DNA from: Planctomonas sp. JC2975
GTDB taxonomy: Bacteria; Actinomycetota; Actinomycetes; Actinomycetales; Microbacteriaceae
DNA: 64,000 nucleotides
Assembly: GCF_012985205.1 (NCBI RefSeq)
Contig: NZ_JABEKS010000001.1
Coordinates: 2,418,001 to 2,482,000 of the forward strand
Direction of reading: 5' to 3'
How positions within the stretch are numbered: position 1 is the stretch's first letter; every line of letters begins with the position of its first letter. Positions 1 through 64,000 of the stretch are shown piece after piece. Under the pieces are notes generated by a model. It was given only the letters and a program-made list of their open reading frames with translations. It had not been told where the DNA came from and searched no databases. A program made the translations under genes and the position numbers.

Positions 1-2
1 AG

Positions 3-1208
3 ATCAACTCCGGGGGCGAATTCGTCGAAAAGGTCGGCGACCTGTTCGCGGGCATCGGATCGCTCAACTGGTGGTCCGTGCTCATCTCCGCGGTCGCCAT
101 CGTGGTGCTGATGGTCGGGGCGCGCATCGCGAAGGTCGTGCCGTGGGCTCTGATCGTGCTCGTGCTGGCCACCATCGTGGTCGTGACGACGGGCCTGGAG
201 TCGGCGGGCGTCTCGGTGCTCGGCAAGGTCGACGCCGGACCGCCGCACTTCACGTGGCCGATCCTCACCTGGACTCAGTGGCTCAACCTCTTCCCGTCGG
301 CGATAGCTCTGCTGTTCGTGACCATGGCCGAGGGCCTGCTCGTGGCGCGCAGCTACGGAGAACGACGCGGGTACGCCACGAATCCGAACCAGGATCTGTT
401 CGCCTTCGGACTCGCGAACATCGCCTCTGGCGCAACGGGCGGGTTCACCGTGGGATCGTCCACCTCGCGCACCGCCGCCATGGACTCCTCCGGCTCCCGC
501 ACGCAGCTCCCCAGCCTCGTCGCTGCCGTTGGCACGCTCCTCCTGGTGATCTTCGGCACGGCACTGCTCGCGGACATCCCGTCCCCGGCGATCGGCGCCA
601 TCGTGGGAGTCGCTGTGCTGCCGCTGCTCGGCATCCGCGACTTCGTCGCCATGTGGAAGCAAGACCGGTTCGAGTTCATCATCGGGGCCGTCTGCTTTCT
701 CGTGACCCTCTTCGTCGGCGCGATCGCGGGCATCGCCGTGTCGTTCGTGCTGGCTCTCGTCAACCTGGTGAGCAGGGCGTCGCGACCGGCGATCGACGTT
801 CTCGAAGCGGATGACAACCCCGACCACTCACTGCTCGACAGCGCTCCGAGCGGGCACGAGACCGCGCCGGGTGTCATCGTGATCCGGCTCGCCGCGCCGC
901 TGTTCTTCGCCAACAGCACGGTCTTCGCGGATGCCGTCAAGCGCGCCGTACAGGCGTCCGTCAACCCGCCGGTGCACGACGTGGTGATCGATCTGGAATC
1001 CGTGACCGACATCGACGTCACGGCGGCCGAGACCATGGAGGCGCTGAAGACGTGGCTGAAGGACCACGACGTCACGCTCGGATACAGCCGCGCCCGGCTC
1101 CCGCTTGTGAAACGGATGCGCGACATCGGCATCGTCGACGACGAGAAGTTCTACGACACGAACCGCGAGGCGCTCGCGAAGCTGGGCGACCCCGCCAGAG
1201 CCCGCTGA
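3..1208 (+). CDS. SulP-family anion transporter, 5'-truncated by window edge
   Basis: C-terminal part of an inner-membrane SulP (SLC26-like) anion transporter. The reading frame is open from base 3, so the true start lies upstream. The visible part is a run of hydrophobic segments followed by a cytoplasmic STAS domain (last ~110 residues, containing VIVIRLAAPLFFANS and VHDVVIDLESVTDIDVTAAE), the order expected of SulP permeases. The YGERRGYATNPNQDLFAFGLANI stretch, read in two parts, matches the conserved SulP segment in which the protein re-enters the membrane. The substrate (sulfate, bicarbonate or another anion) cannot be told. A small PRC-barrel gene follows on the same strand after 73 bases. 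Confidence 0.9.
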   Translation: MNSGGEFVEKVGDLFAGIGSLNWWSVLISAVAIVVLMVGARIAKVVPWALIVLVLATIVVVTTGLESAGVSVLGKVDAGPPHFTWPILTWTQWLNLFPSAIALLFVTMAEGLLVARSYGERRGYATNPNQDLFAFGLANIASGATGGFTVGSSTSRTAAMDSSGSRTQLPSLVAAVGTLLLVIFGTALLADIPSPAIGAIVGVAVLPLLGIRDFVAMWKQDRFEFIIGAVCFLVTLFVGAIAGIAVSFVLALVNLVSRASRPAIDVLEADDNPDHSLLDSAPSGHETAPGVIVIRLAAPLFFANSTVFADAVKRAVQASVNPPVHDVVIDLESVTDIDVTAAETMEALKTWLKDHDVTLGYSRARLPLVKRMRDIGIVDDEKFYDTNREALAKLGDPARAR

Positions 1209-1281
1209 CTCGGGGTCTCGGCGTAGTGTGTGGTCGCGGATGCCGCCTGCCGCATCCGTCCGTCGTCATCGAGGAGGCACC

Positions 1282-1635
1282 GTGTCCGAACCCATCGCCT
1301 ACACCGCGCTGCAGAAGGGCGCAGTGGTCACGGCCTCCGGCGGCGAGCGCCTGGGGACCGTCGAGCACGTGCTGCAGGATCCGTCGCTCGACCTGTTCGA
1401 CGGCCTCGCCGTGCGCACGCACCACGGGCTGCGGTTCGTCGACGCGCGCCAGGTGACCGGGATCACGACCGACGGCGTCGACACGACCATCGACGAATCC
1501 GAGGTGGCCGGGCTCCCCGCGCCAGACGGAGACGCCGTACTGGATGCCGATCCCGAGCAGTACGAAGGCGAGGGCCTCACCGCGTGGTGGGGTCGCACGT
1601 TCCGCCGGTCGCACTGGCTGCGCGAGAAGGACTGA
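1282..1635 (+). CDS. PRC-barrel / DUF2171-like small protein
   Basis: 117-residue soluble protein with one PRC-barrel-like domain (residues about 5-70: a KGAVVTASGGERLGTVEHV strand pattern, then GLRFVDARQVTGI). Such proteins are small beta-barrel adaptors of unknown partner in actinobacteria. I chose the GTG at 1282 because a strong GAGGAGG ribosome binding site lies at 1271-1277; an in-frame ATG at 1228 has no such site. The C-terminus ends in a basic, Trp-rich tail (WWGRTFRRSHW). The stop is four bases before the next ATG, so the two are probably co-transcribed. Confidence 0.7.
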   Translation: MSEPIAYTALQKGAVVTASGGERLGTVEHVLQDPSLDLFDGLAVRTHHGLRFVDARQVTGITTDGVDTTIDESEVAGLPAPDGDAVLDADPEQYEGEGLTAWWGRTFRRSHWLREKD

Positions 1636-1639
1636 GCCC

Positions 1640-1990
1640 ATGGCCGAGAATGCGGGCATCGACCCGGCAGTGCCGCCGAGCGGCACAGGATGCGTGGACT
1701 GCGACGCAGCAGGCGGCTGGTGGTTCCACCTCCGGCGCTGCGCAGAGTGCGGTCACATCGGATGCTGCGACTCCTCGCCCGCGCAGCACGCGACAGCTCA
1801 CTTCCGCGAGACGGGCCACCGCTTCATGCAGAGCTTCGAGCCGGGCGAGGACTGGTATTGGGATTACGTGACCGAGTCGATGGCATCCGGTCCGGTGCTC
1901 GCGGCGCCGTCGAACCGGCCGGAATCGCAACCCGCTCCCGGTCCGGAGGGCCGCGTTCCCGCGGACTGGCAGGAACTGCTGCACCGGTGA
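1640..1990 (+). CDS. UBP-type zinc finger protein
   Basis: 116-residue protein dominated by a UBP-type zinc finger (residues ~14-75). The zinc ligands are visible as CVDCDAAGG, CAECGHIGCCDSS, then QHATAHFRETGH. In eukaryotes this fold binds the ubiquitin C-terminus. Stand-alone bacterial copies are common in actinobacteria and their ligand is unknown. The ATG at 1640 is used, four bases after the stop of the PRC-barrel gene. The C-terminal ~40 residues are Pro/Ala-rich and look disordered. Confidence 0.8.
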   Translation: MAENAGIDPAVPPSGTGCVDCDAAGGWWFHLRRCAECGHIGCCDSSPAQHATAHFRETGHRFMQSFEPGEDWYWDYVTESMASGPVLAAPSNRPESQPAPGPEGRVPADWQELLHR

Positions 1991-2038
1991 GCAGGGTGTC
2001 CGCGGCTCGAGCGCTCGACGGCTCACGCTGACGGGGCG

Positions 2039-2719
2039 GTGACCGCGAATATGGCCGCCGAACACCGACGCTCGGAGCTCACGCCGTTTCTCGCTGCGCT
2101 CGACGCCCTGGCCGCCGACGTACCGGACGACGCCGAGTTCCTGTACGACCCTTCGACGCCGCGGGGTGCACTGCGCCGCGGCAATCTGCTGCACTATCTC
2201 GCGCTGATGGCGGAGATCCGCCCGAAGGTGCTGCTGCTCGCCGAGGCGCCCGGATACCGCGGGATGACGGTCAGCGGCGTGCCGTTCACCAGCGTGCGCC
2301 AGCTGACGACTCGTCCCGGACTCATCACCGGCCGGGCTGAGGGGGACGGGTTCGAGGTACCGGAGCATCCGGATGCAACGTGGGAGTCCTCCTCCGGCAT
2401 CGTGTGGCGGGCGTTGCAGTCGTGGCGCGGACCCCTGCCGCTGCTCTGGGGGGTCTACCCGAATCATCCGTTCGTGCCCGGCGACCGCCTCACGAACCGG
2501 GCACCGCGGCCCGCGGAGGTGCGAGCCGGCGCCCCTGTCGCGCTGGCCCTGGCGGAGGCGTTCGGCATCGGTCTCATCGCCGCCGTCGGCCGCAAGGCTC
2601 AGGGCGCCATGGCGAGCGCCGGAGTCGATGCGCCTGCGTTACGCCACCCTGCACAGGGTGGAGCGACGATCTTCACGCAGCAGGTGCACGACCTCAACGA
2701 GCGGATGCTCACGTCCTGA
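2039..2719 (+). CDS. Uracil-DNA glycosylase-superfamily protein
   Basis: 226-residue cytoplasmic protein resembling the uracil-DNA glycosylase superfamily. The strand-loop VLLLAEAPGYRGM fits UDG motif 1, GVPFTS follows it, and WGVYPNHPF sits where the second half of the fold begins. The family removes damaged or deaminated bases, but this actinobacterial branch is not characterised that I know of, and the exact catalytic Asp/Asn is not obvious, so activity is inferred. The start could be GTG 2039 or ATG 2051 (MAAEHRR); no clear ribosome binding site decides. A 22-bp repeat array begins right after the stop. Confidence 0.65.
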   Translation: MTANMAAEHRRSELTPFLAALDALAADVPDDAEFLYDPSTPRGALRRGNLLHYLALMAEIRPKVLLLAEAPGYRGMTVSGVPFTSVRQLTTRPGLITGRAEGDGFEVPEHPDATWESSSGIVWRALQSWRGPLPLLWGVYPNHPFVPGDRLTNRAPRPAEVRAGAPVALALAEAFGIGLIAAVGRKAQGAMASAGVDAPALRHPAQGGATIFTQQVHDLNERMLTS

Positions 2720-2736
2720 CGCCCCGAGCGTCCCGC

Positions 2737-2765
2737 TCCCTCCCTCCCTCCCTCCCTCCCTCCCT
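2737..2765 (+). repeat. (TCCC)7 tetranucleotide run
   Basis: Seven uninterrupted TCCC units directly precede the first 22-bp repeat array. The complementary strand reads (GGGA)n, which has the G-run spacing of a G-quadruplex. It lies 17 bases after the stop of the UDG-like gene. Short perfect tetranucleotide runs of this length are unusual outside slippage-prone sites. Confidence 0.9.
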
Positions 2766-2766
2766 C

Positions 2767-2941
2767 GAGGGTGCCCGTTCCTCCGCCCGAGGGTGCCCGT
2801 TCCTCCCGCCGAGCGTGCCCGTTCCGCCTCCCGAGGGTGCCCCTTCCTCCTCCCGAAGGTGCGCGTTCTTCCTCCCGAAGGTGCGCGATCCTCCCCCGAA
2901 GGTGCCCGTTCCGCCTCCCTAAGGTGCCCGCTGCTCCTCGC
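2767..2941 (+). repeat. Array A: eight 22-bp tandem repeats
   Basis: Tandem units begin at 2767, 2789, 2811, 2833, 2855, 2877, 2898 and 2920; the period is 22 bp except one 21-bp unit. Consensus on the plus strand is GAGGGTGCCCGTTCCTCCTC plus CC. The core GGTGCCCGTTCC is the most conserved part and the last units are the most diverged. With no spacers, this is not CRISPR. It fills most of the 317-base gap between the UDG-like gene and the YchJ-type gene. The same unit occurs in reverse complement in array B. Three-frame translation gives Pro/Arg-rich nonsense that I do not regard as coding. Confidence 0.9.
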
Positions 2942-3036
2942 GAGCGCGCTGTCCATCCCGACGAACGTGCATACCTTGGCGAGGACGGATGACTCCGCGA
3001 CTCGGCACCCCGATGCCGCGATGTCACAGTAGGAAC

Positions 3037-3441
3037 ATGAACGACTCGGATCCGTGCCCGTGCGGAAGCGGATCGACCTACGCCCAATGCTGCGCGCCAC
3101 TGCACCGCGGTGTCGCGACGGCCGGCACGGCCGAACGGCTCATGCGATCGCGGTACTCGGCGTTCGCGGTGGGTGACGCTGCATATCTGCGTGCGACGTG
3201 GCATCCGTCGACGCGGCCGCGCGACCTCGAGCTGGACCCGGAGGTCGAGTGGCGGCGTCTGGTGATCGTCGACACGGCCGCGGGCGGCGAGGCCGATGAC
3301 TCGGGTGAGGTCGAGTTCCGCGCATTCTGGCGCACACTGCCGGCACCCGGCAGGGCGCGGGACGGCGGCGTGCTGCACGAGCGCAGCCGTTTCATCCGAG
3401 AACGCGGCCGCTGGTATTACGTCGACGGTGACATCGCCTGA
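3037..3441 (+). CDS. YchJ-family protein with SEC-C motif
   Basis: 134-residue protein of the YchJ family. The N-terminal SEC-C zinc motif is CPCGSGSTYAQCC (residues 7-19), followed by an NTF2-like domain (SRYSAFAVGDAAYLRATWHP, then a C-terminal RWYYVDGDI strand). SEC-C motifs bind zinc and are best known from the tail of SecA; YchJ itself has no firm function. ATG 3037 was chosen because AGGAAC lies just upstream at 3031 and the SEC-C motif starts a few residues in, as in the family. The gene is enclosed between two inverted repeat arrays, which probably shape its transcript ends. Confidence 0.85.
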   Translation: MNDSDPCPCGSGSTYAQCCAPLHRGVATAGTAERLMRSRYSAFAVGDAAYLRATWHPSTRPRDLELDPEVEWRRLVIVDTAAGGEADDSGEVEFRAFWRTLPAPGRARDGGVLHERSRFIRERGRWYYVDGDIA

Positions 3442-3507
3442 CGGTCCACCACGTCGATTAGGCCCAGGCCCCGCAGTCGGCCGGTCGAGAGCAGAGATAG
3501 GCAGTTT

Positions 3508-3775
3508 CGGGAGGAGGAACGGGCACCCTCGGGAGGAGGAACGCGCACCCTCGGGAGGGGCGGGCGCCCTCGGGAAGAGAAACCGGCACCCCCGAGAGGA
3601 AAAACGGGCACTTTCGGGAAGAGAAACCGGCACCCTCGGGAAGAGAAACGGGCACCCTCGAGGAGAGGAACGGGCACGGTCGGGAGGCGGAACGGGCACC
3701 CTCGGGAGGAAGAACGGGCACGGTCGGGAGGAGGAACGGGCACCCTCGGGAGGGGGAACGGGCACGGTCGGCGGG
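3508..3775 (+). repeat. Array B: twelve 22-bp repeats, inverted copy of array A
   Basis: Units begin at 3508, 3530, 3552, 3571, 3593, 3615, 3637, 3659, 3681, 3703, 3725 and 3747, with a decayed thirteenth from 3769. The period is 22 bp except one 19-bp unit. Consensus is CGGGAGGAGGAACGGGCACC plus CT, the reverse complement of the array A unit. Variation is mainly at GGAGG/GAAGA and at CACCCT/CACGGT, the latter alternating in the last part. The array occupies the 363-base gap between two convergent genes (ychJ-like and padR), so both transcripts would run into it. Confidence 0.9.
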
Positions 3776-3804
3776 GCGGCGCGCGTATGCGCCGCCCCTT
3801 GGAC

Positions 3805-4587
3805 CTACTCCGCGAGGATCAGGTACAGCGCCTTGCGCAGCTCGTCGATCTTGTCGGCGGCCTGCTTGCGCTGCTCGTCCGTCGCCGCGAAACGGAATTG
3901 GTGCACGACGCCCATCAGCTTGCCGATGGATTCGTGCAGGGCGGCATCCTGGGCGCTTCGGCCGGGAGTGGCCTGCCAGGCCGCATCGAGCTCCGACCGG
4001 TGCTCCGCGATGTAGGCCTTGCCGGCATCCGTCAGCTCGTAGTCGGTGCGGCGGCCGTCTCCGGTCGCCTCGACGAGTTCCTCGTCGACCAGCTGCTGAA
4101 GCGTCGGGTACACCGAGCCGGGGCTCGGCTTCCACAGTCCATCCGTCTTCTCGGCGATGGCCTTGATCAGCGCATAGCCGTTCTTCGGACCGTCGGCGAG
4201 CAGGCTGAGGATGGCGGCACGGATGTCGCCGCGCGATGCCCGCTTGCGTCCGCGCGGCCCGAAGGCGGCCAGTGCCGCCGGGTCGAATGCGCGCGGATCG
4301 AAGCTCGGTCCGAATCCGCGACGACCGTAGCCGCCGAAGCCACGAGGACCGTAACCCTCGAAGCCGGGGCCGCCTTCGCCGTGCTCGTGCTGGCCGTGCC
4401 CGTGCTGGCCGCGCGGATCCTCGCCGTGGCCCTCGTCACGACCGGCGCCGTGGTGCTGCGCACCGTGCTCGTCGTCGTGGTGGAAGCGCCGAGGGCCGCA
4501 GCCCCACTGCGCGTTGTCGCGGCCGGGGTGGCCGCCGGGTGCGTGATGGCGACGATGCTCGTCGCCCGAAATGTAGACGTCTCTCAT
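3805..4587 (-). CDS. PadR-family regulator with His/Gly-rich N-terminus
   Basis: 260-residue repressor. Residues ~115-200 form a PadR winged helix (RGDIRAAILSLLADGPKNGY, then PSPGSVYPTLQQLVDEELVE) and the C-terminus is the usual helical dimerisation region. Residues 1-113 are an extra, His- and Gly-rich region with many HH, HGH and GYG elements, consistent with metal binding or disorder. The start ATG has AGGAG upstream. A perfect palindrome 36 bases upstream of the start is the likely autoregulatory operator. No target gene is adjacent on the same strand: the deaminase-ASCH gene ends 107 bases upstream. The signal it senses is unknown. Confidence 0.85.
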   Translation of the reverse strand: MRDVYISGDEHRRHHAPGGHPGRDNAQWGCGPRRFHHDDEHGAQHHGAGRDEGHGEDPRGQHGHGQHEHGEGGPGFEGYGPRGFGGYGRRGFGPSFDPRAFDPAALAAFGPRGRKRASRGDIRAAILSLLADGPKNGYALIKAIAEKTDGLWKPSPGSVYPTLQQLVDEELVEATGDGRRTDYELTDAGKAYIAEHRSELDAAWQATPGRSAQDAALHESIGKLMGVVHQFRFAATDEQRKQAADKIDELRKALYLILAE

Positions 4588-4622
4588 GACGTACTCCTAT
4601 CGTTGACTATCTAAGACACGTC

Positions 4623-4636
4623 AACGATATATCGTT
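4623..4636. promoter_or_regulatory. Perfect 14-bp palindrome, likely PadR operator
   Basis: AACGATATATCGTT is identical to its reverse complement and sits 36 bp before the padR start. A related half site (ATCGTTGA) occurs closer to the gene at about 4599-4606. PadR proteins commonly bind AT-rich palindromes in their own promoter, so autorepression is inferred. Confidence 0.6.
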
Positions 4637-4694
4637 AATGTTCGAATGACAATGACGAGCGTTCGTCTCTGAGCGAACGCTCGGCTGCCTTTTC

Positions 4695-5411
4695 CTACGG
4701 CTGCACCGGGTCCAGCTTGAAGCGCACGACGTCGACGGAATCCTCGTCGCGGATGCCCGGGTAGTGCCCCAGCAGACCGGTGCGCAGGTCCTCGGCGATC
4801 GCACCGCCCTCGAGCCGGGCATCCGCATCCGTGATCTCGTCGAACCGCTTGGTCTCCACGGATTCCACGACTCCGCGCAACCGCTTGTACCCTTCGTCGA
4901 ACTCGAACACCAGCCAGGCGGGGCCAGGAAAGCACGGATCGTCGAATCGCGTCGTCGCCGTCTTCCGACCGCTGAGCACGGCGTCGTAGTAGCGCGGGTT
5001 GAACCGGATGAAGCGCTGTGGTGCCGCCTCCGGCCAGCCGTACGAATACGGCAGGAGGTGCCGGATGTTCACGAGGCCGGGGCCATCCGGCGTCGGCACG
5101 ATCACGGCGCAGCCCGGCTGCTGGTCGAGCATCACCTGCCAGCAACGTCCGCACGGCGAGACGACCCCACGGCCCTTGTCACCGACCGCCACCATGGTGG
5201 TCAGCGGCCCTGCGCCGGCTGCGGCGGCGACGCCGAGGACGACCAGCTCGGCGCACGGCCCGCCCGTGAAGTGATGATCGTTGAAGGCGGTGTAGATGCC
5301 GCCGGCGGTGTCCATCGCGGCGGCGGCAACGGTGTGATCCGGATCTCCTACGAGAGCCTGGGCCTGACGGATCGCGGCGTCGAGGACGCGCTGTTCTGGG
5401 GGATACAACAC
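4695..5411 (-). CDS. Blasticidin-S-deaminase-like cytidine deaminase fused to ASCH domain
   Basis: 238-residue two-domain enzyme. Residues 1-~128 are a cytidine-deaminase fold. The zinc and catalytic motif is C53-A-E55 within [14 protein letters not shown], and the second zinc motif is S-P-C87-G-R-C90. By eye this region is strikingly like blasticidin-S deaminase of Aspergillus, which shares the [14 protein letters not shown] and SPCGRC segments. Residues ~131-236 are an ASCH domain. SGRKTATTR places K150 and T153 where the E. coli amidohydrolase YqfB has its catalytic K21 and T24, and E201 is a candidate for its E74. YqfB hydrolyses N4-acetylcytidine, so the fusion could deacylate and then deaminate cytosine nucleosides. 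GTG start with GGAAGAG upstream. Confidence 0.8.
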
Positions 5412-5533
5412 GCGGACACTCTTCCAGACACCAGTGGAGCAACCTCCGGGTGTCGGTGCGCGCCGAGCTCCGCGACCCTAGCTCAGCATCGGCTCACAGG
5501 GCCGCCCTCAGGACTCTCGCGTCGCCGGTCGGC

Positions 5534-6061
5534 TCATTCGCCCTCGGCCTCGGCAGCCTGCGACGATGCCCACTGGGCGACACGGTCCGCGCTCTCCTCG
5601 AACGAGAGGTCCTCCACCCTGGTCATCACCGACCAGCGCACGCCGAACGGATCCAGCAGCGACGAGTATCTGTCACCCGTCACGAAGGTAGCAACGGGCT
5701 CGCGCACTGTCGCGCCTGCTGCTGCGGCGGCATCCGTCACGTCGTCGCAGTTCGGAACATACAGGGCCAGCGAGTAGTCGTGACGTTCCGGCTCGTCGGG
5801 AGCGACGAGCCCGTACGACTCCATCGGGTCGCTCAGGGTGAGCATTCCCGTGCCGAAGTCGAGGATCGCGTGGGCGACGCCGTCTCCGCCGGGGAATCGG
5901 GTCACATCGAGGACTCTGGCGCCGAAGACATCGCGATAGAAGTCGAGTGCCGCTGCGGCGTTCCGCACCACGATGTGCGGAGTGATCGAGGTGGAACCGT
6001 GCGGCATGCCGTTCGTGGTGTGCTGTCCATTGGCGGGGGCGATCGACTGGCTGATGGTCAT
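5534..6061 (-). CDS. VOC-family (PhnB/glyoxalase-like) protein
   Basis: 175-residue protein of the vicinal oxygen chelate superfamily. It starts with ITPHIVVRNAAAALDFYRDV, the usual betaalpha entry, and ends with SSLLDPFGVRWSVMTRVEDL, as in PhnB-like members. Such proteins bind metals or sequester drugs; the substrate is unknown. The ATG at 6061 is chosen over an upstream extension because homology begins ~25 residues later. It is transcribed divergently from the AraC-type regulator at 6190 and lies upstream of the deaminase-ASCH gene on the same strand (122-base gap), so the two may be one transcription unit. Confidence 0.8.
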   Translation of the reverse strand: MTISQSIAPANGQHTTNGMPHGSTSITPHIVVRNAAAALDFYRDVFGARVLDVTRFPGGDGVAHAILDFGTGMLTLSDPMESYGLVAPDEPERHDYSLALYVPNCDDVTDAAAAAGATVREPVATFVTGDRYSSLLDPFGVRWSVMTRVEDLSFEESADRVAQWASSQAAEAEGE

Positions 6062-6189
6062 GACTCCGACGCTACGGCTGGGCGTCGGCGGGCTCTTGTA
6101 CTTTTGCGACAGTGCCGACGAACGGGTCATCCGACCGAGCCGACAATCGGCTGAGCGCACGGTCAAACGGAGGAGCTGAGCAGGAGCAG

Positions 6190-7050
6190 ATGACGGATGC
6201 CGCACCGCAGTCCCGCGGACACCTCAACCCCGGGGACCCCCGCGTGGTCTTCGACCGCTTCGTGCTCGGCGCGCACCTTCGCGATGTGGTGCGCCACGTG
6301 TGGGTCGTGCGCTGGGATGCACCGGACGGTACGGAACTCGCGCAACGGGTGCTGACGTATCCGGCGTTCAACGCGGTGTTCGAAGCCGGCGGAACGTCGT
6401 CCGGCGACGCGGAGGCGAGACTGTATCCGCCGACCGGCCGGGTGGATGTGCGACGCCTGTCGGGAACGGGATGGGGGGTCGGCATCCTGCTGCGGCCGTG
6501 CGCGGCACACCTCATGCTGACCGGCGGAGACACACGGATCGACGTGCACGGCGTTCCTCGCGAGGGCCTGCTGCTGGAGGACGCCCCCGTCGCCGCGGTC
6601 AGCGACGTGCTCCTGCGCGCGGGCGAGCTGCCTGAGGGGCTCGGGCTTGACGGGCGGGAGCAACTGGGTGACATCCTCCGGAGCTGGCTCACGCCGCACG
6701 CCCGACGAGTCGACGATCGCGATCGCCTCGTCAACGAGGCATGCCGGATCGCCGAGGAGGATGCGTCGGTGCAGCGGGCGTCGGAGCTGGCCTCCCGGCT
6801 CGGGCTCGCTCCGCGCACGCTCGAGCGTCTGATGCGCGACTATCTGGGCCTCGGCCCGAAATGGCTGATCGAATGCCGACGAATGCAGGAAGCCGCGACC
6901 ACGTTGTACGCGCATCCGGAGACGGACCTCAGCACGCTGGCGGCCGACCTCGGCTACGCGGACTATGCCCACTTCTCGCGGCGCTACCGCTCCGTGCTGG
7001 GCGAGACGCCGAACCGGACGAGGGCCGCCGCATCCGCCGATCTGCAGTGA
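6190..7050 (+). CDS. AraC-family transcriptional regulator
   Basis: 286-residue regulator. The C-terminal double helix-turn-helix is clear (ASELASRLGLAPRTLERLMR, then LAADLGYADYAHFSRRYR ending ETPNRTR). The N-terminal ~170 residues match the AraC-associated beta-rich sensor domain found in many actinobacteria (PPTGRVDVRRLSGTGWGVGI). ATG 6190 is preceded by AGGAG boxes at 6171 and 6182. It is divergent from the VOC gene across a short promoter region, which suggests it controls that gene and perhaps the deaminase-ASCH gene behind it. The stop is only three bases from the end of the convergent gene. Confidence 0.85.
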   Translation: MTDAAPQSRGHLNPGDPRVVFDRFVLGAHLRDVVRHVWVVRWDAPDGTELAQRVLTYPAFNAVFEAGGTSSGDAEARLYPPTGRVDVRRLSGTGWGVGILLRPCAAHLMLTGGDTRIDVHGVPREGLLLEDAPVAAVSDVLLRAGELPEGLGLDGREQLGDILRSWLTPHARRVDDRDRLVNEACRIAEEDASVQRASELASRLGLAPRTLERLMRDYLGLGPKWLIECRRMQEAATTLYAHPETDLSTLAADLGYADYAHFSRRYRSVLGETPNRTRAAASADLQ

Positions 7051-7053
7051 CGG

Positions 7054-8967
7054 CTACCCGAGCAGCGACGTCCCCGTGGCATCGAGGAAGTCGATATGCA
7101 GGTGATTGCAGGTGTCGTCGATCTGCTGGAAATGGATCAACGAGACGCTCGAACGGCAACCCACCTGCCCGACGGTCGACTTGGATGGCGCGACCTTGTC
7201 GAGTGTCTCGAGGAGCTTGATGGAATCGGAGTCGCCGCCGGTGAGCGAGTGCCCGTTCAGCCTGAAGAAGTCGACGGCGTGCCCGCCTCCGTCGGTGTAG
7301 TGCGCGGATGCCGTGCCTGCACCCTCGATCTGCCCCGTGCAGTGCCGGTTGATGTCACTGACGCCGACGGTGTTGAACGTGCTGAGTGCGACGGCGATCG
7401 TCTGCAGCACGCGATAGTCGATGCCGCAACCCTGTACAGCCTCCCCGGCAGCGAGGTAGCGGATCTCGAAGATGTGGTCTGGGGTGCTTCCAGTGAGCCT
7501 GCCCTGGGCGACCGCCGTCATGAGTTGCTGGGCGAGAGCCTGCACCTCGGGGGCGACCACGCTTCCCGTCGTCGAATCGAGCGTGGCAGGCAGAGTGTGC
7601 GCGCCGAACTCGTCCTTGACGATCGAGCCGTCCTGGATCGCTCCGACGGCGAGCGTCTGGGTGCGGCCTGTGCTGGGGTCGATCCACGTCGGGGAGTCGA
7701 ACTGGGCGTACGCGGGCACGGCGGTCGTGGCGACCATGCCGGCTGCGGCGAGCATGATGCCGGCCTTCGCGAGGAACCTCGTCAGCGGCGACCGACGCTT
7801 CCTCGACATCGCGGACATCGACGCTGCGCGGAGCCTGGCGCCGTGCACCCTGACGGTCTTGGCCTTCGGCCTGGGGTGGGTCGTCGCTGATACCGCACCA
7901 CGCGAAGGGCTGCGCCCCGCCCGACCCGCTGCCGCGGAGGGACCGGCCACGTCGGCGTAACTGCCGGCATCGTCAGCGCCCGGCCTCTTCGACGGCTTCG
8001 ATTCCGGCCGGCTCGTGCCTGCGCGCTTCGCCTCGGCCGCCGCGAGTTTGGCCGCCTTGGCGGCCGCACGCTTCTCGGCTTTCGGAACCTTGCCCGTGAG
8101 GCGTCCCGACGCGGCGCCGGCAGCGGCCCCGCCGAGTTCGTGCTCGACGAACGCGGCACCGCCGAAGATTCCGCCGCCGACTTCGTCGGAACCGAACGGA
8201 TCGGTCTCGAAGGGATTCGGGCCGACGGCACCGCCACGACCCTGATCGGCGAACTGGGCGTACTGCGCTCCGGGCAGCGCGAGCGGAATGGGAGCGGAAT
8301 CCGTCGACCGGGCGAACTCTTCCGGACGCAAGCGCAGACGACCCGTGTGCGTCGCAACGACCACTTCGTCGACCCGATGCGCACGGCCGGCGTCCGGCGA
8401 ACGACGGGGATCGTCGAGGCGGGCATCCGTGTCGCGGACATCGACCGTGCCACGCCGCGATGCTTCGCTCGCAGGTTCGGCAAGGCCCAGCAACTGCGCG
8501 AACGGATCGGCGTTCTGCACCGGGGGCCGAGGCGCCGCGACACTCGGTGCCTGCAACCCGGCGGCCGGCGTGTACGGCGCGGATGCAGAGGCAGGCGTGT
8601 ACCGGGCCGACGCAGCAGCCGGTGTGTACGGGGCAGACCCAGCAGCCGGCGTGTACGGCGCAGGTGCGGATGCCGGTGTGTACGGCGCAGGTGCGGAGGC
8701 CGGCGTGTAGGGAGCGGATGCAGCTGGCGGGCGAGGGGCAGACGTTGGAGCCGCTGGACCGGTGTAGCCGCCCGACGTGTAGGGAGCTGGCACCGAGGCG
8801 GGATACCCACCCTGAGGATCCGCTTCTGCAGGCGTTCCCGATGCCTGTGCCAGCGCATCCTCGTACGCCCGCCGCGCTTTGCGACTGCTGAAGACCGGCT
8901 CTGAGCCCGTGAAATCGGGCGCGCTCGCCTCGGAATCGGGGCCGGGTCTGAGCATGGGGTCTGTCAC
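7054..8967 (-). CDS. Membrane-anchored Pro-rich protein with possible LAS-type metallopeptidase domain
   Basis: 637 residues. Residues 1-~395 are low complexity: seven or so APYTPA repeats (about 60-135), an acidic middle, and an Ala/Lys-rich stretch near 295-330. A basic cluster (SRKRRS) then precedes one hydrophobic segment at ~398-421 that ends AVPAYA, like a signal peptide or anchor. The exported part (422-637) has SAHYTDGGGHAVDFF (H556, D565) and NHLHIDF (H622, H624). This spacing resembles the zinc site of M15/LAS peptidases (SxHxxGxAxD and HxH). Four Cys residues could form disulfides. Peptidoglycan hydrolysis is an inference. Start GTG, without a strong ribosome binding site. Confidence 0.6.
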   Translation of the reverse strand: MTDPMLRPGPDSEASAPDFTGSEPVFSSRKARRAYEDALAQASGTPAEADPQGGYPASVPAPYTSGGYTGPAAPTSAPRPPAASAPYTPASAPAPYTPASAPAPYTPAAGSAPYTPAAASARYTPASASAPYTPAAGLQAPSVAAPRPPVQNADPFAQLLGLAEPASEASRRGTVDVRDTDARLDDPRRSPDAGRAHRVDEVVVATHTGRLRLRPEEFARSTDSAPIPLALPGAQYAQFADQGRGGAVGPNPFETDPFGSDEVGGGIFGGAAFVEHELGGAAAGAASGRLTGKVPKAEKRAAAKAAKLAAAEAKRAGTSRPESKPSKRPGADDAGSYADVAGPSAAAGRAGRSPSRGAVSATTHPRPKAKTVRVHGARLRAASMSAMSRKRRSPLTRFLAKAGIMLAAAGMVATTAVPAYAQFDSPTWIDPSTGRTQTLAVGAIQDGSIVKDEFGAHTLPATLDSTTGSVVAPEVQALAQQLMTAVAQGRLTGSTPDHIFEIRYLAAGEAVQGCGIDYRVLQTIAVALSTFNTVGVSDINRHCTGQIEGAGTASAHYTDGGGHAVDFFRLNGHSLTGGDSDSIKLLETLDKVAPSKSTVGQVGCRSSVSLIHFQQIDDTCNHLHIDFLDATGTSLLG

Positions 8968-9120
8968 GAGAGGGCTTCGGGGGCTGTCGGGTAAGCCGGG
9001 AGGACTCCCGGCACAGTGTCCCCATGTTATCCACCCGTTATCTGGATGTCACCTGGCCGCCCGTACCTGCGAGGACACTCAGGCAGCCGGTCACCGCATG
9101 GACGCTGGCGAACAGGTGAT

Positions 9121-10404
9121 TCACAGCATGCGCACGGAGGCCTTCTTGAGACGCAGCCGTTCGCGTTCCGGGTCGTTGTCGCAGAGCGCGATCGCCTCGT
9201 CGTAGGCGAGCTCGGCGTCATCCGCTCGCCCGAGTCGCTGCAGGAAATCCGCTCGCGCCGCTTGCAGGTACGGATACCGCACGAGCTGCGGCTCAACGGC
9301 GAGTTCGTCCAGCAGCGCAAGGCCATCGGCCGGTCCATCCGCGAACCCGATCGCGATCGCCCGGTTCAGCTCGACGACCGGCGACGGCCACACGGCGCGC
9401 AACGTGTCGTAGAGCCCCGCGATGCGCCGCCAGTCCGTGGATTCCCAGTCCGGGCTGCTGTCGTGCACCGCTCCGATCGCGGCGAGCAGTGTGTACCTCG
9501 ACGGCGGCACGCCCTCCACGGCGACCGCGAGCTGTTCGAGCCCGAGCTCGATGAACCGCGGATCCCATCGTGTGCGGTCCTGCTGTTCGAGGAGGATCTC
9601 GTCGCCTGCGACATCCGTTCTTGCCGGGCGCCGTGCCTCGGTGAGGTAGATGAGTGCGAGGAGGCCCGCGACGTCGGGATCGCGAGGGAGCAGCATGCGG
9701 AGCAGCTCGGCGAGCTCGCGGCCGCGCTCGGTGAGCTCGCGGCGGGACAAGGCCGCGCCGGCCGGGGCCGTGTGGCCCGTCGTGTAGACGAGATGGACGA
9801 CGTCGAGCACGCCGCCGACACGGTCGGGGAGGTCCGCGGAGGCCGGCACGGCGTATGGGATGTGCGCCTGCGCGATCTTGCGCTTCGCCCTCGTGATGCG
9901 CGCCGCCATCGTCGGCTCCGACACGAGGAACGCCCTCGCGACCTCGGCCGTGCTCAGTCCGCACACCATGCGCAGCGTGAGCGCGACGCGGGACTCCGGC
10001 GCGAGTGCTGGGTGACAGCAGGTGAAGACGAGACGAAGGCGGTCGTCCGACACGAACGATTCGTCGTCGTCATCGGTGAGGAGTGGGGATCCGGATGCCG
10101 CGGCGCGCTCCTCAGGGTCCACCAGCTTCGGCAGGGCCCTGCGTGAGACATCCGTGCGCCGCAGCAGGTCGAGCGCGCGATGCCTCGCCGCCGTGGTGAG
10201 CCACGCCCCGGGACTCGTCGGGATGCCGCGCGCTGGCCACGTCTCGAGCGCACGGGCATAGGCATCCTGCACGGCTTCCTCGGCGTCGTCGAGGTCTCCG
10301 GTGACGCGCACCGTCGCGGCGAGCACGAACGCCCACTCGCGGCGGTGCGCATCGGCCACGGCCGCGGCGACGGCGGCCGCCGCGGCCGGGCCGGTCGGGG
10401 CCAT
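9121..10404 (-). CDS. ECF sigma factor, ECF42-like
   Basis: 427-residue sigma-70 family protein. Region 2 spans ~20-90 (DDAEEAVQDAYARALETWPA). Region 4 is at ~140-195 (RVALTLRMVCGLSTAEVARAF). A long C-terminal extension of ~220 residues contains a conserved SELNRA-type segment (VVELNRAIAIGFADGPADGL) and TPR-like helices. This architecture, together with a DGPF (YCII-like) gene directly upstream, fits group ECF42, which lacks a classical anti-sigma factor and is thought to be controlled through its C-terminal extension. ATG start, one base after the stop of the DGPF gene (TGACATG), so translation is coupled. Confidence 0.9.
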   Translation of the reverse strand: MAPTGPAAAAAVAAAVADAHRREWAFVLAATVRVTGDLDDAEEAVQDAYARALETWPARGIPTSPGAWLTTAARHRALDLLRRTDVSRRALPKLVDPEERAAASGSPLLTDDDDESFVSDDRLRLVFTCCHPALAPESRVALTLRMVCGLSTAEVARAFLVSEPTMAARITRAKRKIAQAHIPYAVPASADLPDRVGGVLDVVHLVYTTGHTAPAGAALSRRELTERGRELAELLRMLLPRDPDVAGLLALIYLTEARRPARTDVAGDEILLEQQDRTRWDPRFIELGLEQLAVAVEGVPPSRYTLLAAIGAVHDSSPDWESTDWRRIAGLYDTLRAVWPSPVVELNRAIAIGFADGPADGLALLDELAVEPQLVRYPYLQAARADFLQRLGRADDAELAYDEAIALCDNDPERERLRLKKASVRML

Positions 10405-10405
10405 G

Positions 10406-10744
10406 TCAGCTCCGGATCGCGATGGGACGCAGCTCGATGCCGCCGTTCCGCACCGGAACCTGCTTGGCGATCGAGATCGCCTCGTCGAGGTCGGCGGCCC
10501 GCAGCACCCAGTAGCCGCCGAGCACCTCCTTGCTCTCCACGAAGACGCCGTCGGTCACGGTGACGTTGCCCTCGGCATCCGTTCGAACGGATGTCGCAGT
10601 CTCCGGCCCGGTCAGCGCGGCGCCGCCGAGGAGGTGGTCCGCGTAGGTCTCCATGAACGACTGGTACGGCGAGCTGACCTCCGTGCCGGGTGTTGGGGCG
10701 ACGAACGCGGGATCGGGATGCACGAGCATCAGGTATTCAGCCAT
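10406..10744 (-). CDS. DGPF / YCII-related protein
   Basis: 112-residue alpha-beta barrel protein starting MAEYLMLVHPDPAF and containing TDGVFVESKEVLGGYWVL, which corresponds to the DGPF motif region (here DGVF). These proteins are the usual neighbours of ECF42 sigma factors and may bind a ligand or be part of the regulon. I use the ATG at 10744 instead of a longer frame because the family starts here. The stop is one base before the sigma factor start. Confidence 0.85.
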   Translation of the reverse strand: MAEYLMLVHPDPAFVAPTPGTEVSSPYQSFMETYADHLLGGAALTGPETATSVRTDAEGNVTVTDGVFVESKEVLGGYWVLRAADLDEAISIAKQVPVRNGGIELRPIAIRS

Positions 10745-10856
10745 GGGATCATCCTTGTCTCTTGCAGTGGTGATGAGCCCGGATCGGGGCTCATTCCTAC
10801 CGACGCGGATGCCGGCGCGAAATCGACAGCTCTGCGGAAGAAGCGCTCGACGCCGC

Positions 10857-11165
10857 TCAGGATTCCTCGACATCCGCGAACACGACGCGCACCCCGCCCG
10901 TCGCCAGTTCGAGCGCACGAGGGAACAACGCCCCCATCTCCTGGGTCGCCACCGCCGCGTTCGCCGCGTCGTACTCGGCGAAGTAGAGGTCGATCAAGCG
11001 ATAGGCCGGAGTGGGCGTGCCGTCCTCCTTGGGCCAGACCTTGGAGGTCTCCATCTTCAGCACACCGGGAACGCGTCGAGCGCGCTCGATCAGGTCCGGG
11101 TAGGCGGACTCGAATGCGGCGGGATCGACCGGGTTGTCGAAGATGAACGTGATTTTCGTGGACAT
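10857..11165 (-). CDS. EthD-like ferredoxin-fold protein
   Basis: 102-residue protein of the dimeric alpha-beta barrel (EthD) type. It begins KITFIFDNPVDPAAFESAY and has LDLYFAEYDAANAA-like spacing typical of the fold (here LIDLYFAEYDAANAAV). EthD proteins accompany some oxidative degradation systems, but the function is unclear. AAGGAG lies upstream of the ATG. It lies upstream of the DGPF-sigma pair on the same strand (112-base gap) and downstream of the DUF308-like membrane protein. Confidence 0.75.
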   Translation of the reverse strand: MSTKITFIFDNPVDPAAFESAYPDLIERARRVPGVLKMETSKVWPKEDGTPTPAYRLIDLYFAEYDAANAAVATQEMGALFPRALELATGGVRVVFADVEES

Positions 11166-11240
11166 GGGAACTCCTTGCGTGATGGGTGATCGGTGATGGA
11201 TAGGTGGGCGGTCAGGCGGCTGCTTCGACGGTTCCGCTCG

Positions 11241-11897
11241 TCATGCTCGCTTCGCCCCCTTCCGGATGACCGCGTGCAGCCGGATCGCCGAGATCAGGAA
11301 GAAGATCCCGCCGAGGATCGCATAACCGCCCACGCCGGTCAGGGCTGCGTTCGGTCCGCCGGCCATGAGCACGAACCCGGCGCCCGCGAACACGGAGATG
11401 CCTCCACTGAGAATCATCGCCAGCTGACCCCCGAGCCGCCACCGCAGGATCGCGATGATCAGCTGCACGATGCCTGCGGTGATCGCCCAGGCGCCCCACA
11501 CCCGCAGCACATTCGGGATGCCGGTGCCGACGACGAAGGCGAGTGCGAGCGCCGTCAGCAGGCTGAGCGCCATGTTGACGTACAGCGGCGCCTTCGGCCT
11601 GCTGGATCCGGACGACCGGTAGTCCACGATCGCCGCAGCGACGTCGAACAGCGGGTAGATGACGAGCAGGGTGATCGTGACCGGATCGACCGACTTCGCG
11701 ATCGCGATGAGCAGGATCGCCCAGACGATCGCGAAGCCGAAACGCACGACGTACAGGTTGCGCAGTGCCTTCGTGCTGCCGGTCAGACCCACCGTGCCGG
11801 CGGCAGGATCGCTTGCGGCGCCCCCGATCGAGTCGGAAGTGGTTTCACGGTCGTGAGGTATGGACGGCTGCGTCGATGGGGCGTCGGCTGATGCCAC
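11241..11897 (-). CDS. DUF308/HdeD-like integral membrane protein
   Basis: 218-residue inner-membrane protein with about six hydrophobic segments (for example FGFAIVWAILLIAIA, LLTALALAFVVGTG, LAMILSGGISVFAGAGFVLM) after a ~45-residue polar N-terminus. The arrangement resembles HdeD/DUF308 proteins. The GTG at 11897 is preferred because AAGGAG lies at the right distance; a longer frame reaching 11963 would overlap the operator. It is divergent from a TetR regulator, with palindromic sites in the shared promoter region, so it is the probable TetR target. Confidence 0.75.
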   Translation of the reverse strand: MASADAPSTQPSIPHDRETTSDSIGGAASDPAAGTVGLTGSTKALRNLYVVRFGFAIVWAILLIAIAKSVDPVTITLLVIYPLFDVAAAIVDYRSSGSSRPKAPLYVNMALSLLTALALAFVVGTGIPNVLRVWGAWAITAGIVQLIIAILRWRLGGQLAMILSGGISVFAGAGFVLMAGGPNAALTGVGGYAILGGIFFLISAIRLHAVIRKGAKRA

Positions 11898-11915
11898 GGT
11901 GAGCTCCTTGTAGAT

Positions 11916-11976
11916 AGAACGATCGGTATTGCTGAGCTTGAACCTCGTCGGGCGAGATGTCAAGAACGATCGTTCT
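11916..11976. promoter_or_regulatory. TetR operator pair between divergent genes
   Basis: AGAACGATCGTTCT at 11963-11976 is a perfect 14-bp palindrome. A second, degenerate copy, AGAACGATCGGTAT, is at 11916-11929. They lie between the DUF308-like gene (minus) and the tetR gene (plus), where a TetR dimer would block both promoters. The centres are 47 bp apart. Confidence 0.7.
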
Positions 11977-12029
11977 GTCTCTTTCTGCTATCGTAAGAAC
12001 GCACGTCGTCACGACCGGAGCGGAGAAAC

Positions 12030-12611
12030 ATGTCGGAGGCGAAGACTCGACTTCTGGAAACGGCCTCGCGGCTCTTCTACGCCGAGGGCCTGCATGCCGT
12101 CGGCATCGATCGGGTCGTCGCGGAAGCGCAGGTCACCCGTGCAACGCTCTATCGGCACTTCCCGAGCAAGGACGACCTCCTCGTCGCCTATCTGACCCAG
12201 GCCGATGAGGCGATCCGCGCCCGCGCGGCGGAGGCGCAATCCTCGGGCGCAGACGCCGATGACGTGATTCGGACCATCGCCGAGTCGATCGCCGATGACA
12301 TCGGCAGTCCGGGTTTCCGAGGATGCGCCTTCCTCAACGCCGCCGCGGAGTACCCCGACCCGAAGCATCCGGTGCACAAGGCGGTTCTGGCGCACCGGCA
12401 ATGGTTCCTGAAGACCATGACCGGACTCTTCGCCACGACAGGGAAGACGGACGCCGAACCCGCGGCACGGCACTTCGTCATGCTGCGCGACGGCGCCATG
12501 GCTGCCGGCTGCCTCGCCGATCCGAAGCCCATCTGCGCGACCTTCCTTCGCGGGGTCGAAGGTCTGCTCACGTATCGCAGTGGCCTGGAGTCCGACGCGG
12601 ATCTGTCCTGA
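12030..12611 (+). CDS. TetR-family transcriptional regulator
   Basis: 193-residue repressor with an N-terminal TetR helix-turn-helix (LLETASRLFYAEGLHAVGID, then QVTRATLYRHFPSKDDLL). The C-terminal ligand-binding domain carries GFRGCAFLNAAAEYPDPKHP, a pattern common to a branch of actinobacterial TetR proteins that regulate membrane proteins or oxidoreductases. GGAGAAAC precedes the ATG. It is divergent from the DUF308-like membrane gene across two palindromic sites. The ligand is unknown. Confidence 0.9.
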   Translation: MSEAKTRLLETASRLFYAEGLHAVGIDRVVAEAQVTRATLYRHFPSKDDLLVAYLTQADEAIRARAAEAQSSGADADDVIRTIAESIADDIGSPGFRGCAFLNAAAEYPDPKHPVHKAVLAHRQWFLKTMTGLFATTGKTDAEPAARHFVMLRDGAMAAGCLADPKPICATFLRGVEGLLTYRSGLESDADLS

Positions 12612-12651
12612 CGATCCGCGCGCCGAACCGCACACAGCAGCTCGCGGGCGC

Positions 12652-14097
12652 TCAGCCCTCTGCCATGGCCAGCGCCTCTTCCGCCCGCTCCGGGCTGCCC
12701 TCGGCGAGACCCTTGGCGATACCGCGCGAGTTCAGCGCCCACAGCACCAGGGCGACGATCAGCACGACGATCTCGGTCACCGTGAGCGCCCAGATGATGC
12801 CGGTCAGTCCGAACCAGAGGTTGCCGAGGATGACGATCGGGATGAACAGCACGCCCTGCGTCATCGACAGCACGATCGCCGCTGTGCCGCGTCCGGTGGC
12901 CTGCATGAGCGAGGTGATGAGCCCGGTGAATCCGTTGCCGATCATCGCCACGAGCTGTGCCGTGATGATGGTGACGCCGATGCCGAGCAGAGAGTGATCC
13001 GAGGAGAAGACGGAGAACAACTGGTCGCGGAACAGGAACACCGCGACGAAGAAGATCGCTCCGATGCCTCCGACGGCGACGGCCGACGATCGCACCGATG
13101 ACCACAGCCGCTTGCCGTCGCCCTTGCCGAATGCGTATGCGAGCAGCGGCAGCACGCCGATCGTGATGCCCATGACGAGGAACTCGGGCACCTGGGCGAT
13201 CCGGACGGCCACGCCCATGGCGGCCAGCGGACCGTTGCCGTACTGCGCCGCCAGGTTGTTGAGCACCAGGCTCGTGACGATGAGGAAGGCGGACTGCAGC
13301 AGCTCTCCTGCCCCGATGCTGAACACCGGCTTCAGCACGGACGCCTTGAGCGTGAACCAGCGCGGCGCGATGCTCACGTGCCGGCTGTGCTTGGTGAGCC
13401 ACGCCCCGTAGTACACGACGGCGATGACGTTCGAGAGGCCGAGGGCGAGCGCAGCCCCTGCGACGCCCCAGTGCAGCACGAGGATGAAGAGCACATCGAA
13501 GACGAGGTTCGCGATGGTCGATGCGATGAGGCCGATCATCGACTGCCTCGCTGCGCCCTCGGCGCGCACGAGTTGCTCCAGGCAGAACGTGGCGGCCAGC
13601 ACCGGGACGAACGCGAGCATGACGGCGACGTAGGCGGAGGTGGCCGATGCGGCAGCGGCATTCGCCCCGAGCAGCGAGACGAGCGGATTCAGCAGCAGCA
13701 GCCCGATGGCGCCGACCACGGCTCCCGCGATGACGGACCCCCACACGGCGAACGACGAGACGTGCTTGATCTCGCCCGCCTTGGATGGATCGTTCTCGGA
13801 TGCCCCGAGCAGCCGCGAGATCAGCGCACCGCCACCGACGCCGAAGACGCCGCCGACGGCCATGATGATGCCGAGCAGCGGAGTGCCGAACGTGATGGCG
13901 GCCAGCAGCACGGAGTCGTGCAACGAGCCGATGAAGCCGGCGTTGATGACGTTGTACACGGCGCCGACGGCCATGCCGGCCGCCATCGGGACGCAGAGAT
14001 GGATGAGTGCGCGCACGATCGGCGCGGCGGAGAGGTACCAGCGGTTCGAGCCGACGGTGTCGGTCGTTGGTGCGGTTTCGATGCTTGTGGTGCTCAT
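12652..14097 (-). CDS. MATE-family efflux transporter
   Basis: 481-residue inner-membrane protein with about 12 hydrophobic segments, in the two-fold repeated MATE arrangement. Examples are MAAGMAVGAVYNVINAGFIG near the N-terminus and ISRLLGASE and EGAARQSMIGL further on. MATE proteins export cationic drugs or metabolites using a sodium or proton gradient. The gene follows a MarR regulator on the same strand with a 152-base gap, so drug-responsive control is likely. The length is typical. The gene is convergent with the TetR gene at 12030. Confidence 0.9.
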   Translation of the reverse strand: MSTTSIETAPTTDTVGSNRWYLSAAPIVRALIHLCVPMAAGMAVGAVYNVINAGFIGSLHDSVLLAAITFGTPLLGIIMAVGGVFGVGGGALISRLLGASENDPSKAGEIKHVSSFAVWGSVIAGAVVGAIGLLLLNPLVSLLGANAAAASATSAYVAVMLAFVPVLAATFCLEQLVRAEGAARQSMIGLIASTIANLVFDVLFILVLHWGVAGAALALGLSNVIAVVYYGAWLTKHSRHVSIAPRWFTLKASVLKPVFSIGAGELLQSAFLIVTSLVLNNLAAQYGNGPLAAMGVAVRIAQVPEFLVMGITIGVLPLLAYAFGKGDGKRLWSSVRSSAVAVGGIGAIFFVAVFLFRDQLFSVFSSDHSLLGIGVTIITAQLVAMIGNGFTGLITSLMQATGRGTAAIVLSMTQGVLFIPIVILGNLWFGLTGIIWALTVTEIVVLIVALVLWALNSRGIAKGLAEGSPERAEEALAMAEG

Positions 14098-14249
14098 GAT
14101 GGGCTCCCTTCAGGGCATGACGAATCGGTTCAGGGCATGACGGGATGGCGTCGGGTGACGGCGCCTGCGTCAAGGCATGACGAGATGGCGTCGGGAGGCC
14201 GACGCGGTGATGTCGCCTCGGTGGTGCGGTGGCTGTGCGGGCCCGGCGC

Positions 14250-14696
14250 TTACGGCCGCTCGGGCTCCGGCAGTGCCACTGTGATCTTCTTGAGCATCGT
14301 GGTGAGCTGCTCGCGCTCGGCGGCCGTCAGCGGGGCGAGGATCGTCTCGTCCGCCGCGACCATCGCCTCGTCGAATCCGGCGATGAGTTCCAGACCCGCG
14401 GGGGTGGCGTACACGCGCTTGCTGCGTTCATTGCCCTCCTCCGTTCGACGTTCGATGTATCCGCGGCGTTCGAGCCCCTGCAGCATGCTGGACACGCTCG
14501 CCGGGGTCGTGCGGGTCATCCTGGCGATGTCGCGCTGGATGGCGCCGGGCTCGTGCTCGAGGTATCCGAGCACGAATCCCTGCTCGAACGTGATGTCGCG
14601 CTCGCGGATCCAGTCCTCTGCTGCCTTGCGCTGAGCCCAGCCGATCCAACGCAGCAGCTGAAGACCGCTGGTGTTCTCGACCTCTCGCCTTTCCAT
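14250..14696 (-). CDS. MarR-family transcriptional regulator
   Basis: 148-residue winged-helix repressor. The DNA-binding core is EPGAIQRDIARMTRTTPASV, followed by the wing GYIERRTEEGNERSKRVYATPAG. The ATG at 14696 is chosen since a longer upstream frame runs through the operator region and the neighbouring gene's end. It sits upstream of a MATE exporter on the same strand, a common drug-resistance pairing. Regularly spaced TTAGA elements lie just before the start. Confidence 0.9.
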   Translation of the reverse strand: MERREVENTSGLQLLRWIGWAQRKAAEDWIRERDITFEQGFVLGYLEHEPGAIQRDIARMTRTTPASVSSMLQGLERRGYIERRTEEGNERSKRVYATPAGLELIAGFDEAMVAADETILAPLTAAEREQLTTMLKKITVALPEPERP

Positions 14697-14705
14697 GGTT
14701 AAGAC

Positions 14706-14745
14706 TCTAATAGTTTGAGCTCTAACTGTCAAGCTTCTAACTATC
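14706..14745. promoter_or_regulatory. Three 15-bp-period direct repeats upstream of marR
   Basis: TCTAA occurs at 14706, 14721 and 14736, exactly 15 bp apart, with further similarity inside each unit. The middle also contains an imperfect palindrome centred on AGCT (AGTTTGAGCTCTAACT). The region is A+T-rich against a very G+C-rich background and sits immediately before the marR start, so it is a likely operator/promoter. Confidence 0.5.
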
Positions 14746-14758
14746 GCGGATTCGAGGC

Positions 14759-17700
14759 TCAGTCGAGCAGTGCGCGGATGTCGTCGGCCGACAGCGCCGA
14801 CGAGAACGTGCCGTCCCCCTCGAGCACGGCATCGAACAGTTCGGCCTTGGCTCGACCGAGCTGCATCACCTTCTCCTCGATCGTGTCGGATGCCACCATC
14901 CGGTACACCATGACCCGTTTCGTCTGCCCGATGCGGTGCGTGCGGTCGACGGCCTGGGCCTCGGCCGCCGGGTTCCACCACGGGTCGAGCAGGAACACGT
15001 AGTCCGCCTCGGTGAGGGTGAGCCCGAATCCGCCCGCCTTCAGGCTGATCAGGAAGACGGGCGCGTCTCCCTCCCGGAATCGGCGGATCACCTCGGGCCG
15101 ACGCCGCGTCGATCCGTCGAGGTAGACGTACGGGATCCCTTCGTGATCCAGTCGCGCCGCCACCTTGCGCAGATACGAGGTGAACTGGCTGAACGCCAGC
15201 GCTCGATGTCCCTCGGCTACCACATCGCCGAGCTGGTCGACCAGGGCGTCGAGCTTGGCTGATGGCACATCGGCATACTCGGGGTCGATGAGCGACGCGT
15301 CGACCGCGAGCATCCGCAGCAGGGTGATGGACCGGTAGACGATGAAGCGCTGGCGGTCCATGTCGGCGAGCAGGCCGAGCAGCTTGGTGCGCTCCCGCTG
15401 CAGCCAGGTGTCGTAGATCCGTCGATGCGCCGGGTCGAGCGGGATGCTGAGCACCTGCTCCTGCTTGTCAGGCAGCTCGGGTGCCACCACGTCTTTCGTG
15501 CGCCGCAGCATGAGCGGACGGATGCGCCGGCGCAAGCGGGAGAGTCGCGCGGCACCGTGCGCGGTGTCTGTTCCGTGCGCCGGGCTCGCGGCTGCCGCGA
15601 TGGGTTTGACGTACTCCTCCTCGAATCGGCGCCGGGACGGGAACAGTCCGGGAGCCACGATCGAGAGCATCGCCCAGAGTTCGAGCAGGTTGTTCTCGAG
15701 CGGCGTTCCGGTCACGGCGAGGCGGAACGGGGCATCGAGCTCGCGTGCATGGCGGTGGGTCTGCGACGCGTGGTTCTTCACGAACTGCGCCTCGTCGAGC
15801 ACCAGCCCCGACCACTTCAGCGCCGCGAACTGCTCGTGATCGAGCCGGAACACCGTGTACGTCGTGAGCACGATGTCGGCGTCGGCGATGACATCCGCGA
15901 GGCTCGTGCGCTCCTTGCGACGCGTCGCCGTGACGGATGCCACCCGCAGCCCGGGGGTGAACCTCGCCGCCTCGCTCTCCCAGTTGGCCACCACCGATGC
16001 CGGGGCGACCACGAGAAATGGCGCCCCCGCACTCGCGGGAATCCGGCCCCCGAGATCCTCCGGGACCCGAGACCGCTCGACCGCGTGAGCGATCAACGCG
16101 AGCGTCTGCACCGTCTTGCCGAGCCCCATGTCGTCGGCGAGGACACCGCCGAGGCCGTGCCGCCAGAGAAACACGAGCCAGTCGTAGCCATCGCGCTGGT
16201 AGGGACGCAGCTCGGCGGTGAGGCCCTCGGGCAACGGCTCCCGCTCGACGAACCCAGCCTCGTCAGCCGCACGCGACTCCGCCGGTGCGGCCAGCGCCAG
16301 CAGCCCCGCCACCGTCTCGCGCCACTCGACGGCGGGCAGAGCCTCGTCGGCGAGGTCCTCGAAGTCGGCCCAAAGCGCAGCCTGGTAGCGGCTGATCCGC
16401 GGACCCGTCTCCCACTCGGCGAGCGCCTCCGCCTCGGCGAGCAGTTCCTTCAACCGGTCGAACACCGGCTGGTTCAGCGAAAGGTAGGTGTGGTCGACGA
16501 GCAGCAGCTTCTTGCGGCCGCCGGCCAGCGCGGTGAAGAGCGGCTGGAAGGGGATCGTGCGGCCGGCAACGGTGACCATCACTCCGAGATCGAACCAGTC
16601 GCGCTGATCCGTCGGCACCGTCGTGACGGTGAGCTCGGGAGTCTCGGTGAGCTCGCGGTAGTCGACGCGATCGCCGACGACCTCGATGCGGATGCCGTCC
16701 CCTGCGTGCTCCTCCAGCGACGGCAGCACCGTCGAAACCCACTCGGCCGCCGCGATGCCGGTCAACGTGCGGTCCGCGAGGCTCGCCGCAGTGCCGTCCG
16801 CGGGGGCACCTGCGGTATCCGTCGCCTCCGCGATCGCCTGCAGCACGCGACGGACGATCGCCGCCTCGGCATCCGTGTCGCGCTGCATCGGATCTGCGCG
16901 TGCCTGCGCCATCGCCACCACGTCGACGCGCTCACCCGTTCGGTACTCCCAGGAGAACGACAGCGACACCCGCTGCCGCGACAGGAACATGACGGTCAGC
17001 ACGAAGACCGGCGGCTCCAGCGCCGGGAGCCGATTCGTCGACGCCCGCTCAATGGGGAAGGACCGCGCCAGCACGGGATACACCTCGCGCGTGAACTCCG
17101 CGAGGTCATCCGGCGGCACGACGATCGGATCCTCGCTGAGCATCGCGAGTTCACGGGACGACACGGGCCGATCAACCGGCGCGAGCGTGACGAGCGGTGC
17201 TGCCTGCGTCCAGTCGACGATCGCAAGCCCGTGATCGCCGATCGGCCGCACCGTCACTGCCGACGGAGCCTCGACGCCGTCGACGCGAACCCGCGGTTGC
17301 AGCAGCAGTCCGCCGTCGTCGGTGTCGGTCGCCACGATGTCGAGCTCGGCACGATCGGCCACCTCGACGCGACCGCTCTTGGCCGCGGAGGCGATGCGGA
17401 TGCCGCGGGCACGGGCATCCGCGAGCATGCGCCAGAGCAGGGGGCTGGCGTACTCGTCGAGCACGAGCCTCGAGCCGTCGCTGCTCGAGTACCGTCCGGG
17501 CTCCGCCCGGGAGAGCACGTCGACTTCGACGAACCAGCGCACCTGATCCGGATCCAGTCCGAGCTCGTGCGTGCGGTACTGCAGACCGCCCCAGGTGATG
17601 GGTGCGTTCACCCATCCGCCGCGCTTGCCGGGCACGCCGGGACGCACGGTGACGACGAACGGACCGACGGATGCCACCGTCGCCGTCTTCGTCGTGTCCC

Positions 17701-17887
17701 CTGTGTGCTCCCATCGCCCGGCTCCGCCACGTCGTGTGCGCTCGCGCACCTCGACGAGGAGAGCCAGCGGCAGCGTCTCCGCCGCGCGGCCCTGACCGCT
17801 TCGGAGGGTCAGCGGAAGGAGCTGGTCCCGCCAGTCGTCGTGCTCGTCGTGCCCGGATGCACCAGGGGAGAACGAGCGGCCGGACAC
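14759..17887 (-). CDS. SNF2/RapA-type DEAD-like helicase
   Basis: 1042-residue ATP-dependent DNA translocase of the bacterial SNF2 family. Residues 1-~480 are the variable N-terminal SNF2-associated region. The ATPase core has Walker A in ADDMGLGKTVQTL (~583-595) and a DEAQ-type box, LVLDEAQFVKN (~695). The second RecA domain ends in DPWWNPAAEAQAVDRTHRIG (motif VI), then TIEEKVMQLG. No SWIM zinc finger is seen at the N-terminus, unlike some relatives. The start is GTG without a strong ribosome binding site, 12 bases after the stop of the MarR gene, so it may be coupled to it. Role in DNA repair or transcription is not known. Confidence 0.9.
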   Translation of the reverse strand: MSGRSFSPGASGHDEHDDWRDQLLPLTLRSGQGRAAETLPLALLVEVRERTRRGGAGRWEHTGDTTKTATVASVGPFVVTVRPGVPGKRGGWVNAPITWGGLQYRTHELGLDPDQVRWFVEVDVLSRAEPGRYSSSDGSRLVLDEYASPLLWRMLADARARGIRIASAAKSGRVEVADRAELDIVATDTDDGGLLLQPRVRVDGVEAPSAVTVRPIGDHGLAIVDWTQAAPLVTLAPVDRPVSSRELAMLSEDPIVVPPDDLAEFTREVYPVLARSFPIERASTNRLPALEPPVFVLTVMFLSRQRVSLSFSWEYRTGERVDVVAMAQARADPMQRDTDAEAAIVRRVLQAIAEATDTAGAPADGTAASLADRTLTGIAAAEWVSTVLPSLEEHAGDGIRIEVVGDRVDYRELTETPELTVTTVPTDQRDWFDLGVMVTVAGRTIPFQPLFTALAGGRKKLLLVDHTYLSLNQPVFDRLKELLAEAEALAEWETGPRISRYQAALWADFEDLADEALPAVEWRETVAGLLALAAPAESRAADEAGFVEREPLPEGLTAELRPYQRDGYDWLVFLWRHGLGGVLADDMGLGKTVQTLALIAHAVERSRVPEDLGGRIPASAGAPFLVVAPASVVANWESEAARFTPGLRVASVTATRRKERTSLADVIADADIVLTTYTVFRLDHEQFAALKWSGLVLDEAQFVKNHASQTHRHARELDAPFRLAVTGTPLENNLLELWAMLSIVAPGLFPSRRRFEEEYVKPIAAAASPAHGTDTAHGAARLSRLRRRIRPLMLRRTKDVVAPELPDKQEQVLSIPLDPAHRRIYDTWLQRERTKLLGLLADMDRQRFIVYRSITLLRMLAVDASLIDPEYADVPSAKLDALVDQLGDVVAEGHRALAFSQFTSYLRKVAARLDHEGIPYVYLDGSTRRRPEVIRRFREGDAPVFLISLKAGGFGLTLTEADYVFLLDPWWNPAAEAQAVDRTHRIGQTKRVMVYRMVASDTIEEKVMQLGRAKAELFDAVLEGDGTFSSALSADDIRALLD

Positions 17888-17899
17888 CCGCTCATGCTC

Positions 17900-18388
17900 T
17901 CATGCGCCCCCGACGCCGGCGGCAAGCCGCTGGAGCATCGACACGGCGGCGACGCTGTCGACGCCGGCGAAGAATCGTGCGTCGGCGTCCTCCACGACGG
18001 AAACGGCACGGCCGGCCAGCTCACGCCCCGCCACCGTGACCTCGACCGCCTTCGCCCTGCTGTCGTTCGGGTCGGGTCGCCGGGTCACGAGACCCTTCGC
18101 CTCCAACCGCCCGAACACCTCGGACGCCGTCTTCACGTCGGCTCCGGCCTGCGCCGCCACCTGCGCCTGGTTGGGCGTGGCGCCCTCCCGGCCGAGCCAC
18201 CATGAGCAGGCGAGCAGCACGAACTGCACGTGCGTGAGGCCGAGGGGTGTCAGAGCGGATGCCATCGCCCGCTGCCACGCGCCCGTCACCCTCCAGAGCA
18301 GGAAACCCGGGCTCTCGGCTGGTCCGCCGGCGAATCGTGTGCCCGATGCCGGCGCTTGGGCGCTGTCGGATGCCGCGGCCTCAGGCAT
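17900..18388 (-). CDS. MarR-family transcriptional regulator
   Basis: 162-residue winged-helix regulator. The core is GLTHVQFVLLACSWWL, then QVAAQAGADVKTASEVFGRL and the wing GLVTRRPDPNDSRAKAVEVT. Start ATG at 18388, where GGAGG is six bases upstream; another in-frame ATG two codons earlier touches the GGAGG. It overlaps the end of the SRPBCC gene by eight bases and precedes the helicase gene by 12 bases. The overlap with an SRPBCC protein is a frequent actinobacterial pairing. The operator upstream of the SRPBCC gene is probably its target. Confidence 0.9.
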   Translation of the reverse strand: MPEAAASDSAQAPASGTRFAGGPAESPGFLLWRVTGAWQRAMASALTPLGLTHVQFVLLACSWWLGREGATPNQAQVAAQAGADVKTASEVFGRLEAKGLVTRRPDPNDSRAKAVEVTVAGRELAGRAVSVVEDADARFFAGVDSVAAVSMLQRLAAGVGGA

Positions 18389-18827
18389 CGGCATCCTCCG
18401 GGTCCCATGCGTCGTTCGACGCCGCCGCGATGAACAGGTGCCGCATGACCTCGGGGAAGTCACCGGCGATCTGCGGCCCGAGTTGCGGACCCACCTCATC
18501 GGACGGCTCGCCGTCGATCTCGAGGCGGTGCGTCACCCGGGTCCCCGTGCCGACCGGCTCGAGGAGGTGCCGGAACCGCAGCGTGAGGTCACCGTAGATG
18601 GTCTCGTCGGCGTACGCGGATCCTTCGATCAGCTCCACGATCGTCGAGTCGAAAGTCTCCTGCCCGTCAGGGGTGACCGACAGCCGGGTGCCGACCGCGA
18701 ACGGACCGTGCAGCACGTAATCGTCGCCGCCCTCGTAGGTGAACCGGCCCTCGTGCAGCGCACGAAGTGCAGCCCACACGCGTGCGGGTGCAAGCTCGGT
18801 CTCTTCCGTGTATTCGGTGCTCCACAT
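18381..18827 (-). CDS. SRPBCC-family protein
   Basis: 148-residue START/Bet v1-like (SRPBCC) protein with a hydrophobic ligand cavity, beginning WSTEYTEETELAPARVWAAL and ending with a long helix (IAGDFPEVMRHLFIAAASN). Ligand unknown. The ATG at 18827 is the first gene start after the palindromic site at 18862-18882, so it heads a likely operon SRPBCC-marR-helicase. Its stop lies inside the marR gene. Confidence 0.8.
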   Translation of the reverse strand: MWSTEYTEETELAPARVWAALRALHEGRFTYEGGDDYVLHGPFAVGTRLSVTPDGQETFDSTIVELIEGSAYADETIYGDLTLRFRHLLEPVGTGTRVTHRLEIDGEPSDEVGPQLGPQIAGDFPEVMRHLFIAAASNDAWDPEDADA

Positions 18828-18861
18828 GATCGCGCCTTTCGTTGTCGAAGTGATTTGATCT

Positions 18862-18882
18862 GTGTACAGATTATCCGTACAC
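18862..18882. promoter_or_regulatory. Inverted repeat GTGTAC-N9-GTACAC
   Basis: GTGTAC at 18862-18867 and GTACAC at 18877-18882 form a perfect 6-bp inverted repeat around a 9-bp A+T-rich centre, 35 bases before the SRPBCC start. It is the likely site for the MarR protein encoded two genes on. Confidence 0.55.
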
Positions 18883-18932
18883 GGACTAATTGACAAGAGG
18901 TCGGCCCCAATTGGTCCCCTCAACCGAGAAAG

Positions 18933-19556
18933 TCAGCCCCGCGGCGTCGCAGGAAGGTGCAGCACGATGCGCGCGGCGTCGCAGAAGAGGTCATCCGCAG
19001 TGCGCCCGGTTCCGATGAAGTAGTCGCCGATCGCCTTGGAGATGACGGGGAATCGGCGCCGGACCTCGTCCACCGATGGCGCAGGGCCGTCTGGCTGCGG
19101 CGATTGCTCCTCGAGGACCCAGCCGACCGTGAAGCGCTCGCCGACGAGGACGAGGAGGCGAGCATCCTGGGCGTCCATGCCCCACTGAACGAGCGACGCC
19201 ATCGCCGTCTCGGAGAAGTCACCGCGCCGCAGCGAGTATCGGGCCCCCGAGATGATGCGCGCGCCGTCGGTGTGCCGCAGGAGAGTCGCGCGCAACGCGG
19301 TGAGCGCATCGAGGTACCACGTGCGTCCATCGCCTTCGCCGCCGGCGTCCGGATGCGGCACCGCTGCGATCGCCTCGTCCATGATCGCGTCCGCGAGGCC
19401 GTCGAGCAGCTCCGACTTGTTCTTCACGTGCCAGTACAGGGTGGGCGCCTGCACCTCGAGGCGGGAGGCGAGAGTTCGGAGGCTCAGCGCGTCGAGTCCG
19501 TCGTCGTCGACGAGCCGAAGCGCTTCCTCGAGCACACGATCGCGATTCAGGGGCAC
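18933..19556 (-). CDS. TetR-family regulator (TetR_C class)
   Basis: 207-residue regulator whose N-terminus (LNRDRVLEEALRLVDDDGLD, then ALSLRTLASRLEVQAPTLYW and HVKNKSELLDGL) is typical of the tetracycline-repressor-like subclass with a TetR_C domain. GTG start at 19556 with GAGAGGA upstream; a longer frame would cross the operators. It is divergent from the quinone oxidoreductase gene across two related palindromes, so that gene is the expected target. Confidence 0.9.
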   Translation of the reverse strand: MPLNRDRVLEEALRLVDDDGLDALSLRTLASRLEVQAPTLYWHVKNKSELLDGLADAIMDEAIAAVPHPDAGGEGDGRTWYLDALTALRATLLRHTDGARIISGARYSLRRGDFSETAMASLVQWGMDAQDARLLVLVGERFTVGWVLEEQSPQPDGPAPSVDEVRRRFPVISKAIGDYFIGTGRTADDLFCDAARIVLHLPATPRG

Positions 19557-19581
19557 CGTCGTCCTCTCTTGCGCATCTCCT

Positions 19582-19621
19582 CTAACAGTGTTAGAACAAG
19601 CATAGTCCCTAACACTGTAAG
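19582..19621. promoter_or_regulatory. Two TetR operator sites between divergent genes
   Basis: CTAACAGTGTTAG at 19582-19594 is a perfect 6+1+6 palindrome. CTAACACTGTAAG at 19609-19621 is a near copy. Centres are 27 bp apart. They occupy the whole promoter region between tetR and the oxidoreductase, consistent with coordinate repression of both. Confidence 0.7.
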
Positions 19622-19635
19622 AGAAGGATGATGCG

Positions 19636-20597
19636 ATGAAGGCAGCCGTAGTCGATCGGGTCGGCGGTGTCCCGGAGTACCGGCAATGGCCGGATCCGGA
19701 GCCGCATGACGGCGAGGTCGTCGTGACGGTCGAAGCCGTCGCCGTCGAGAACGTCGACCGCGCCATCGTCGCCGGCACGCATTACGCGTCCGCCGACTTC
19801 CAGGCGGCGCTTCCGGCCGTCCCGTGCTTCGACGGCATCGGACGCCTTCAGGATGGAACGTTGGTCGGCTTCGGGGGCTCACGGCGCCGAACGGGGCGCT
19901 GGCCGAACGCGTGGTCGTTCCTGCCGCCTACACGTCGCCGATCCCCGCCGGCATCGAACCATCTGTCGCGGCCGCGCTGTCCTCGGCGATCAGCGGCATG
20001 ATCGGCCTGAGCGCCGCCGGAGAGCTCGCGGCGGGCGAGATCGTGCTGGTGCAGGGCGGCACCGGTGTCGCCGGGCGGCTCGCGATCCGGATCGCGCGGC
20101 TCCTCGGCGCCGGACGCATCGTCGCCACCGGCCGCGACGACGCCGCGCTGGACGAACTGCACGACCTGGGCGCCGACGCCACGATCTCCACGGCCGTCGA
20201 CGACGACGCGCTGGTCAAGGCCTTCGCCGAGGCCGCCGGCAACGGTTACGACGTCATCGTCGACTATCTCTGGGGACGTCCTACCGAGCTGCTCATCCGC
20301 GCCCTCACCCCCACGAGCTTCGCGCTGGGCTCGCCGACGCGGCTCGTGCAGGTCGGCGAATCAGCCGGCCACGACCTTCGGCTGCCCGCGGATGCCCTGC
20401 GGACCTCCGGCCTCGAGCTCTACGGCGCTGGACGCAACGCGGCCACCGGCATGGCCGCCGCCTACCAGCGGGTCGTGGAGTGGATCCGCAACGGTCAGCT
20501 GACCATCCCCGTCGAGACGATGCCACTCAGCAACATCGCCGAGGCCTGGGCTCGCACTGACCTCCGCGGGAGGCGACTGGTCATCGTCCCCGACTGA
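19636..20597 (+). pseudogene. Zinc-type quinone oxidoreductase (MDR family), frameshifted
   Basis: Medium-chain dehydrogenase of ~320 residues split by one frameshift. The first part (19636 to ~19875) encodes the GroES-like domain (MKAAVVDRVGGVPEYRQWPD, then AVPCFDGIGRLQDGTLVGFGG). The second part, readable to 20597 in the next frame, continues LTAPNGALAERVVVPAAY and the NADP-binding domain (VLVQGGTGVAGRLAIRIARL). The break is at a G5 run (19873-19877); one additional G would restore the frame exactly. It is therefore a recent inactivation, a sequencing error in a homopolymer, or rarely a slippage-controlled gene. Family role: NADPH-dependent reduction of quinones or enals. AGAAGG precedes the ATG. 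Confidence 0.8.
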
Positions 20598-20684
20598 GAG
20601 CCGACCGCTCCACACGAACGCATCACCACAGCCCCATCAACACGGCCCGATTAACAAGAACACCGGAAACAGGAGAACATCACC

Positions 20685-20912
20685 ATGAACACCTTCAGCA
20701 AGACTCTTCACGGCCTCACGCACCTCATCCCCGGCATCCCGGAGCACTCCGACAGCGCCAACGCACGTCACCATCGGCCCGCTCAGGGTTCGCATGGGCA
20801 GCGGCACCAAGGAGTCGCGCTGCGGAGCCCGAACCGGCACCACCAGAACCCGCCGCGCGTGCTCGTCGGCTGGCAGAACCGCATCGCGCGCCTGGTGCAC
20901 GCCGACCGTTAG
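20685..20912 (+). CDS. Small hypothetical protein, doubtful
   Basis: Possible 75-residue protein. In its favour: ACAGGAGAAC precedes ATG 20685 at a good distance and the first ~25 residues (MNTFSKTLHGLTHLIPGIPE) look protein-like. The remainder is His/Arg-rich (NARHHRPAQGSHGQRHQG) and reads like a shifted frame, so this may be a decayed gene. I recognise no family. It lies in a 504-base stretch (20598-21101) between the oxidoreductase and a MarR gene, in which I see nothing else convincing. Confidence 0.3.
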   Translation: MNTFSKTLHGLTHLIPGIPEHSDSANARHHRPAQGSHGQRHQGVALRSPNRHHQNPPRVLVGWQNRIARLVHADR

Positions 20913-21101
20913 GTCGGCGCCGGTCGCCATCGCGGGCGCGACGGGCACGGCGCGATGGCTCGAGGCCGCCGAGCCGCCGTTCAGCACAGCGGCTCTGCAC
21001 CCGTCTCGATGACGGAAAGGGACCGTCGTACGCGACGGCGGCAACGCCTTCTGCCATCGAGACGGGACTCGGTCGGATCCGAAGATCCGATCGGGCCCCT
21101 G

Positions 21102-21554
21102 CTAGACGTTCTCGGCGCGCAGGGAGCGGACCATGCTCCGCAGAAGGCGGAAGGCATGCGACTGGTCGTCCTGCGTCAGGCCGTTCAGCATGCGGAGCTC
21201 AACGGATCTGACCACGACTGTCGCCTTCTCGAGACTGCGCCGACCACGTGGCGTGAGCCGAGCGGGAAGGGCCTTGCCGACCGGAGCCTCCGACGGTCTG
21301 GTCACGTAGCCATCCCGTTCGAACGCCTGCAGCAGCACGTTCATCGACTGGCGCGTGACGAAAGTCCCTCTCGCCAGCTGCGAATTCGACAGGCCGGGCC
21401 GCTGGGCGAGCAGTTCGAGACATGAATACTGCGTTACGGTCAGCCCCAGCGGCCGCAGTGCCGCCTCCATGGCCGCTCGAAGTGCGCTTGACGCCTCCTT
21501 GAGCAGATAGCCCAACGAGGTCTCGAGATCGATTCCGGCCCCACCTTGACTCAT
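21102..21554 (-). CDS. MarR-family transcriptional regulator
   Basis: 150-residue winged-helix repressor: LGLTVTQYSCLELLAQRPGL, SNSQLARGTFVTRQSMNVLL, then the wing GYVTRPSEAPVGKALPARLT. ATG at 21554 lies at the edge of the first TGTCAG-N4-CTGACA palindrome, so binding there would also block its own translation start region. It is divergent from a VOC-family gene and very probably represses it and itself. Confidence 0.9.
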   Translation of the reverse strand: MSQGGAGIDLETSLGYLLKEASSALRAAMEAALRPLGLTVTQYSCLELLAQRPGLSNSQLARGTFVTRQSMNVLLQAFERDGYVTRPSEAPVGKALPARLTPRGRRSLEKATVVVRSVELRMLNGLTQDDQSHAFRLLRSMVRSLRAENV

Positions 21555-21598
21555 GTCAGTATTCTGACATACAGTTGCCTGTGTCAGAACACTGACAC
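21554..21598. promoter_or_regulatory. Twin MarR operators TGTCAG-N4-CTGACA
   Basis: Two 16-bp palindromes with the same arms: 21554-21569 (spacer TATT) and 21582-21597 (spacer AACA, with one more matching pair outside). Centres are 28 bp apart. They cover the promoter region between the marR gene and the VOC gene. Confidence 0.75.
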
Positions 21599-21623
21599 GA
21601 ACGCGCGAGAAAAGGACATCCTC

Positions 21624-21992
21624 ATGCCTGCCACCGGCCCCGACTTCATCTCCCTCCAGGTGCGCGATCTCGATGCGTCCCAGGCGTTCTACGAGACCTA
21701 TCTCGGCCTCGTTCGCTCTCCGGCCGGCCCACCGCACGCCGTCGTCTTCGGCACGAAGCCGATCGCGTTCGCGCTGCGAGACATCCTGCCGGGCACCGAG
21801 CTCGCATCCGCCCCGCAGCCCGGCATCGGTGTCGCGATCTGGCTTCACGCCACCGAGGTGCAATCCATTCATGACGCTCTCGCCGCGGACGGGCGCACCA
21901 TCGTCGCCCCGCCGATCGATGGCCCCTTCGGACGCACGTTCACCTTCGCCGACCTCGACGGCTACCACGTCACCCTCCACGACCGCGCCTGA
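21624..21992 (+). CDS. VOC-family protein
   Basis: 122-residue vicinal oxygen chelate protein: FISLQVRDLDASQAFYETYL at the start and GRTFTFADLDGYHVTLHDRA at the end, the usual glyoxalase/bleomycin-resistance fold with Tyr/His-containing C-terminal strand. AAAGGA precedes ATG 21624. The divergent MarR regulator with twin operators suggests an inducible detoxification or drug-binding role. The substrate is unknown. Confidence 0.85.
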   Translation: MPATGPDFISLQVRDLDASQAFYETYLGLVRSPAGPPHAVVFGTKPIAFALRDILPGTELASAPQPGIGVAIWLHATEVQSIHDALAADGRTIVAPPIDGPFGRTFTFADLDGYHVTLHDRA

Positions 21993-22074
21993 GCCGCGGA
22001 TTCCCGTGGCAACCGGATATGATCCGGCCCTCCTCTCGGAGTTGACCGTCTCGCGTTCCAGGGCGTCCGAGGTA

Positions 22075-22770
22075 TCAGTCGGCGACGACGAGCGGTTCGA
22101 TCCCGGCGAGATCCGGATCGAGCCCGATGTCGACGAGCACGACGCGTCCGGCGTAGGCGGCCGCCGGCTGCCGCAGCAGCCCGGCCTTGTGGGCGCCGAA
22201 CGTGACGGTCACGTCGGCGGGCAGGACCGTCTCGTCGGGCACCGCGCCCGTGTCGGGGTCGACGCCGCTCGGCAGGTCGACGGCCACGACCCGTCGACGC
22301 GGTGAGGCCGCCAGCGGCCGGATCGCCGCAACGGCATCACGGGCCGTTCCCCGCAGCGCCGGGCTCCGGTATGCGCCGGTGCCCAGGATCCCGTCGACGA
22401 TGACGTCTGCTTCCGTCACCGCCTCGACGATGGAGGCGACGGCATCCGCACCGAGGTCGACGACGGTGGCACCGGCGGCGAGCGCTGCGGCCAGACCGGC
22501 CTCGTGGATGCGCGAGCCGAGTTCGACGACGTGCACCGAGCATCCGGATGCCGCGAGCTCCGCACCCGCGAGCAAGGCGTCGCCGCCGTTGTTGCCGGAT
22601 CCCGTGAGCAGCACGACGCGCGCCGTCTGCACCGGATCCTCCATCTCGGCGATCTCGTCGCGGATGGCGTCAGCGAGCCCAGCGGCTGCGCGCGCCATCA
22701 GCGACTCGCCTGCCTCGAGGTGCGGCGCCTCCGCGGCACGGATCTGCTCGGCCGAATACCCCCGGATCAC
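22075..22770 (-). CDS. nnrE: NAD(P)H-hydrate epimerase (YjeF N-terminal domain)
   Basis: 231-residue Rossmann-like epimerase that interconverts R and S hydrates of NAD(P)H for repair. Key segments are VVLLTGSGNNGGDALLAGAE (phosphate-binding NGGD loop), DVIVDGILGTGAYRSP (catalytic Asp region) and VVAVDLPSGVDPDTG. The dehydratase (YjeF C-terminal) half, often fused, is absent here and should be encoded elsewhere. GTG start. 184 bases separate it from the next gene upstream on the map, without a recognisable gene. Confidence 0.9.
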   Translation of the reverse strand: MIRGYSAEQIRAAEAPHLEAGESLMARAAAGLADAIRDEIAEMEDPVQTARVVLLTGSGNNGGDALLAGAELAASGCSVHVVELGSRIHEAGLAAALAAGATVVDLGADAVASIVEAVTEADVIVDGILGTGAYRSPALRGTARDAVAAIRPLAASPRRRVVAVDLPSGVDPDTGAVPDETVLPADVTVTFGAHKAGLLRQPAAAYAGRVVLVDIGLDPDLAGIEPLVVAD

Positions 22771-22954
22771 GCTTGCGACACTACGCGCGCGTCCCGTCCG
22801 TGTGCGGCCCCACCCCGTCGAGTGTGCGGAGAACGTGCTTCGTTCGTTGCGCTAGCGCGTTCCTGGCGCCGAACGGGATGTCGCAGTCGACCCGGGGTCG
22901 CACCCGGCGGAGCGCCGTGCTGGCGGGATGCCGGCGGAGCGGGTTCGGCATCGG

Positions 22955-24112
22955 TCAGCGTCTACCGGATGCCGTGATCGTGAACTTCGCGTTGCGGTCG
23001 ACCTGACGCGTCGGTCCGACGAGCTGCCGCAGCGCCGGCCGGTAGCCGAGGTGCGAGTTGTAGACGGTCCAGAGTTCGCCACCGGGGGCGAGGATGCGCG
23101 CTGCGGCCGCCACCAGCATCCGCCCGATTCGTAGGTCGATCGCCGCGCCGTTGTGGAACGGCGGGTTGAGCAGCACGAGGTCTGCCCATCCGTCTCCGAT
23201 GCCCTCGCCCGCGTCCTCCCGCCGCACCTCGACGCGGTCGGCCACGTCGTTCGCCGCGGCCGTCGCCCGAGCGGATGCCGCGGCCGCAGCCGACTGATCG
23301 CTCGCGATCACGCTCACCTGCGACCGGCGCAGCGCCAGTGTGCCGGCGAGCACCCCCGTGCCGCAGGCGAGGTCCACCGCGGTCCGAGCCGTCGGCATCG
23401 CGGCGTCGAGGTGGTGGAGCAGGAATCGCGTGCCGATGTCGATGCGCGTGGCGGCGAACGCTCCGCCGTGCGCGCACACCCACAGTCCGGGACGGATGTC
23501 AGCGTGGAACGCCCGGGCCGGCCAGGTATCGACGCGTGCCGCCGTCCGCGGTCCACGCACGGTGAGCGTGCGCGCCTTCTGGCGTCCGTGGCCGACGTCC
23601 ACGCGCTCGAAGTGCCGCAGGAGCACATCGTTCATCGCCGGGGTCATGTACTTCTGCATGCCGCCGGCGACGATCACGACCTCCGGATCCGCGCGGCCGG
23701 CGAGCACCGCCGCGATCTCGTCGAGAGCGTCCAGGCTCTTCGGCAGCCGCAGGAGCACGAGACGCGCCCCTCTGGCCAGCTCCGGATCGAGCTCGCAGGA
23801 GCGGTATGCCCCCGCGAGTCCGAGACGTTCCGCGTTGGCGGCGAGCGCTCGCTCACCGACGACCGGATCCTGGTGCACGCGGATGCGGTCGGCATCGACG
23901 GCTTCGCCCCGTCCGCGGTCCATCAGGGCGGCGGCAGCGAGCGTCAGCGCGCCGTACGCGTCACCGATCACGACGACCTCTCGCGGGCGCAAGGCGTCCA
24001 GCGCGGAGGCCGCGGTGTCGAAGATCAGCCGGTCGGCGGCATCCGCTGCGACGAGGTTGTCGGCCTCCTGGTCGGGCCAGCGACGCAGTCGTTCCCACGC
24101 GAATTCGGCCAC
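22955..24112 (-). CDS. RlmG/RsmC-like class I methyltransferase
   Basis: 385-residue SAM-dependent methyltransferase in the two-domain RlmG/RsmC arrangement. The N-terminal half is a degenerate methyltransferase fold (EVVVIGDAYGALTLAAAALM). The C-terminal half is the active one, with motif I AVDLACGTGVLAGTLAL and the base-flipping motif NPPFHNG (typical of N2-guanine or N6-adenine methylation). Likely target is rRNA G, by family analogy. GTG start. Confidence 0.85.
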   Translation of the reverse strand: MAEFAWERLRRWPDQEADNLVAADAADRLIFDTAASALDALRPREVVVIGDAYGALTLAAAALMDRGRGEAVDADRIRVHQDPVVGERALAANAERLGLAGAYRSCELDPELARGARLVLLRLPKSLDALDEIAAVLAGRADPEVVIVAGGMQKYMTPAMNDVLLRHFERVDVGHGRQKARTLTVRGPRTAARVDTWPARAFHADIRPGLWVCAHGGAFAATRIDIGTRFLLHHLDAAMPTARTAVDLACGTGVLAGTLALRRSQVSVIASDQSAAAAASARATAAANDVADRVEVRREDAGEGIGDGWADLVLLNPPFHNGAAIDLRIGRMLVAAAARILAPGGELWTVYNSHLGYRPALRQLVGPTRQVDRNAKFTITASGRR

Positions 24113-24171
24113 CCGACCAGCCTAGGTTCCTCCAGCGCCCGCATACCCCCACCCTCGGGCCGCGCTGGGTC

Positions 24172-24858
24172 TCAGCGATCGGCGAAGGCGAGGCGCAGGT
24201 ACTGCAGGTCATCGCGGTCGACGACCACGGTGAGCATCCGGTCGCCGAGGTCGGCACCGAGTGCATAGACGTAAGGATCCGTGTCGATGCGGATGCCGTC
24301 CACCGCTCGCCCGTTCACCTGCACCTCGACCCCGTGCTCGACGTGCGAGTCGGCGACGCGGTCCCAGGCCTCGGGGCGCGGGATCCCGTCCCCATCCACA
24401 TCGGTCGGCTCCGGATGCCGGTTGATCAGGATGTAGTTCACGTGCCGCACCAGCTCGTGCTCCAGCGTCGGCCTCGCATCCGCACGCTCCGGGGAGTACC
24501 ACGCGGTGCTGACGGCATCCCAGAGCGACGGATAGTGTGCGCGCCGCCGCGCCTCCATGACCCAGTCGGGCAGCTCGACGGGCGGCGAAGTGTCCAGGGC
24601 TCGCTGAAGGTCGTCAGGCAGGTCGGCGAGGTTGCGCGGATCTTCGCGATCCTCCGGGATGCGCCACAGCGTGTACGACACCCGCACGGTCCGCTCGTAG
24701 ACGATGCCGTTCGACGTGCCGGATGCGTTGCTGCCGCCCAGCTCATCGAGGTGCGGCTGCGGCACGAATCCGAGCACGGGTACGGGCATCAGCGCGGCCC
24801 ACTCGTCGAGCGACGGTGGTGCCGGTCGGTCTGGCTCGAGGTATCCGCGCGCCCACAT
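24172..24858 (-). CDS. Conserved hypothetical protein
   Basis: 228-residue soluble protein without a motif I recognise. It is rich in acidic and Trp/Tyr residues, has no signal peptide or membrane segment, and ends in LTVVVDRDDLQYLRLAFADR. The frame is well supported by codon use and a clean ATG. The upstream gene is the RlmG-like methyltransferase's neighbour on the same strand; the gap of 59 bases allows co-transcription with it. Confidence 0.7.
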   Translation of the reverse strand: MWARGYLEPDRPAPPSLDEWAALMPVPVLGFVPQPHLDELGGSNASGTSNGIVYERTVRVSYTLWRIPEDREDPRNLADLPDDLQRALDTSPPVELPDWVMEARRRAHYPSLWDAVSTAWYSPERADARPTLEHELVRHVNYILINRHPEPTDVDGDGIPRPEAWDRVADSHVEHGVEVQVNGRAVDGIRIDTDPYVYALGADLGDRMLTVVVDRDDLQYLRLAFADR

Positions 24859-24929
24859 GCCGCAACTCTGTCTGGCCAGGCGGGCCGGGTCAAGGGTTGC
24901 GGCGGGCGCGGCGCCAGTGAGGGGCGAGC

Positions 24930-25202
24930 CTACGCGTTCAGTGCGTCGAGCTTGGCCTGGAGCTCCGGATCGGTGGGCTCAACGAAGTGCGTGCCATCAG
25001 GGAAGACGACCACGGGGATCTGCGTGCGACCGCTGATCGCGTGCGCCCGATCGGCCTGCGTCGGATCCGCTTCGAGGTCGATGTACTCGTAGTCGGCGCG
25101 CACCCGGTCGAGCAGAGCCTTCGAGCGGCGGCAGTCGCCGCACCAGGCTGCACCGTACATGGTGACGCGGTCGACGGGGGCTTGGGTGAGGTTCTCGGGC
25201 AT
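24930..25202 (-). CDS. Mycoredoxin-like glutaredoxin
   Basis: 90-residue thioredoxin-fold protein with the active site AAWCGDCRRSK (C-G-D-C) near residue 20 and the cis-Pro segment GRTQIPVVVFPDG. Actinobacterial proteins of this size use mycothiol instead of glutathione, so it is probably a mycoredoxin-type reductase. GTG/ATG choice is not an issue: the ATG at 25202 is the only sensible start. Confidence 0.85.
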   Translation of the reverse strand: MPENLTQAPVDRVTMYGAAWCGDCRRSKALLDRVRADYEYIDLEADPTQADRAHAISGRTQIPVVVFPDGTHFVEPTDPELQAKLDALNA

Positions 25203-25242
25203 GGTTCAAGGGTAGGCGGCTTGCCTGAAGGGTGCCGGAGCC

Positions 25243-26427
25243 CTATACCGCGACGGCGTCCCTCGAGTCCACGAACGCCCGCACGCAGCGTTCGATCTGC
25301 TCGGCGGTGTGCGCGGCGGAGAGCTGCACCCGGATGCGTGCCCGCCCGCGCGGCACGACGGGGAAGCTGAACGCCGTCACGTAGATGCCGCGTCTCTGCA
25401 TCTCGTCCGCGATGCGCGCGGTCAGGGCGGCATCCCCGAACATGACGGGAACGATCGGATGCTCGCCGGGCAGCAGTTCGAATCCCGCCTCCGACATCAG
25501 CCGACGGAACAGCGACGCGTTGTCTCGCAAACGCTCGCGCAGCTCGCCCGACCCCTCGAGCAGATCGAGCGCGGTCAAGGTGCCGGCCACGATGGAGGGC
25601 GCCAGAGTGTTGGAGAACAGGTAGGGGCGGGCGCGCTGCCGCAGCAGGTCGACGATCTCGCGGTGCGACGACACGTAGCCGCCCGACGCACCGCCGAGCG
25701 CCTTGCCGAACGTTCCCGTGTAGATGTCCACACGACCCTCGACGCCGCAGAGCTCCGGTGTACCGCGGCCGTGCTCGCCGACGAATCCGACCGCGTGCGA
25801 GTCGTCGACGAAGACGAGCGCGTCGTACTTGTCGGCCAGGTCGCAGATCTCGCGCAGGGGGGCGATGTAGCCGTCCATCGAGAACACGCCGTCGCTGACG
25901 ATCACACGGAACCTGGCGTCGGATGCCTCGATGAGCCGCGCCTCGAGATCCGCCATGTCACGGTTCTTGTAGCGAAGCCGCTGCGCCTTGGAGAGACGGA
26001 TGCCGTCGATGATCGACGCGTGGTTCAGCTCGTCGGAGATGATGGCGTCCTCCGCCCCGAAGAGGGTCTCGAACACTCCGCCGTTGGCGTCGAAGCACGA
26101 CGAGAAGAGGATGCTGGCCTCGGTGCCGAGGAACCGGGAGACGCGTCGCTCCAGCTCGAGGTGCTGCTCCTGCGTTCCGCAGATGAACCGCACGCTGGCC
26201 ATGCCGTAGCCCCACTCGTCGAGCGCGCCCTTCGCTGCGTCCACGAGTCGCGGATCGTCGGCGAGGCCGAGGTAGTTGTTCGCGCAGAAGTTGAGCACCT
26301 CGGTGCCGTCCGCGACGATCGCCGTCTGCTGCGGGCCGCGGATGCCGCGCTCCCGCTTCGTGAGCCCCGCTGCTTCGATCTCGGCGAGTTCGTTCGATGC
26401 GTGCTGCCGATAAGTCCCGTACGTCAC
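25243..26427 (-). CDS. kbl: Glycine C-acetyltransferase (2-amino-3-ketobutyrate CoA ligase)
   Basis: 394-residue PLP enzyme of the alpha-oxoamine synthase family, which splits 2-amino-3-oxobutyrate with CoA to glycine and acetyl-CoA. Visible: [48 protein letters not shown], and the PLP-lysine segment [16 protein letters not shown] start overlaps the stop of tdh (GTGA), so the two are translationally coupled. Together with tdh it forms the threonine-to-glycine pathway. Length matches the family. Confidence 0.95.
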
Positions 26428-27467
26428 AGCTGTGTCCAATCCAGGATGATCTTGCCCGTGCCGCCGGCCGCGGCGGCCTCGAAACCACGTTCCCACTCGC
26501 GGGCGGGGAAACGCTCGGAGATGACGGAGGCGATCGCATCCCGCAGCACGGCGCTGGTCTGCAGCATGGCGCCCATCGCGTTCCACGTCTCGAACATCTC
26601 GCGTCCGTAGATGCCCTTGAGCGTGAGCATGTGCGTCACGACCTTGCCCCAGTCGATGGAGAACGGCCCGGAGGCGAGACCCAGCATGGCGATGCGACCG
26701 CCGTGGTTCATGTTCTCGATCATCTGCGGGAGCGCGCTCGGTGAGCCGCTCATCTCGAACCCGACGTCGAACCCTTCGCGCATCCCGAGCGCCGTCTGCG
26801 CGTCGGCGATCGGGGTGGTCGAGACATCGACCGTGTAGTCGGCGCCCATGTCGCGCGCGAGCTCGAGCCGCGGGGCGCTCACGTCGGTGCCGACGATGAA
26901 CCGGGCGCCGACGTGTCGTGCGACCGCGATGGCCATGAGGCCGATCGGGCCGCATCCCGTGACCAGCACGTCCTCGCCAACCACGGGGAAGGCCAGGGCG
27001 GTGTGCACGGCGTTGCCGAGCGGATCGAAGATCGCGCCGACATCAGGATCGATGGAGGAGTGGTGCACCCACACGTTGGTGCCGGGCAGAGTGAGGTACT
27101 CGGCGAAGGCGCCGTCGCGCTGCACTCCGAGACCCTTGGTGCGGATGCACATCTGCCGCCGGCCCGCCCGGCAGTTCCGGCACATACCGCACACGATGTG
27201 CCCCTCGCCGGAGACGAGGTCCCCGACGGCCACGTCGTGCACGAGCGGTCCGACTTCGACCACCTCGCCGAAGAACTCGTGACCGGGGATGAGTGGGGCG
27301 TTCACGGAAGACGCCGCCCAGTCGTCCCAGCGCAGAATGTGCAGGTCCGTGCCGCATATTCCCGTGCGCAGCACCCGGATGGTCACCTCATCGGGGCCGG
27401 CCACCGGATCCGGACGGTCCACGAACTCCAGCCCGGGGCCGCGTTCGGGTTTGAACAATGCCTTCAT
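26424..27467 (-). CDS. tdh: L-threonine 3-dehydrogenase
   Basis: 347-residue zinc-dependent medium-chain dehydrogenase oxidising threonine to 2-amino-3-oxobutyrate with NAD. Catalytic zinc site: [13 protein letters not shown] and [12 protein letters not shown]. Structural zinc Cys cluster: [18 protein letters not shown] fold: [18 protein letters not shown]. It is the first gene of the tdh-kbl pair. The 228-base gap upstream to the next gene (27468-27695) holds its promoter and no gene I can see. Confidence 0.95.
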
Positions 27468-27695
27468 GTCGTTGACTTCCGATCGTGTCGTGTCGTCGTG
27501 ACGTGCGCGGCAGGTTGGGCCGCGAGCCGTCAGCAGTGATTCTGCACCGCGAGCGGGCGCGCGTCAGCACCCGCCGGCCATTGCCGGTCGAGCTCGCCGG
27601 AAACACCTCACATGAGATCCCGATCAGACATGTTCCGGCGGCCATGGGCCGGCTTCGGCAAAGCTCACCCGGCTAGCGGGCTGCCCTCAGCAGAC

Positions 27696-28892
27696 TCACA
27701 CCGAGGCAGCAGCAGCCGGCTGCCCCGCCTCGAAGTAGTCGACGAGGTCCGCGTCGAGCCGCGGAACGTCGAGCAGGCATCCGGATCCGCGCAGCGACTC
27801 CGTCGCCCGGATGCCGGTCGCCACGGCATTGCGGGCAGCGATGGGCGAGGTGGCCGTTCGCCCGCCATCGCGCACGAACGCGGTGAACTCGTCGATCAGC
27901 AGGCTGTCCGCGCCGCCGTGGCCGCCCTGCGCCTGAGGGACGATGAACGTCTCGTCGGCAGGTCCGGCGCCGTTGCGGCGCGTGTTCCACAGCCGCACCT
28001 CGTCGCCCGAGCCGTCCCCCATGTTCTCGAGACGTCCCTCGGTGCCGATGACGGTGTAGTTGCGCCAGTAATCGGGCGTGAAATGGCACTGCTGATACGA
28101 AGCGAGCACACCGCCGTCGAGCACCAGGTTGAGCTGCGAGATGTCCTCGACGTCGACGACCGGGTTGAGCCCGGTCTGCTCGGTGGGGGGCCAGTTGTCG
28201 AGGCTGTACCAGTCCCACATCCGCTCGCCGACGTGCTCGCGCCGGTCGGCGATGTCTCCGTACACGCTGAGCGAACCGACGGCCTGCACCCGTTCGGTGT
28301 ACGCATTCGCGAGCCAGTGGATGACGTCGATGTCGTGCGCACCCTTCTGCAGAAGAAGTCCGACGGACTTCGACCGGTCAGCGTGCCAGTCCTTGAAGTA
28401 GAAGTCGCCTCCGTTGCCGACGAAGTGCCTGCACCACACCGCCTTGACCTCGCCGATGCGCCCCTCCTGGATGAGCCGGCGCATCAGCGTGATGACGGGC
28501 ATGTGCCGCATGTTGTGCCCGACGTAGAGCCTGCTCCCTGTGCGTCTGGCCGTCTCGAGGATCGCGTCGCAGTCCGCGATGGTGGTCGCGAGCGGCTTCT
28601 CGCACAGTACGGCGACGCCCGCCTCGAGCACCGGTATGGCGACGCTCGCGTGCAGGTGGTCGGGGGTGAGCACGAGCACGGCATCCACTCCGGATGCCAG
28701 CAGCCGGTCGAGCGAGTCCGTCACGACGGCATCCGGGAACGCCGCTGCGGCATCGGCCCTGCCCCTCTCGCTCGTGTCGCAGACGACGGTCACGGCGGAT
28801 CCCGCCCCCGGCCGGTGCGCCTCACGCGCCAGGCTTCCGCGCAGGCCGAAGCCCACGACGCCGATCCTCAGGTCGTTGCTGTTCTCACTCAA
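27696..28892 (-). CDS. Gfo/Idh/MocA-family oxidoreductase
   Basis: 398-residue NAD(P)-dependent sugar oxidoreductase. Rossmann motif GVVGFGLRGSLARE at the N-terminus, the family EKP motif in VLCEKPLATTIADCD, and the C-terminal Gfo/Idh domain (GNGGDFYFKDWHADRSKS region). The start appears to be TTG at 28890-28892 with AAGGGGAA upstream. It is the last gene of the minus-strand PUL, after a strong hairpin, so its expression may be reduced or separately initiated. Likely oxidises or reduces a sugar released from the polysaccharide. Confidence 0.85.
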   Translation of the reverse strand: MSENSNDLRIGVVGFGLRGSLAREAHRPGAGSAVTVVCDTSERGRADAAAAFPDAVVTDSLDRLLASGVDAVLVLTPDHLHASVAIPVLEAGVAVLCEKPLATTIADCDAILETARRTGSRLYVGHNMRHMPVITLMRRLIQEGRIGEVKAVWCRHFVGNGGDFYFKDWHADRSKSVGLLLQKGAHDIDVIHWLANAYTERVQAVGSLSVYGDIADRREHVGERMWDWYSLDNWPPTEQTGLNPVVDVEDISQLNLVLDGGVLASYQQCHFTPDYWRNYTVIGTEGRLENMGDGSGDEVRLWNTRRNGAGPADETFIVPQAQGGHGGADSLLIDEFTAFVRDGGRTATSPIAARNAVATGIRATESLRGSGCLLDVPRLDADLVDYFEAGQPAAAASV

Positions 28893-28934
28893 TGGGGTTC
28901 CCCTTGTTCGTGCTCATCAGGAAGCTTCCCGCCG

Positions 28935-28974
28935 GAGCGGGGCAGGTGGAAGGAATGCTCCACCTGCCCCGCTC
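28935..28974 (-). terminator. 16-bp perfect stem hairpin after the Asp-box protein gene
   Basis: GAGCGGGGCAGGTGGA at 28935-28950 pairs perfectly with 28959-28974 around an 8-base loop. It lies 18 bases downstream of the stop of the gene at 28993-31158 on the minus strand. No U-tract follows, which is common for actinobacterial hairpins; it could terminate or serve as a 3' stabiliser separating the last gene of the operon. Confidence 0.75.
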
Positions 28975-28992
28975 GTGGTGGGGAGTCGGCCG

Positions 28993-31158
28993 CTACCGCG
29001 CGGCCAAGGTGACGTACTGGCCGGCGTCACCCGGGGCTTGCTGCGCGAGCCGCATCCGCCCAGCCGCGAACTGGAGTGCGAGCCCGCTGTTGCGGTTCAC
29101 GAGACGGTACGTCGTGGAGCCGGCCACCGAGGTGCCGTGGGTGGCGACGCGCTGCAGGTACCACTGGTCGCTTCCGCCGGTGGATCCGAGGCTGGTCGAC
29201 GACATCGCAGTTCCGTTGGGCTGCTGGTCGCCGACCTTCGCGACGGCGCCCATGGCCCTCTGCGCCGCGATCCCGTCACCTGCGATCTGCAGGTCCTTGC
29301 CGGTCGCCGGGTTCACGAGACGGAAGAATCCGCTGTTCTGGCCCGTCGAATTCGGATCGGCAACCGGCACGAGTTGCCACGACGACGAACTCGTCGCCGC
29401 GCCGTTGCCGCCGACCAGGGACGGTCCGCCGTTGGCGTTCACCGCCTTGCCGCCGACGCGGAGGATGTACGAGCCGTCCGCCGTGACGGCGTTGCCGTCC
29501 GTGTCGCTCGGCACGTACTCCTTGCTCGCGACCGACCCGTCGGCCGCTGCCGTCTGGTCGATGTCCACCACCGTGCCGTTCAGGTCGGAGATCGTCAGGA
29601 ACGAGCGTCCGGTGACGTTCTGGTTCGTCAGGCTGCCGTCGTCGAGCGACGTGAGGTATCCACCGTTCGATCCCGTCGGCATCGTGCCGACGACCTTCCA
29701 CGAGTTCGGGTCGCCGAGGTCGGCGGTCTCGTACACGTTGCCGTCGTATCCGACGATGCGGTACATCCCGGCGTAGGCGTTGTAGCTGATCGCTGACTCG
29801 TTGTTCACCGCCGGCAGGTAGATGTGTCCCTGCGCGTTCTTGAAGTACCCGCTGCCGGTGATCAGGTCGACGGTCTGCGATGCACCCGTCTTCGGATCGG
29901 TCTGCGTGACGTAGAGGCCGCCGGTGACGGTCTTCACACCGTTCACGTACACATCATCGAGGACTCTGATCCACATGTTCATGCCGGTCGTCGGATCGGT
30001 GTACTTCACGGTGCGGCCCGGCACGGCCTGACCCGTCGCGTTGTTCACCATCGTGTGCGCCAGCGTGTTCACCGTGTAGGAGTTGCCGGAGTCGTCGGAG
30101 AAGACGGCGATGTGGTCGCTCTGCACCTGCGCTCCCTGGTACGACACCGCGGAGTTCGCTCCCGTGCCGTTCCACGAGATCGCATCGGTCGTCGGGTCGT
30201 ACGCCACGTTCAGTCCGCCGATGGAGTTCACGTTGCCGTCGATGCCACCGATGCCGGGCTGCGACCAGGCTCCGTCGTACCACTTCTGCCAGGTGCCGGA
30301 TGCCATGCCGCCGCTGATCGGCGCGCGCGCCATCTCGGTCCAGCTGGCCAGTGTCGACGACGCGGGCTTCTTGTAGATCTTGACGTTGTAGGTGATGTAG
30401 AAGTACCCGGACGAGTAGTCGACGTAGAGCCGGCATCCGGAGTTCCCGAACGGATACGACGTGCCGGGAGACGCCGCGCCGTCGATGACCTGGTCGTCAT
30501 CCCATGCCGAGGTGAGTGCCGGTCCCGCGTACTGCCATGACGCACCCTTGTCGGTCGACGTCGCGAGCAGAATGCGGTTGTTGTGGTTCGCGGTCGCGAT
30601 CTTCTGGGCCACCGTGGCCGTAGGACCGGACGTCGACCACGGGTCGAACTGGAACTCGTCGTTGAGCAGCGCATGCCAGGTGCCCGCCTGATCCACCCGC
30701 ACGCCGATCACGTCGCAGTGGTCGTCCTGCTGGGGCGACGGGACGGGGTGCGTCCCGTCCTTGTCGAGCTGGTAGCAGATGGTGCCGGGATCGGCGTAGT
30801 ACGCGGCTGCCGTCTTCTTCGTGGTCGTCGTTCCCATGCCGGAGCTCACCGCGCCGAGATCGGTGTTCGTGAACGTGTTCGCCCACGCGTGCGCGGGATT
30901 CGTGTCGTACGGCGTATCGCCGTTGGACCAGTGGAACTGGCCGTCCTTGTCGACGAACGCCGAGCCGGCGATGTCTGACAGGAGTCCGCCGTTGAGCTTA
31001 CCGGTCTGGGCTGCCGTGTACTGAGGCGGGGTGGTCGCGCTGTCGGCGAACCCCGCTGCGGGCACTGCGGCGAGCACCGCGGTGGTGACGACGGCCAATG
31101 GAGCGAGCACGCGGATGCGTGCCGACACGCGTCGTCGCGGGCCGGGTTTGTGGTGCAT
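28993..31158 (-). CDS. Secreted Asp-box (beta-propeller-like) protein with C-terminal ricin-type lectin region
   Basis: 721-residue exported protein. Signal peptide 1-~38 (basic RRRVSARIR, then LAPLAVVTTAVLAAVPAAGFA). An Asp box, STDKGASW at 201-208, and a weaker one near 480 suggest a sialidase-like beta-propeller. The last ~160 residues have QW-type segments (SSSWQLVPV, SGFFRLVNPATGKDLQI, TTYRLVNRNSGLALQF) as in ricin-B lectin folds. I do not recognise the catalytic family; by context it is a polysaccharide-active enzyme or binding protein. GGAAGG precedes the ATG, and it is 56 bases after the GH29 gene. Confidence 0.7.
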   Translation of the reverse strand: MHHKPGPRRRVSARIRVLAPLAVVTTAVLAAVPAAGFADSATTPPQYTAAQTGKLNGGLLSDIAGSAFVDKDGQFHWSNGDTPYDTNPAHAWANTFTNTDLGAVSSGMGTTTTKKTAAAYYADPGTICYQLDKDGTHPVPSPQQDDHCDVIGVRVDQAGTWHALLNDEFQFDPWSTSGPTATVAQKIATANHNNRILLATSTDKGASWQYAGPALTSAWDDDQVIDGAASPGTSYPFGNSGCRLYVDYSSGYFYITYNVKIYKKPASSTLASWTEMARAPISGGMASGTWQKWYDGAWSQPGIGGIDGNVNSIGGLNVAYDPTTDAISWNGTGANSAVSYQGAQVQSDHIAVFSDDSGNSYTVNTLAHTMVNNATGQAVPGRTVKYTDPTTGMNMWIRVLDDVYVNGVKTVTGGLYVTQTDPKTGASQTVDLITGSGYFKNAQGHIYLPAVNNESAISYNAYAGMYRIVGYDGNVYETADLGDPNSWKVVGTMPTGSNGGYLTSLDDGSLTNQNVTGRSFLTISDLNGTVVDIDQTAAADGSVASKEYVPSDTDGNAVTADGSYILRVGGKAVNANGGPSLVGGNGAATSSSSWQLVPVADPNSTGQNSGFFRLVNPATGKDLQIAGDGIAAQRAMGAVAKVGDQQPNGTAMSSTSLGSTGGSDQWYLQRVATHGTSVAGSTTYRLVNRNSGLALQFAAGRMRLAQQAPGDAGQYVTLAAR

Positions 31159-31214
31159 GGTGCCTTCCTTTCGTCGAACTATGGATGGGTGGTGCTCGGG
31201 AGCCTTCGACCGGG

Positions 31215-32612
31215 TCAGAGCTTTACCGACGCGGTCTTCGCGGCAGCCGGTGCCTCCGCCACGTCGGGGTTGACCTCGACGGTCTGCCGCTGTGTCTCGT
31301 CGCGCTCCACCTCGATGGCGTAGACCAGCGGAACGGATGACTCGCGCGGCACGTCGACGGAGATGGTGCGCTCGTCGAGCAGCCGGGCCTCGACCGGTGC
31401 GCTCGTCGCGAGCGCCGTCACCGACCGCAGCCGGGTGCCGACCGGGAGAACGGGCTTGATCACCCCGGTGACCGGGATCCTGGTGACGATCGCGTAGGTC
31501 ACGCCCGTCTCGGCGTTGTGCGTGTAGTGCCCCCAGCCGGGATAGTCCCAGTCGCGCGCCATTCCGCAGCCGTGGATGGCGGCGCCGTTCACCTCCATCC
31601 AGTCGCCGATGGCCGCTGCGGTCTCCACCTCGAAACCGGGGAGGGCGCCATCACCCATGGGGCCGAAGTTCAGGAGCAGATTGCCGTCGAGGCTGACGAT
31701 GTGCGCGAGCTGCTCGATGAGCTCGCTCGGCTTCTTCCGCGACGCCGCGGCAGCGGCTCCCTCGTGGTAGCCCCACGATCCCTGCGGGATGGTCATGCAC
31801 GCTTCCCAGTCGTGCGCGGCGACGGAACGGTCCCAGGCGTCGGGGAGCCTGCGCTCGTATCCGCTGAAGAAGTCGCCCATCATGTCGCCGTTGGAGTCGT
31901 GGTGGCGGGCGCCGTGCTCGTCGGCCCGCAGCCTGCTGTTCACCATGACGCCCGGGATGAGCTGCTTCAGCATCCGCTCCACCTCGAGGGTCCACCAGCC
32001 GTTCGCCTTCACGGATTCGTCCCACGTGCCGTCGAACCAGAAGCCGCGAACGGTCGGATACCTGGTGGCGAGTTCGCGCAACTGGTTCTGCGCGAACTCG
32101 AGGAACCGGGCGAAGGCGATCTCGTCGTCGGGGCTGTCGATGCGGTAGCGCCAGTCCGGATGGTGCCAGTCCAGAACCGAGTAATAGAGATGGACGGCCA
32201 GTCCCTCCTCCTCGTACGCCTCGACGATCTCGCCGAGCAGGTCGCGTCCGTGCGGGGTGGCAGCCACCGTCGTGTCGCTGAACGCGCTCGGCCACAGGCA
32301 GAACCCGTCGTGGTGCTTGGCGGTGACGGTCACGTACCGTGCCCCCATGGCCTTGGCCGTGCGGGCCCACGCCTTCGCGTCGAAGTGCTCGACGGTGAAG
32401 TCCGCGGCGATCGCCTGCCAGTCCGCGTCGTCGATGCGGGCCGACTTGGGCAGGAACTCGGCCGCGAAGTCGTAGGTCGTGCCGTTCCAGGCGCCGGCGG
32501 GCAATGCGTAGAGCCCCCAGTGGATGAACTGCCCGAAGCGATCGTGCCTGAAGGCCCTGATGGTCGGATCGTCGCGGCGTTCCAGAGTCTGTGCGCCGTA
32601 CTGCAACTCCAT
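31215..32612 (-). CDS. GH29 alpha-L-fucosidase-family hydrolase
   Basis: 465-residue cytoplasmic glycosidase of family GH29. Seen: RFGQFIHWGLYALPAGAW at the N-terminus, GARYVTVTAKHHDGFCLWPS, and FWFDGTWDE, whose Asp is the expected nucleophile. No signal peptide, so it acts on imported oligosaccharides. The ATG at 32612 has a GAGGTGA box overlapping the stop of the DUF2264 gene; a GTG four codons earlier is one base after that stop. Substrate within GH29 may be fucosides or related sugars. Confidence 0.9.
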   Translation of the reverse strand: MELQYGAQTLERRDDPTIRAFRHDRFGQFIHWGLYALPAGAWNGTTYDFAAEFLPKSARIDDADWQAIAADFTVEHFDAKAWARTAKAMGARYVTVTAKHHDGFCLWPSAFSDTTVAATPHGRDLLGEIVEAYEEEGLAVHLYYSVLDWHHPDWRYRIDSPDDEIAFARFLEFAQNQLRELATRYPTVRGFWFDGTWDESVKANGWWTLEVERMLKQLIPGVMVNSRLRADEHGARHHDSNGDMMGDFFSGYERRLPDAWDRSVAAHDWEACMTIPQGSWGYHEGAAAAASRKKPSELIEQLAHIVSLDGNLLLNFGPMGDGALPGFEVETAAAIGDWMEVNGAAIHGCGMARDWDYPGWGHYTHNAETGVTYAIVTRIPVTGVIKPVLPVGTRLRSVTALATSAPVEARLLDERTISVDVPRESSVPLVYAIEVERDETQRQTVEVNPDVAEAPAAAKTASVKL

Positions 32613-32625
32613 GCGGATGTTCACC

Positions 32626-34581
32626 TCAGAGGTTGGCGGACTTGGGGCCGGTGTGGTGGTCCCACGGCACGAAGGTCACGAGATCGCAGTCGACGGTGGA
32701 TCCGTTCGTCCAACGCACGCGCACGGTGCTGCCCGCCACTTCGACGTCGACGGCGGATGCCCACTCGTCGGGCCGCGGATCCTCGGTCGTGGTGAGCACG
32801 TGCAGCGTGACGAAGACGCTCGATCCGTGCACGGTGCTGCCGAACAGCGCGGGTGTCGCCGAGTGCGGGCCCATGGCGTTGGCGCCCTGGTAGCGGAAGA
32901 CCACGGCTTCGTCCCAGCCGTGCAATCCGATGACGGCCGCGGTCACGGATTCGGCGCCGCGCACCCAGGCGGTCGAATCCGAAGCGTCGCCGCCGAGCGG
33001 CTCGGCATCGGCCACGGCGAATCCGCCCTCGCGGACCCTGCGCACGACTGGCGACTCGACAAGGTGGGCGCGCACCTCGTAGATCCCCTCGACGAACGAC
33101 ACCGTCGTCACGGAGCACCCGTCGAAGAGCTTGCGGTACAGCTGCGGCAGGTGGACGGATCCCGCGACGGTGCCCTCGACGCGGGATCCCCGAATGGCGC
33201 TGCGCCGACTGGCGTTGCCGTCGTCGTCGAGCAGCGCGAAGTGGGAGTCGACGTTGTCGTTCCACGCCTGGGCGGTGCCCGGCGCCGTGTGCGTCGAGTA
33301 CGCGAACTTCGCGTAGTGCGGATCGTCGGAGTCCACATCGCGGCCCACCGGGATGCCGACGTGGTCGGTTCCGTGGTTGACGAGCCGCACGATGCCGTCT
33401 CCTGGCGACGCGAGGACGAATCCGGTGTCGGGCATCCCGGCCTGGAAGGCGTTCCCGTCGCTGGGCTGCTCCTGCTCCGGCTGCGTCCACACCGGCGCGT
33501 CGGCGGGCAGCGCGAGGCCGAGGAATCCGATGCCGGCGAGGTACGGAGACCCGAAGCCGCTGTAGTCCTGGCACATCGGTTCGAACGGTTCGTACCAGCC
33601 GAGGCCGAGGGGACCGTCGACGCCGACGCCCTTGTCGGTGAAGCGGGAGAGAACACCGGATGCCAGGCGCCGCGTCGTCCCCGGGGACAGCGGATTGACC
33701 CCGGAGATCTCCGCGCACCACAGCGAGGCGAGCACCGCCGTGCGGTACGTGAGCGACCGGCCGAAGTGCAGCACCGATCCGTCCGGCGCGAACATGCGCG
33801 AATACGAGCCAACGAAGGATGCGAGGCGCTCGAGGTGGCGCTGCCCCTCCAGCGTGTCCACCGTGTCGGTCATGCGGTACCACGCCCAGAGATAGGGGTG
33901 GATCGCCCACGCGTTGTAGTAGTCGATCGAGTGCTCGGGTCCGTCCGTGTACCAGCCGTCGCCGAGGTACCACGACTCAACCCTTGCCACGTTCCGGTGA
34001 CCGATCGTTCCGCTGACGTCCTCGCCGACCGAGCGGAGGAATCCTTCGGCCATGGCGGGGAACAACTGCCAGTTGTTCTGCCACACCTCTGCCCTCGCAT
34101 GGTGCAGAAGCCAGGTCGCGAGCTGGCGCTGGTCGTTCCGGCCGAGACGGTCCCAGAGCTTCTCACGGGTGACGTGCAGGCCGAACGCGATGTTCGCCGC
34201 CTCCACGATGGAATTCGTCACCCCGGGCAGCGGGGTGCGACACGTGACCCCTGTCGGCCATTCCTCGTCCCCGCCCGGACGAGTGCCGGCCAGCAGCGCT
34301 CTCGAATACCACTCCAGTTGTTCCTCGGCCGCTGCGTCGGACGCGCCGGCGATGCGCGGAGCGGCGAGCAGGAACGACCTGCCCACCGTCTCCATGCATT
34401 CGCGCCGCACTCCGTCTTCGGTCACCCGACCGGGAAGCCGGGTCATCGCGCCCTCTGGACTGGAGAAGCTCCGCACCTGCGACAGCCAGTGGTCGGCCAC
34501 CGCAGTCCAGTGCTCGCGCCCCCAGCCCGTGCTCGGCGATCGCTCGAGGTCGAGCTCCGGCAGACGCAGGCCACGTATCAC
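32626..34581 (-). CDS. DUF2264-family protein, putative intracellular glycosidase
   Basis: 651-residue cytoplasmic protein of the DUF2264 type: an (alpha/alpha) barrel N-terminal domain (for example EHSIDYYNAWAIHPYLW, SGFGSPYLAGIGFLGLALP) and a C-terminal beta domain ending DCDLVTFVPWDHHTG. DUF2264 genes recur in polysaccharide loci; a glucuronidase-type activity is reported for some relatives as I recall, but I cannot confirm it here. GTG at 34581 has AGGA six bases upstream. An open frame continues much further into the binding-protein gene but is not coding. Stop is within the ribosome binding site of the GH29 gene. Confidence 0.8.
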   Translation of the reverse strand: MIRGLRLPELDLERSPSTGWGREHWTAVADHWLSQVRSFSSPEGAMTRLPGRVTEDGVRRECMETVGRSFLLAAPRIAGASDAAAEEQLEWYSRALLAGTRPGGDEEWPTGVTCRTPLPGVTNSIVEAANIAFGLHVTREKLWDRLGRNDQRQLATWLLHHARAEVWQNNWQLFPAMAEGFLRSVGEDVSGTIGHRNVARVESWYLGDGWYTDGPEHSIDYYNAWAIHPYLWAWYRMTDTVDTLEGQRHLERLASFVGSYSRMFAPDGSVLHFGRSLTYRTAVLASLWCAEISGVNPLSPGTTRRLASGVLSRFTDKGVGVDGPLGLGWYEPFEPMCQDYSGFGSPYLAGIGFLGLALPADAPVWTQPEQEQPSDGNAFQAGMPDTGFVLASPGDGIVRLVNHGTDHVGIPVGRDVDSDDPHYAKFAYSTHTAPGTAQAWNDNVDSHFALLDDDGNASRRSAIRGSRVEGTVAGSVHLPQLYRKLFDGCSVTTVSFVEGIYEVRAHLVESPVVRRVREGGFAVADAEPLGGDASDSTAWVRGAESVTAAVIGLHGWDEAVVFRYQGANAMGPHSATPALFGSTVHGSSVFVTLHVLTTTEDPRPDEWASAVDVEVAGSTVRVRWTNGSTVDCDLVTFVPWDHHTGPKSANL

Positions 34582-34625
34582 TGTCACTCCTGGTATTTCG
34601 ATGGGGCCGCTGACGGGACGAGTGC

Positions 34626-36293
34626 TCAGGACGACGGGGTCGCCGTCGAGCCGCTCTTCGAGCCCTTCATGGCCTTCTGGTATTCGGAACGGATCTGGTC
34701 TCCACCGCCCGACTTCCAGTCCGAGACGGCGCTCTTGAGCTGGGCGAGTGAGCTGCGGCCCGCGATGTAGTTGTTGGTGGCGTCCGTCATCGCCTGCGAC
34801 AGCGTGAGCCCCTTCTGCGCGTTCGTCGGGCTGAACAGGTTCGCGGTCGGGTCGGCGACGCCGATCGGGATCAGCTTCGAGTAGGCGCTGTGCAGCGTCT
34901 TGATCGCGTCGGGGAACTGCGGAGAGTACAGGGCGTTCGGACCGGCGGCCAGATACTTCCACGGCACAGCGGTGTCCAGCGCGGCCTGATCGGTCGCGAT
35001 CGGGTTGCCTGCGCTGTCCAGCTTGTAGTCGGCGCCCTCGACGCCGTAGTTCATCAGCAGGTACTCCTCGCTGCCGAACGGAGCCGCCAGGAAGTTCGCC
35101 ACCTGCAGCACGAGCTTGATGTGGTCGGAGCTGCCCTTCTTCACCATCGTCCAGGCGAAGTCGATGTTGTCCAGCCAGGTCATGGCCTTGCCGCCGTTGG
35201 CGCTGAACGGGATGAACGGGGCAGCCTGGTTGTCGGGGTTCGCGGCCGGCAGGGTCTGCTGGTATCCGCCCGGCTTGCCGTACGCGGGAAGCCCGTCGTA
35301 GATCTGGGCGACCTTGCCGGAGATGAACGCATTCGACATCTGCGACTTCGTCCAGCCCTCGCTTCCTGGAGCGATCACGCCGGCCGCGTAGAGCTTCTGC
35401 ACGTACGAGATGGCCTCGATCCATTCCGCGGTCTCGTAGTTCTTGACGAGCTTGCCGTTCTTCTCGGTCCAGTTGAACGGCACGTGGAAGATGTGCATGA
35501 ACGGCACGAGGCCGAAGTTCGTGCTTCCGAACGCCCACTGGTTCGCACCCGTGAGCTGCTTCGCGAGCGTGAGGTAGTCATCCGCACTCGCGATCTTGCT
35601 GGTGTCGGAGACGCCCGCCTTGGTGAAGTACGTCTGGTTGATGAAACCGGATCCGCCGGTCATGCTGCGGGGGATGGGCACCCCGTAGAGCTTTCCGTTC
35701 TGCACCGTCGGTTCCCAGAACGCCTGCGGGATGTTCGCCAGGTTCGGGTACGCCTTCACCTTGTCGCCCGCGAGGAAGGGCGTGAGGTCCTGACAGGACG
35801 ACTCGAGGAACCCGATGATGTTCGGGATCGCCGTGGCGTCGTTCAGGATGAGGTCCGGCAAATTGCCGCCGGCGATGACGGTGTTGAGCTTGGTGTCGTA
35901 GTCGCTGCTGGACACCGACGTGATGTCCACCGTGCCGCCGAGACGCTTCTCGATCGCCTGCCAAGCCGGGTTGCTGGAGCGGTCGGTGGGCGGCGGTCCG
36001 AAGATGTTGGTGATGCCGGTGACGGTCTTGCCCTTCATGAAGGGGCTCGCCACCGAACGGAACGGGTTCTTGGGGTAGTTGAAGAACGCCGCGGGAACGC
36101 CCTCGGCCGTGGCCGCCAGATCGGCGGTGAGGCCCTTGACCGGGGTGTAGCTCGGCAGAACCGAGGTCGAGACGCTTGACGCCTTGAGCGCCGTCTGCGA
36201 ACCGCAGCCGGCGAGCGAACCGCCGGTCACGACAGCCAGCGCACCGAGTGCCGTGTAGGAGAGGAAGGTGCGCCGGGTCGTCTGGGTGGACAT
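34626..36293 (-). CDS. Extracellular solute-binding lipoprotein (ABC, CUT1-type)
   Basis: 555-residue sugar-binding protein, anchored by lipid. The N-terminus has a twin-arginine signal (TRRTFLSY) and lipobox LAGC (Cys ~29), so it is probably exported folded via Tat. The length is that of the large LipO/YtcQ-type proteins that serve polysaccharide loci. Domain segments: PDLILNDATAIPNIIGFLES, SGFINQTYFTKAGV. AAAGGAG precedes ATG. It is followed by DUF2264 and preceded by the two permease genes, all on the minus strand. Confidence 0.95.
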   Translation of the reverse strand: MSTQTTRRTFLSYTALGALAVVTGGSLAGCGSQTALKASSVSTSVLPSYTPVKGLTADLAATAEGVPAAFFNYPKNPFRSVASPFMKGKTVTGITNIFGPPPTDRSSNPAWQAIEKRLGGTVDITSVSSSDYDTKLNTVIAGGNLPDLILNDATAIPNIIGFLESSCQDLTPFLAGDKVKAYPNLANIPQAFWEPTVQNGKLYGVPIPRSMTGGSGFINQTYFTKAGVSDTSKIASADDYLTLAKQLTGANQWAFGSTNFGLVPFMHIFHVPFNWTEKNGKLVKNYETAEWIEAISYVQKLYAAGVIAPGSEGWTKSQMSNAFISGKVAQIYDGLPAYGKPGGYQQTLPAANPDNQAAPFIPFSANGGKAMTWLDNIDFAWTMVKKGSSDHIKLVLQVANFLAAPFGSEEYLLMNYGVEGADYKLDSAGNPIATDQAALDTAVPWKYLAAGPNALYSPQFPDAIKTLHSAYSKLIPIGVADPTANLFSPTNAQKGLTLSQAMTDATNNYIAGRSSLAQLKSAVSDWKSGGGDQIRSEYQKAMKGSKSGSTATPSS

Positions 36294-36345
36294 CGACGGC
36301 TCCTTTCGTGGGTTGATGGTGGGTGATTGAGGGGGAGACGAAATG

Positions 36346-37287
36346 TCAGCCCTTGACGGCGCCGGTCAGGACGCCCTTGGTGAAGTACTTCTGCAGGAAC
36401 GGGTAGACGAGCAGGATCGGAACGAGACTGATCACGACGACGGCCATCTCGATGGCCTGGGACGGTGCCGAGATCTCTCCGACGGTCGCCGTGTCGAGCG
36501 GGGACCCGAGCAGCACGTACTGCCGCAGGATCATGGCCAGCGGCCACTTGTCGCTGTCGAGGTAGAGCATCGCGTTGAAGAACGCGTTCCAATACGCGAC
36601 CGCGTAGAACAGTCCGACGACGGCGAGCACGCCCTTCGACAGCGGCAGAACGATCGTGGTGAGGATGCGGAAGTCACCAGCACCGTCGATCCGCGCCGCC
36701 TCGAACAGTTCCTGCGGCAGCCCCATGAAGAACGAGCGCACGACGACGAGGTTGAACGCCGACACCAGCACGGGGAGGATGAGCGCCGCGTAGCTGCCCA
36801 GCAGCCCGAGCTGCTTGACCATGAGGAAGCTCGGGATGATGCCGGGGCTGAACAACATGGTGAAGAGTGCGACGAGCAGGATGAACTTGCCGAAGGCCAG
36901 GTCGCGACGGGACAGGCCGTACGCCATACCGACCGTGGCCGCCAGCGACAGGATCGTGCCGATCACGGTGATGAGGATGCTGCGCACGAGCGCCGCCGTC
37001 ACGACCCCGCCCGCAAAGATCGTCTGATACGCGGCGAAGGTCGGATGCAGCGGGAAGAGCACCAGTCCGTTCGCGTTCGCGATGTCCGTGCTGTCCGACA
37101 GGCTCGTGGAGATGACGGTGAGGAACGGATAGATCGTCAGGATGCTGATCACCACGACGGCGATCACCTTGCCGACCCTGCCCAGTGCCGAGGGCTTCTC
37201 CATCCACGCGGGGCGGGCATCCACGGCACTCGGGCGCCGCTTGCGTTGCGCCGGCTTCGTCTGAACGAGAGCGGTTTCACTTGCCAC
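36346..37287 (-). CDS. ABC transporter permease (YtcP-type)
   Basis: 313-residue inner-membrane permease with six hydrophobic segments and the EAA loop ELFEAARIDGAGDFRILTTI, which docks the ATPase. Typical CUT1 carbohydrate permease. The GTG at 37287 overlaps the 3' end of the upstream permease gene by 11 bases and has AAGGGG upstream. A longer frame to 37335 would extend the overlap without reason. No ATPase gene is present in the locus. Confidence 0.95.
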   Translation of the reverse strand: MASETALVQTKPAQRKRRPSAVDARPAWMEKPSALGRVGKVIAVVVISILTIYPFLTVISTSLSDSTDIANANGLVLFPLHPTFAAYQTIFAGGVVTAALVRSILITVIGTILSLAATVGMAYGLSRRDLAFGKFILLVALFTMLFSPGIIPSFLMVKQLGLLGSYAALILPVLVSAFNLVVVRSFFMGLPQELFEAARIDGAGDFRILTTIVLPLSKGVLAVVGLFYAVAYWNAFFNAMLYLDSDKWPLAMILRQYVLLGSPLDTATVGEISAPSQAIEMAVVVISLVPILLVYPFLQKYFTKGVLTGAVKG

Positions 37288-38368
37288 TGGAGTAGACCCC
37301 TTCCTGACCGAACAAGTGGGCGACCTTGTTCGCACCGAGCACGAGCGCCAGGCCGACGATGCCCTTCACCAGGCCGACCGCCGCGGCCGGACCCCATTGG
37401 CCGTCCTGGATGCCGTGGTAGTAGACCCACGTGTCGAGAACTTCACCCGCACCGGGGCCGACGTTGTTGCGCTGCAACACGATCTGCTCGAATCCGACGG
37501 AGAGGATGCTGCCCAGGTTGAGGATGAACAGCAGGATGATCACCGGCATGATGCCCGGCAGGGTGATCTTCCACAGACGCGTCCACGGGCCTGCGCCGTC
37601 GACGGCCGCAGCCTCGTACAGCTCCTGATCGATGTTCATGAGCGCGGCGAGGAAGATGATCGTTCCCCATCCGGCGTCCTTCCAGATCTCCTGGATGGTG
37701 ACGAGGAACGGGAAGAACGCCGGCGTCGTCATGGCGTTCCACTGCGGGAGACCGAGCATGTGCAGGAGGTTCGGCACCACTCCCGACGCACCGAGCACCT
37801 GGCTGAAGATCGAGACGATGATGACCCAGCCCAGGAAGTGCGGCAGGTAGACGACGCTCTGCACGAACTTGCGCACATTGCTCGACAGGATGCTGTTGAG
37901 CAGCAGCGCGAGCGCGATCGGCACCGGGAAGAACAGCACGAGCTGCAGGGACGTGATCACGAGGGTGTTGCGCAGCGACTGCCAGAACGTCGGATCTCCG
38001 AAGATCGTGACGAAGTTCTCGAACCCGGCCCACGCACTGTTGATGAAGCCGAGATAAGGCTGGTAATCCTCGAACGCGATGATGTTGCCCGGCAGCGGCA
38101 GGTAGTGGAACAGCACGAAGTAGAGGAAGCCGGGCGCGATCAGCAGCAGCATCACCTTGTCGCGCTTGATGCGCTGCCAGAGCGTCTTCTTGCGCACCGT
38201 CCGCGCCGTGGCGCTGCCTGCAACGCCCTTGCTCGTGCGGGTCGCCTGCAGCGCACCCGACCCTCGCGAGGCATCGGCGCCGTGACGTGAGGCGCCGCCA
38301 CGACCGGAGGCTCCGGCCGCCTCGGACGACGTCGAGTCGTCCGCCAGCGTCTGGCTGTAGCTGCTCAT
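37277..38368 (-). CDS. ABC transporter permease (LplB-type)
   Basis: 363-residue inner-membrane permease, first gene of the minus-strand PUL operon. A polar ~75-residue N-terminus is followed by six hydrophobic segments and the EAA loop ELYEAAAVDGAGPWTRLWKI. The length and FEDYQPYLGF... segment after TM1 fit LplB-type permeases. ATG 38368 (MSSYSQTL) with AGGGA upstream; the frame reaching 38527 would run through an operator. Presumably works with the second permease and the binding lipoprotein. Confidence 0.95.
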   Translation of the reverse strand: MSSYSQTLADDSTSSEAAGASGRGGASRHGADASRGSGALQATRTSKGVAGSATARTVRKKTLWQRIKRDKVMLLLIAPGFLYFVLFHYLPLPGNIIAFEDYQPYLGFINSAWAGFENFVTIFGDPTFWQSLRNTLVITSLQLVLFFPVPIALALLLNSILSSNVRKFVQSVVYLPHFLGWVIIVSIFSQVLGASGVVPNLLHMLGLPQWNAMTTPAFFPFLVTIQEIWKDAGWGTIIFLAALMNIDQELYEAAAVDGAGPWTRLWKITLPGIMPVIILLFILNLGSILSVGFEQIVLQRNNVGPGAGEVLDTWVYYHGIQDGQWGPAAAVGLVKGIVGLALVLGANKVAHLFGQEGVYSSGK

Positions 38369-38430
38369 GTGGTCCCTAGATCTGCAGCTCCGCAAGGGAA
38401 GCATCATTGATTCGCTTGACCGCCGACGAT

Positions 38431-38444
38431 AGTAAGCGGTTTCT
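38431..38444. promoter_or_regulatory. LacI-type operator half of the PUL, permease side
   Basis: AGTAAGCGGTTTCT shares AGTAAGCG with the better site at 38575 and keeps the central CG typical of LacI-family operators. It is 63 bases before the first permease gene, well placed to repress the minus-strand operon. Confidence 0.6.
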
Positions 38445-38574
38445 TTCGGACGACCGTAACAGCAGCCTCGCCAGGATGTCAACGCGAGCCGTTTCGCCGA
38501 AATTGTTCTGCAATCATGCAGAAACAAGGGGAAGTTGCACCGGTCCTTGCGTGAACGCCCGTTGATTCAGATAC

Positions 38575-38588
38575 AGTAAGCGATTACT
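38575..38588. promoter_or_regulatory. LacI-type operator, dehydrogenase side
   Basis: AGTAAGCGATTACT: arms AGTAA/TTACT are perfectly inverted around a CG centre with one mismatched pair. It lies 29 bases before the 2-hydroxyacid dehydrogenase gene, within the divergent promoter region of the PUL. The LacI regulator at 39702 is the obvious ligand. Confidence 0.65.
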
Positions 38589-38616
38589 ACGACCCATCGA
38601 GAGGACCTGTCGAAGC

Positions 38617-39630
38617 ATGGACGAAGGCGCCCGAATGCCAGCGATCTTGGCGATGAGTGAGGCTTCGCTCGCCGAGGTGTTCTCGCCGCGTGCGCTTGCG
38701 CGACTGGAGCGTGCTGTCGAGATCGTCGGGCCTCGTCCGATCACGGAGTTCCGCTCGCCGGAGGCCCGCGCCGCTCTGGCCAACGCCCGGCTCATGGTGA
38801 CCGGGTGGAACCCGCCACGAGTGGACGCCGCGGTCGTCGCCGCTGCACCGAACCTGCGAGCGATCGTGCATGCAGCGGGAACGGTGAAGACGTTCCTGTC
38901 CGAGGACGTCTTCCGGAGCGGAATCCGTGTCTCGAGCTGTGCCGCAGCGAACGCGATCCCCGTCGCGGAATTCACGTTCGCCTCGATCGTGTTCGGCATG
39001 AAACGAGTCGGACGGTTCTCCGCACGCCTGCGAGCCACCCATGCCCCGCGTGATGTCTCCGGCATGCCTCCGATCGGGGCGAGCGGCGTCACCATAGGGC
39101 TCGTCGGAGCCTCCCGTGTCGGCCGCGAGGTGATCCGTCTGCTCAGCGGACTCGACGTGCGCGTGCTCGTCAGCGACCCGTATCTTCCGGAATCGGATGC
39201 CGCACTCCTGGGCATCGAGCTCACGGATCTGCACGACCTGTGCCGGCGATCCGATGTGCTCAGCCTGCATGCACCGCTGACCCCGGAGACGAGGCGGATC
39301 ATCGGGGCGGCCGAACTCGCGCTGCTCCCCGACGGCGCCGTGGTGATCAACACGGCTCGCGGACCGCTCATCGACACGGCGGCGCTCACCGCCGAACTCG
39401 TCTCCGGCCGCCTCGACGCCTATCTCGACGTCACAGATCCCGAGCCGCTGCCGAAGGACTCGCCCCTGTACGACCTGCCCAACGTGACCCTGACCCCGCA
39501 CATCGCAGGCGCACTCGGCAATGAGGTGCTGCGGCTCGGCGACCTCGCCGTCGACGAGATCGAGCGACTCGTCTTCGGTGCCCAGCTCAGGCACGAGATC
39601 CGCTACGGCGATCTCGCCCGGATCGCCTGA
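38617..39630 (+). CDS. D-isomer-specific 2-hydroxyacid dehydrogenase
   Basis: 337-residue NAD(P)-dependent oxidoreductase. Rossmann motif GLVGASRVGREVIRL; the catalytic triad is readable as Arg in INTARGPLID, Glu in LDVTDPEPLP and His in LTPHIAGA. GAGAGGACC precedes the ATG. As first gene of the plus-strand arm of the PUL, it probably reduces an oxo-acid made from a uronic or unsaturated sugar. The stop is 71 bases before the LacI start. Confidence 0.9.
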   Translation: MDEGARMPAILAMSEASLAEVFSPRALARLERAVEIVGPRPITEFRSPEARAALANARLMVTGWNPPRVDAAVVAAAPNLRAIVHAAGTVKTFLSEDVFRSGIRVSSCAAANAIPVAEFTFASIVFGMKRVGRFSARLRATHAPRDVSGMPPIGASGVTIGLVGASRVGREVIRLLSGLDVRVLVSDPYLPESDAALLGIELTDLHDLCRRSDVLSLHAPLTPETRRIIGAAELALLPDGAVVINTARGPLIDTAALTAELVSGRLDAYLDVTDPEPLPKDSPLYDLPNVTLTPHIAGALGNEVLRLGDLAVDEIERLVFGAQLRHEIRYGDLARIA

Positions 39631-39701
39631 GACTGGGGCTCCGACCGATGGCCCGACCGCGGAAGAATGCAGGTGCACACGACCCTGGGAGAGGCGCGAC
39701 G

Positions 39702-40799
39702 ATGAACTCCGACGCACCACGCGGAAAAGCAGGCACCACACGTATGCCCACCATCGACGACGTCGCCGCCCACGCGGGAGTCTCGACGGCGACGGTCTCG
39801 CGCGTGCTGAACGGGAACTATCCGGTGGCCAAGCACACCCGCGAGAAGGTGCTGGAGGCCGTCGCCGAGCTGCGCTACACGGCCAACGCCCACGCAAGGG
39901 CTCTTGCCGCTTCCGCGACCCGCACCGTCGGCATCATCGTGAACGATGTGGTCGACCCGTTCTTCTCGTACATCGTGCGCGGCGTCGAGCAGGAGGCGAC
40001 GCTCAGCGACAGGCTCTGTCTCGTGGCCGCCGCACGAGGCGGCAGCGGCAGGAGCAGCCGCGACGAGGAACTCGAGCTGATCGACCGGATGCGCGAACAA
40101 CGCGCGGACGCCGTGATCGTGGTCGGCGGCGCCTACGACGACGAGGGCCTGCGGCGCAAGATGGCGGATCGGGCGCGGGCACTCGCCGACGTCGGATCCG
40201 TTCTCGTGCTCTGCGGCCGCCCTTCGCTCGGAGACTCCGTGCCGACGAAGATGGTCGGCTACGACAACGAGGGAGGCGCCTTTGCGCTCACCGAGCACCT
40301 GATCGCGCAGGGCCACCGACGCATCCTGTACCTCGGTGGTCCTCCAGGGCTCTCCACCACCAGCGCGCGGCTCCAGGGATACCGTCGCGCCCTGCTCGCT
40401 CGCGGCATCGCACCCACGGATGATCTCGTGCACGAGGGCGCCTTCGGCCGCCATTTCGGCTACACCCGCATGCGCGAGCTGCTGCAGACAAACCTCTCCT
40501 ACACCGCGGTCTTCGCAGCGAACGACCTGGTGGCGGCAGGCGCGCTCGAAGCGCTCACGGATGCCGGCATCCGCGTTCCGGAGGACATCTCGCTCGTCGG
40601 TTACGACGACATCCCGCAGTCGTTCGAGCTGCGACCCAAGCTGACGACCGTGCACGTACCGCTCGAGGAGATGGGACGCGAGTCCGTGCGCATCGCGCTG
40701 CACCGCGAGGATGCGTTCGACCGCCAGTCCGCCAACGAGGTCGTCGTCGGCACGCACGTCGTGGTGCGCGAATCCGTCGCCCCGCCGAGGGAGGCGTAG
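39702..40799 (+). CDS. LacI-family transcriptional regulator
   Basis: 365-residue repressor. N-terminal helix-turn-helix with hinge: TIDDVAAHAGVSTATVSRVL. The periplasmic-binding-like sensor follows (TRTVGIIVNDVVDPFFSYIV, then DISLVGYDDIPQSFELRPKL). ATG 39702 is preferred over ATG 39648 because GGGAGAGG precedes it at nine bases. Together with two AGTAAGCG-type operators upstream, it is the local PUL regulator; the inducer is presumably an oligosaccharide product. Confidence 0.9.
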   Translation: MNSDAPRGKAGTTRMPTIDDVAAHAGVSTATVSRVLNGNYPVAKHTREKVLEAVAELRYTANAHARALAASATRTVGIIVNDVVDPFFSYIVRGVEQEATLSDRLCLVAAARGGSGRSSRDEELELIDRMREQRADAVIVVGGAYDDEGLRRKMADRARALADVGSVLVLCGRPSLGDSVPTKMVGYDNEGGAFALTEHLIAQGHRRILYLGGPPGLSTTSARLQGYRRALLARGIAPTDDLVHEGAFGRHFGYTRMRELLQTNLSYTAVFAANDLVAAGALEALTDAGIRVPEDISLVGYDDIPQSFELRPKLTTVHVPLEEMGRESVRIALHREDAFDRQSANEVVVGTHVVVRESVAPPREA

Positions 40800-40912
40800 C
40801 CGGCGACACCACCTCACGCTGCCGCCCCGATCCCGGCGATCAGAGACCCGAACTCTCCTTGTCGTAGCCAGACCTCGCCATCCGATCTCGAGGACGAGAG
40901 AAAGAGAGAACC

Positions 40913-43411
40913 ATGCACGGCAACGAAACATCCGGAGTCGACGCGAGCGCCGGCGCATTCACGCTGTCACGTCGGAGCCTGCTCATGCTCGCCGGCGCCG
41001 GAGCGCTCGCCACCACACTGATCGGCACGACTTCCGGAGCGCTGAGCGCCTCGGCGGACACGGCGGACATCGCGGTGCCCACGCTCGCCGACCTGATCGC
41101 CAGGCGGGCGACGATGCTCATCGGATCGGGCAACGCCGACGAGGTAGCGGCCCTGGCGGGCACCCTCGCGCGCATCTCCTCCGACGCGACGGCATCCTGG
41201 TCGGCCATGACCCTGAGTGCCGGTGCGCCCGGCCTGTGGGCCGACCTGCCGCTTCTCGGCATCGCCGCCGCGACGGCGACGGGCAACATGGGCGTCACGT
41301 TCGATCGAGTGCTCAGCCTCGCCAAGGCCTGGGCGACGAAGGGCACCGCTCAGTTCGGTGATGCGCAGCTCGCCGAAGACCTGGTCACAGCCCTCACCTG
41401 GCTGAGCACGAACTCCTTCGTGGCCGGAAAGGCGGCGGCGGGCAACTGGTGGTTCTGGGAGATCGGAGTGCCGCGCGACGCCGCCGACACGCTCGTCCTC
41501 CTCTACGACGAGGTACCGGCTCCCGTGCGAACGAGCCTGCTGGCAGCCGCCAGGTACTTCGCGCCGAACCCGAACTATCGCGGCAGGGGCACGAGCCTGG
41601 CCGAGACGGGCGCCAACCGGAGCGACAAGGCGCTCAACACGGCGCTCCGCGGCATCCTCGACGACCGGACTGACGAGATCGCCATCGCGAGGGACGCCCT
41701 CAGCGACGTCACCGGCAACAGCCGCAACAGCCTCTTCGCCTACGTCACCTCCGGCGACGGGTTCTACCGCGACGGCTCGTTCGTGCAGCACACCTACCTT
41801 CCCTACGCCGGCACCTACGGAACCGTGACGCTCTCGGGTGTCGCCTCGATCCTGGCGCTGCTGGGCGGCAGTACCTGGGCCGTCACTGATCCGAACCAGT
41901 CCGTGTTCCTCGACTCCATCCAGAAGACGTTCCAGCCGTTCGTGGTCGGCGGACGCGTGATGGACACGATCCGCGGAAGGGCCGTATCACGCGAGAAGGA
42001 GCCTGACTACGTCGACGGCGCCACCCTTGTCGCCTGCACGCTCCTGCTCGCGACGGGCGCACCGGCGCCGTATCAGGCTCAGTTCCTCTCGCTCGCCAAG
42101 GGCTGGCTGCAGCAGTGCACCGACGTCGACCTCGTCGGCGTGCCCACGCTGACCATCGCCCAGGCGCTCCTCGTCGCCGGCGTGCTGTCGGACGACTCCG
42201 TGCAGCCTGCACCGGCCCCGGTGACCACGCAGGCGTTCGGCGATCAGGACCGCCTCGTTCACCACCGTCCGGCCTGGTCATCGGTCGCGAGCGTCTCGTC
42301 CAAGCGCATCGGACGCTACGAGTGGGGCAACGACGAGAACAACCTCGGCTGGTACCAGGGCGACGGCATGCTGTTCGTCTACACGCCGCAGTCGGATCCC
42401 GCCCACTTCAGCGCGGACTTCTGGCCGACGGTGGATCCGTACCGCCTGCCGGGCACGACGGTGAACGACGAGACCCGCGCGTCGGGCGCGGGCGGAGCGG
42501 GCACCGGCATCCCTCGGGCGTTCCAGGCCTTCGCGGGCGGACTCGCTCTCGAGAACCGGTGGGGTGTTCAGGGCATGGACCACCTCAACTTCGACAAGAC
42601 CCTCGCCGGCAAGAAATCGTGGTTCTTCCTCGATGACGGGGTCGTGTGCCTCGGCGCGGCCATCGCCGGATCCGGCGGCCACGATGTGCTCACCACCATC
42701 GAGAACCGCTCCTACGCCGCAGGGTCCGCCCCCGTGCTGCGCGTCGACCACGCCACGAAGAAGCCTGTGGCAGGCAACGCACCGCTCGCCTTCACCGGCA
42801 GCCTCCACATCGAGGGCTACGGCGGGATCGTGCTGCTCGACGCCGAAGGCGTCTCCGGCACCCCGCAGGTTCAGATCGTGCATCGTGAGGGAGCCTGGTA
42901 CGACATCAACTCCGGAGCGGATACCGCCGGCTCGACGACCGTGCGGCAGCGCGACTACGTGACGGTGACGCAGCCGCACGGCACGGACCCGACGTCGGGC
43001 GGATACGCCTTCCTCCTGCTCCCGACCGCCGCCCACAGCACCACGTTCTCGACGCAGGCGCAGAAGCCGGTCAAGGTGCTGGCCAACACGGCGGCGAGCC
43101 AGGCGATCCTCGACACGAGAACCGGCGTCACGCTCGCCAACTTCTTCGCCGTCCCCGCGAATGCCGTGAAGGGGATGCAGGTGAGCGGCCCGTGCTCCGT
43201 CGCGGTGCACAGGGACGGAGACGTCGTGACCGTGGCGCTCGCGGATCCGAGCCGCACGCAGTCGACGGCGACACTCGTGCTTCCCGACACCGGATCGTTC
43301 ACGGTGCAGCAGGCGGACGACGGCGTAACGGTGACGGGATCCGCCCCGCTCACCCTGCAGTTCGCCCTCGACGGTCATGGGCACGCGAAGCAGATCGTCC
43401 TGACGCGCTGA
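40913..43411 (+). CDS. Secreted polysaccharide lyase family 8
   Basis: 832-residue exported lyase. Tat-like signal (SRRSLLMLAGAGALATTLIG, cleavage near SASA). The alpha-toroid domain carries the PL8 active-site elements: NWWFWEIGVPR (Asn), DGSFVQHTYLPYAGTYG (His and Tyr) and RGRAVSRE (Arg). The remaining part is beta-sandwich. PL8 cleaves hyaluronan, chondroitin or xanthan by beta-elimination; the exact substrate cannot be told. AGAGAGAACC precedes ATG. It follows lacI on the same strand and ends in a hairpin. Confidence 0.9.
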   Translation: MHGNETSGVDASAGAFTLSRRSLLMLAGAGALATTLIGTTSGALSASADTADIAVPTLADLIARRATMLIGSGNADEVAALAGTLARISSDATASWSAMTLSAGAPGLWADLPLLGIAAATATGNMGVTFDRVLSLAKAWATKGTAQFGDAQLAEDLVTALTWLSTNSFVAGKAAAGNWWFWEIGVPRDAADTLVLLYDEVPAPVRTSLLAAARYFAPNPNYRGRGTSLAETGANRSDKALNTALRGILDDRTDEIAIARDALSDVTGNSRNSLFAYVTSGDGFYRDGSFVQHTYLPYAGTYGTVTLSGVASILALLGGSTWAVTDPNQSVFLDSIQKTFQPFVVGGRVMDTIRGRAVSREKEPDYVDGATLVACTLLLATGAPAPYQAQFLSLAKGWLQQCTDVDLVGVPTLTIAQALLVAGVLSDDSVQPAPAPVTTQAFGDQDRLVHHRPAWSSVASVSSKRIGRYEWGNDENNLGWYQGDGMLFVYTPQSDPAHFSADFWPTVDPYRLPGTTVNDETRASGAGGAGTGIPRAFQAFAGGLALENRWGVQGMDHLNFDKTLAGKKSWFFLDDGVVCLGAAIAGSGGHDVLTTIENRSYAAGSAPVLRVDHATKKPVAGNAPLAFTGSLHIEGYGGIVLLDAEGVSGTPQVQIVHREGAWYDINSGADTAGSTTVRQRDYVTVTQPHGTDPTSGGYAFLLLPTAAHSTTFSTQAQKPVKVLANTAASQAILDTRTGVTLANFFAVPANAVKGMQVSGPCSVAVHRDGDVVTVALADPSRTQSTATLVLPDTGSFTVQQADDGVTVTGSAPLTLQFALDGHGHAKQIVLTR

Positions 43412-43416
43412 AGCAC

Positions 43417-43450
43417 AGCGGGCCGCGTCGCAGCGTCGGCGTGGCCCGCT
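43417..43450 (+). terminator. Hairpin after the PL8 gene
   Basis: AGCGGGCC (43417-43424) pairs with GGCCCGCT (43443-43450) over an 18-base loop, six bases after the PL8 stop and between convergent genes. No clear U-tract. Confidence 0.55.
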
Positions 43451-43508
43451 CGCCCCTCACGGTTCGCACCACGACTCTTGCTCGATCCGACAGAGGCGAG
43501 CGCCGCCG

Positions 43509-44204
43509 CTACACGAGGTGCTGCTTCTCCAGCTGCTGTTCCACCGCAGCCGCGATCGTCAGCTGTCCGTCCGAATTCGGATGCACGTCGTCGGACTGCA
43601 TGTATCCCGGCTTGTTCAGCAGGGGCGTTCCGATCTCCAGGTAGTACCCGTCGACGGACGCCGTCGCGGCGTGCATGTCGTCGTCGATCTCATCGAGCTG
43701 ACTCGGCGGCTCGTTCTCGTTCCACACCGGACTGACCGCCACGATGATCGTGCGCGGGAGATCGTGGCGGAGGGTCTGCATGGCGTCGATCATCGACTGC
43801 TGCACGTCGGATTCCGAGACGCCGAGGTCGTTGCTGCTGCCGGAGATGACGACCATCGACGGATCGAACCGGACGGCCTCGGTGACCTGGTCGGCGAAAA
43901 TCCCGCCGCTGTTGCCCTTGGTGACGAATCCTGCGCCATCGGTGGAGAGATTCACCAGTCGCCATCCGTTGTACTCGCCCAGCACATAGGGCCACGCCTG
44001 ATAGACCGAGTCCAGACCGTGGCCGTTCATGATGGAGTCCCCGATCGCGACCACCGTGCTGGCCCTGGCCGTGGATCCGCTCGTCACCGGATGCCGGTGC
44101 ACATTCGCGTTCAGCGCCGTTGAGATGGCGAGGGCACCGCATCCGATCACGGCTGCCGCAGCGCAGGTGATGAGCGCGAGCGCTGCGAGGGGCGTCTTGG
44201 CCAT
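43509..44204 (-). CDS. SGNH/GDSL-family hydrolase, membrane-anchored or secreted
   Basis: 231-residue esterase-like protein. Signal/anchor at 5-30 (LAALALITCAAAAVIGCGAL). Nucleophile block VVAIGDSIMNG (Ser in GDS), block III GSSNDLG and C-terminal DVHPN (Asp and His). Such proteins deacylate sugars or lipids outside the cell. ATG 44204 precedes a good signal sequence. It is convergent with the PL8 gene and not clearly part of the PUL, but could act on acylated polysaccharide. Confidence 0.85.
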   Translation of the reverse strand: MAKTPLAALALITCAAAAVIGCGALAISTALNANVHRHPVTSGSTARASTVVAIGDSIMNGHGLDSVYQAWPYVLGEYNGWRLVNLSTDGAGFVTKGNSGGIFADQVTEAVRFDPSMVVISGSSNDLGVSESDVQQSMIDAMQTLRHDLPRTIIVAVSPVWNENEPPSQLDEIDDDMHAATASVDGYYLEIGTPLLNKPGYMQSDDVHPNSDGQLTIAAAVEQQLEKQHLV

Positions 44205-44277
44205 GCGGCCGATGCTAGGGACGGATCCTCTCTGCTGGCTGACACCGCGCATCCGCTCGCCCGCTTCTGCCTGAGTG

Positions 44278-44700
44278 CTACTTCTCCAAGGGCCGCCACA
44301 CGACGACCTGGTTGCTGCGACGCACCCGAGTGCCGGCCCGCAGAGACACCACTTCGCCCTCGGACCCCGCGGCGAACACCCGCCTGCCCGGCCGATTGAG
44401 CAGCTCGTCTGCGAGCGCGCTCTCGAGCTCGCGCACCCGCTCGTTGAGACGCGTCACATGGTTCTCGAGCTCCAGAATGCGGCGGATGCCCTCCAGGCTC
44501 ACTCCCTCTGAGCCCAGCCGCGACACCTCCCGCAGCTGCACGACGTCGCGCATCGAGTAGCGCCGGGAACGCCCGGCCGTGCGCTTCGGGCTCACCAGCC
44601 CGAGCCGGTCGTACTGACGCAGCGTCTGCGGATGCATGCCGGCCAACTCGGCGGCCGCGGTGATCGCGAAGACGGGAGTCGTCTCGTTCAGTTCGACCAT
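44278..44700 (-). CDS. hspR: Heat-shock repressor HspR (MerR family)
   Basis: 140-residue MerR-type winged helix (FAITAAAELAGMHPQTLRQY, then GLVSPKRTAGRSRRYSMRDV), followed by a coiled-coil (LELENHVTRLNERVRELESA) and a basic tail. HspR represses dnaK operons at HAIR sites, with DnaK as corepressor in Streptomyces. It is the last gene of the dnaK-grpE-dnaJ-hspR cluster, and a HAIR site lies before dnaK, closing the feedback loop. Confidence 0.95.
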   Translation of the reverse strand: MVELNETTPVFAITAAAELAGMHPQTLRQYDRLGLVSPKRTAGRSRRYSMRDVVQLREVSRLGSEGVSLEGIRRILELENHVTRLNERVRELESALADELLNRPGRRVFAAGSEGEVVSLRAGTRVRRSNQVVVWRPLEK

Positions 44701-44816
44701 CGCCGTTCACCTCGCTCTCTTTCGGTACCGCTCATTCGGCGCAGTCCATGCCGCCCGACGGTCCGTGTACTGCCTGCGTACGCGATGGCGCCGCCGCTAC
44801 GCGTTCGGCACGCCGG

Positions 44817-45818
44817 TCAGCGCGCCGCTGCCCTCGCCTTCGCGAGCAGCTCATCGCGCGGGTTCTCCTGCGGCAGGGTCTCCTCGAACGCGTGCAGCGC
44901 TTCCTCGCCCGCCTTCGTCAGGTGCGACGGAACGACGATCTGCACGACGGCGAGCAGGTCACCGGTGCCGCTCTTGGTCGAAACGCCGCGTCCCTTGACC
45001 CGCAGCACGCGTCCGCTCGGCGTTCCCGCAGCGACCTTGAGCCGAACGGTGTCTCCGCTCAGCATCGGCACCTCGATGGTGGCGCCGAGCGTCGCTTCAC
45101 CGAAGGTCACGGGCACCGTGACGCGCAGGTTCAGGCCGTCCCGCTCGAACACCGGATGCTTGCGCACCGACACGGTCAGGTAGAGGTCACCGCGCTCGCC
45201 GCCGTCCGGCGACGGTCGTCCCTTGCGGGGCACGCGGATGCGCTGCTTGTCCGAGACGCCGGCCGGGATCCGCACCTTCACGGTCTCGCCGTCGACTGTC
45301 AGGTGAACGGTCTCGCCGCTGACCGCGGTCTGGAAGTCGATCGTCGTGGATGCCGTGACGTCCTGGCCCTGCGTCGGGCCGCCGTATCCGCGGTATCCGC
45401 CCGTCGACTGGCCGAAGCGTCCGTTGCCGAAGAGACCCCCGAGCAGGTCGTCGTATTGACCGCCGCCGCCCTGCTGGAACGTGTACGACTGGCCGCGGCC
45501 GCCCTGGCCGAACATGCCGCCGAAGACGTCCTCGAAGCCGCCTGCGCCCTGGCCGCCGCCGGGTGCGGTGAAGCGGGCGCCGGATCCCATGGCCCGGATC
45601 TGGTCGTACTCCTTGCGCTCCTCCTCGTCGGAGAGCACGGAATACGCTTCGCTGATCTCCTTGAACTTCGCCTCGGCCTTCGCGTCCCCCGGATTGGAAT
45701 CCGGGTGGTACTGGCGCGCGAGCTTGCGATACGTCTTCTTCAGCTCGGACTGCGATACGTCCTTGGAGACACCGAGGACCTTGTAGAAGTCCTTGTCGAA
45801 CCAGTCCTGACTGGCCAC
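44817..45818 (-). CDS. dnaJ: DnaJ-type co-chaperone without zinc finger
   Basis: 333-residue J-domain co-chaperone. The J domain is at 10-75 with HPD in ARQYHPDSNPGD. A long Gly/Phe-rich region (~95-150) follows, then two CTD beta-domains. The CxxCxGxG zinc-finger repeats of classical DnaJ are absent, so this is the DnaJ type often found with hspR in actinobacteria, or CbpA-like. GTG start with AAGGAAGGGGG upstream. A longer frame to 46040 crosses an inverted repeat and is not coding. Confidence 0.95.
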   Translation of the reverse strand: MASQDWFDKDFYKVLGVSKDVSQSELKKTYRKLARQYHPDSNPGDAKAEAKFKEISEAYSVLSDEEERKEYDQIRAMGSGARFTAPGGGQGAGGFEDVFGGMFGQGGRGQSYTFQQGGGGQYDDLLGGLFGNGRFGQSTGGYRGYGGPTQGQDVTASTTIDFQTAVSGETVHLTVDGETVKVRIPAGVSDKQRIRVPRKGRPSPDGGERGDLYLTVSVRKHPVFERDGLNLRVTVPVTFGEATLGATIEVPMLSGDTVRLKVAAGTPSGRVLRVKGRGVSTKSGTGDLLAVVQIVVPSHLTKAGEEALHAFEETLPQENPRDELLAKARAAAR

Positions 45819-45892
45819 CCGGCACCCCCTTCCTTGTGTTGCTCTTGTCTGTATTGAGTTGAGGACCGCCGCTGCCGTTGGTCGGGCTTTCT

Positions 45893-45980
45893 GCCGCTGG
45901 TCGAGCTTGTCGAAACCAGCAACCCGCCGGTCGAGCCTTCCGAAGCCGCTCTTCCTGGTTTCGACAAGCTCGACCGGCGG
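45893..45980. repeat. Long imperfect inverted repeat with TTCGACAAGCTCGACC core
   Basis: The left arm at 45893-45919 and the right arm at 45955-45980 are inverted copies with one mismatch over 26 bases; the right arm reads CTGGTTTCGACAAGCTCGAC plus CGGCGG. A third, diverged copy lies in the loop (45927-45951). It sits between dnaJ and grpE in the heat-shock cluster and could form a strong hairpin that attenuates dnaJ-hspR. The same core recurs at 59216. Confidence 0.8.
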
Positions 45981-46005
45981 TGCAGGCGAGTCCGTTCTGC
46001 CGGTT

Positions 46006-46671
46006 CTACGCGGGAACCGCGACGACCACCTTGGCCGCACGCACGAGCGTGGAGCCGAGCGTGTAGCCCACCTCCACCACGTCGATGATCGTGGGCTCGG
46101 TCACGCCGGGAGACGGCTGCTGGAAGATCGCCTCGTGCACGTTGTGGTCGAAGACCTCACCGGCCGCACCGAACGGCGACAGTCCGAGCTTCTCGGCCGC
46201 GCCGCGCAGCTTGCCGGCGATGGTCGCGAAGGGGCTGTCGCCCTCGAGGTCCCCGTGCTTCTCCGCACGGTCGAGGTCGTCGAGCACGGGCAGGATCGCC
46301 TTCGCGGTGTCGGCGACGGCGCGCTCGCGCTCCACCTCGCGGTTCGCCTCGGTCCGCTTGCGGTAGTTCGCGTACTCAGCGGTCACCCGCTGGAGGTCGG
46401 CGAGCCGCTCGGCAGCGAGTTCCTCTGCGCTGGTCTGGCCGGAGAGGAAGGCGAGGTCGACGTCGGAGAGCGAGGTCTCGACATCCGGTCCCTCGTAGCC
46501 CTCGCCGGTGTCGACCACCTGCTCGTGCTCGAGATCACCGGTCTCGGCGGCGGAGCCCTGCGACTCCGCCGCGTCATCCGGCTGACGAACCTTTCCCGTT
46601 TCGGGGTCGATGCGCCGCTTGTCGCGGATCACCGGCTCCTCGTGTTCGTTCGATTCGTCCTTCTTCGCCAT
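46006..46671 (-). CDS. grpE: Nucleotide exchange factor GrpE
   Basis: 221-residue DnaK nucleotide exchange factor. An acidic ~75-residue N-terminus is followed by the long helix (LAAERLADLQRVTAEYANYR, then KRTEANREVERERAVADTAK) and the C-terminal beta domain (NVHEAIFQQPSPGVTEPTII). Start ATG two bases after the dnaK stop, so translation is coupled to dnaK. Confidence 0.95.
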   Translation of the reverse strand: MAKKDESNEHEEPVIRDKRRIDPETGKVRQPDDAAESQGSAAETGDLEHEQVVDTGEGYEGPDVETSLSDVDLAFLSGQTSAEELAAERLADLQRVTAEYANYRKRTEANREVERERAVADTAKAILPVLDDLDRAEKHGDLEGDSPFATIAGKLRGAAEKLGLSPFGAAGEVFDHNVHEAIFQQPSPGVTEPTIIDVVEVGYTLGSTLVRAAKVVVAVPA

Positions 46672-46673
46672 GA

Positions 46674-48536
46674 CTACTTCTTCTCGTCCTCGTCGTCCAC
46701 GACCTCGGCGTCCACGACGTCGTCATCAGACGACGACTCCGGCTCGCCTGCCGGCTGCTCGCCCTGCGGAGCGGATGCGTCGGCCTGCGCTGATGCGTAG
46801 ATCGCCTCGCCCAGCTTCTGCTGGCTGGCACTCAGCTTGTCGTATGCGGACTTCACGGCCTCGTCGTCGTCACCGGCGAGTGCGGACTTGAGCGCGTCGA
46901 CGTCGCCCTGCACGTCGTCCTTCACGTCGGACGGCAGCTTGTCCTCGTTGTCCTTGATGAGCTTCTCGATCGAGTAGACCATCTGCTCGGCGCTGTTGCG
47001 CACCTCAGCGGACTCGCGGCGCTTCTTGTCTTCTGCGGCGTGCTCCTCGGCCTCGCGCACCATGCGCTCGATGTCGTCCTTCGGCAGCGACGAGCCGCCG
47101 GTGATCGTCATCGACTGCTCCTTGCCGGTGCCCTTGTCCTTGGCGGACACGTGAACGATGCCGTTCGCGTCGATGTCGAACGTGACCTCGACCTGCGGGA
47201 TCCCGCGCGGAGCCGGCGCGATGCCGGTCAGCTCGAACGTGCCGAGCGGCTTGTTGTCACGGGTGAACTCGCGCTCACCCTGGAACACCTGGATGGCCAC
47301 GGACGGCTGGTTGTCATCCGCGGTCGTGAAGGTCTCGCTGCGCTTGGTCGGAATGGCCGTGTTGCGCTCGATGAGCTTGGTCATGATGCCGCCCTTGGTC
47401 TCGATGCCGAGGCTCAGCGGGGTGACGTCGATGAGCAGGACGTCCTTGCGCTCGCCCTTCAGCACGCCGGCCTGCAGAGCGGCGCCGACGGCGACGACCT
47501 CATCGGGGTTGACGCCCTTGTTGGGGTCCTTTCCGCCGGTCTCCTGCTTCACGAGCTCGGAGACGGCCGGCATGCGCGTCGATCCACCGACCAGCACGAC
47601 GTGGGCGATGTCGCTCACCTTGATGCCGGCCTCCTTGATGACGTCCTGGAACGGCTTCTTGGTGCGGTCCAGCAGGTCGCTGGTCATCTGCTCGAACTGG
47701 GCGCGCGTGAGCGTCTCGTCGAGGTTCGCAGGGCCGTTCTCGGTCAGCGACAGGTACGGGAGCTGGATGCTCGTCGACATGCTCGACGAGAGCTCCTTCT
47801 TCGCCTGCTCAGCGGCTTCCTTCAGACGCTGCAGCGCGATCTTGTCACCGGAAACGTCGACGCCCGTCGTGTCCTTGAACTTCTTGATCAGCCACTCGAC
47901 GACGCGCTGGTCCCAGTCGTCACCACCGAGGCGGTTGTCACCGGCGGTCGCGCGCACCTGGATGGTGGAGAAGTCGTCGTCCTTGCCCACTTCGAGCAGC
48001 GAGACGTCGAACGTTCCGCCACCGAGGTCGAAGACCAGAATCAGCTCGTCTTCCTTGCCCTTGTCCAGGCCATAGGCGAGCGCCGCAGCGGTCGGCTCGT
48101 TGATGATGCGCAGCACGTTGAGGCCCGCGATCTCACCGGCCTCCTTGGTGGCCTGGCGCTCGGCGTCGTTGAAGTACGCGGGGACGGTGACGACGGCGTC
48201 CGTCACCGTGTCGCCGAGGTACTGCTCCGCGTCCCGCTTGAGCTTCTGCAGGATGCGCGCGGAGATCTCCTGCGCGGTGTACTTCTTGCCGTCGATCTCC
48301 TGCGTCCAGGTGGTGCCCATGTGGCGCTTCACCGACGAGATCGTGCGGTCCACGTTGGTGACGGCCTGGCGCTTCGCGGTCTCACCGACGAGCACCTCGC
48401 CGTCCTTGGTGAACGCGACCACCGACGGAGTGGTGCGGAATCCCTCCGCGTTCGCGATGACGACCGGCTCGCCGCCCTCGAGCACGGCGACCACGGAGTT
48501 GGTCGTTCCGAGGTCGATACCTACTGCACGTGACAT
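46674..48536 (-). CDS. dnaK: Chaperone protein DnaK (Hsp70)
   Basis: 620-residue Hsp70. The ATPase domain has [37 protein letters not shown] and [17 protein letters not shown]; the substrate-binding domain contains [20 protein letters not shown]; the tail ends in acidic DDEDEKK. ATG 48536 is used since the family starts [10 protein letters not shown]. It is the head of the dnaK-grpE-dnaJ-hspR cluster, with HAIR sites in its upstream region. Confidence 0.98.
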
Positions 48537-48656
48537 GTGTTGTGTTTCCCTTCCTCGGGCGCACGTCGGTGCACCCTTGTGGCCCGGTGCCTTCTGCACC
48601 CGCGACCGAAGTCATGGAACGAGACCCGGTACTCCAGGCGTCGCGGCGTGAAGATA

Positions 48657-48677
48657 CTTGAGTCTCGCAGACTCAAC
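48657..48677. promoter_or_regulatory. HAIR operator for HspR
   Basis: CTTGAGT-CTCGCAG-ACTCAAC matches the HspR-associated inverted repeat CTTGAGT-N7-ACTCAAG at 13 of 14 arm positions. It lies 120 bases upstream of dnaK. Confidence 0.85.
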
Positions 48678-48719
48678 TTATGTCACAGCCGAGTGCGTGT
48701 CAAGCGCGACCGGACAAAA

Positions 48720-48740
48720 CTTGAGTGCACTTATATCAAC
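48720..48740. promoter_or_regulatory. Second, degenerate HAIR-like site
   Basis: CTTGAGT-GCACTTA-TATCAAC keeps the left HAIR arm perfectly and only part of the right arm. The centre is 63 bp from the first site, i.e. about six helical turns, which allows cooperative binding. Confidence 0.55.
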
Positions 48741-48790
48741 TTTCAACCCGGCTGTCGTATTCCGCAGAACAAGCGGCGCGATCACCCGAT

Positions 48791-50575
48791 TCACGGCAGG
48801 GCGGAGAATGCTGTGCGACCAAGGCGACGCCGTGATCCGACGCCCGCGAAGACGAGAGCCAGCCCGATGACGCCCCAGAGCAGTGCGATGACGGTGCCAG
48901 CCACGGCGAGCGCTGGAACGCCGCCGATCGCACCCCGCAGGGCATCGAGCGCGCTGGACGTGGGAAGGATCCCCGCGATCGTGACGAGCGCGGCAGGAAC
49001 GGTGGATGCCACACCGACGGCGAGCGCGACCACCCCGATCACCAGGGCGATCACCCTGCCGATCGCGCCCATCGCCGCCGCCAGACCCTGATTGACCACG
49101 GCGAACACGGCGCCGACGACCACGGAGACCCCGATATAGCCGAGCCAGATGCCGGGTGTCAGTCCGAGTCCGATCAGCACGACCGTCGACACCAGCAGCC
49201 CTTGCACGGCACCCAACGCTGCGCTGACGCCGGCCGACCCGATGGCCAGGCGCAGGGATGACCTGCTCCCCAACAGCCGTTTCTCCGGCACAGACTTGCG
49301 CACGAGCGCCAGCACCATGGCACCGATCCACAGGGCGAGCATGGTGAAGAGCGGCGCGGACTGAACGCCGGACGGTGCAGACCGCGGGTCGATCACCACC
49401 GGCTGGGAGGCCGTCGACGACAGCACCTGAATATCCGAATCCGAGTACGACGGGATCTTCGGCACGGCCGCAGCGAGCCCGGATGCCAGCTGATCCGCTC
49501 CGCTGCTCTCCTGCTGCGCGCCCGTCGACAGGCTGGCCGCACCGTCGGCGAGCGACGCCGCGCCCGACGCGGCCTGGTCGATGCCACCCACCAGCTGAGG
49601 CGACGCTGCCGCGAGCTCGGCAGCCCCTGACGCGACCTGATCGGAGCCGGCCGCGAGCTTCGCCGTGCCGGTCGCCGCCGCCTGCATGCTGGCGAGCGCG
49701 GCTGTCGCCCGGTCGCACAGTGAGCCCGGGTGCTGACAGATCTCGGCGACCACCCCGGCGAACGACGCCAAGGCGGCGGACAGCGAACCCGAGATCGCGT
49801 CGTTTCCGGAACTCACCTGGGCCGCACCCGCCGCCAGCTGCGCGGTCTGAGCGGGCAGCGCTGCCGAACTCGCGGAGAGGGTGTCGAGTCCGGACGACAG
49901 CGAGGCGGCGCCGTCGGAGAGCTGCTGTGCACCGCTGGAGACGGAGTCCGCTCCCGCTGACACCTGAGTCGCACCGCTCGACGCCTGTGCGATCTGGTCG
50001 TGCACGGAGTTGAAGCCCTGATAGACGCCCTGGAGGTACTGGTCCACGATCTGGCGGTTCAGTTGCGCCGTCGCCGTGGCCGTCACAGCCTGCACGAGCG
50101 CGGGGTCGAGGAGCGCAGCCGACGCGCTCGTCCGCACCTGAACGAGCGCCGGTACCGCGCTCTGAGCCGGTCCCGACAACGAACTGATCGATGTCGAGAA
50201 AGTCGTGGGGATTGTGAGGACCGCGGCGTACCGACCCGCGGCGAGGCCGTCCGCCGCGTCCTGATGGTTCGTGAGCACCCACGTGAAGTTGGATCCGACC
50301 ACTGCCGGCTGAATGGGTGTCTGCTCGTCCGGGGATGAACCGCCGATGAGGCCCGCCGCGAACTGCCGTCCGATCGGTGTCGAGGTTCCGTTGATCGTCA
50401 CGGGCACGTCGTCGTTCACGATCGCGGCGCTGACGCGATCGAGATGCAGCGCCGGTGTCGAGAGCCCCCACGACAGCAACAGGCCGAGGAGCACCGGGAG
50501 CAGCACGACGACCGCGACCGCGATGCCGCCGAGCCTCTCCGAGCCGGACCGTCCCGACAGTGGACCACCGGTCAT
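48791..50575 (-). CDS. YhgE/Pip-type membrane protein
   Basis: 594-residue inner-membrane protein. One N-terminal TM segment (GGIAVAVVVLLPVLLGLLLS), then a large extracytoplasmic region with long Ser/Ala/Gly heptad-like repeats (SSGATQVSAGADSVSSGAQQ and similar, ~205-400), then six C-terminal TM segments. This is the YhgE/Pip architecture, related to ABC-2 permeases and type VII (ESX) accessory proteins. It is encoded one base after the stop of the MMPL gene, so the two probably form one export system. Confidence 0.85.
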   Translation of the reverse strand: MTGGPLSGRSGSERLGGIAVAVVVLLPVLLGLLLSWGLSTPALHLDRVSAAIVNDDVPVTINGTSTPIGRQFAAGLIGGSSPDEQTPIQPAVVGSNFTWVLTNHQDAADGLAAGRYAAVLTIPTTFSTSISSLSGPAQSAVPALVQVRTSASAALLDPALVQAVTATATAQLNRQIVDQYLQGVYQGFNSVHDQIAQASSGATQVSAGADSVSSGAQQLSDGAASLSSGLDTLSASSAALPAQTAQLAAGAAQVSSGNDAISGSLSAALASFAGVVAEICQHPGSLCDRATAALASMQAAATGTAKLAAGSDQVASGAAELAAASPQLVGGIDQAASGAASLADGAASLSTGAQQESSGADQLASGLAAAVPKIPSYSDSDIQVLSSTASQPVVIDPRSAPSGVQSAPLFTMLALWIGAMVLALVRKSVPEKRLLGSRSSLRLAIGSAGVSAALGAVQGLLVSTVVLIGLGLTPGIWLGYIGVSVVVGAVFAVVNQGLAAAMGAIGRVIALVIGVVALAVGVASTVPAALVTIAGILPTSSALDALRGAIGGVPALAVAGTVIALLWGVIGLALVFAGVGSRRRLGRTAFSALP

Positions 50576-50576
50576 G

Positions 50577-53570
50577 TCAGCTCACCTCCGAGGCCATGCG
50601 CTCATCCGTCGATGCCGGTGCCGTCGCCTCGACCATCGCGCTGTGGGTCGTGACGGACTGGCCCATCAGCTCGGCGACATCCGCATCCACTCCTACAGAT
50701 GCGACGACGGTCAGCGGTGGGGCACCGCTTCGCAGGCGTTCCGCCCGCTCCCGCTCCAGTACCTCCGCGATCGCGTTCCGATCCCGCTCATCGCCGACGC
50801 TGTCCGGATCGCAGAGCCCGAGCACCGCGATGCCATCGCGGAGCGCGAGATCCACCTCGTCGGCGGGAGCCGACGATCCGCGCAACGGGACGATGGCGGA
50901 CCGTGCGCGCACGGCGCCCGCCCTGGTGGGCAGCACGAAGCCCGCGACCTTGAGGCGGCCGGATGCCACGTCACCGCGCCCGCAGATCGCCGCCACTACG
51001 ATCGCACCGGCAAGGTCGTCATCCGCGCGCACGAGCAGAACATCGCCGTACGGGACGAGGACATCGAGCCCCGAGGCGATCTCGCGCCCAGAGCGGGCGA
51101 CCGCGACGTTCTCCGCGGCGATGGCGTATGCCGAACCGTCAGCCGGCCAGTCGGCGAGCTCCAGCTCGTGGGCGATGCCCTCACCCTCGGCGTCGAAGTG
51201 CGGCAGCATACGGTCGAGGCCGGCGGGCATCCACCAGGCGAACCTGCCGAACAGCCTCAGCACGGCGGGGATCAGCGTCATGCGCACGATGAACGCGTCG
51301 ATCGCGACGCCGACGGCGAGCCCGAGGGCGATCGGCTGGATCGAAGCGTCGCCCTCCGGCACGAAGGCCGCGAACACGGCGAACATGATGACGGCTGCCG
51401 CGGTGACCACCTTGGCCGAGCCGAGGAATCCCGCTTCGACGGCGCCGTGCGCGTCACCGTGATGCACGTAGTCCTCACGCATGCGGCTGACCAGGAAGAC
51501 CTCGTAGTCCATGGCCAGGCCGAAGAGCACACCCATGAGGATGATCGGCATGAAGCTGATGACGGACCCCAACGAGGCGACTCCGAGCGGTCCGGAGAGC
51601 CATCCGTCCATGAAGACGAGGCTCGTGATGCCGAACGCGGCGCCGATCGAGAGCAGGTAGCCGAGTGCCGCGGTGACCGGAACCACGATCGACCGGAACA
51701 CCATGGCCAACAGAACGAGAGACAGTCCGACGACCAGGATGCCGAACGGGAGCAGCGCCTGGGCGAGGCGCTCGGAGACGTCGATGCCCGCCGCCGTGTA
51801 TCCGGTCACGGACAGGTCGACGCCGTACTGCTTCTGGAACTCGTCGTGCATCCCTCTCAGTCGTCCGACGAGGTCCTCCGTGGCCTGCGAGTCAGGGGCG
51901 CCGCTCGGGATGACCTGCACGATGCCCGTGTCCCCGCTCTGGTTCGGCGTGGAAAGCGGCACCGCGACGACGCCCGGCACCTTGGCGATGCTCGCGCCGA
52001 GATCGTTCATCAGCCCGACCGGATCCTTGCTCTGGATGACCGACCCGGTCATGATGAGCGGCCCGTTGTATCCGGGGCCGAAGTGCTTGTCGATGAGGTC
52101 GTACGTGACGCGCCCTGGTTCGCCGGCGGGCAGTGATCCGGCATCCGGAAGTGCAAGGCGCAGATGGGACGCGGGAACCGCCAGCAATCCAAGTGCCGCG
52201 ACGATGACGACCACCGTGACGATCGGCCATCGGGTGGCGCCGCGGACCCAGCCGAGGAACAGCCGAGACGGACGGGCAGCGACGCGATCGGGAGTTGCGC
52301 CGGATCCGTCCTTTTCCACGTCGTCGTCCTGGCCATCGGCCGGACCGGATGCCGAGGGTGACGGATCGCGGGTCGTGGCATCCGTGATCGTCCCTGCGTC
52401 GGATCCGGCATCCGGGGTCACCGCCGCCGACCCCTCGGACGCCGCTTCGTGCGCCGACGCCCCGGACGCCTGCGCGGAGTGGCCCGTGCCCTCGTTCACG
52501 TGGCGGCGACCGTGCGGCGTACGTCCTGCCGCGCCGGGACGGAGGGCTTTCGGAACGATCCGCCATCCGAGGAATCCGAGTAGCGCCGGCATGAGCGTCA
52601 TCGAGATCAGCACGGCCAGAGCCACCGCGCCGGCGGATGCGACGCCCATGGTGGTGAGGAACGGGATGCCGGCCACGCTCAGCCCGAGCAGCGCGATGAT
52701 CACCGTCACCGCCGCGAACACCACGGCCGAACCCGCCGTTGCAATGGCCCGCGCTGCGGATTCTTCCGGATCGATCCCGCTGCGCACCTGGTCGCGATGT
52801 CGGGAGGCGATGAACAAGCCGTAGTCGATGCCCACCGCCAGACCGAGCATGAGAGCCAGAAGCGGCGTGGTCGACGTGATGGTCGTGACCGACGTCATGG
52901 CGAGGATCACGGAGAGCGACACCGCGACACCGAGGAGCGCGGTGATCAGCGGCATCGCCGCCGCCAGGAGCGACACGAACGTGAACGCGAGCACCACGAA
53001 GGCCACGGCGATGCCGAGAAGCTCCGTGATGCTGATCCCCGTCGATGTCTGCGCGAACAGTTGACCGCCCATGGCGGTCTGCGACCCCTTCGGCAGCTGC
53101 GACTCGAGGTGATGCGCCTCCGTCTGCAGGGCCGCATCCGTGGCGTCGGACACCGCGCTCTGCGCGACGGAAAGCTGCACGGGAACGATAACTGCCGACT
53201 CGTCGGAGCTGATGTTCGCCGTCGACGTCGATGAATACGGCGACGTCGCGGACGATACCTGAGGGATCCGCGACAGCCGGGTCACGCTCTCCTCGACCGC
53301 TGACTGGAAGGCCGGATCCCGCACGCTCGCGCCCGCCGGCGCCACGGCGACGAGTTGGGCGGATGCGCCGCTCATCTGCGGGAACGTGCGGGCCAGAGCG
53401 TCGAGCGCTTGCTGCGACTCGGTGCCTGGAATGGCGTACGTGTTCTGGGTCCCCGTGCCGAGCAGCGCTGCCCCTGCGATGGCCAGGGCCACGAGCGCCA
53501 GCCAGATCGTGAGAACCCAGGAGCGTCGCCGGAACGCCCATCGTCCGACGGCGTAGAGAAAGGACGACAT
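50577..53570 (-). CDS. MMPL-family RND transporter with degenerate ABC-ATPase-like C-terminus
   Basis: 997-residue exporter. Two MMPL halves (TM1, a periplasmic loop, five TM, twice) are joined by a polar linker at ~380-450 rich in Ala/Ser/Asp. The TM helices have the MMPL signature LALMLGLAVGIDYGLFIASR and, in the second half, LMGVLFGLAMDYEVFLVSRM. After the last TM (~790), residues ~808-965 read like an ABC nucleotide-binding domain: AIAAENVAVARSGREIASGL and GDVLLVRADDDLAGAIVVAA, with a Walker B-like VLGLCDPDSV. The Walker A G-GKST and LSGGQ motifs are absent. Stop one base before the YhgE gene start. Confidence 0.9.
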   Translation of the reverse strand: MSSFLYAVGRWAFRRRSWVLTIWLALVALAIAGAALLGTGTQNTYAIPGTESQQALDALARTFPQMSGASAQLVAVAPAGASVRDPAFQSAVEESVTRLSRIPQVSSATSPYSSTSTANISSDESAVIVPVQLSVAQSAVSDATDAALQTEAHHLESQLPKGSQTAMGGQLFAQTSTGISITELLGIAVAFVVLAFTFVSLLAAAMPLITALLGVAVSLSVILAMTSVTTITSTTPLLALMLGLAVGIDYGLFIASRHRDQVRSGIDPEESAARAIATAGSAVVFAAVTVIIALLGLSVAGIPFLTTMGVASAGAVALAVLISMTLMPALLGFLGWRIVPKALRPGAAGRTPHGRRHVNEGTGHSAQASGASAHEAASEGSAAVTPDAGSDAGTITDATTRDPSPSASGPADGQDDDVEKDGSGATPDRVAARPSRLFLGWVRGATRWPIVTVVVIVAALGLLAVPASHLRLALPDAGSLPAGEPGRVTYDLIDKHFGPGYNGPLIMTGSVIQSKDPVGLMNDLGASIAKVPGVVAVPLSTPNQSGDTGIVQVIPSGAPDSQATEDLVGRLRGMHDEFQKQYGVDLSVTGYTAAGIDVSERLAQALLPFGILVVGLSLVLLAMVFRSIVVPVTAALGYLLSIGAAFGITSLVFMDGWLSGPLGVASLGSVISFMPIILMGVLFGLAMDYEVFLVSRMREDYVHHGDAHGAVEAGFLGSAKVVTAAAVIMFAVFAAFVPEGDASIQPIALGLAVGVAIDAFIVRMTLIPAVLRLFGRFAWWMPAGLDRMLPHFDAEGEGIAHELELADWPADGSAYAIAAENVAVARSGREIASGLDVLVPYGDVLLVRADDDLAGAIVVAAICGRGDVASGRLKVAGFVLPTRAGAVRARSAIVPLRGSSAPADEVDLALRDGIAVLGLCDPDSVGDERDRNAIAEVLERERAERLRSGAPPLTVVASVGVDADVAELMGQSVTTHSAMVEATAPASTDERMASEVS

Positions 53571-53630
53571 GCTCAGCCCCCTGCCATGGTCCTGCGGTGA
53601 ATGTAGGTCGGAGTTCGACCCGCCGCAGGC

Positions 53631-53644
53631 CCCCTAATGAGGGG
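53631..53644 (-). terminator. Short hairpin after the DUF1023 gene
   Basis: CCCCT-AATG-AGGGG (53631-53644) is a 5-bp perfect stem eight bases past the stop of the minus-strand gene at 53653, in front of the MMPL gene. Weak on its own. Confidence 0.3.
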
Positions 53645-53652
53645 TCTCATGT

Positions 53653-54924
53653 TCAGTACAACGCCCGCGTCGGGTACCTGGTCGTCGCTGTCGCGGCGTT
53701 CGCGAGCGACTCGGTGCCGGCATCCAGGTAGCCGAAGGTGGTCACGTGCTCGCTGAACTTCTTCGCCAACGCGGTCATGTCGGTGACACCTGCGTATGCG
53801 GCGGATGTCGGATCGTTGTTCCAGTTGGAGTGTTTGATCGGCTCATGGGCCGTCACGGGCAGGCGTCCGCCCGAGCCCTCGACGTGAAGGATCGTGGCGC
53901 CGAACGACGGCGAACGCGGATCCTGTCTCGTGAGGCGCCCCCACTGCGCCTGGGTGTCGCCGACCGCCTCGCCTGCGTACACGTGTTCCGCGTGCAGGGC
54001 ACGGGCATCCCGGATATGCGCCTCGATTCCCGCAGACCCGAGCATGACGAACGAGAAGATGCCGAGTCCGCGGGTGGATGCCAAGGCGTTCGCCGCCGTC
54101 GTCGTGCCGTAGGAGTGCGCGATGACGCTGAGGTCCACGCCGACGCCGCCGTCTCGGCTCGCACGGAATCCCTCGAGCGCTGTCACCAGCCGCGGAGCAC
54201 CGCGGGCCGCGTAGCCGCCGAGGGCGGCGTCGATGCCGGGAGGCGGGGTGATGTACCCGATCCACGCGATGACGGATCGATGCGACGGGGCGCCGGCCTT
54301 GCCCTGCTCGTCGTACACGTTCTGCGCCGCCTGCGTCCACAGCTGCATGTCGTCGGCGTACGTTCCCATGCCCGGCACGTCGAAGGTCACCTGCATCGCC
54401 TGATCGGGATTGCCGACGGCCACCGCCGCGAGCGGCCGAGGCGCCGGCGTCAGCTCGACGAGGTAGCGCTCGGTGCCGCCCTTGCCGGTGAGTGATGCCT
54501 TGACCGCTTTGAGGGCGCGCAGACGGAACTGCGCCGTCGCATCCTTCGGGCGCGCCGCGACGCGCTTCTTCGTCGCGGCGAGCGCTCGCCCGAGGTAGAG
54601 CCGGTTCGCCGCGTCCCTGTCGACGTAGTCGACGCCCTCGAGGTTGCCGATGAGGTCCGGCGCGTTGCGCAGGGCGGTCTTGCGCTCCTTGCCCGTCGCG
54701 TCGTTCCAGAGTTCGTCGACGTACTTGCTGTCCGAGTTGGCGAGATCGACGGCCGTCTCCGGATGCTTGCGCAGATACTCCTGCGCCTGTTTCGGCGGCA
54801 TGCTCCACAGCTTCTGCAGCCCGTCGTCGATGACCTGCTTGCCGACGGTCGGCGCGGTCAAAACCGCCGTCACAGCGACACCGGCCATGACGATGATTCC
54901 GACGGCTCGCCCCCAGCCGATCAT
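53653..54924 (-). CDS. DUF1023-type alpha/beta hydrolase, membrane-anchored
   Basis: 423-residue protein. N-terminal anchor (RAVGIIVMAGVAVTAVLTAP), a helical region ~30-190, then an alpha/beta hydrolase of DUF1023 type with the nucleophile elbow VIAHSYGTTTAANAL (H-S-Y-G) and the PPPGIDAALGGYAARGAPRL segment typical of the family. The substrate is unknown; these proteins are common in actinobacteria. ATG 54924 precedes the anchor, whereas a longer frame to 55107 has low-complexity sequence. Adjacent to MMPL on the same strand. Confidence 0.8.
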   Translation of the reverse strand: MIGWGRAVGIIVMAGVAVTAVLTAPTVGKQVIDDGLQKLWSMPPKQAQEYLRKHPETAVDLANSDSKYVDELWNDATGKERKTALRNAPDLIGNLEGVDYVDRDAANRLYLGRALAATKKRVAARPKDATAQFRLRALKAVKASLTGKGGTERYLVELTPAPRPLAAVAVGNPDQAMQVTFDVPGMGTYADDMQLWTQAAQNVYDEQGKAGAPSHRSVIAWIGYITPPPGIDAALGGYAARGAPRLVTALEGFRASRDGGVGVDLSVIAHSYGTTTAANALASTRGLGIFSFVMLGSAGIEAHIRDARALHAEHVYAGEAVGDTQAQWGRLTRQDPRSPSFGATILHVEGSGGRLPVTAHEPIKHSNWNNDPTSAAYAGVTDMTALAKKFSEHVTTFGYLDAGTESLANAATATTRYPTRALY

Positions 54925-55192
54925 GTGCCGAAGTCTAAGCGCGCTCGGAGAGGCCCTGCCCGCCCCGAACGGGGGACGAACGGACGGATCGGTTCGGATC
55001 GGTGAGAGCCGCGAGGTGGCCATCGGGCCGGTGGGCACCGCACCGCCTGTCGCGGCTGAGAGCGCGACCACGGCCGCGCATCGACGGATGCGCGCACAGG
55101 CCGACATGCACCATGCTGGTCATTGCAACGATTCGATCGATGACGATCTCCGCCTCGCGAGGCGACGGGGAGATCAATGAAGGAGCATCCCC

Positions 55193-56008
55193 ATGGCTGC
55201 CGAGACAGCGTCCACCCCCTCCGTTCAGCTCTACTCCGTGCGCGACGCCATCGACGCCGACCTCGACGCCGCCGTCGCGCGCGTCGCAGAGATCGGCTTC
55301 CGCAACGTCGAGCCCTACGCCTTCCACCTGCGCACGGCGGACTACAAGCGCGCGTTCGCTGCCAATGGCATCCAGGCGCCGTCCGGCCACGCGCCGGTCA
55401 TCGACTCGGATGACGCGGCATCGATCTTCGACGCCGCCTCCGAGCTGGGCATGACCACCGTCATCGACCCGTTCATTCCGACGGATCGCTGGCAGACGGC
55501 GGATGACGTGCACCGCATCGCGGACCGCGTCAACGAGCTCACCGAGCAGGCCAAGGGCAACGGCCTCGAGTTCGGATACCACAACCACCAGTGGGAGTTC
55601 ACGAACAAGGTGGACGGCCGTGCGGTCTACGACCTGTTCGTCGAGCTGCTGAGCCCCGACACGGTGCTCGAGGTGGACACGTTCTGGGCCACGGTAGGCG
55701 GCGCCGACGCGCCCGCCGTGCTGCGCGCGCTGGGCGACCGGGTCCGCGCCTTGCACATCAAGGACGGCAAGATCGACGAGGACATCCGCAACGTGCTGCC
55801 CAGCAGCGAGAGCGCGCTGATCGTGCCGGAGGCGCTGCAGCGTGCGTTCGAGAACCAGACGCCGGCCGGTCAGGGCGACGTCGATGTGAAGGCGATCCTG
55901 CAGGCCGCGCCGAACGCGCTGCGCGTGGTCGAGTTCGACGCGTACAGCGGCGACGTCTTCGTAGGCATCGCCGAGTCGCTGGCCTGGCTCGCCGAGAACG
56001 ACAACTAA
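55193..56008 (+). CDS. Sugar phosphate isomerase/epimerase (xylose-isomerase-like TIM barrel)
   Basis: 271-residue TIM-barrel enzyme of the AP_endonuc_2 superfamily: SVQLYSVRDAIDADLDAAVA, FGYHNHQWEF (metal-binding His/Glu), LEVDTFWATVGG and LHIKDGKID (His). Likely isomerises or epimerises a sugar or inositol derivative. AAGGAG precedes ATG 55193. It is convergent with the ROK regulator gene; the 268 bases upstream to the DUF1023 gene contain no gene I can see. Confidence 0.85.
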   Translation: MAAETASTPSVQLYSVRDAIDADLDAAVARVAEIGFRNVEPYAFHLRTADYKRAFAANGIQAPSGHAPVIDSDDAASIFDAASELGMTTVIDPFIPTDRWQTADDVHRIADRVNELTEQAKGNGLEFGYHNHQWEFTNKVDGRAVYDLFVELLSPDTVLEVDTFWATVGGADAPAVLRALGDRVRALHIKDGKIDEDIRNVLPSSESALIVPEALQRAFENQTPAGQGDVDVKAILQAAPNALRVVEFDAYSGDVFVGIAESLAWLAENDN

Positions 56009-56044
56009 CCACCGGCCGGCCACTGGCCAGTGGCCACACCTGCA

Positions 56045-56123
56045 CCGAGAACAGCAACTGTCGCGCTCTCAGCACGAGAACAGCAGCAATTCTGCTGTTC
56101 TCGCAGACAGTTGCTGTTCTCGG
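56045..56123. terminator. Nested inverted repeat between convergent genes
   Basis: Outer arms CCGAGAACAGCAACTGTC (56045-56062) and its exact reverse complement (56106-56123). Inner arms CGAGAACAGCAG (56075-56086) and its exact reverse complement (56092-56103), around a 5-base loop. The four arms share a CGAGAACAGCA core, so the element is built from two inverted pairs of one unit. It lies 37 bases after the isomerase stop and 45 before the ROK stop, fitting a bidirectional terminator. Confidence 0.75.
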
Positions 56124-56167
56124 AGCGGGCAGTGGTCAGCGGCGGTGACAGCAACTACAGCGGCAGG

Positions 56168-57442
56168 TCAGGCCGAGGCAGCGATCGACGCCCGCCGTGC
56201 GACGCCGCCGCTGCGCAGGAACTCAGCGACCGGCAGCGTCGCGGCGCCGAGTGCAACGGCATCCCGACCGAGGTCGGCACGCACCACCTCCAGCCGCTGG
56301 AACGGGCGAGCCAGCGCGTTGCGTCCGATGGCTTCCCGGATGAGCGGCAGCACCTGGTCGGGCAGCGCATGCCCCAGCCATCCTCCGATCACGATCTTCT
56401 CGGGCGTGAACAGATTGACGAGGTTTCCGAGCCCGACTCCGAGGTAGTCCACCAGCTCGCCGACGACCTCCACGGCCGCCGGATCGCACGTCGAGCCATC
56501 CGTCGAATCGGTCACCGAACCGCGTGCGGCCCCGCCCAGTATCCCGACGAGCCGCTCCTCGACCTCCCGCGGATTCGCCGCACGCTCGCGTCCGGTGAGG
56601 TAGTCGTATCGCGCGACAATGGCATCCGCTCCTGCGTACGCCTCGAGGCATCCGTTGGCGCCGCAGACGCAGTCGCGTCCGCCTGCCACGACTGTGGTGT
56701 GGCCGAGTTCTCCCGCGAACGACCTGGCATCCGTGCCGGGCGTCGCCACGATGCTCGCGCCGACTCCCGCGCCGAGCAGCACGATGATGGCGTTCTCGCT
56801 CTGCGCTGCCGCGCCGAACCAGCGTTCGGCCTGCCCGAGGGTGTTCGCACCGTTGTCGACGACGAGCGGAAGGTCGGTGCGCTCGCGAAGCATCCGCTCG
56901 ATCGGCAGGGCTCCCCATCCGATCGACTGGTCGTAGACGACGGCTCCTTCGTCCTCGCGCTCGACCAGGCCGGGGACTCCGACACCCACGCCGAGGATCT
57001 CGTCGGCCTCCACCCCTGACTCTGCCATGACGGCATCGATGCCCGAGATCACGTGGTCGATCACCTCGTCGGGACCCAGCCGCACGTTGCTCGTGCGGGA
57101 GCGGTGCGAAGCAAGCACGTGCATCCCGAGGTCGAAGAGTTCGACCCGCACCGTCGTCTCGCTCACGTCGACGCCGATCACATGACCCGAGCGGGGATCG
57201 ATGTGGAACAGCCCGCGAGGACGTCCGCCGTTCGACTCCTCCGATCCGACCTCGGCGACGCATCCGATGCGCAGCAGGTCGCACATCACGTTCGAGACGG
57301 TGGCGAGGCTCACATGCGCCGCCCTTGCGATGCCCTGATAGGTGAGTGGACCGTGCAGGTACAGCTCCCACAGCGTGCGCGAACGGTTGGTCCTGCGGAG
57401 GTCGCGCACCGTTGTCGGGCGTGCTGACGGCATCCGATCCAC
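56168..57442 (-). CDS. ROK-family transcriptional regulator
   Basis: 424-residue regulator. An N-terminal winged helix-turn-helix (LTYQGIARAAHVSLATVSNV) is followed by a ROK sugar-kinase-like domain with GVDVSETTVRVELFDL, LVVDNGANTLGQAERWFG and the zinc motif CVCGANGCLEAYAG. GTG at 57442 or ATG at 57433 could start it. It sits next to an MFS transporter (divergent) and a sugar isomerase and probably regulates them in response to a sugar. Confidence 0.9.
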   Translation of the reverse strand: MDRMPSARPTTVRDLRRTNRSRTLWELYLHGPLTYQGIARAAHVSLATVSNVMCDLLRIGCVAEVGSEESNGGRPRGLFHIDPRSGHVIGVDVSETTVRVELFDLGMHVLASHRSRTSNVRLGPDEVIDHVISGIDAVMAESGVEADEILGVGVGVPGLVEREDEGAVVYDQSIGWGALPIERMLRERTDLPLVVDNGANTLGQAERWFGAAAQSENAIIVLLGAGVGASIVATPGTDARSFAGELGHTTVVAGGRDCVCGANGCLEAYAGADAIVARYDYLTGRERAANPREVEERLVGILGGAARGSVTDSTDGSTCDPAAVEVVGELVDYLGVGLGNLVNLFTPEKIVIGGWLGHALPDQVLPLIREAIGRNALARPFQRLEVVRADLGRDAVALGAATLPVAEFLRSGGVARRASIAASA

Positions 57443-57576
57443 CTGACTGTCGTGGCCGCCGACGCCACGACACGTCTCCGCGGCGACACACAGCCTGTTC
57501 CGCCCATCGTAGTGAGAGCGCGACCATTGCCGGACCGGAGCATCGACCGGGTCGACCGACCCACACCGCCATGCCC

Positions 57577-57741
57577 TTATCGCGGCCGCGCCACTTCAAC
57601 CGACTCCATCGGCTCGGCCATGCGAGCAAGCTCGCGCGGCGCTCACCTCAGTCGTCGGTTATCGCGGCCGCGCCACTTCAACCGACTCCATCGGCTCGGC
57701 CATGCGAGCAAGCTCGCGCGGCGCTCACCTCAGTCGTCGGT
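57577..57741. repeat. Exact 82-bp tandem duplication
   Basis: 57577-57658 and 57659-57740 are identical 82-bp copies; the identity includes the next base. Each copy contains GCGAGCAAGCTCGC, a 6-bp stem with a 2-base loop, and CGCGGCCGCG. The duplication lies in the 310-base gap between the divergent ROK gene and the MFS gene, and ends 12 bases before the MFS start, so it duplicates whatever promoter or operator is there. The rest of the gap shows nothing recognisable. Confidence 0.95.
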
Positions 57742-57752
57742 AAGGTGTCCGC

Positions 57753-59195
57753 ATGACCGACCACCCGACCGGCCGCGGCAACGACGCTGCAACTGGCGCC
57801 CAGCAGTCCTCCACCTCGTCCGCCGCCACGGATGCCGCCGCCGGCGAGACCCTGCTCGTCGCGCCCGTCCCACGGCGCAAGGTGCTCGCCTGGGCGCTGT
57901 ACGACTGGGCCGGGTCCTCCTTCAACGCGGTGGCCACCACCTTCGTCTTCACCCGCTACCTGACCAGCTCGTCCTTCGGCGACACGGATGCGCTCTCGGG
58001 CCAGCTTGGTCTCTGGCTCGGTCTCGCGGGCGTTCTCGTCGCCGTCACCGCGCCGATCACCGGCCAGCAGTCGGACGCCGGCGGCCACCGCAAGCGCTGG
58101 CTGGGCGTATGGACAGGCATCACCGCCGTCGCCCTCCTCGCGATGGCCTTCGTCTTCCCCGAGCCGCGGTTCGCGGTGCTGGGGTTCCTGGCCCTCAGCA
58201 TCGGCACGATCGCCAGCGAGCTCGCCAACGTCAACTACTACGCCATGCTCACGCAGGTCTCCACGCCGAAGAACGTCGGCCGGGTCAGCGGATTCGGCTG
58301 GGGCATGGGATACGTGGGCGGCATCATCCAGCTGCTCATCCTGTTGTTCGCCTTCATCAACCCCGAGTTGCAGATCGCCGGATTCGGATACGTGCAGCTC
58401 TCGATGATCGTCTCCACCCTCTGGTACGTCGTCTTCTCGCTGCCGGTGTTCTTCGCACTGGGCGAGAACAAACAGCCGGTCGTCGGCGGTGTGCAGCGCG
58501 CCGGCCTAATCGGCGCGTACGTCGAACTCGGACGCTCGGTCGCCCGTCTCTGGACGCGCAGCCGCAACACGGTCTGGTTCCTCATCGCGAGCGCGGTGTT
58601 CCGCGACGGCCTGACCGGAATCTTCACGTTCGGCGGTGTGATCGCCTCCGGCTCCTTCGGCTTCTCGGCCAGCCTGGTCATCTATTTCGCCGTTGCGGCG
58701 AATCTCGTCGCCGGCATCGCCACCATCGGAACCGGGGTACTGGACGACCGGTGGGGTCCGCGACGCGTCATCATCACGTCGCTGGTCGGTCTGCTGGTCT
58801 CTGGTGTCGCCGCCGTCGGCCTGGCGCTCGGCATGTTCGATCCGACGGCGGGCGCCATCAAGTCCGACGGCTCGCCAAGCGGCCTCGCGCCGGCGTGGAT
58901 CTTCTGGATCTTCGGCCTCTGCCTCTGCCTCTTCGTCGGACCGGCGCAGTCGGCATCGCGGAGCTTCCTCGCGCGCATCATCCCCCCAGGCCACGAGGGC
59001 GAGGTGTTCGGTCTCTACGCCACCACCGGGCGTGCCGCCACGTTCCTGTCGCCGCTGCTCTTCACCGCGTTCATCGCGATCGGCGGCAGGCAGATCTGGG
59101 GCATCGCCGGCATCATGCTCGTCATCCTGGCCGGCCTCGTGCTCATGCTCTTCGTTCGGGCGCCCAAGGACGACAAGCTCGACCTCACCAGCTGA
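57753..59195 (+). CDS. MFS transporter (UMF1-like)
   Basis: 480-residue inner-membrane protein with about 12 hydrophobic segments. It begins with ALYDWAGSSFNAVATTFVFT, the conserved start of UMF1/Atg22-like MFS transporters, and has GGHRKRWLGVWTGITAVALL after TM2/3 and SRSFLARIIPPGHEGEVFGL near the end. The substrate is unknown. AAGG at 57742 precedes ATG 57753. Divergent from a ROK regulator and convergent with a Gfo/Idh gene. Confidence 0.9.
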   Translation: MTDHPTGRGNDAATGAQQSSTSSAATDAAAGETLLVAPVPRRKVLAWALYDWAGSSFNAVATTFVFTRYLTSSSFGDTDALSGQLGLWLGLAGVLVAVTAPITGQQSDAGGHRKRWLGVWTGITAVALLAMAFVFPEPRFAVLGFLALSIGTIASELANVNYYAMLTQVSTPKNVGRVSGFGWGMGYVGGIIQLLILLFAFINPELQIAGFGYVQLSMIVSTLWYVVFSLPVFFALGENKQPVVGGVQRAGLIGAYVELGRSVARLWTRSRNTVWFLIASAVFRDGLTGIFTFGGVIASGSFGFSASLVIYFAVAANLVAGIATIGTGVLDDRWGPRRVIITSLVGLLVSGVAAVGLALGMFDPTAGAIKSDGSPSGLAPAWIFWIFGLCLCLFVGPAQSASRSFLARIIPPGHEGEVFGLYATTGRAATFLSPLLFTAFIAIGGRQIWGIAGIMLVILAGLVLMLFVRAPKDDKLDLTS

Positions 59196-59215
59196 TCGGG
59201 GCCGGCCGAACCGGA

Positions 59216-59236
59216 TTCGACCAGCTCGACCGGCGG
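59216..59236. repeat. Dispersed copy of the TTCGACnAGCTCGACCGGCGG repeat
   Basis: Positions 59216-59236 match 45960-45980 at 20 of 21 bases. It sits between convergent genes (MFS and Gfo/Idh), inside a G+C-rich partial hairpin. It belongs to the same small intergenic repeat family as the dnaJ-grpE element. Confidence 0.7.
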
Positions 59237-59237
59237 C

Positions 59238-60191
59238 CTACCCGACGCTCACCCACCCGCCACCGGCACGCAGTGAGTCACGCGCCGCGAGCGCCGTGCG
59301 CAGAGCCAACACGGCGTCGCCGACGGGCGCCACAGTCGACGGCCGACCGGATGCCACGCATTCCATAAAGTGGGCGGCCTGCCTCGCGTAAGGGTTGGCT
59401 TCGACGGCGTCCGCTCCGGCGTGCGACGCGGAGGCCGTTTCGGGAACATCCGTCTCGAGCGGATCCGCGCTGCGGATCGCCACGAGCCCACCGTCTCCGA
59501 TCACCTGCAGCGAGGTCGCGAACGGGAGGCTCTCCGGCATCCGGGCGTGACTGAGCACCTGGGCGAGGCCACCTCCCGCGTACCGCACAGTGGTTTCGAC
59601 CGGCCCGAGCGGATCCGACGCCGTCGCCCGCACAGTGACCGGCGCGCCGAGCAGCACGTTCGCCTGGTCGAGGTCGTGGATGCCGACATCCACGACCAGC
59701 CCGCCGGACTGGTCCTCGTCGTACCACCACGGCGTCGGCGGCTGCGCGATCATCCGCTCCGCCCGAACGTGCAGCGGATGCCCCACCTCGCCGCCGTCCA
59801 CACGCAGACGCATCCGCTCGTACTCGGGGAAGAACCGTACGACGTGCGCCACCATCAAGATCAGGCCGCTCCCCTCCGCCACGGTGGCGATGGCCTCGGC
59901 ATCCTCGACGGTCAACGCCATCGGCTTCTCGAGCAGCACGTGCTTTCCCGCTCGGAGCGCGGCAACGGCGAGCTCGCGATGCGTCGGAGTCGGCGTGCAG
60001 ATGGACACGATGTGGACGTCAGGGTCGTCCAGCGCGAAGGCGACATCGGTCACGGTACGAGCGTTCGGTGCGGCATCGAGCGCTGCATCCGCTCGCCGTG
60101 AGACGAGATAGGAGACCTCGGTGCCGGTCGCGCGCCACGCGCCCGCGTGCGCGGCGCCGATCATGCCCGGCCCGATTATCGCGACTGTCAT
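59238..60191 (-). CDS. Gfo/Idh/MocA-family oxidoreductase
   Basis: 317-residue NAD(P)-dependent sugar or inositol dehydrogenase: AIIGPGMIGAAHAGAW (Rossmann), LLEKPMALTVEDAE (EKP motif), and GLVVDVGIHDLDQANVLLGA in the C-terminal domain, whose Asp/His pair is usually catalytic. It is shorter than the copy in the PUL. ATG 60191. Probably functions with the isomerase and transporter nearby in sugar catabolism. Confidence 0.9.
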   Translation of the reverse strand: MTVAIIGPGMIGAAHAGAWRATGTEVSYLVSRRADAALDAAPNARTVTDVAFALDDPDVHIVSICTPTPTHRELAVAALRAGKHVLLEKPMALTVEDAEAIATVAEGSGLILMVAHVVRFFPEYERMRLRVDGGEVGHPLHVRAERMIAQPPTPWWYDEDQSGGLVVDVGIHDLDQANVLLGAPVTVRATASDPLGPVETTVRYAGGGLAQVLSHARMPESLPFATSLQVIGDGGLVAIRSADPLETDVPETASASHAGADAVEANPYARQAAHFMECVASGRPSTVAPVGDAVLALRTALAARDSLRAGGGWVSVG

Positions 60192-60231
60192 GACGGCATC
60201 CTGTCACCTGCCGGGCTGTCGTGTTCCGGCG

Positions 60232-60936
60232 CTAGGGCCGCTGGATGTCAATCGGATTCGTCGGTGTCTCGTCCGGATCGTAGCGGGGGTACACGACCGT
60301 GTCGTCCGGGTCGTACTGCGGGTACACCGCGGTGTCGTCCCACTCCTCGGCCGGACGCACCGTGACCGTCGGCACCTGCTGCGGCGGGTAAGCGGCGCCG
60401 CCGCCCTGCGCCCCGTCGACGTCATCGGACCACCAGTCGGTGTGTCCGCGCAGGCCGGCCCTCTGGATGACCCGTTGGATGGTCAGCCCGCGCTGGTCCG
60501 GCTTGCCGACGTAACGGATCTGCCGCAGCCCCTGCGCCTGGGCAGCCGACTCGAAGATGAAGTGGCCGTACCCCAGGATCCGCCCGATGACCGGCTTGTC
60601 GACGGAGATGTCGAGGATTCTCGCGAGCGGCATCGTCGCGATGTGCTCGGAGAGGATGCCGTGGATGCGGAACACCCGCATGTTCGTGATGACGAAATGG
60701 TCGCGTTTGCGGTCGAGGATGCGCCACGACGCGTGCACGATCCCGACGACCGCGATGATCACCAGGAGAATCCAGATCATTGTGGCGACGCCGGCCAGGA
60801 TGAGCACGATCACGCCGGCCACGAGCTCCAGCACCGGACCGACCTGGGCGGCCCAGTGCTTGCGCACCTCGTCGATCACCACCTCGCCCTGATCGGAGAT
60901 GAGGTGCTTCGCGGTGCGTGGGTCGACGGCGGGCAT
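60232..60936 (-). CDS. PH-domain (bPH2/DUF304) membrane protein
   Basis: 234-residue protein with two TM segments at ~38-75 (LVAGVIVLILAGVATMIWIL and beyond), a bacterial PH domain (DHFVITNMRVFRIHGILSEH, then LARILDISVDKPVIGRILGY) and a cytoplasmic Asp/Tyr/Pro-rich tail with a duplicated DDTAVYPQYDP / DDTVVYPRYDP unit. Function unknown. Its ATG overlaps the TGA of the tiny upstream gene by one base, so they are coupled. Confidence 0.8.
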   Translation of the reverse strand: MPAVDPRTAKHLISDQGEVVIDEVRKHWAAQVGPVLELVAGVIVLILAGVATMIWILLVIIAVVGIVHASWRILDRKRDHFVITNMRVFRIHGILSEHIATMPLARILDISVDKPVIGRILGYGHFIFESAAQAQGLRQIRYVGKPDQRGLTIQRVIQRAGLRGHTDWWSDDVDGAQGGGAAYPPQQVPTVTVRPAEEWDDTAVYPQYDPDDTVVYPRYDPDETPTNPIDIQRP

Positions 60937-61100
60937 CAGCTCGCGAGAGCGGTGAAGAATTTCACGACGGCCTGCCCGGCGTCGAACACGGCGCCGATGG
61001 CGACCTGCACCGCGTTGGCCGCATCCTGCGGGCGTGCGACGACGTAGAAGACGGCGAAGGCGATGATCACGATGATGACGACGCGCTTGACGATCTTCAC
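60936..61100 (-). CDS. Tiny single-TM protein coupled to the PH-domain protein
   Basis: 54-residue protein. It starts VKIVKRVVIIVIIAFAVFYV (GTG 61100), i.e. a basic N-terminus and one membrane helix, followed by a polar ~30-residue tail with AANAVQVAIGAVFDAGQAVV. AAGGA lies upstream at a workable distance. The stop overlaps the start of the PH-domain gene, which argues for a real, co-translated partner. No family recognised. Confidence 0.65.
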   Translation of the reverse strand: MKIVKRVVIIVIIAFAVFYVVARPQDAANAVQVAIGAVFDAGQAVVKFFTALAS

Positions 61101-61314
61101 AGGGGGAATCCTTTCAGTCCACGTCAGCGAAGCGATCCCCCCAGATGCCATGCCTTGCCGTTTCTACCGTGGACGGGGCCGATTCGCCACCGGACACGCG
61201 CGCCGCGACGGAAACTGGGCGCGCTCCCGCACTCCGAGAGAGCTCAGGACAGTCGCTCGGCGGACTGGGCGGCCGGGCGGAACCGACGCACTCGCTGACC
61301 GGCGCACGGCGGGC

Positions 61315-61866
61315 TCAGGCCAGCCGGGTCCCCTCGAGGTGTTCGACGAGCGTCCAGGTCGCGCCCTCGTCGTCGCTCACCCATCCGTCGAACTCGTAGT
61401 GGTCGTCGGAGACGGCGCTGAAGTTCCAGCGGATCGGCCGCTCGTCGTTCTGCGTGCCGTCCTGGCGAACCCCGTCGCGCCACCCCTGTGCGACGAGGTT
61501 CGCGTACTGGTTGTTCGCCGGGGAGAAGTAGCTCACCCGCACGATGCCCGCCGCCGGGTCGTAGACGCGCACCGCGACCGCGATCGTCAGCGGTCCGTCC
61601 TCCGTTGCGACGACCTCGATGTCCTCGATGGCGCGTCCACCCATGACCCACGACACCATCCAGGTGAAGTCGCGGTCGACCCAGACGCCATGCTCGTCCA
61701 GGCGACGTCCGAGGACCCGCCATGAACCGACGAGCTGTCCGAATCGCGTCATCCGGTTGGGATGCTCTGGCGCAACAGCGCTGCTGATCAGCGCACCTGC
61801 GAAGTCCGAAGCCGGGGCAGAATCCGGTGTCGCTGGAAGGTCCGGCTGCTCGCCCATGGTCGTCAC
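61315..61866 (-). CDS. Conserved hypothetical protein (DUF1579-like lipocalin fold)
   Basis: 183-residue soluble protein. A low-complexity N-terminus (~35 residues) is followed by a beta-rich domain with [38 protein letters not shown] and [20 protein letters not shown], reminiscent of DUF1579/calycin-like folds. GTG 61866 overlaps the stop of dcd (GTGA), and ATG 61857 is the alternative. Function unknown; translational coupling to dcd is likely. Confidence 0.7.
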
Positions 61867-62546
61867 CCCCGGTTCACGGTGTCGGATGCCGGTTCCCGCC
61901 CGACCGGGACCTCATGCGCGTCGCGCGAGGCGGCCACCTGCTCGGCGGCGATCTCTCCGACGGTCGTTCCGCTGACATCCGTGCGGTGGAAGTTGAGATA
62001 GGAACGGGATGCCGTCGGCCCCCGCTGACCCTGGTACCGCGAGCTGTACGCCGCTGACCCGTACGGCTTCTCGGCCGGCGACGACAGCTGGAAGAAGCAC
62101 ATCTGCCCGATCTTCATGCCCGGCCAGAGCTTGATCGGGAGCGTCGCGACATTGCTGAGCTCGAGCGTGACGTGTCCGGTGAATCCGGGGTCGATGAACC
62201 CGGCGGTGGAGTGCGTGAGCAGGCCGAGTCGTCCCAGCGAGCTCTTGCCCTCGAGGCGCGCCGCGATGTCATCAGGCAGCGTCACGCGCTCGAATGTGGA
62301 TCCCAGGGCGAACTCACCGGGGTGCAGGATGAACGGCTGGTCGCCGTCCACCTCCACGAGGTGCGTCAGCTCCGGCTGGTCTTCCGAAGGGTCGATGAAC
62401 GCGTACTTGTGGTTGTCGAACAGCCGGAAGAAGCGGTCGAGGCGCACGTCGATGCTCGACGGCTGGATCATCGCCGGCTCGTAGGGCTCCAGAGCGATGC
62501 GCCCGGCGTCGAGTTCGGCCGTGATGTCGCGATCGGAGAGCAGCAC
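61863..62546 (-). CDS. dcd: dCTP deaminase, probably bifunctional with dUTPase
   Basis: 227-residue trimeric nucleotide enzyme: [52 protein letters not shown] (catalytic Glu downstream), [16 protein letters not shown] at the usual C-terminus. In mycobacteria this family converts dCTP to dUMP directly. The protein carries a ~33-residue tail after YLNFHRTDV beyond the usual ~190-residue length. GTG start. Its stop overlaps the start of the next gene. Confidence 0.92.
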
Positions 62547-62644
62547 GTCGCCAGACTACCGGGTGAGTGTTTCGGCCGCCGCGGCCGCTGGGCTCGTGCG
62601 CGGTATGCGCTCATCCGCGACGTGCGGGCCTCTACTCTTGTGGC

Positions 62645-63316
62645 ATGCGCACGGAGCGGGGGCTGGACCGGCTGGTCTTCTTCACGGACGCCGTCTCCGC
62701 GATCGCCATCACTCTGCTGATCCTGCCGCTCGTCGACTCGGCTGCCGCCGCGGCCGGTCACCTCAGCGCGTCCCAGTTCATCGCCGCCAACCTCAATCAG
62801 CTGTTCGGATTCGTGCTCAGCTTCGCCGTAATCGCCCGGCTTTGGGCTGCTCATCACTCGATGTTCGAACACGTCTCCTCGTACGACAGGTCGCTGTTCG
62901 TGCTCAGCCTGTTCTGGGCGCTGACCATCGTGTTCCTGCCGCTGCCGACGGAGATGCTGTCGCAGTTCGAGACGACTCCGACGACGGTCGCGTGGTACAT
63001 CGGAACGATGCTGCTGAGCAGCATCGCGCTGCTGCTCCTGGCGGTCACGATCCGACGGCATCCGGAGATCGCCCGCAAGGACAACCCGATCTCCGGACGC
63101 GCGGTCTTCGGCGTGACCGCGAACGCGGTGTCGTTCCTGCTGGCGTTCGTCGTGGGTGTCTTCATCCCGGAGATCAACTTCTTCGCGCTGCTCCTCGTGT
63201 TCCTGGCCACTCCCGCCACCTGGCTGTACGACCGCGCGATGGCGCGACGGACGGCGCCCGAGACGGGGACGGGGTCACGGCCCGAGACGGGGACGGGGTC
63301 ACGGCCCGAGTCGTGA
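62645..63316 (+). CDS. TMEM175-like potassium channel
   Basis: 223-residue inner-membrane protein with six TM segments and the TM1 signature RLVFFTDAVSAIAITLLIL, which corresponds to the RxxxFSD motif of the TMEM175 family. A second motif, FVLSFAVIARLWAAHHSMFE, follows. In known members the channel forms by multimerisation and conducts potassium. ATG 62645 is chosen because the signature begins eight residues later. The tail has a 24-bp (8-residue) tandem repeat. Confidence 0.85.
   Translation: MRTERGLDRLVFFTDAVSAIAITLLILPLVDSAAAAAGHLSASQFIAANLNQLFGFVLSFAVIARLWAAHHSMFEHVSSYDRSLFVLSLFWALTIVFLPLPTEMLSQFETTPTTVAWYIGTMLLSSIALLLLAVTIRRHPEIARKDNPISGRAVFGVTANAVSFLLAFVVGVFIPEINFFALLLVFLATPATWLYDRAMARRTAPETGTGSRPETGTGSRPES
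63256..63309 (+). repeat. 24-bp in-frame tandem repeat
   Basis: 63256-63279 and 63280-63303 are identical, and 63304-63309 begins a third copy. Being 24 bp, it adds whole codons (PETGTGSR twice, then PE) to the cytoplasmic tail of the channel gene. Confidence 0.9.
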
Positions 63317-63361
63317 CATCCGTCATCCGCACTCCCGAGCCGGTCGGCCTAGCGTGAAGGC

Positions 63362-63931
63362 ATGGACGACGCGATGGACACCCGTGATCGCTGGCGATCG
63401 CGCACGCTGCCCGCGCTGCGCGGAACGGTGCTCGACGTGGGCGCCGGCACCGGAGTCGCCGCCGGCCTGCTCGACGCGTCGGTGACGTGGATCGCTCTCG
63501 AGCCGGCACGGTACGCCCGGGTCGAGCTCTCTGCCCGAGTCGCCGCGCGCAACGGATCTCGCTACCTCACCGACCGCGCCGAATCCATCCCGCTCGACGA
63601 CGGATCGGTGGATGCCGCCATCGCCTCGACCGTGCTCTGCTCCGTGCGCGACCAGCGTGCCACGCTCGCCGAGGTGCTGCGTGTGCTGCGCCCAGGCGGA
63701 TCGCTCGTGTTCTACGAGCACGTCATCGGATCCCGCGGCAGCTGGACCCGCTTCCTCCAGCGCGCCTACGCTCCGTTGTCTCGGATCATCGATGACGGAT
63801 GCGACCCAGCGCGCGATACGGAATCCGCCATCCGCGCCGCCGGCTTCGCATCCGTGCAGGTGAGGGCCTTCGAGACCCCGGGGATCCTGGGCACCGTGGA
63901 GCCCCACATCGAAGGGGTCGCGGTGCGGTGA
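63362..63931 (+). CDS. Class I SAM-dependent methyltransferase
   Basis: 189-residue methyltransferase: motif I GTVLDVGAGTGVAAGL, acidic IALEPARYARVELSAR, ESIPLDDGSVDAAIASTVLC, LRVLRPGGSLVFYEHVIG. The Methyltransf_11 type, resembling small lipid or quinone methyltransferases; the substrate is not evident. ATG 63362. Downstream to the window end (63932-64000) I see no feature. Confidence 0.85.
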   Translation: MDDAMDTRDRWRSRTLPALRGTVLDVGAGTGVAAGLLDASVTWIALEPARYARVELSARVAARNGSRYLTDRAESIPLDDGSVDAAIASTVLCSVRDQRATLAEVLRVLRPGGSLVFYEHVIGSRGSWTRFLQRAYAPLSRIIDDGCDPARDTESAIRAAGFASVQVRAFETPGILGTVEPHIEGVAVR

Positions 63932-64000
63932 CGGTTCGTCGCGGACGCTGAAACCCCGGGTCTACGATGCGGTCGCTCGGTTGTTGGTCGGAGCGCGCCG

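Follow-up and report, generated by a model that had tools for sequence, protein, structure and literature searches.

Within the 64,000-nucleotide stretch of Planctomonas sp. JC2975 DNA analyzed here (the window), a single minus-strand gene joins a blasticidin-S-deaminase (BSD)-like domain to a YqfB-like ASCH domain (Table 1). The initial annotation had claimed such a fused reading frame at these coordinates without naming the strand, and the claim was borne out: one 238-aa ORF spans the interval, and it recurs in other assemblies. The GTG start region was also found in the same-genus homologs L003 and L004. Pfam placed ASCH (PF04266) on residues 136 to 232 with 41.3 bits against a cut-off of 21.2. 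On residues 7 to 97, the zinc-deaminase model scored 23.8 bits and so fell slightly short of its cut-off of 25. No NCBIfam model scored above cut-off for the fused protein; the top weak matches were to models of cytidine deaminase, and the model for N4-acetylcytidine aminohydrolase gave 15.4 bits, also below cut-off. A second ASCH match in the host genome was not detected at E ≤ 0.001. Across 49 fused sequences scanned with Pfam (E ≤ 0.001), ASCH was found in 48 and the deaminase model in 33. The family profile was built from 49 fused sequences, and an AlphaFold2 model of the fused protein was computed with 54 sequences (mean pLDDT, 90.4; pTM, 0.84). Residue counts below refer to an alignment of 61 fused rows that includes the window protein, near-identical rows, L068 (with a deletion in part of the ASCH motif), L105 (N-terminally short), and L081 (with Lys for the catalytic Glu). 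The fusion is real and recurrent; since it was found again in many separate assemblies, a local assembly artefact is ruled out. We found no published description of the fusion among the open-licence papers listed in the literature searches.

Table 1. Positions of the fused gene, its two domains, and its active-site residues in the window
Feature	Position	Strand	Details
Fused BSD-like deaminase and YqfB-like ASCH gene	4695..5411	minus	238 aa; GTG start at 5411; stop codon included
Zinc deaminase domain resembling blasticidin-S deaminase (N-terminal, residues 1-128)	5028..5411	minus	phmmer 1wn5, 125.5 bits; model vs 2z3g
H47-F-T-G-G-P-C53-A-E55, with the first of the zinc ligands (C53) and the catalytic Glu (E55)	5247..5273	minus	C53 in 61/61 and E55 in 60/61 fused sequences
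P86-C87-G-R-C90, second and third zinc ligands	5142..5156	minus	C87 in 61/61; C90 position Cys 39/61, Asp 22/61
C-terminal domain, residues 132-236, YqfB-like ASCH	4704..5018	minus	PF04266, 41.3 bits; model vs 9kyf; profile vs 1te7
G148-R-K150-T-A-T153-T-R155, corresponding to YqfB Lys21, Thr24, Arg26	4947..4970	minus	K 60/61 (one gap); T 59 and S 2; R 61/61
E170, at the YqfB Arg43 position, family-specific	4902..4904	minus	Glu 61/61 fused; YqfB alignment
E201, corresponding to YqfB Glu74	4809..4811	minus	Glu in 19 and Asp in 26 of 61 rows; neither in 16
Y217, corresponding to YqfB Tyr89	4761..4763	minus	Y 59/61

The N-terminal half is BSD-like, as had been proposed. In a phmmer search against solved structures, the Aspergillus terreus BSD (A. 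terreus; 1wn5) scored 125.5 bits (E = 1.5e-35) and the C. immitis BSD 116 bits, compared to 35 bits for the top ordinary cytidine deaminase (CDA); with the family profile, the scores were 174 bits for BSD versus 65 bits for ordinary CDA. The AlphaFold2 model superposed on BSD 2z3g with a Z score of 21.0 and an rmsd of 1.6 Å over 121 residues, while the highest-scoring ordinary CDA reached a Z score of 15.9. The catalytic Glu and all three Cys zinc ligands are present in the window protein (C53, E55, C87, and C90), and the motif residues named by the initial annotation—C53-A-E55 and P86-C87-G-R-C90—are correct. True cytidine deaminases bear an NxEN(S) motif in region II (PMC9897663), but the window protein has N44-D-H46 instead, and position 46 is Y in 36, H in 16, F in 7, C in 1, and D in 1 of the 61 fused sequences, with Glu in none. 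Both fungal BSDs have Y at the equivalent position. A separate ordinary Cdd of the NVEN type, reading NVENASYGLTLCAEC...PCGRC, is encoded in the host at G000 C2. Because the N-terminal half is closest to BSDs and is without the NxE Glu, and because the genome encodes a separate Cdd, we regard it as BSD type and not as the host's salvage deaminase.

The A. terreus and C. immitis (3oj6) BSDs share with the N-terminal half their fold, the zinc motif, its HF(T/N)GGPCAEL context, and the missing NxE Glu, and the A. terreus enzyme is 46 to 51% identical to it in structural alignments. However, the solved BSDs are stand-alone chains of 130 to 158 aa, whereas the window protein has a second enzyme-like domain attached, and 22 of the 61 fused proteins have Asp in place of the third zinc Cys. 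BSD is also reportedly known from Streptomyces lividans. Tetrameric CDAs such as CDA_F14, which release N4-acyl groups, resemble the N-terminal half in applying zinc-deaminase chemistry to N4-substituted cytosine nucleosides (PMC9897663), but they have the NxEN(S) motif and act without a second domain, and ordinary CDAs score at most 35 bits against the N-terminal half. The fused rows with Asp as the third zinc ligand (PCGRD) are L035, L036, L042, L054-L067, L083, L089, L092, L102, and L103; PCGRD, with Asp as a candidate zinc ligand, was also seen in six stand-alone BSD-like proteins (L015-L020).

For the C-terminal half, resemblance to YqfB had been proposed, and it held by sequence, profile, and model. 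When the ASCH half alone was searched at E ≤ 1, YqfB entries were the sole solved structures matched, although weakly (1te7, E = 0.012; 9kyf, E = 0.018). The family profile matched YqfB structures at 5.6e-8 (1te7) and 1.2e-7, and no other ASCH structure passed an E value of 0.01 with this profile. The AlphaFold2 model aligned to YqfB structures with Z scores of 14.7 to 14.9 and rmsds of 1.6 to 1.9 Å (for 9kyf, a Z score of 14.7 and 1.6 Å over 97 residues), compared to Z scores of no more than 10.8 for the other ASCH structures listed. Among these, the Zymomonas ASCH ribonuclease, PH0355, 3s9x, and 1t62 have the ASCH fold in common with the C-terminal half but align at Z scores of 7.6 to 10.8. 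A paper on the 2025 YqfB structures was not found in the literature searched.

Mutagenesis of YqfB provides a guide to which of its residues matter. The K21A, T24A, and R26A variants are inactive (PMC6972931 Table 3), E74A lowers turnover 100- to 1,000-fold, and Y89A and H70A reduce activity. On N4-acetylcytidine (ac4C), kcat/Km falls to about one-half in D27A and to about one-fifth in H70A, and T24S is roughly normal (PMC6972931). In the fused family, the essential positions are occupied by Lys in 60 of 61 rows (the remaining row has a gap), by Thr or Ser in all 61, and by Arg in all 61; the position of Glu74 is acidic in 45 rows (Glu in 19 and Asp in 26) and non-acidic in 16. Asp27 and His70 are invariant in the YqfB branch (PMC6972931) but are not conserved in the fused family, where the window protein has F156 and D197. 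Thus, the ASCH residues conserved family-wide are those that inactivate YqfB when mutated, and the two lost ones are less critical in YqfB. Loss of the ASCH catalytic residues in a structural alignment had been named as a possible refutation; in the alignment with YqfB, K150, T153, R155, E201, and Y217 are all intact; the initial annotation had correctly aligned K150 and T153 to YqfB K21 and T24 and E201 to E74, and R155 and Y217 align to R26 and Y89.

Escherichia coli YqfB (1te7 and 9kyf-h) shares with the C-terminal half its fold and its active-site Lys, Thr, and Arg, the Glu (Glu or Asp in 45/61), and the Tyr. It differs in being a stand-alone protein of 103 aa with about 26% identity and in having Arg43 where the fused family has E170. 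Since Asp27 and His70 are not found, we describe the C-terminal half as YqfB-like and do not place it in the YqfB branch proper, and since an invariant Glu sits at the Arg43 position, the substrate of the ASCH half may differ from that of YqfB. YqfB is the E. coli N4-acetylcytidine amidohydrolase, for which two papers propose ac4C as the primary substrate (PMC6972931, PMC9599836). YqfB-type enzymes also hydrolyze N4-benzoylcytidine and, slowly, N4-(4-acetylbenzoyl)-2'-deoxycytidine (PMC9599836).

Full-length fusions were recovered from three of five same-genus genomes, 7 of 299 same-family genomes, 28 of 396 same-order genomes (which held six more short or split copies), 20 of 392 Streptomyces genomes (one more had a deletion in the ASCH half), 2 of 396 genomes sampled across the phylum, and 6 of 21 matching plasmid records. 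These counts were taken from the query ranges of the matches listed, and the window's genome was counted where it fell in the sample; Brachybacterium sp. EE-P12 is one carrier. In Streptomyces, matches at E ≤ 1e-25 occurred in 151 of the 392 genomes, mostly to the BSD half alone. On Rhodococcus (R. gordoniae) plasmid pDND3A, the fused gene lies between IS3 and IS5 transposases. Genome G877 carries the gene twice, once near each end of its 8.66-Mb main contig at a distance of 15 kb; the fused gene is 110 to 310 kb from a contig end in G914, G491, and G1040 and mid-contig in G912. Patchy and partly plasmid-borne, the fused gene is behaving as an accessory gene.

Both halves are under purifying selection, since NG86 dN/dS was below 1 in 14 of 14 pairs (0.06 to 0.32 for the BSD half and 0.11 to 0.60 for the ASCH half), with the qualification that the pairs are not independent and that dS exceeded 1 in 7 of the 14. 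Some copies and relatives are decaying, because the catalytic Glu is replaced in fused L081, part of the ASCH motif is missing in fused L068, and a zinc Cys or the catalytic Glu is lost in stand-alone L010, L011, and L048. A search with the ASCH-half profile, mostly covering 1.5 kb on each side, returned nothing at E ≤ 0.5 for 27 of the 28 stand-alone BSD-like rows examined, which have the BSD half alone. In the remaining row (L038:5995-8164, on a Paenarthrobacter plasmid), a BSD ORF and an ASCH ORF stand on either side of an IS256-family element that shows a target duplication of 8 bases; the row is apparently a fusion gene interrupted in its linker by that element. Nearby ASCH sequences were considered as split partners and rejected: ASCH genes lie about 2 kb from the stand-alone BSD genes of G034, G166, and G259, and G832 has an ASCH fragment at 0.7 kb from its own, but all of these fall in a different ASCH class, one that has no Arg. 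Since many relatives of the BSD half have no ASCH half, deamination alone must be useful.

In a tree of the deaminase domain, for which 93 rows were thinned to 73 and L038 was scored as stand-alone, fused and stand-alone rows interleave, with eight label changes on the best tree, two of them forced by starred branches. YqfB was not firmly placed in the ASCH tree. Judging from these sequences, one old fusion followed by repeated losses and several separate fusions both fit, and either way the two halves would have been associated over long times.

The initial annotation had read the VOC gene ahead of the fused gene, together with a divergently oriented AraC regulator, as a detoxification clue, but this setting turned out to be incidental. 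The SecC-PadR-VOC-AraC block (SecC being our own label for window gene 3037-3441) is found in the same-genus genomes G179 and G126 at the same locus without the fused gene, with about 300 bases between PadR and VOC versus 946 in the window; in G126, the fused gene is on contig C11 and VOC on contig C16. Because the block exists without it, the fused gene is best seen as an addition to or a loss from the VOC site, with VOC and AraC unrelated to it. An operon with VOC/AraC is ruled out, as the VOC ortholog adjoins PadR and AraC in both of these genomes. A promoter scan of the gap between VOC and the fused gene gave no site, although such a scan says little in actinobacteria.

A search for other fusions and their neighbors, suggested at the outset, did find fusions but few neighbors common across genera. 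The neighborhood clustering took 46 loci as input and resolved the focal gene in 40 (all but L120, L126, L127, L129, L133, and L143). Clusters listed in at least three loci fell within genus g323, except for an ABC-type ATPase, found near the fused gene at differing distances in three loci across genera, and a RibD-like gene, found in three loci, two of them duplicates of a single plasmid. Of 169 selected neighbors, 101, all from loci other than the window, were scanned with Pfam and yielded 131 families, none in more than four proteins. No antibiotic gene cluster was seen near the fused gene among the neighbors surveyed. A phage or defence origin was also considered and set aside: PADLOC gave no match for a defence system, phage records gave one match, to the ASCH part only, and of 14 stretches that fitted the pattern in viral contigs, none was confirmed.

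In amicetin-class antibiotics, the p-aminobenzoate arm is an N4 amide of cytosine. The N4-benzoyl-type substrates of YqfB-type enzymes thus have the bond type of amicetin's p-aminobenzoate amide. The arm is described in two papers (PMC12856912, PMC4278220), and a third describes BSD enzymes as known for inactivating a peptidyl-nucleoside antibiotic (PMC9897663). The fused protein very probably has two working active sites. In the leading reading, to which we give slightly less than an even chance, it is a bifunctional enzyme that has spread horizontally and detoxifies N4-acylated cytosine nucleosides, e.g., antibiotics of the amicetin class. The ASCH half, with Lys150, Thr153, and Arg155 and with Glu201 as the acid, would hydrolyze the N4-amide of an N4-acylated cytosine nucleoside, and the BSD half, with zinc on C53, C87, and C90 and with Glu55, would then deaminate the freed 4-amino group to give a uracil product. 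As long as the acyl cap is in place, a BSD-type deaminase would be expected not to reach the 4-amino group, and the deamination step would make the loss irreversible. The likely natural substrates would be cytosine nucleoside antibiotics produced by actinomycetes: N4-acylated antibiotics (the amicetin, plicacetin, and bamicetin class) would be likely substrates of both halves, and uncapped cytosine antibiotics (blasticidin-S type) would be likely substrates of the BSD half alone. The chemical coherence of this two-step logic is supported; the activity of either half, the order of the steps, the substrate, and the resistance role we infer. More tentatively, it is possible that the protein is specifically a one-chain resistance enzyme in which the YqfB-type site removes a p-aminobenzoyl-type cap and the blasticidin-type deaminase takes the uncapped cytosine. 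A resistance mechanism of this two-step kind for the amicetin class was not found described in the literature searched, and it would also give a YqfB-type domain a natural task beyond ac4C turnover.

The nearest alternative to catalysis by both halves is that the ASCH half is only a binding module, for substrate or nucleic-acid recognition or for assembly, and that all the chemistry falls to the BSD half, perhaps N4-deacylation included. Direct release of N4-acyl groups is known from some ordinary tetrameric CDAs (PMC9897663), which means that a dedicated deacylase is not a strict requirement and that the ASCH half could be noncatalytic; domains of the PUA/ASCH superfamily in general bind nucleic acids (PMC7641849); and the frequency of stand-alone BSD-like rows (27 of 28, the other being IS split) and the non-acidic residue at the Glu74 equivalent in 16 of 61 rows would also suit such a role. 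We nevertheless consider it unlikely, since the Lys, Thr/Ser, and Arg essential in YqfB are kept in 60, 61, and 61 of the 61 fused rows, whereas 16 of the 25 other ASCH rows from the surveyed genomes are without the Arg. Three more of those 25 have KxxExR and one is cut short, and KxxTxR was found just in the other five, which are stand-alone relatives of the ASCH half (L039 and L170-L172, two of the five being the same gene). In addition, YqfB-type ASCH proteins are reported to bind no nucleic acid in EMSA (PMC9599836).

Two readings that would retain both activities on other substrates were given lower weight than the binding module. In one, proposed in the initial annotation as salvage, the ASCH half would convert ac4C from RNA turnover to cytidine and the CDA half would convert cytidine to uridine. 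PF13718, which we take to be the acetyltransferase domain of TmcA, was found in none of 20 carrier genomes at E ≤ 0.001, and neither was PF05636 (TmcAL), with E. coli and Bacillus (B. subtilis) controls positive, respectively. For TmcA, we took PF13718 to be more specific than the PF05127 helicase model. The latter matched weakly and in part within large frames in 5 of the 20, host included, so a diverged ac4C writer is still conceivable. Salvage draws on the proposal of ac4C as the primary substrate of YqfB and on the observation that N4-acetylcytosine meets the uracil needs of E. coli via CodA, better with yqfB than without (PMC6972931). In that case, separate enzymes carry out the conversion to uracil, CodA being needed and growth without yqfB being poor, not abolished (PMC6972931). 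Together with the absence of both ac4C writer models, the BSD-type deaminase half without the NxE Glu, the ordinary NVEN-type Cdd of the host, and the patchy, partly plasmid-borne, noncore distribution of the gene make salvage improbable. Clean-up or scavenging of some other, non-antibiotic N4-acyl cytosine metabolite seems the least probable of the readings weighed here. It would accord with the failure to see an antibiotic gene cluster and the scarcity of neighbors common across genera, with the family-specific E170, and with the broad acyl tolerance of YqfB-type enzymes (PMC9599836), but the known action of BSD enzymes on a peptidyl-nucleoside antibiotic (PMC9897663) and a plasmid and chromosome-arm distribution like that of resistance genes argue against it.

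If the two-step detoxification reading is correct, it would offer the ASCH superfamily, most of it uncharacterized, a clear test case and would suggest a function for plasmid proteins annotated just as "ASCH domain-containing protein." It would also mean that soil actinobacteria already have a portable enzyme that inactivates cytosine nucleoside antibiotics with or without a cap. This bears on current attempts to bring these scaffolds back into use, as blasticidin S-amicetin chimeras carry para-aminobenzoate arms on the C4 amine (PMC12856912).

Several further observations concern BSD-like genes and the window itself. A BSD-like protein without the ASCH half (L014:1459-2124) bears a C-terminal antibiotic-biosynthesis-monooxygenase (ABM) domain, and on a Curtobacterium plasmid, an ABM gene (L033:5656-5937) lies 60 bases upstream of a BSD-ASCH fusion on the same strand. 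A stand-alone BSD-like gene in Deinococcus psychrotolerans (L040:4745-6396) shares an overlap with the end of a gene for a Zn-dependent hydrolase and has ABC transporter genes upstream; its role there is perhaps catabolic and not one of resistance. In the window, an 82-base unit is duplicated exactly in tandem at 57577-57741, its two copies being 100% identical, and two arrays of a 22-base repeat of the TCGGGAGGAGGAACGGGCACCC type, in opposite orientation, flank gene 3037-3441 at 2759-2944 and 3507-3765. A 27-base probe of the repeat matched 78 sites across the whole genome with up to three mismatches (43 forward and 35 reverse), compared to 0 for the reversed control, and many of these sites are spaced 22 bases apart.
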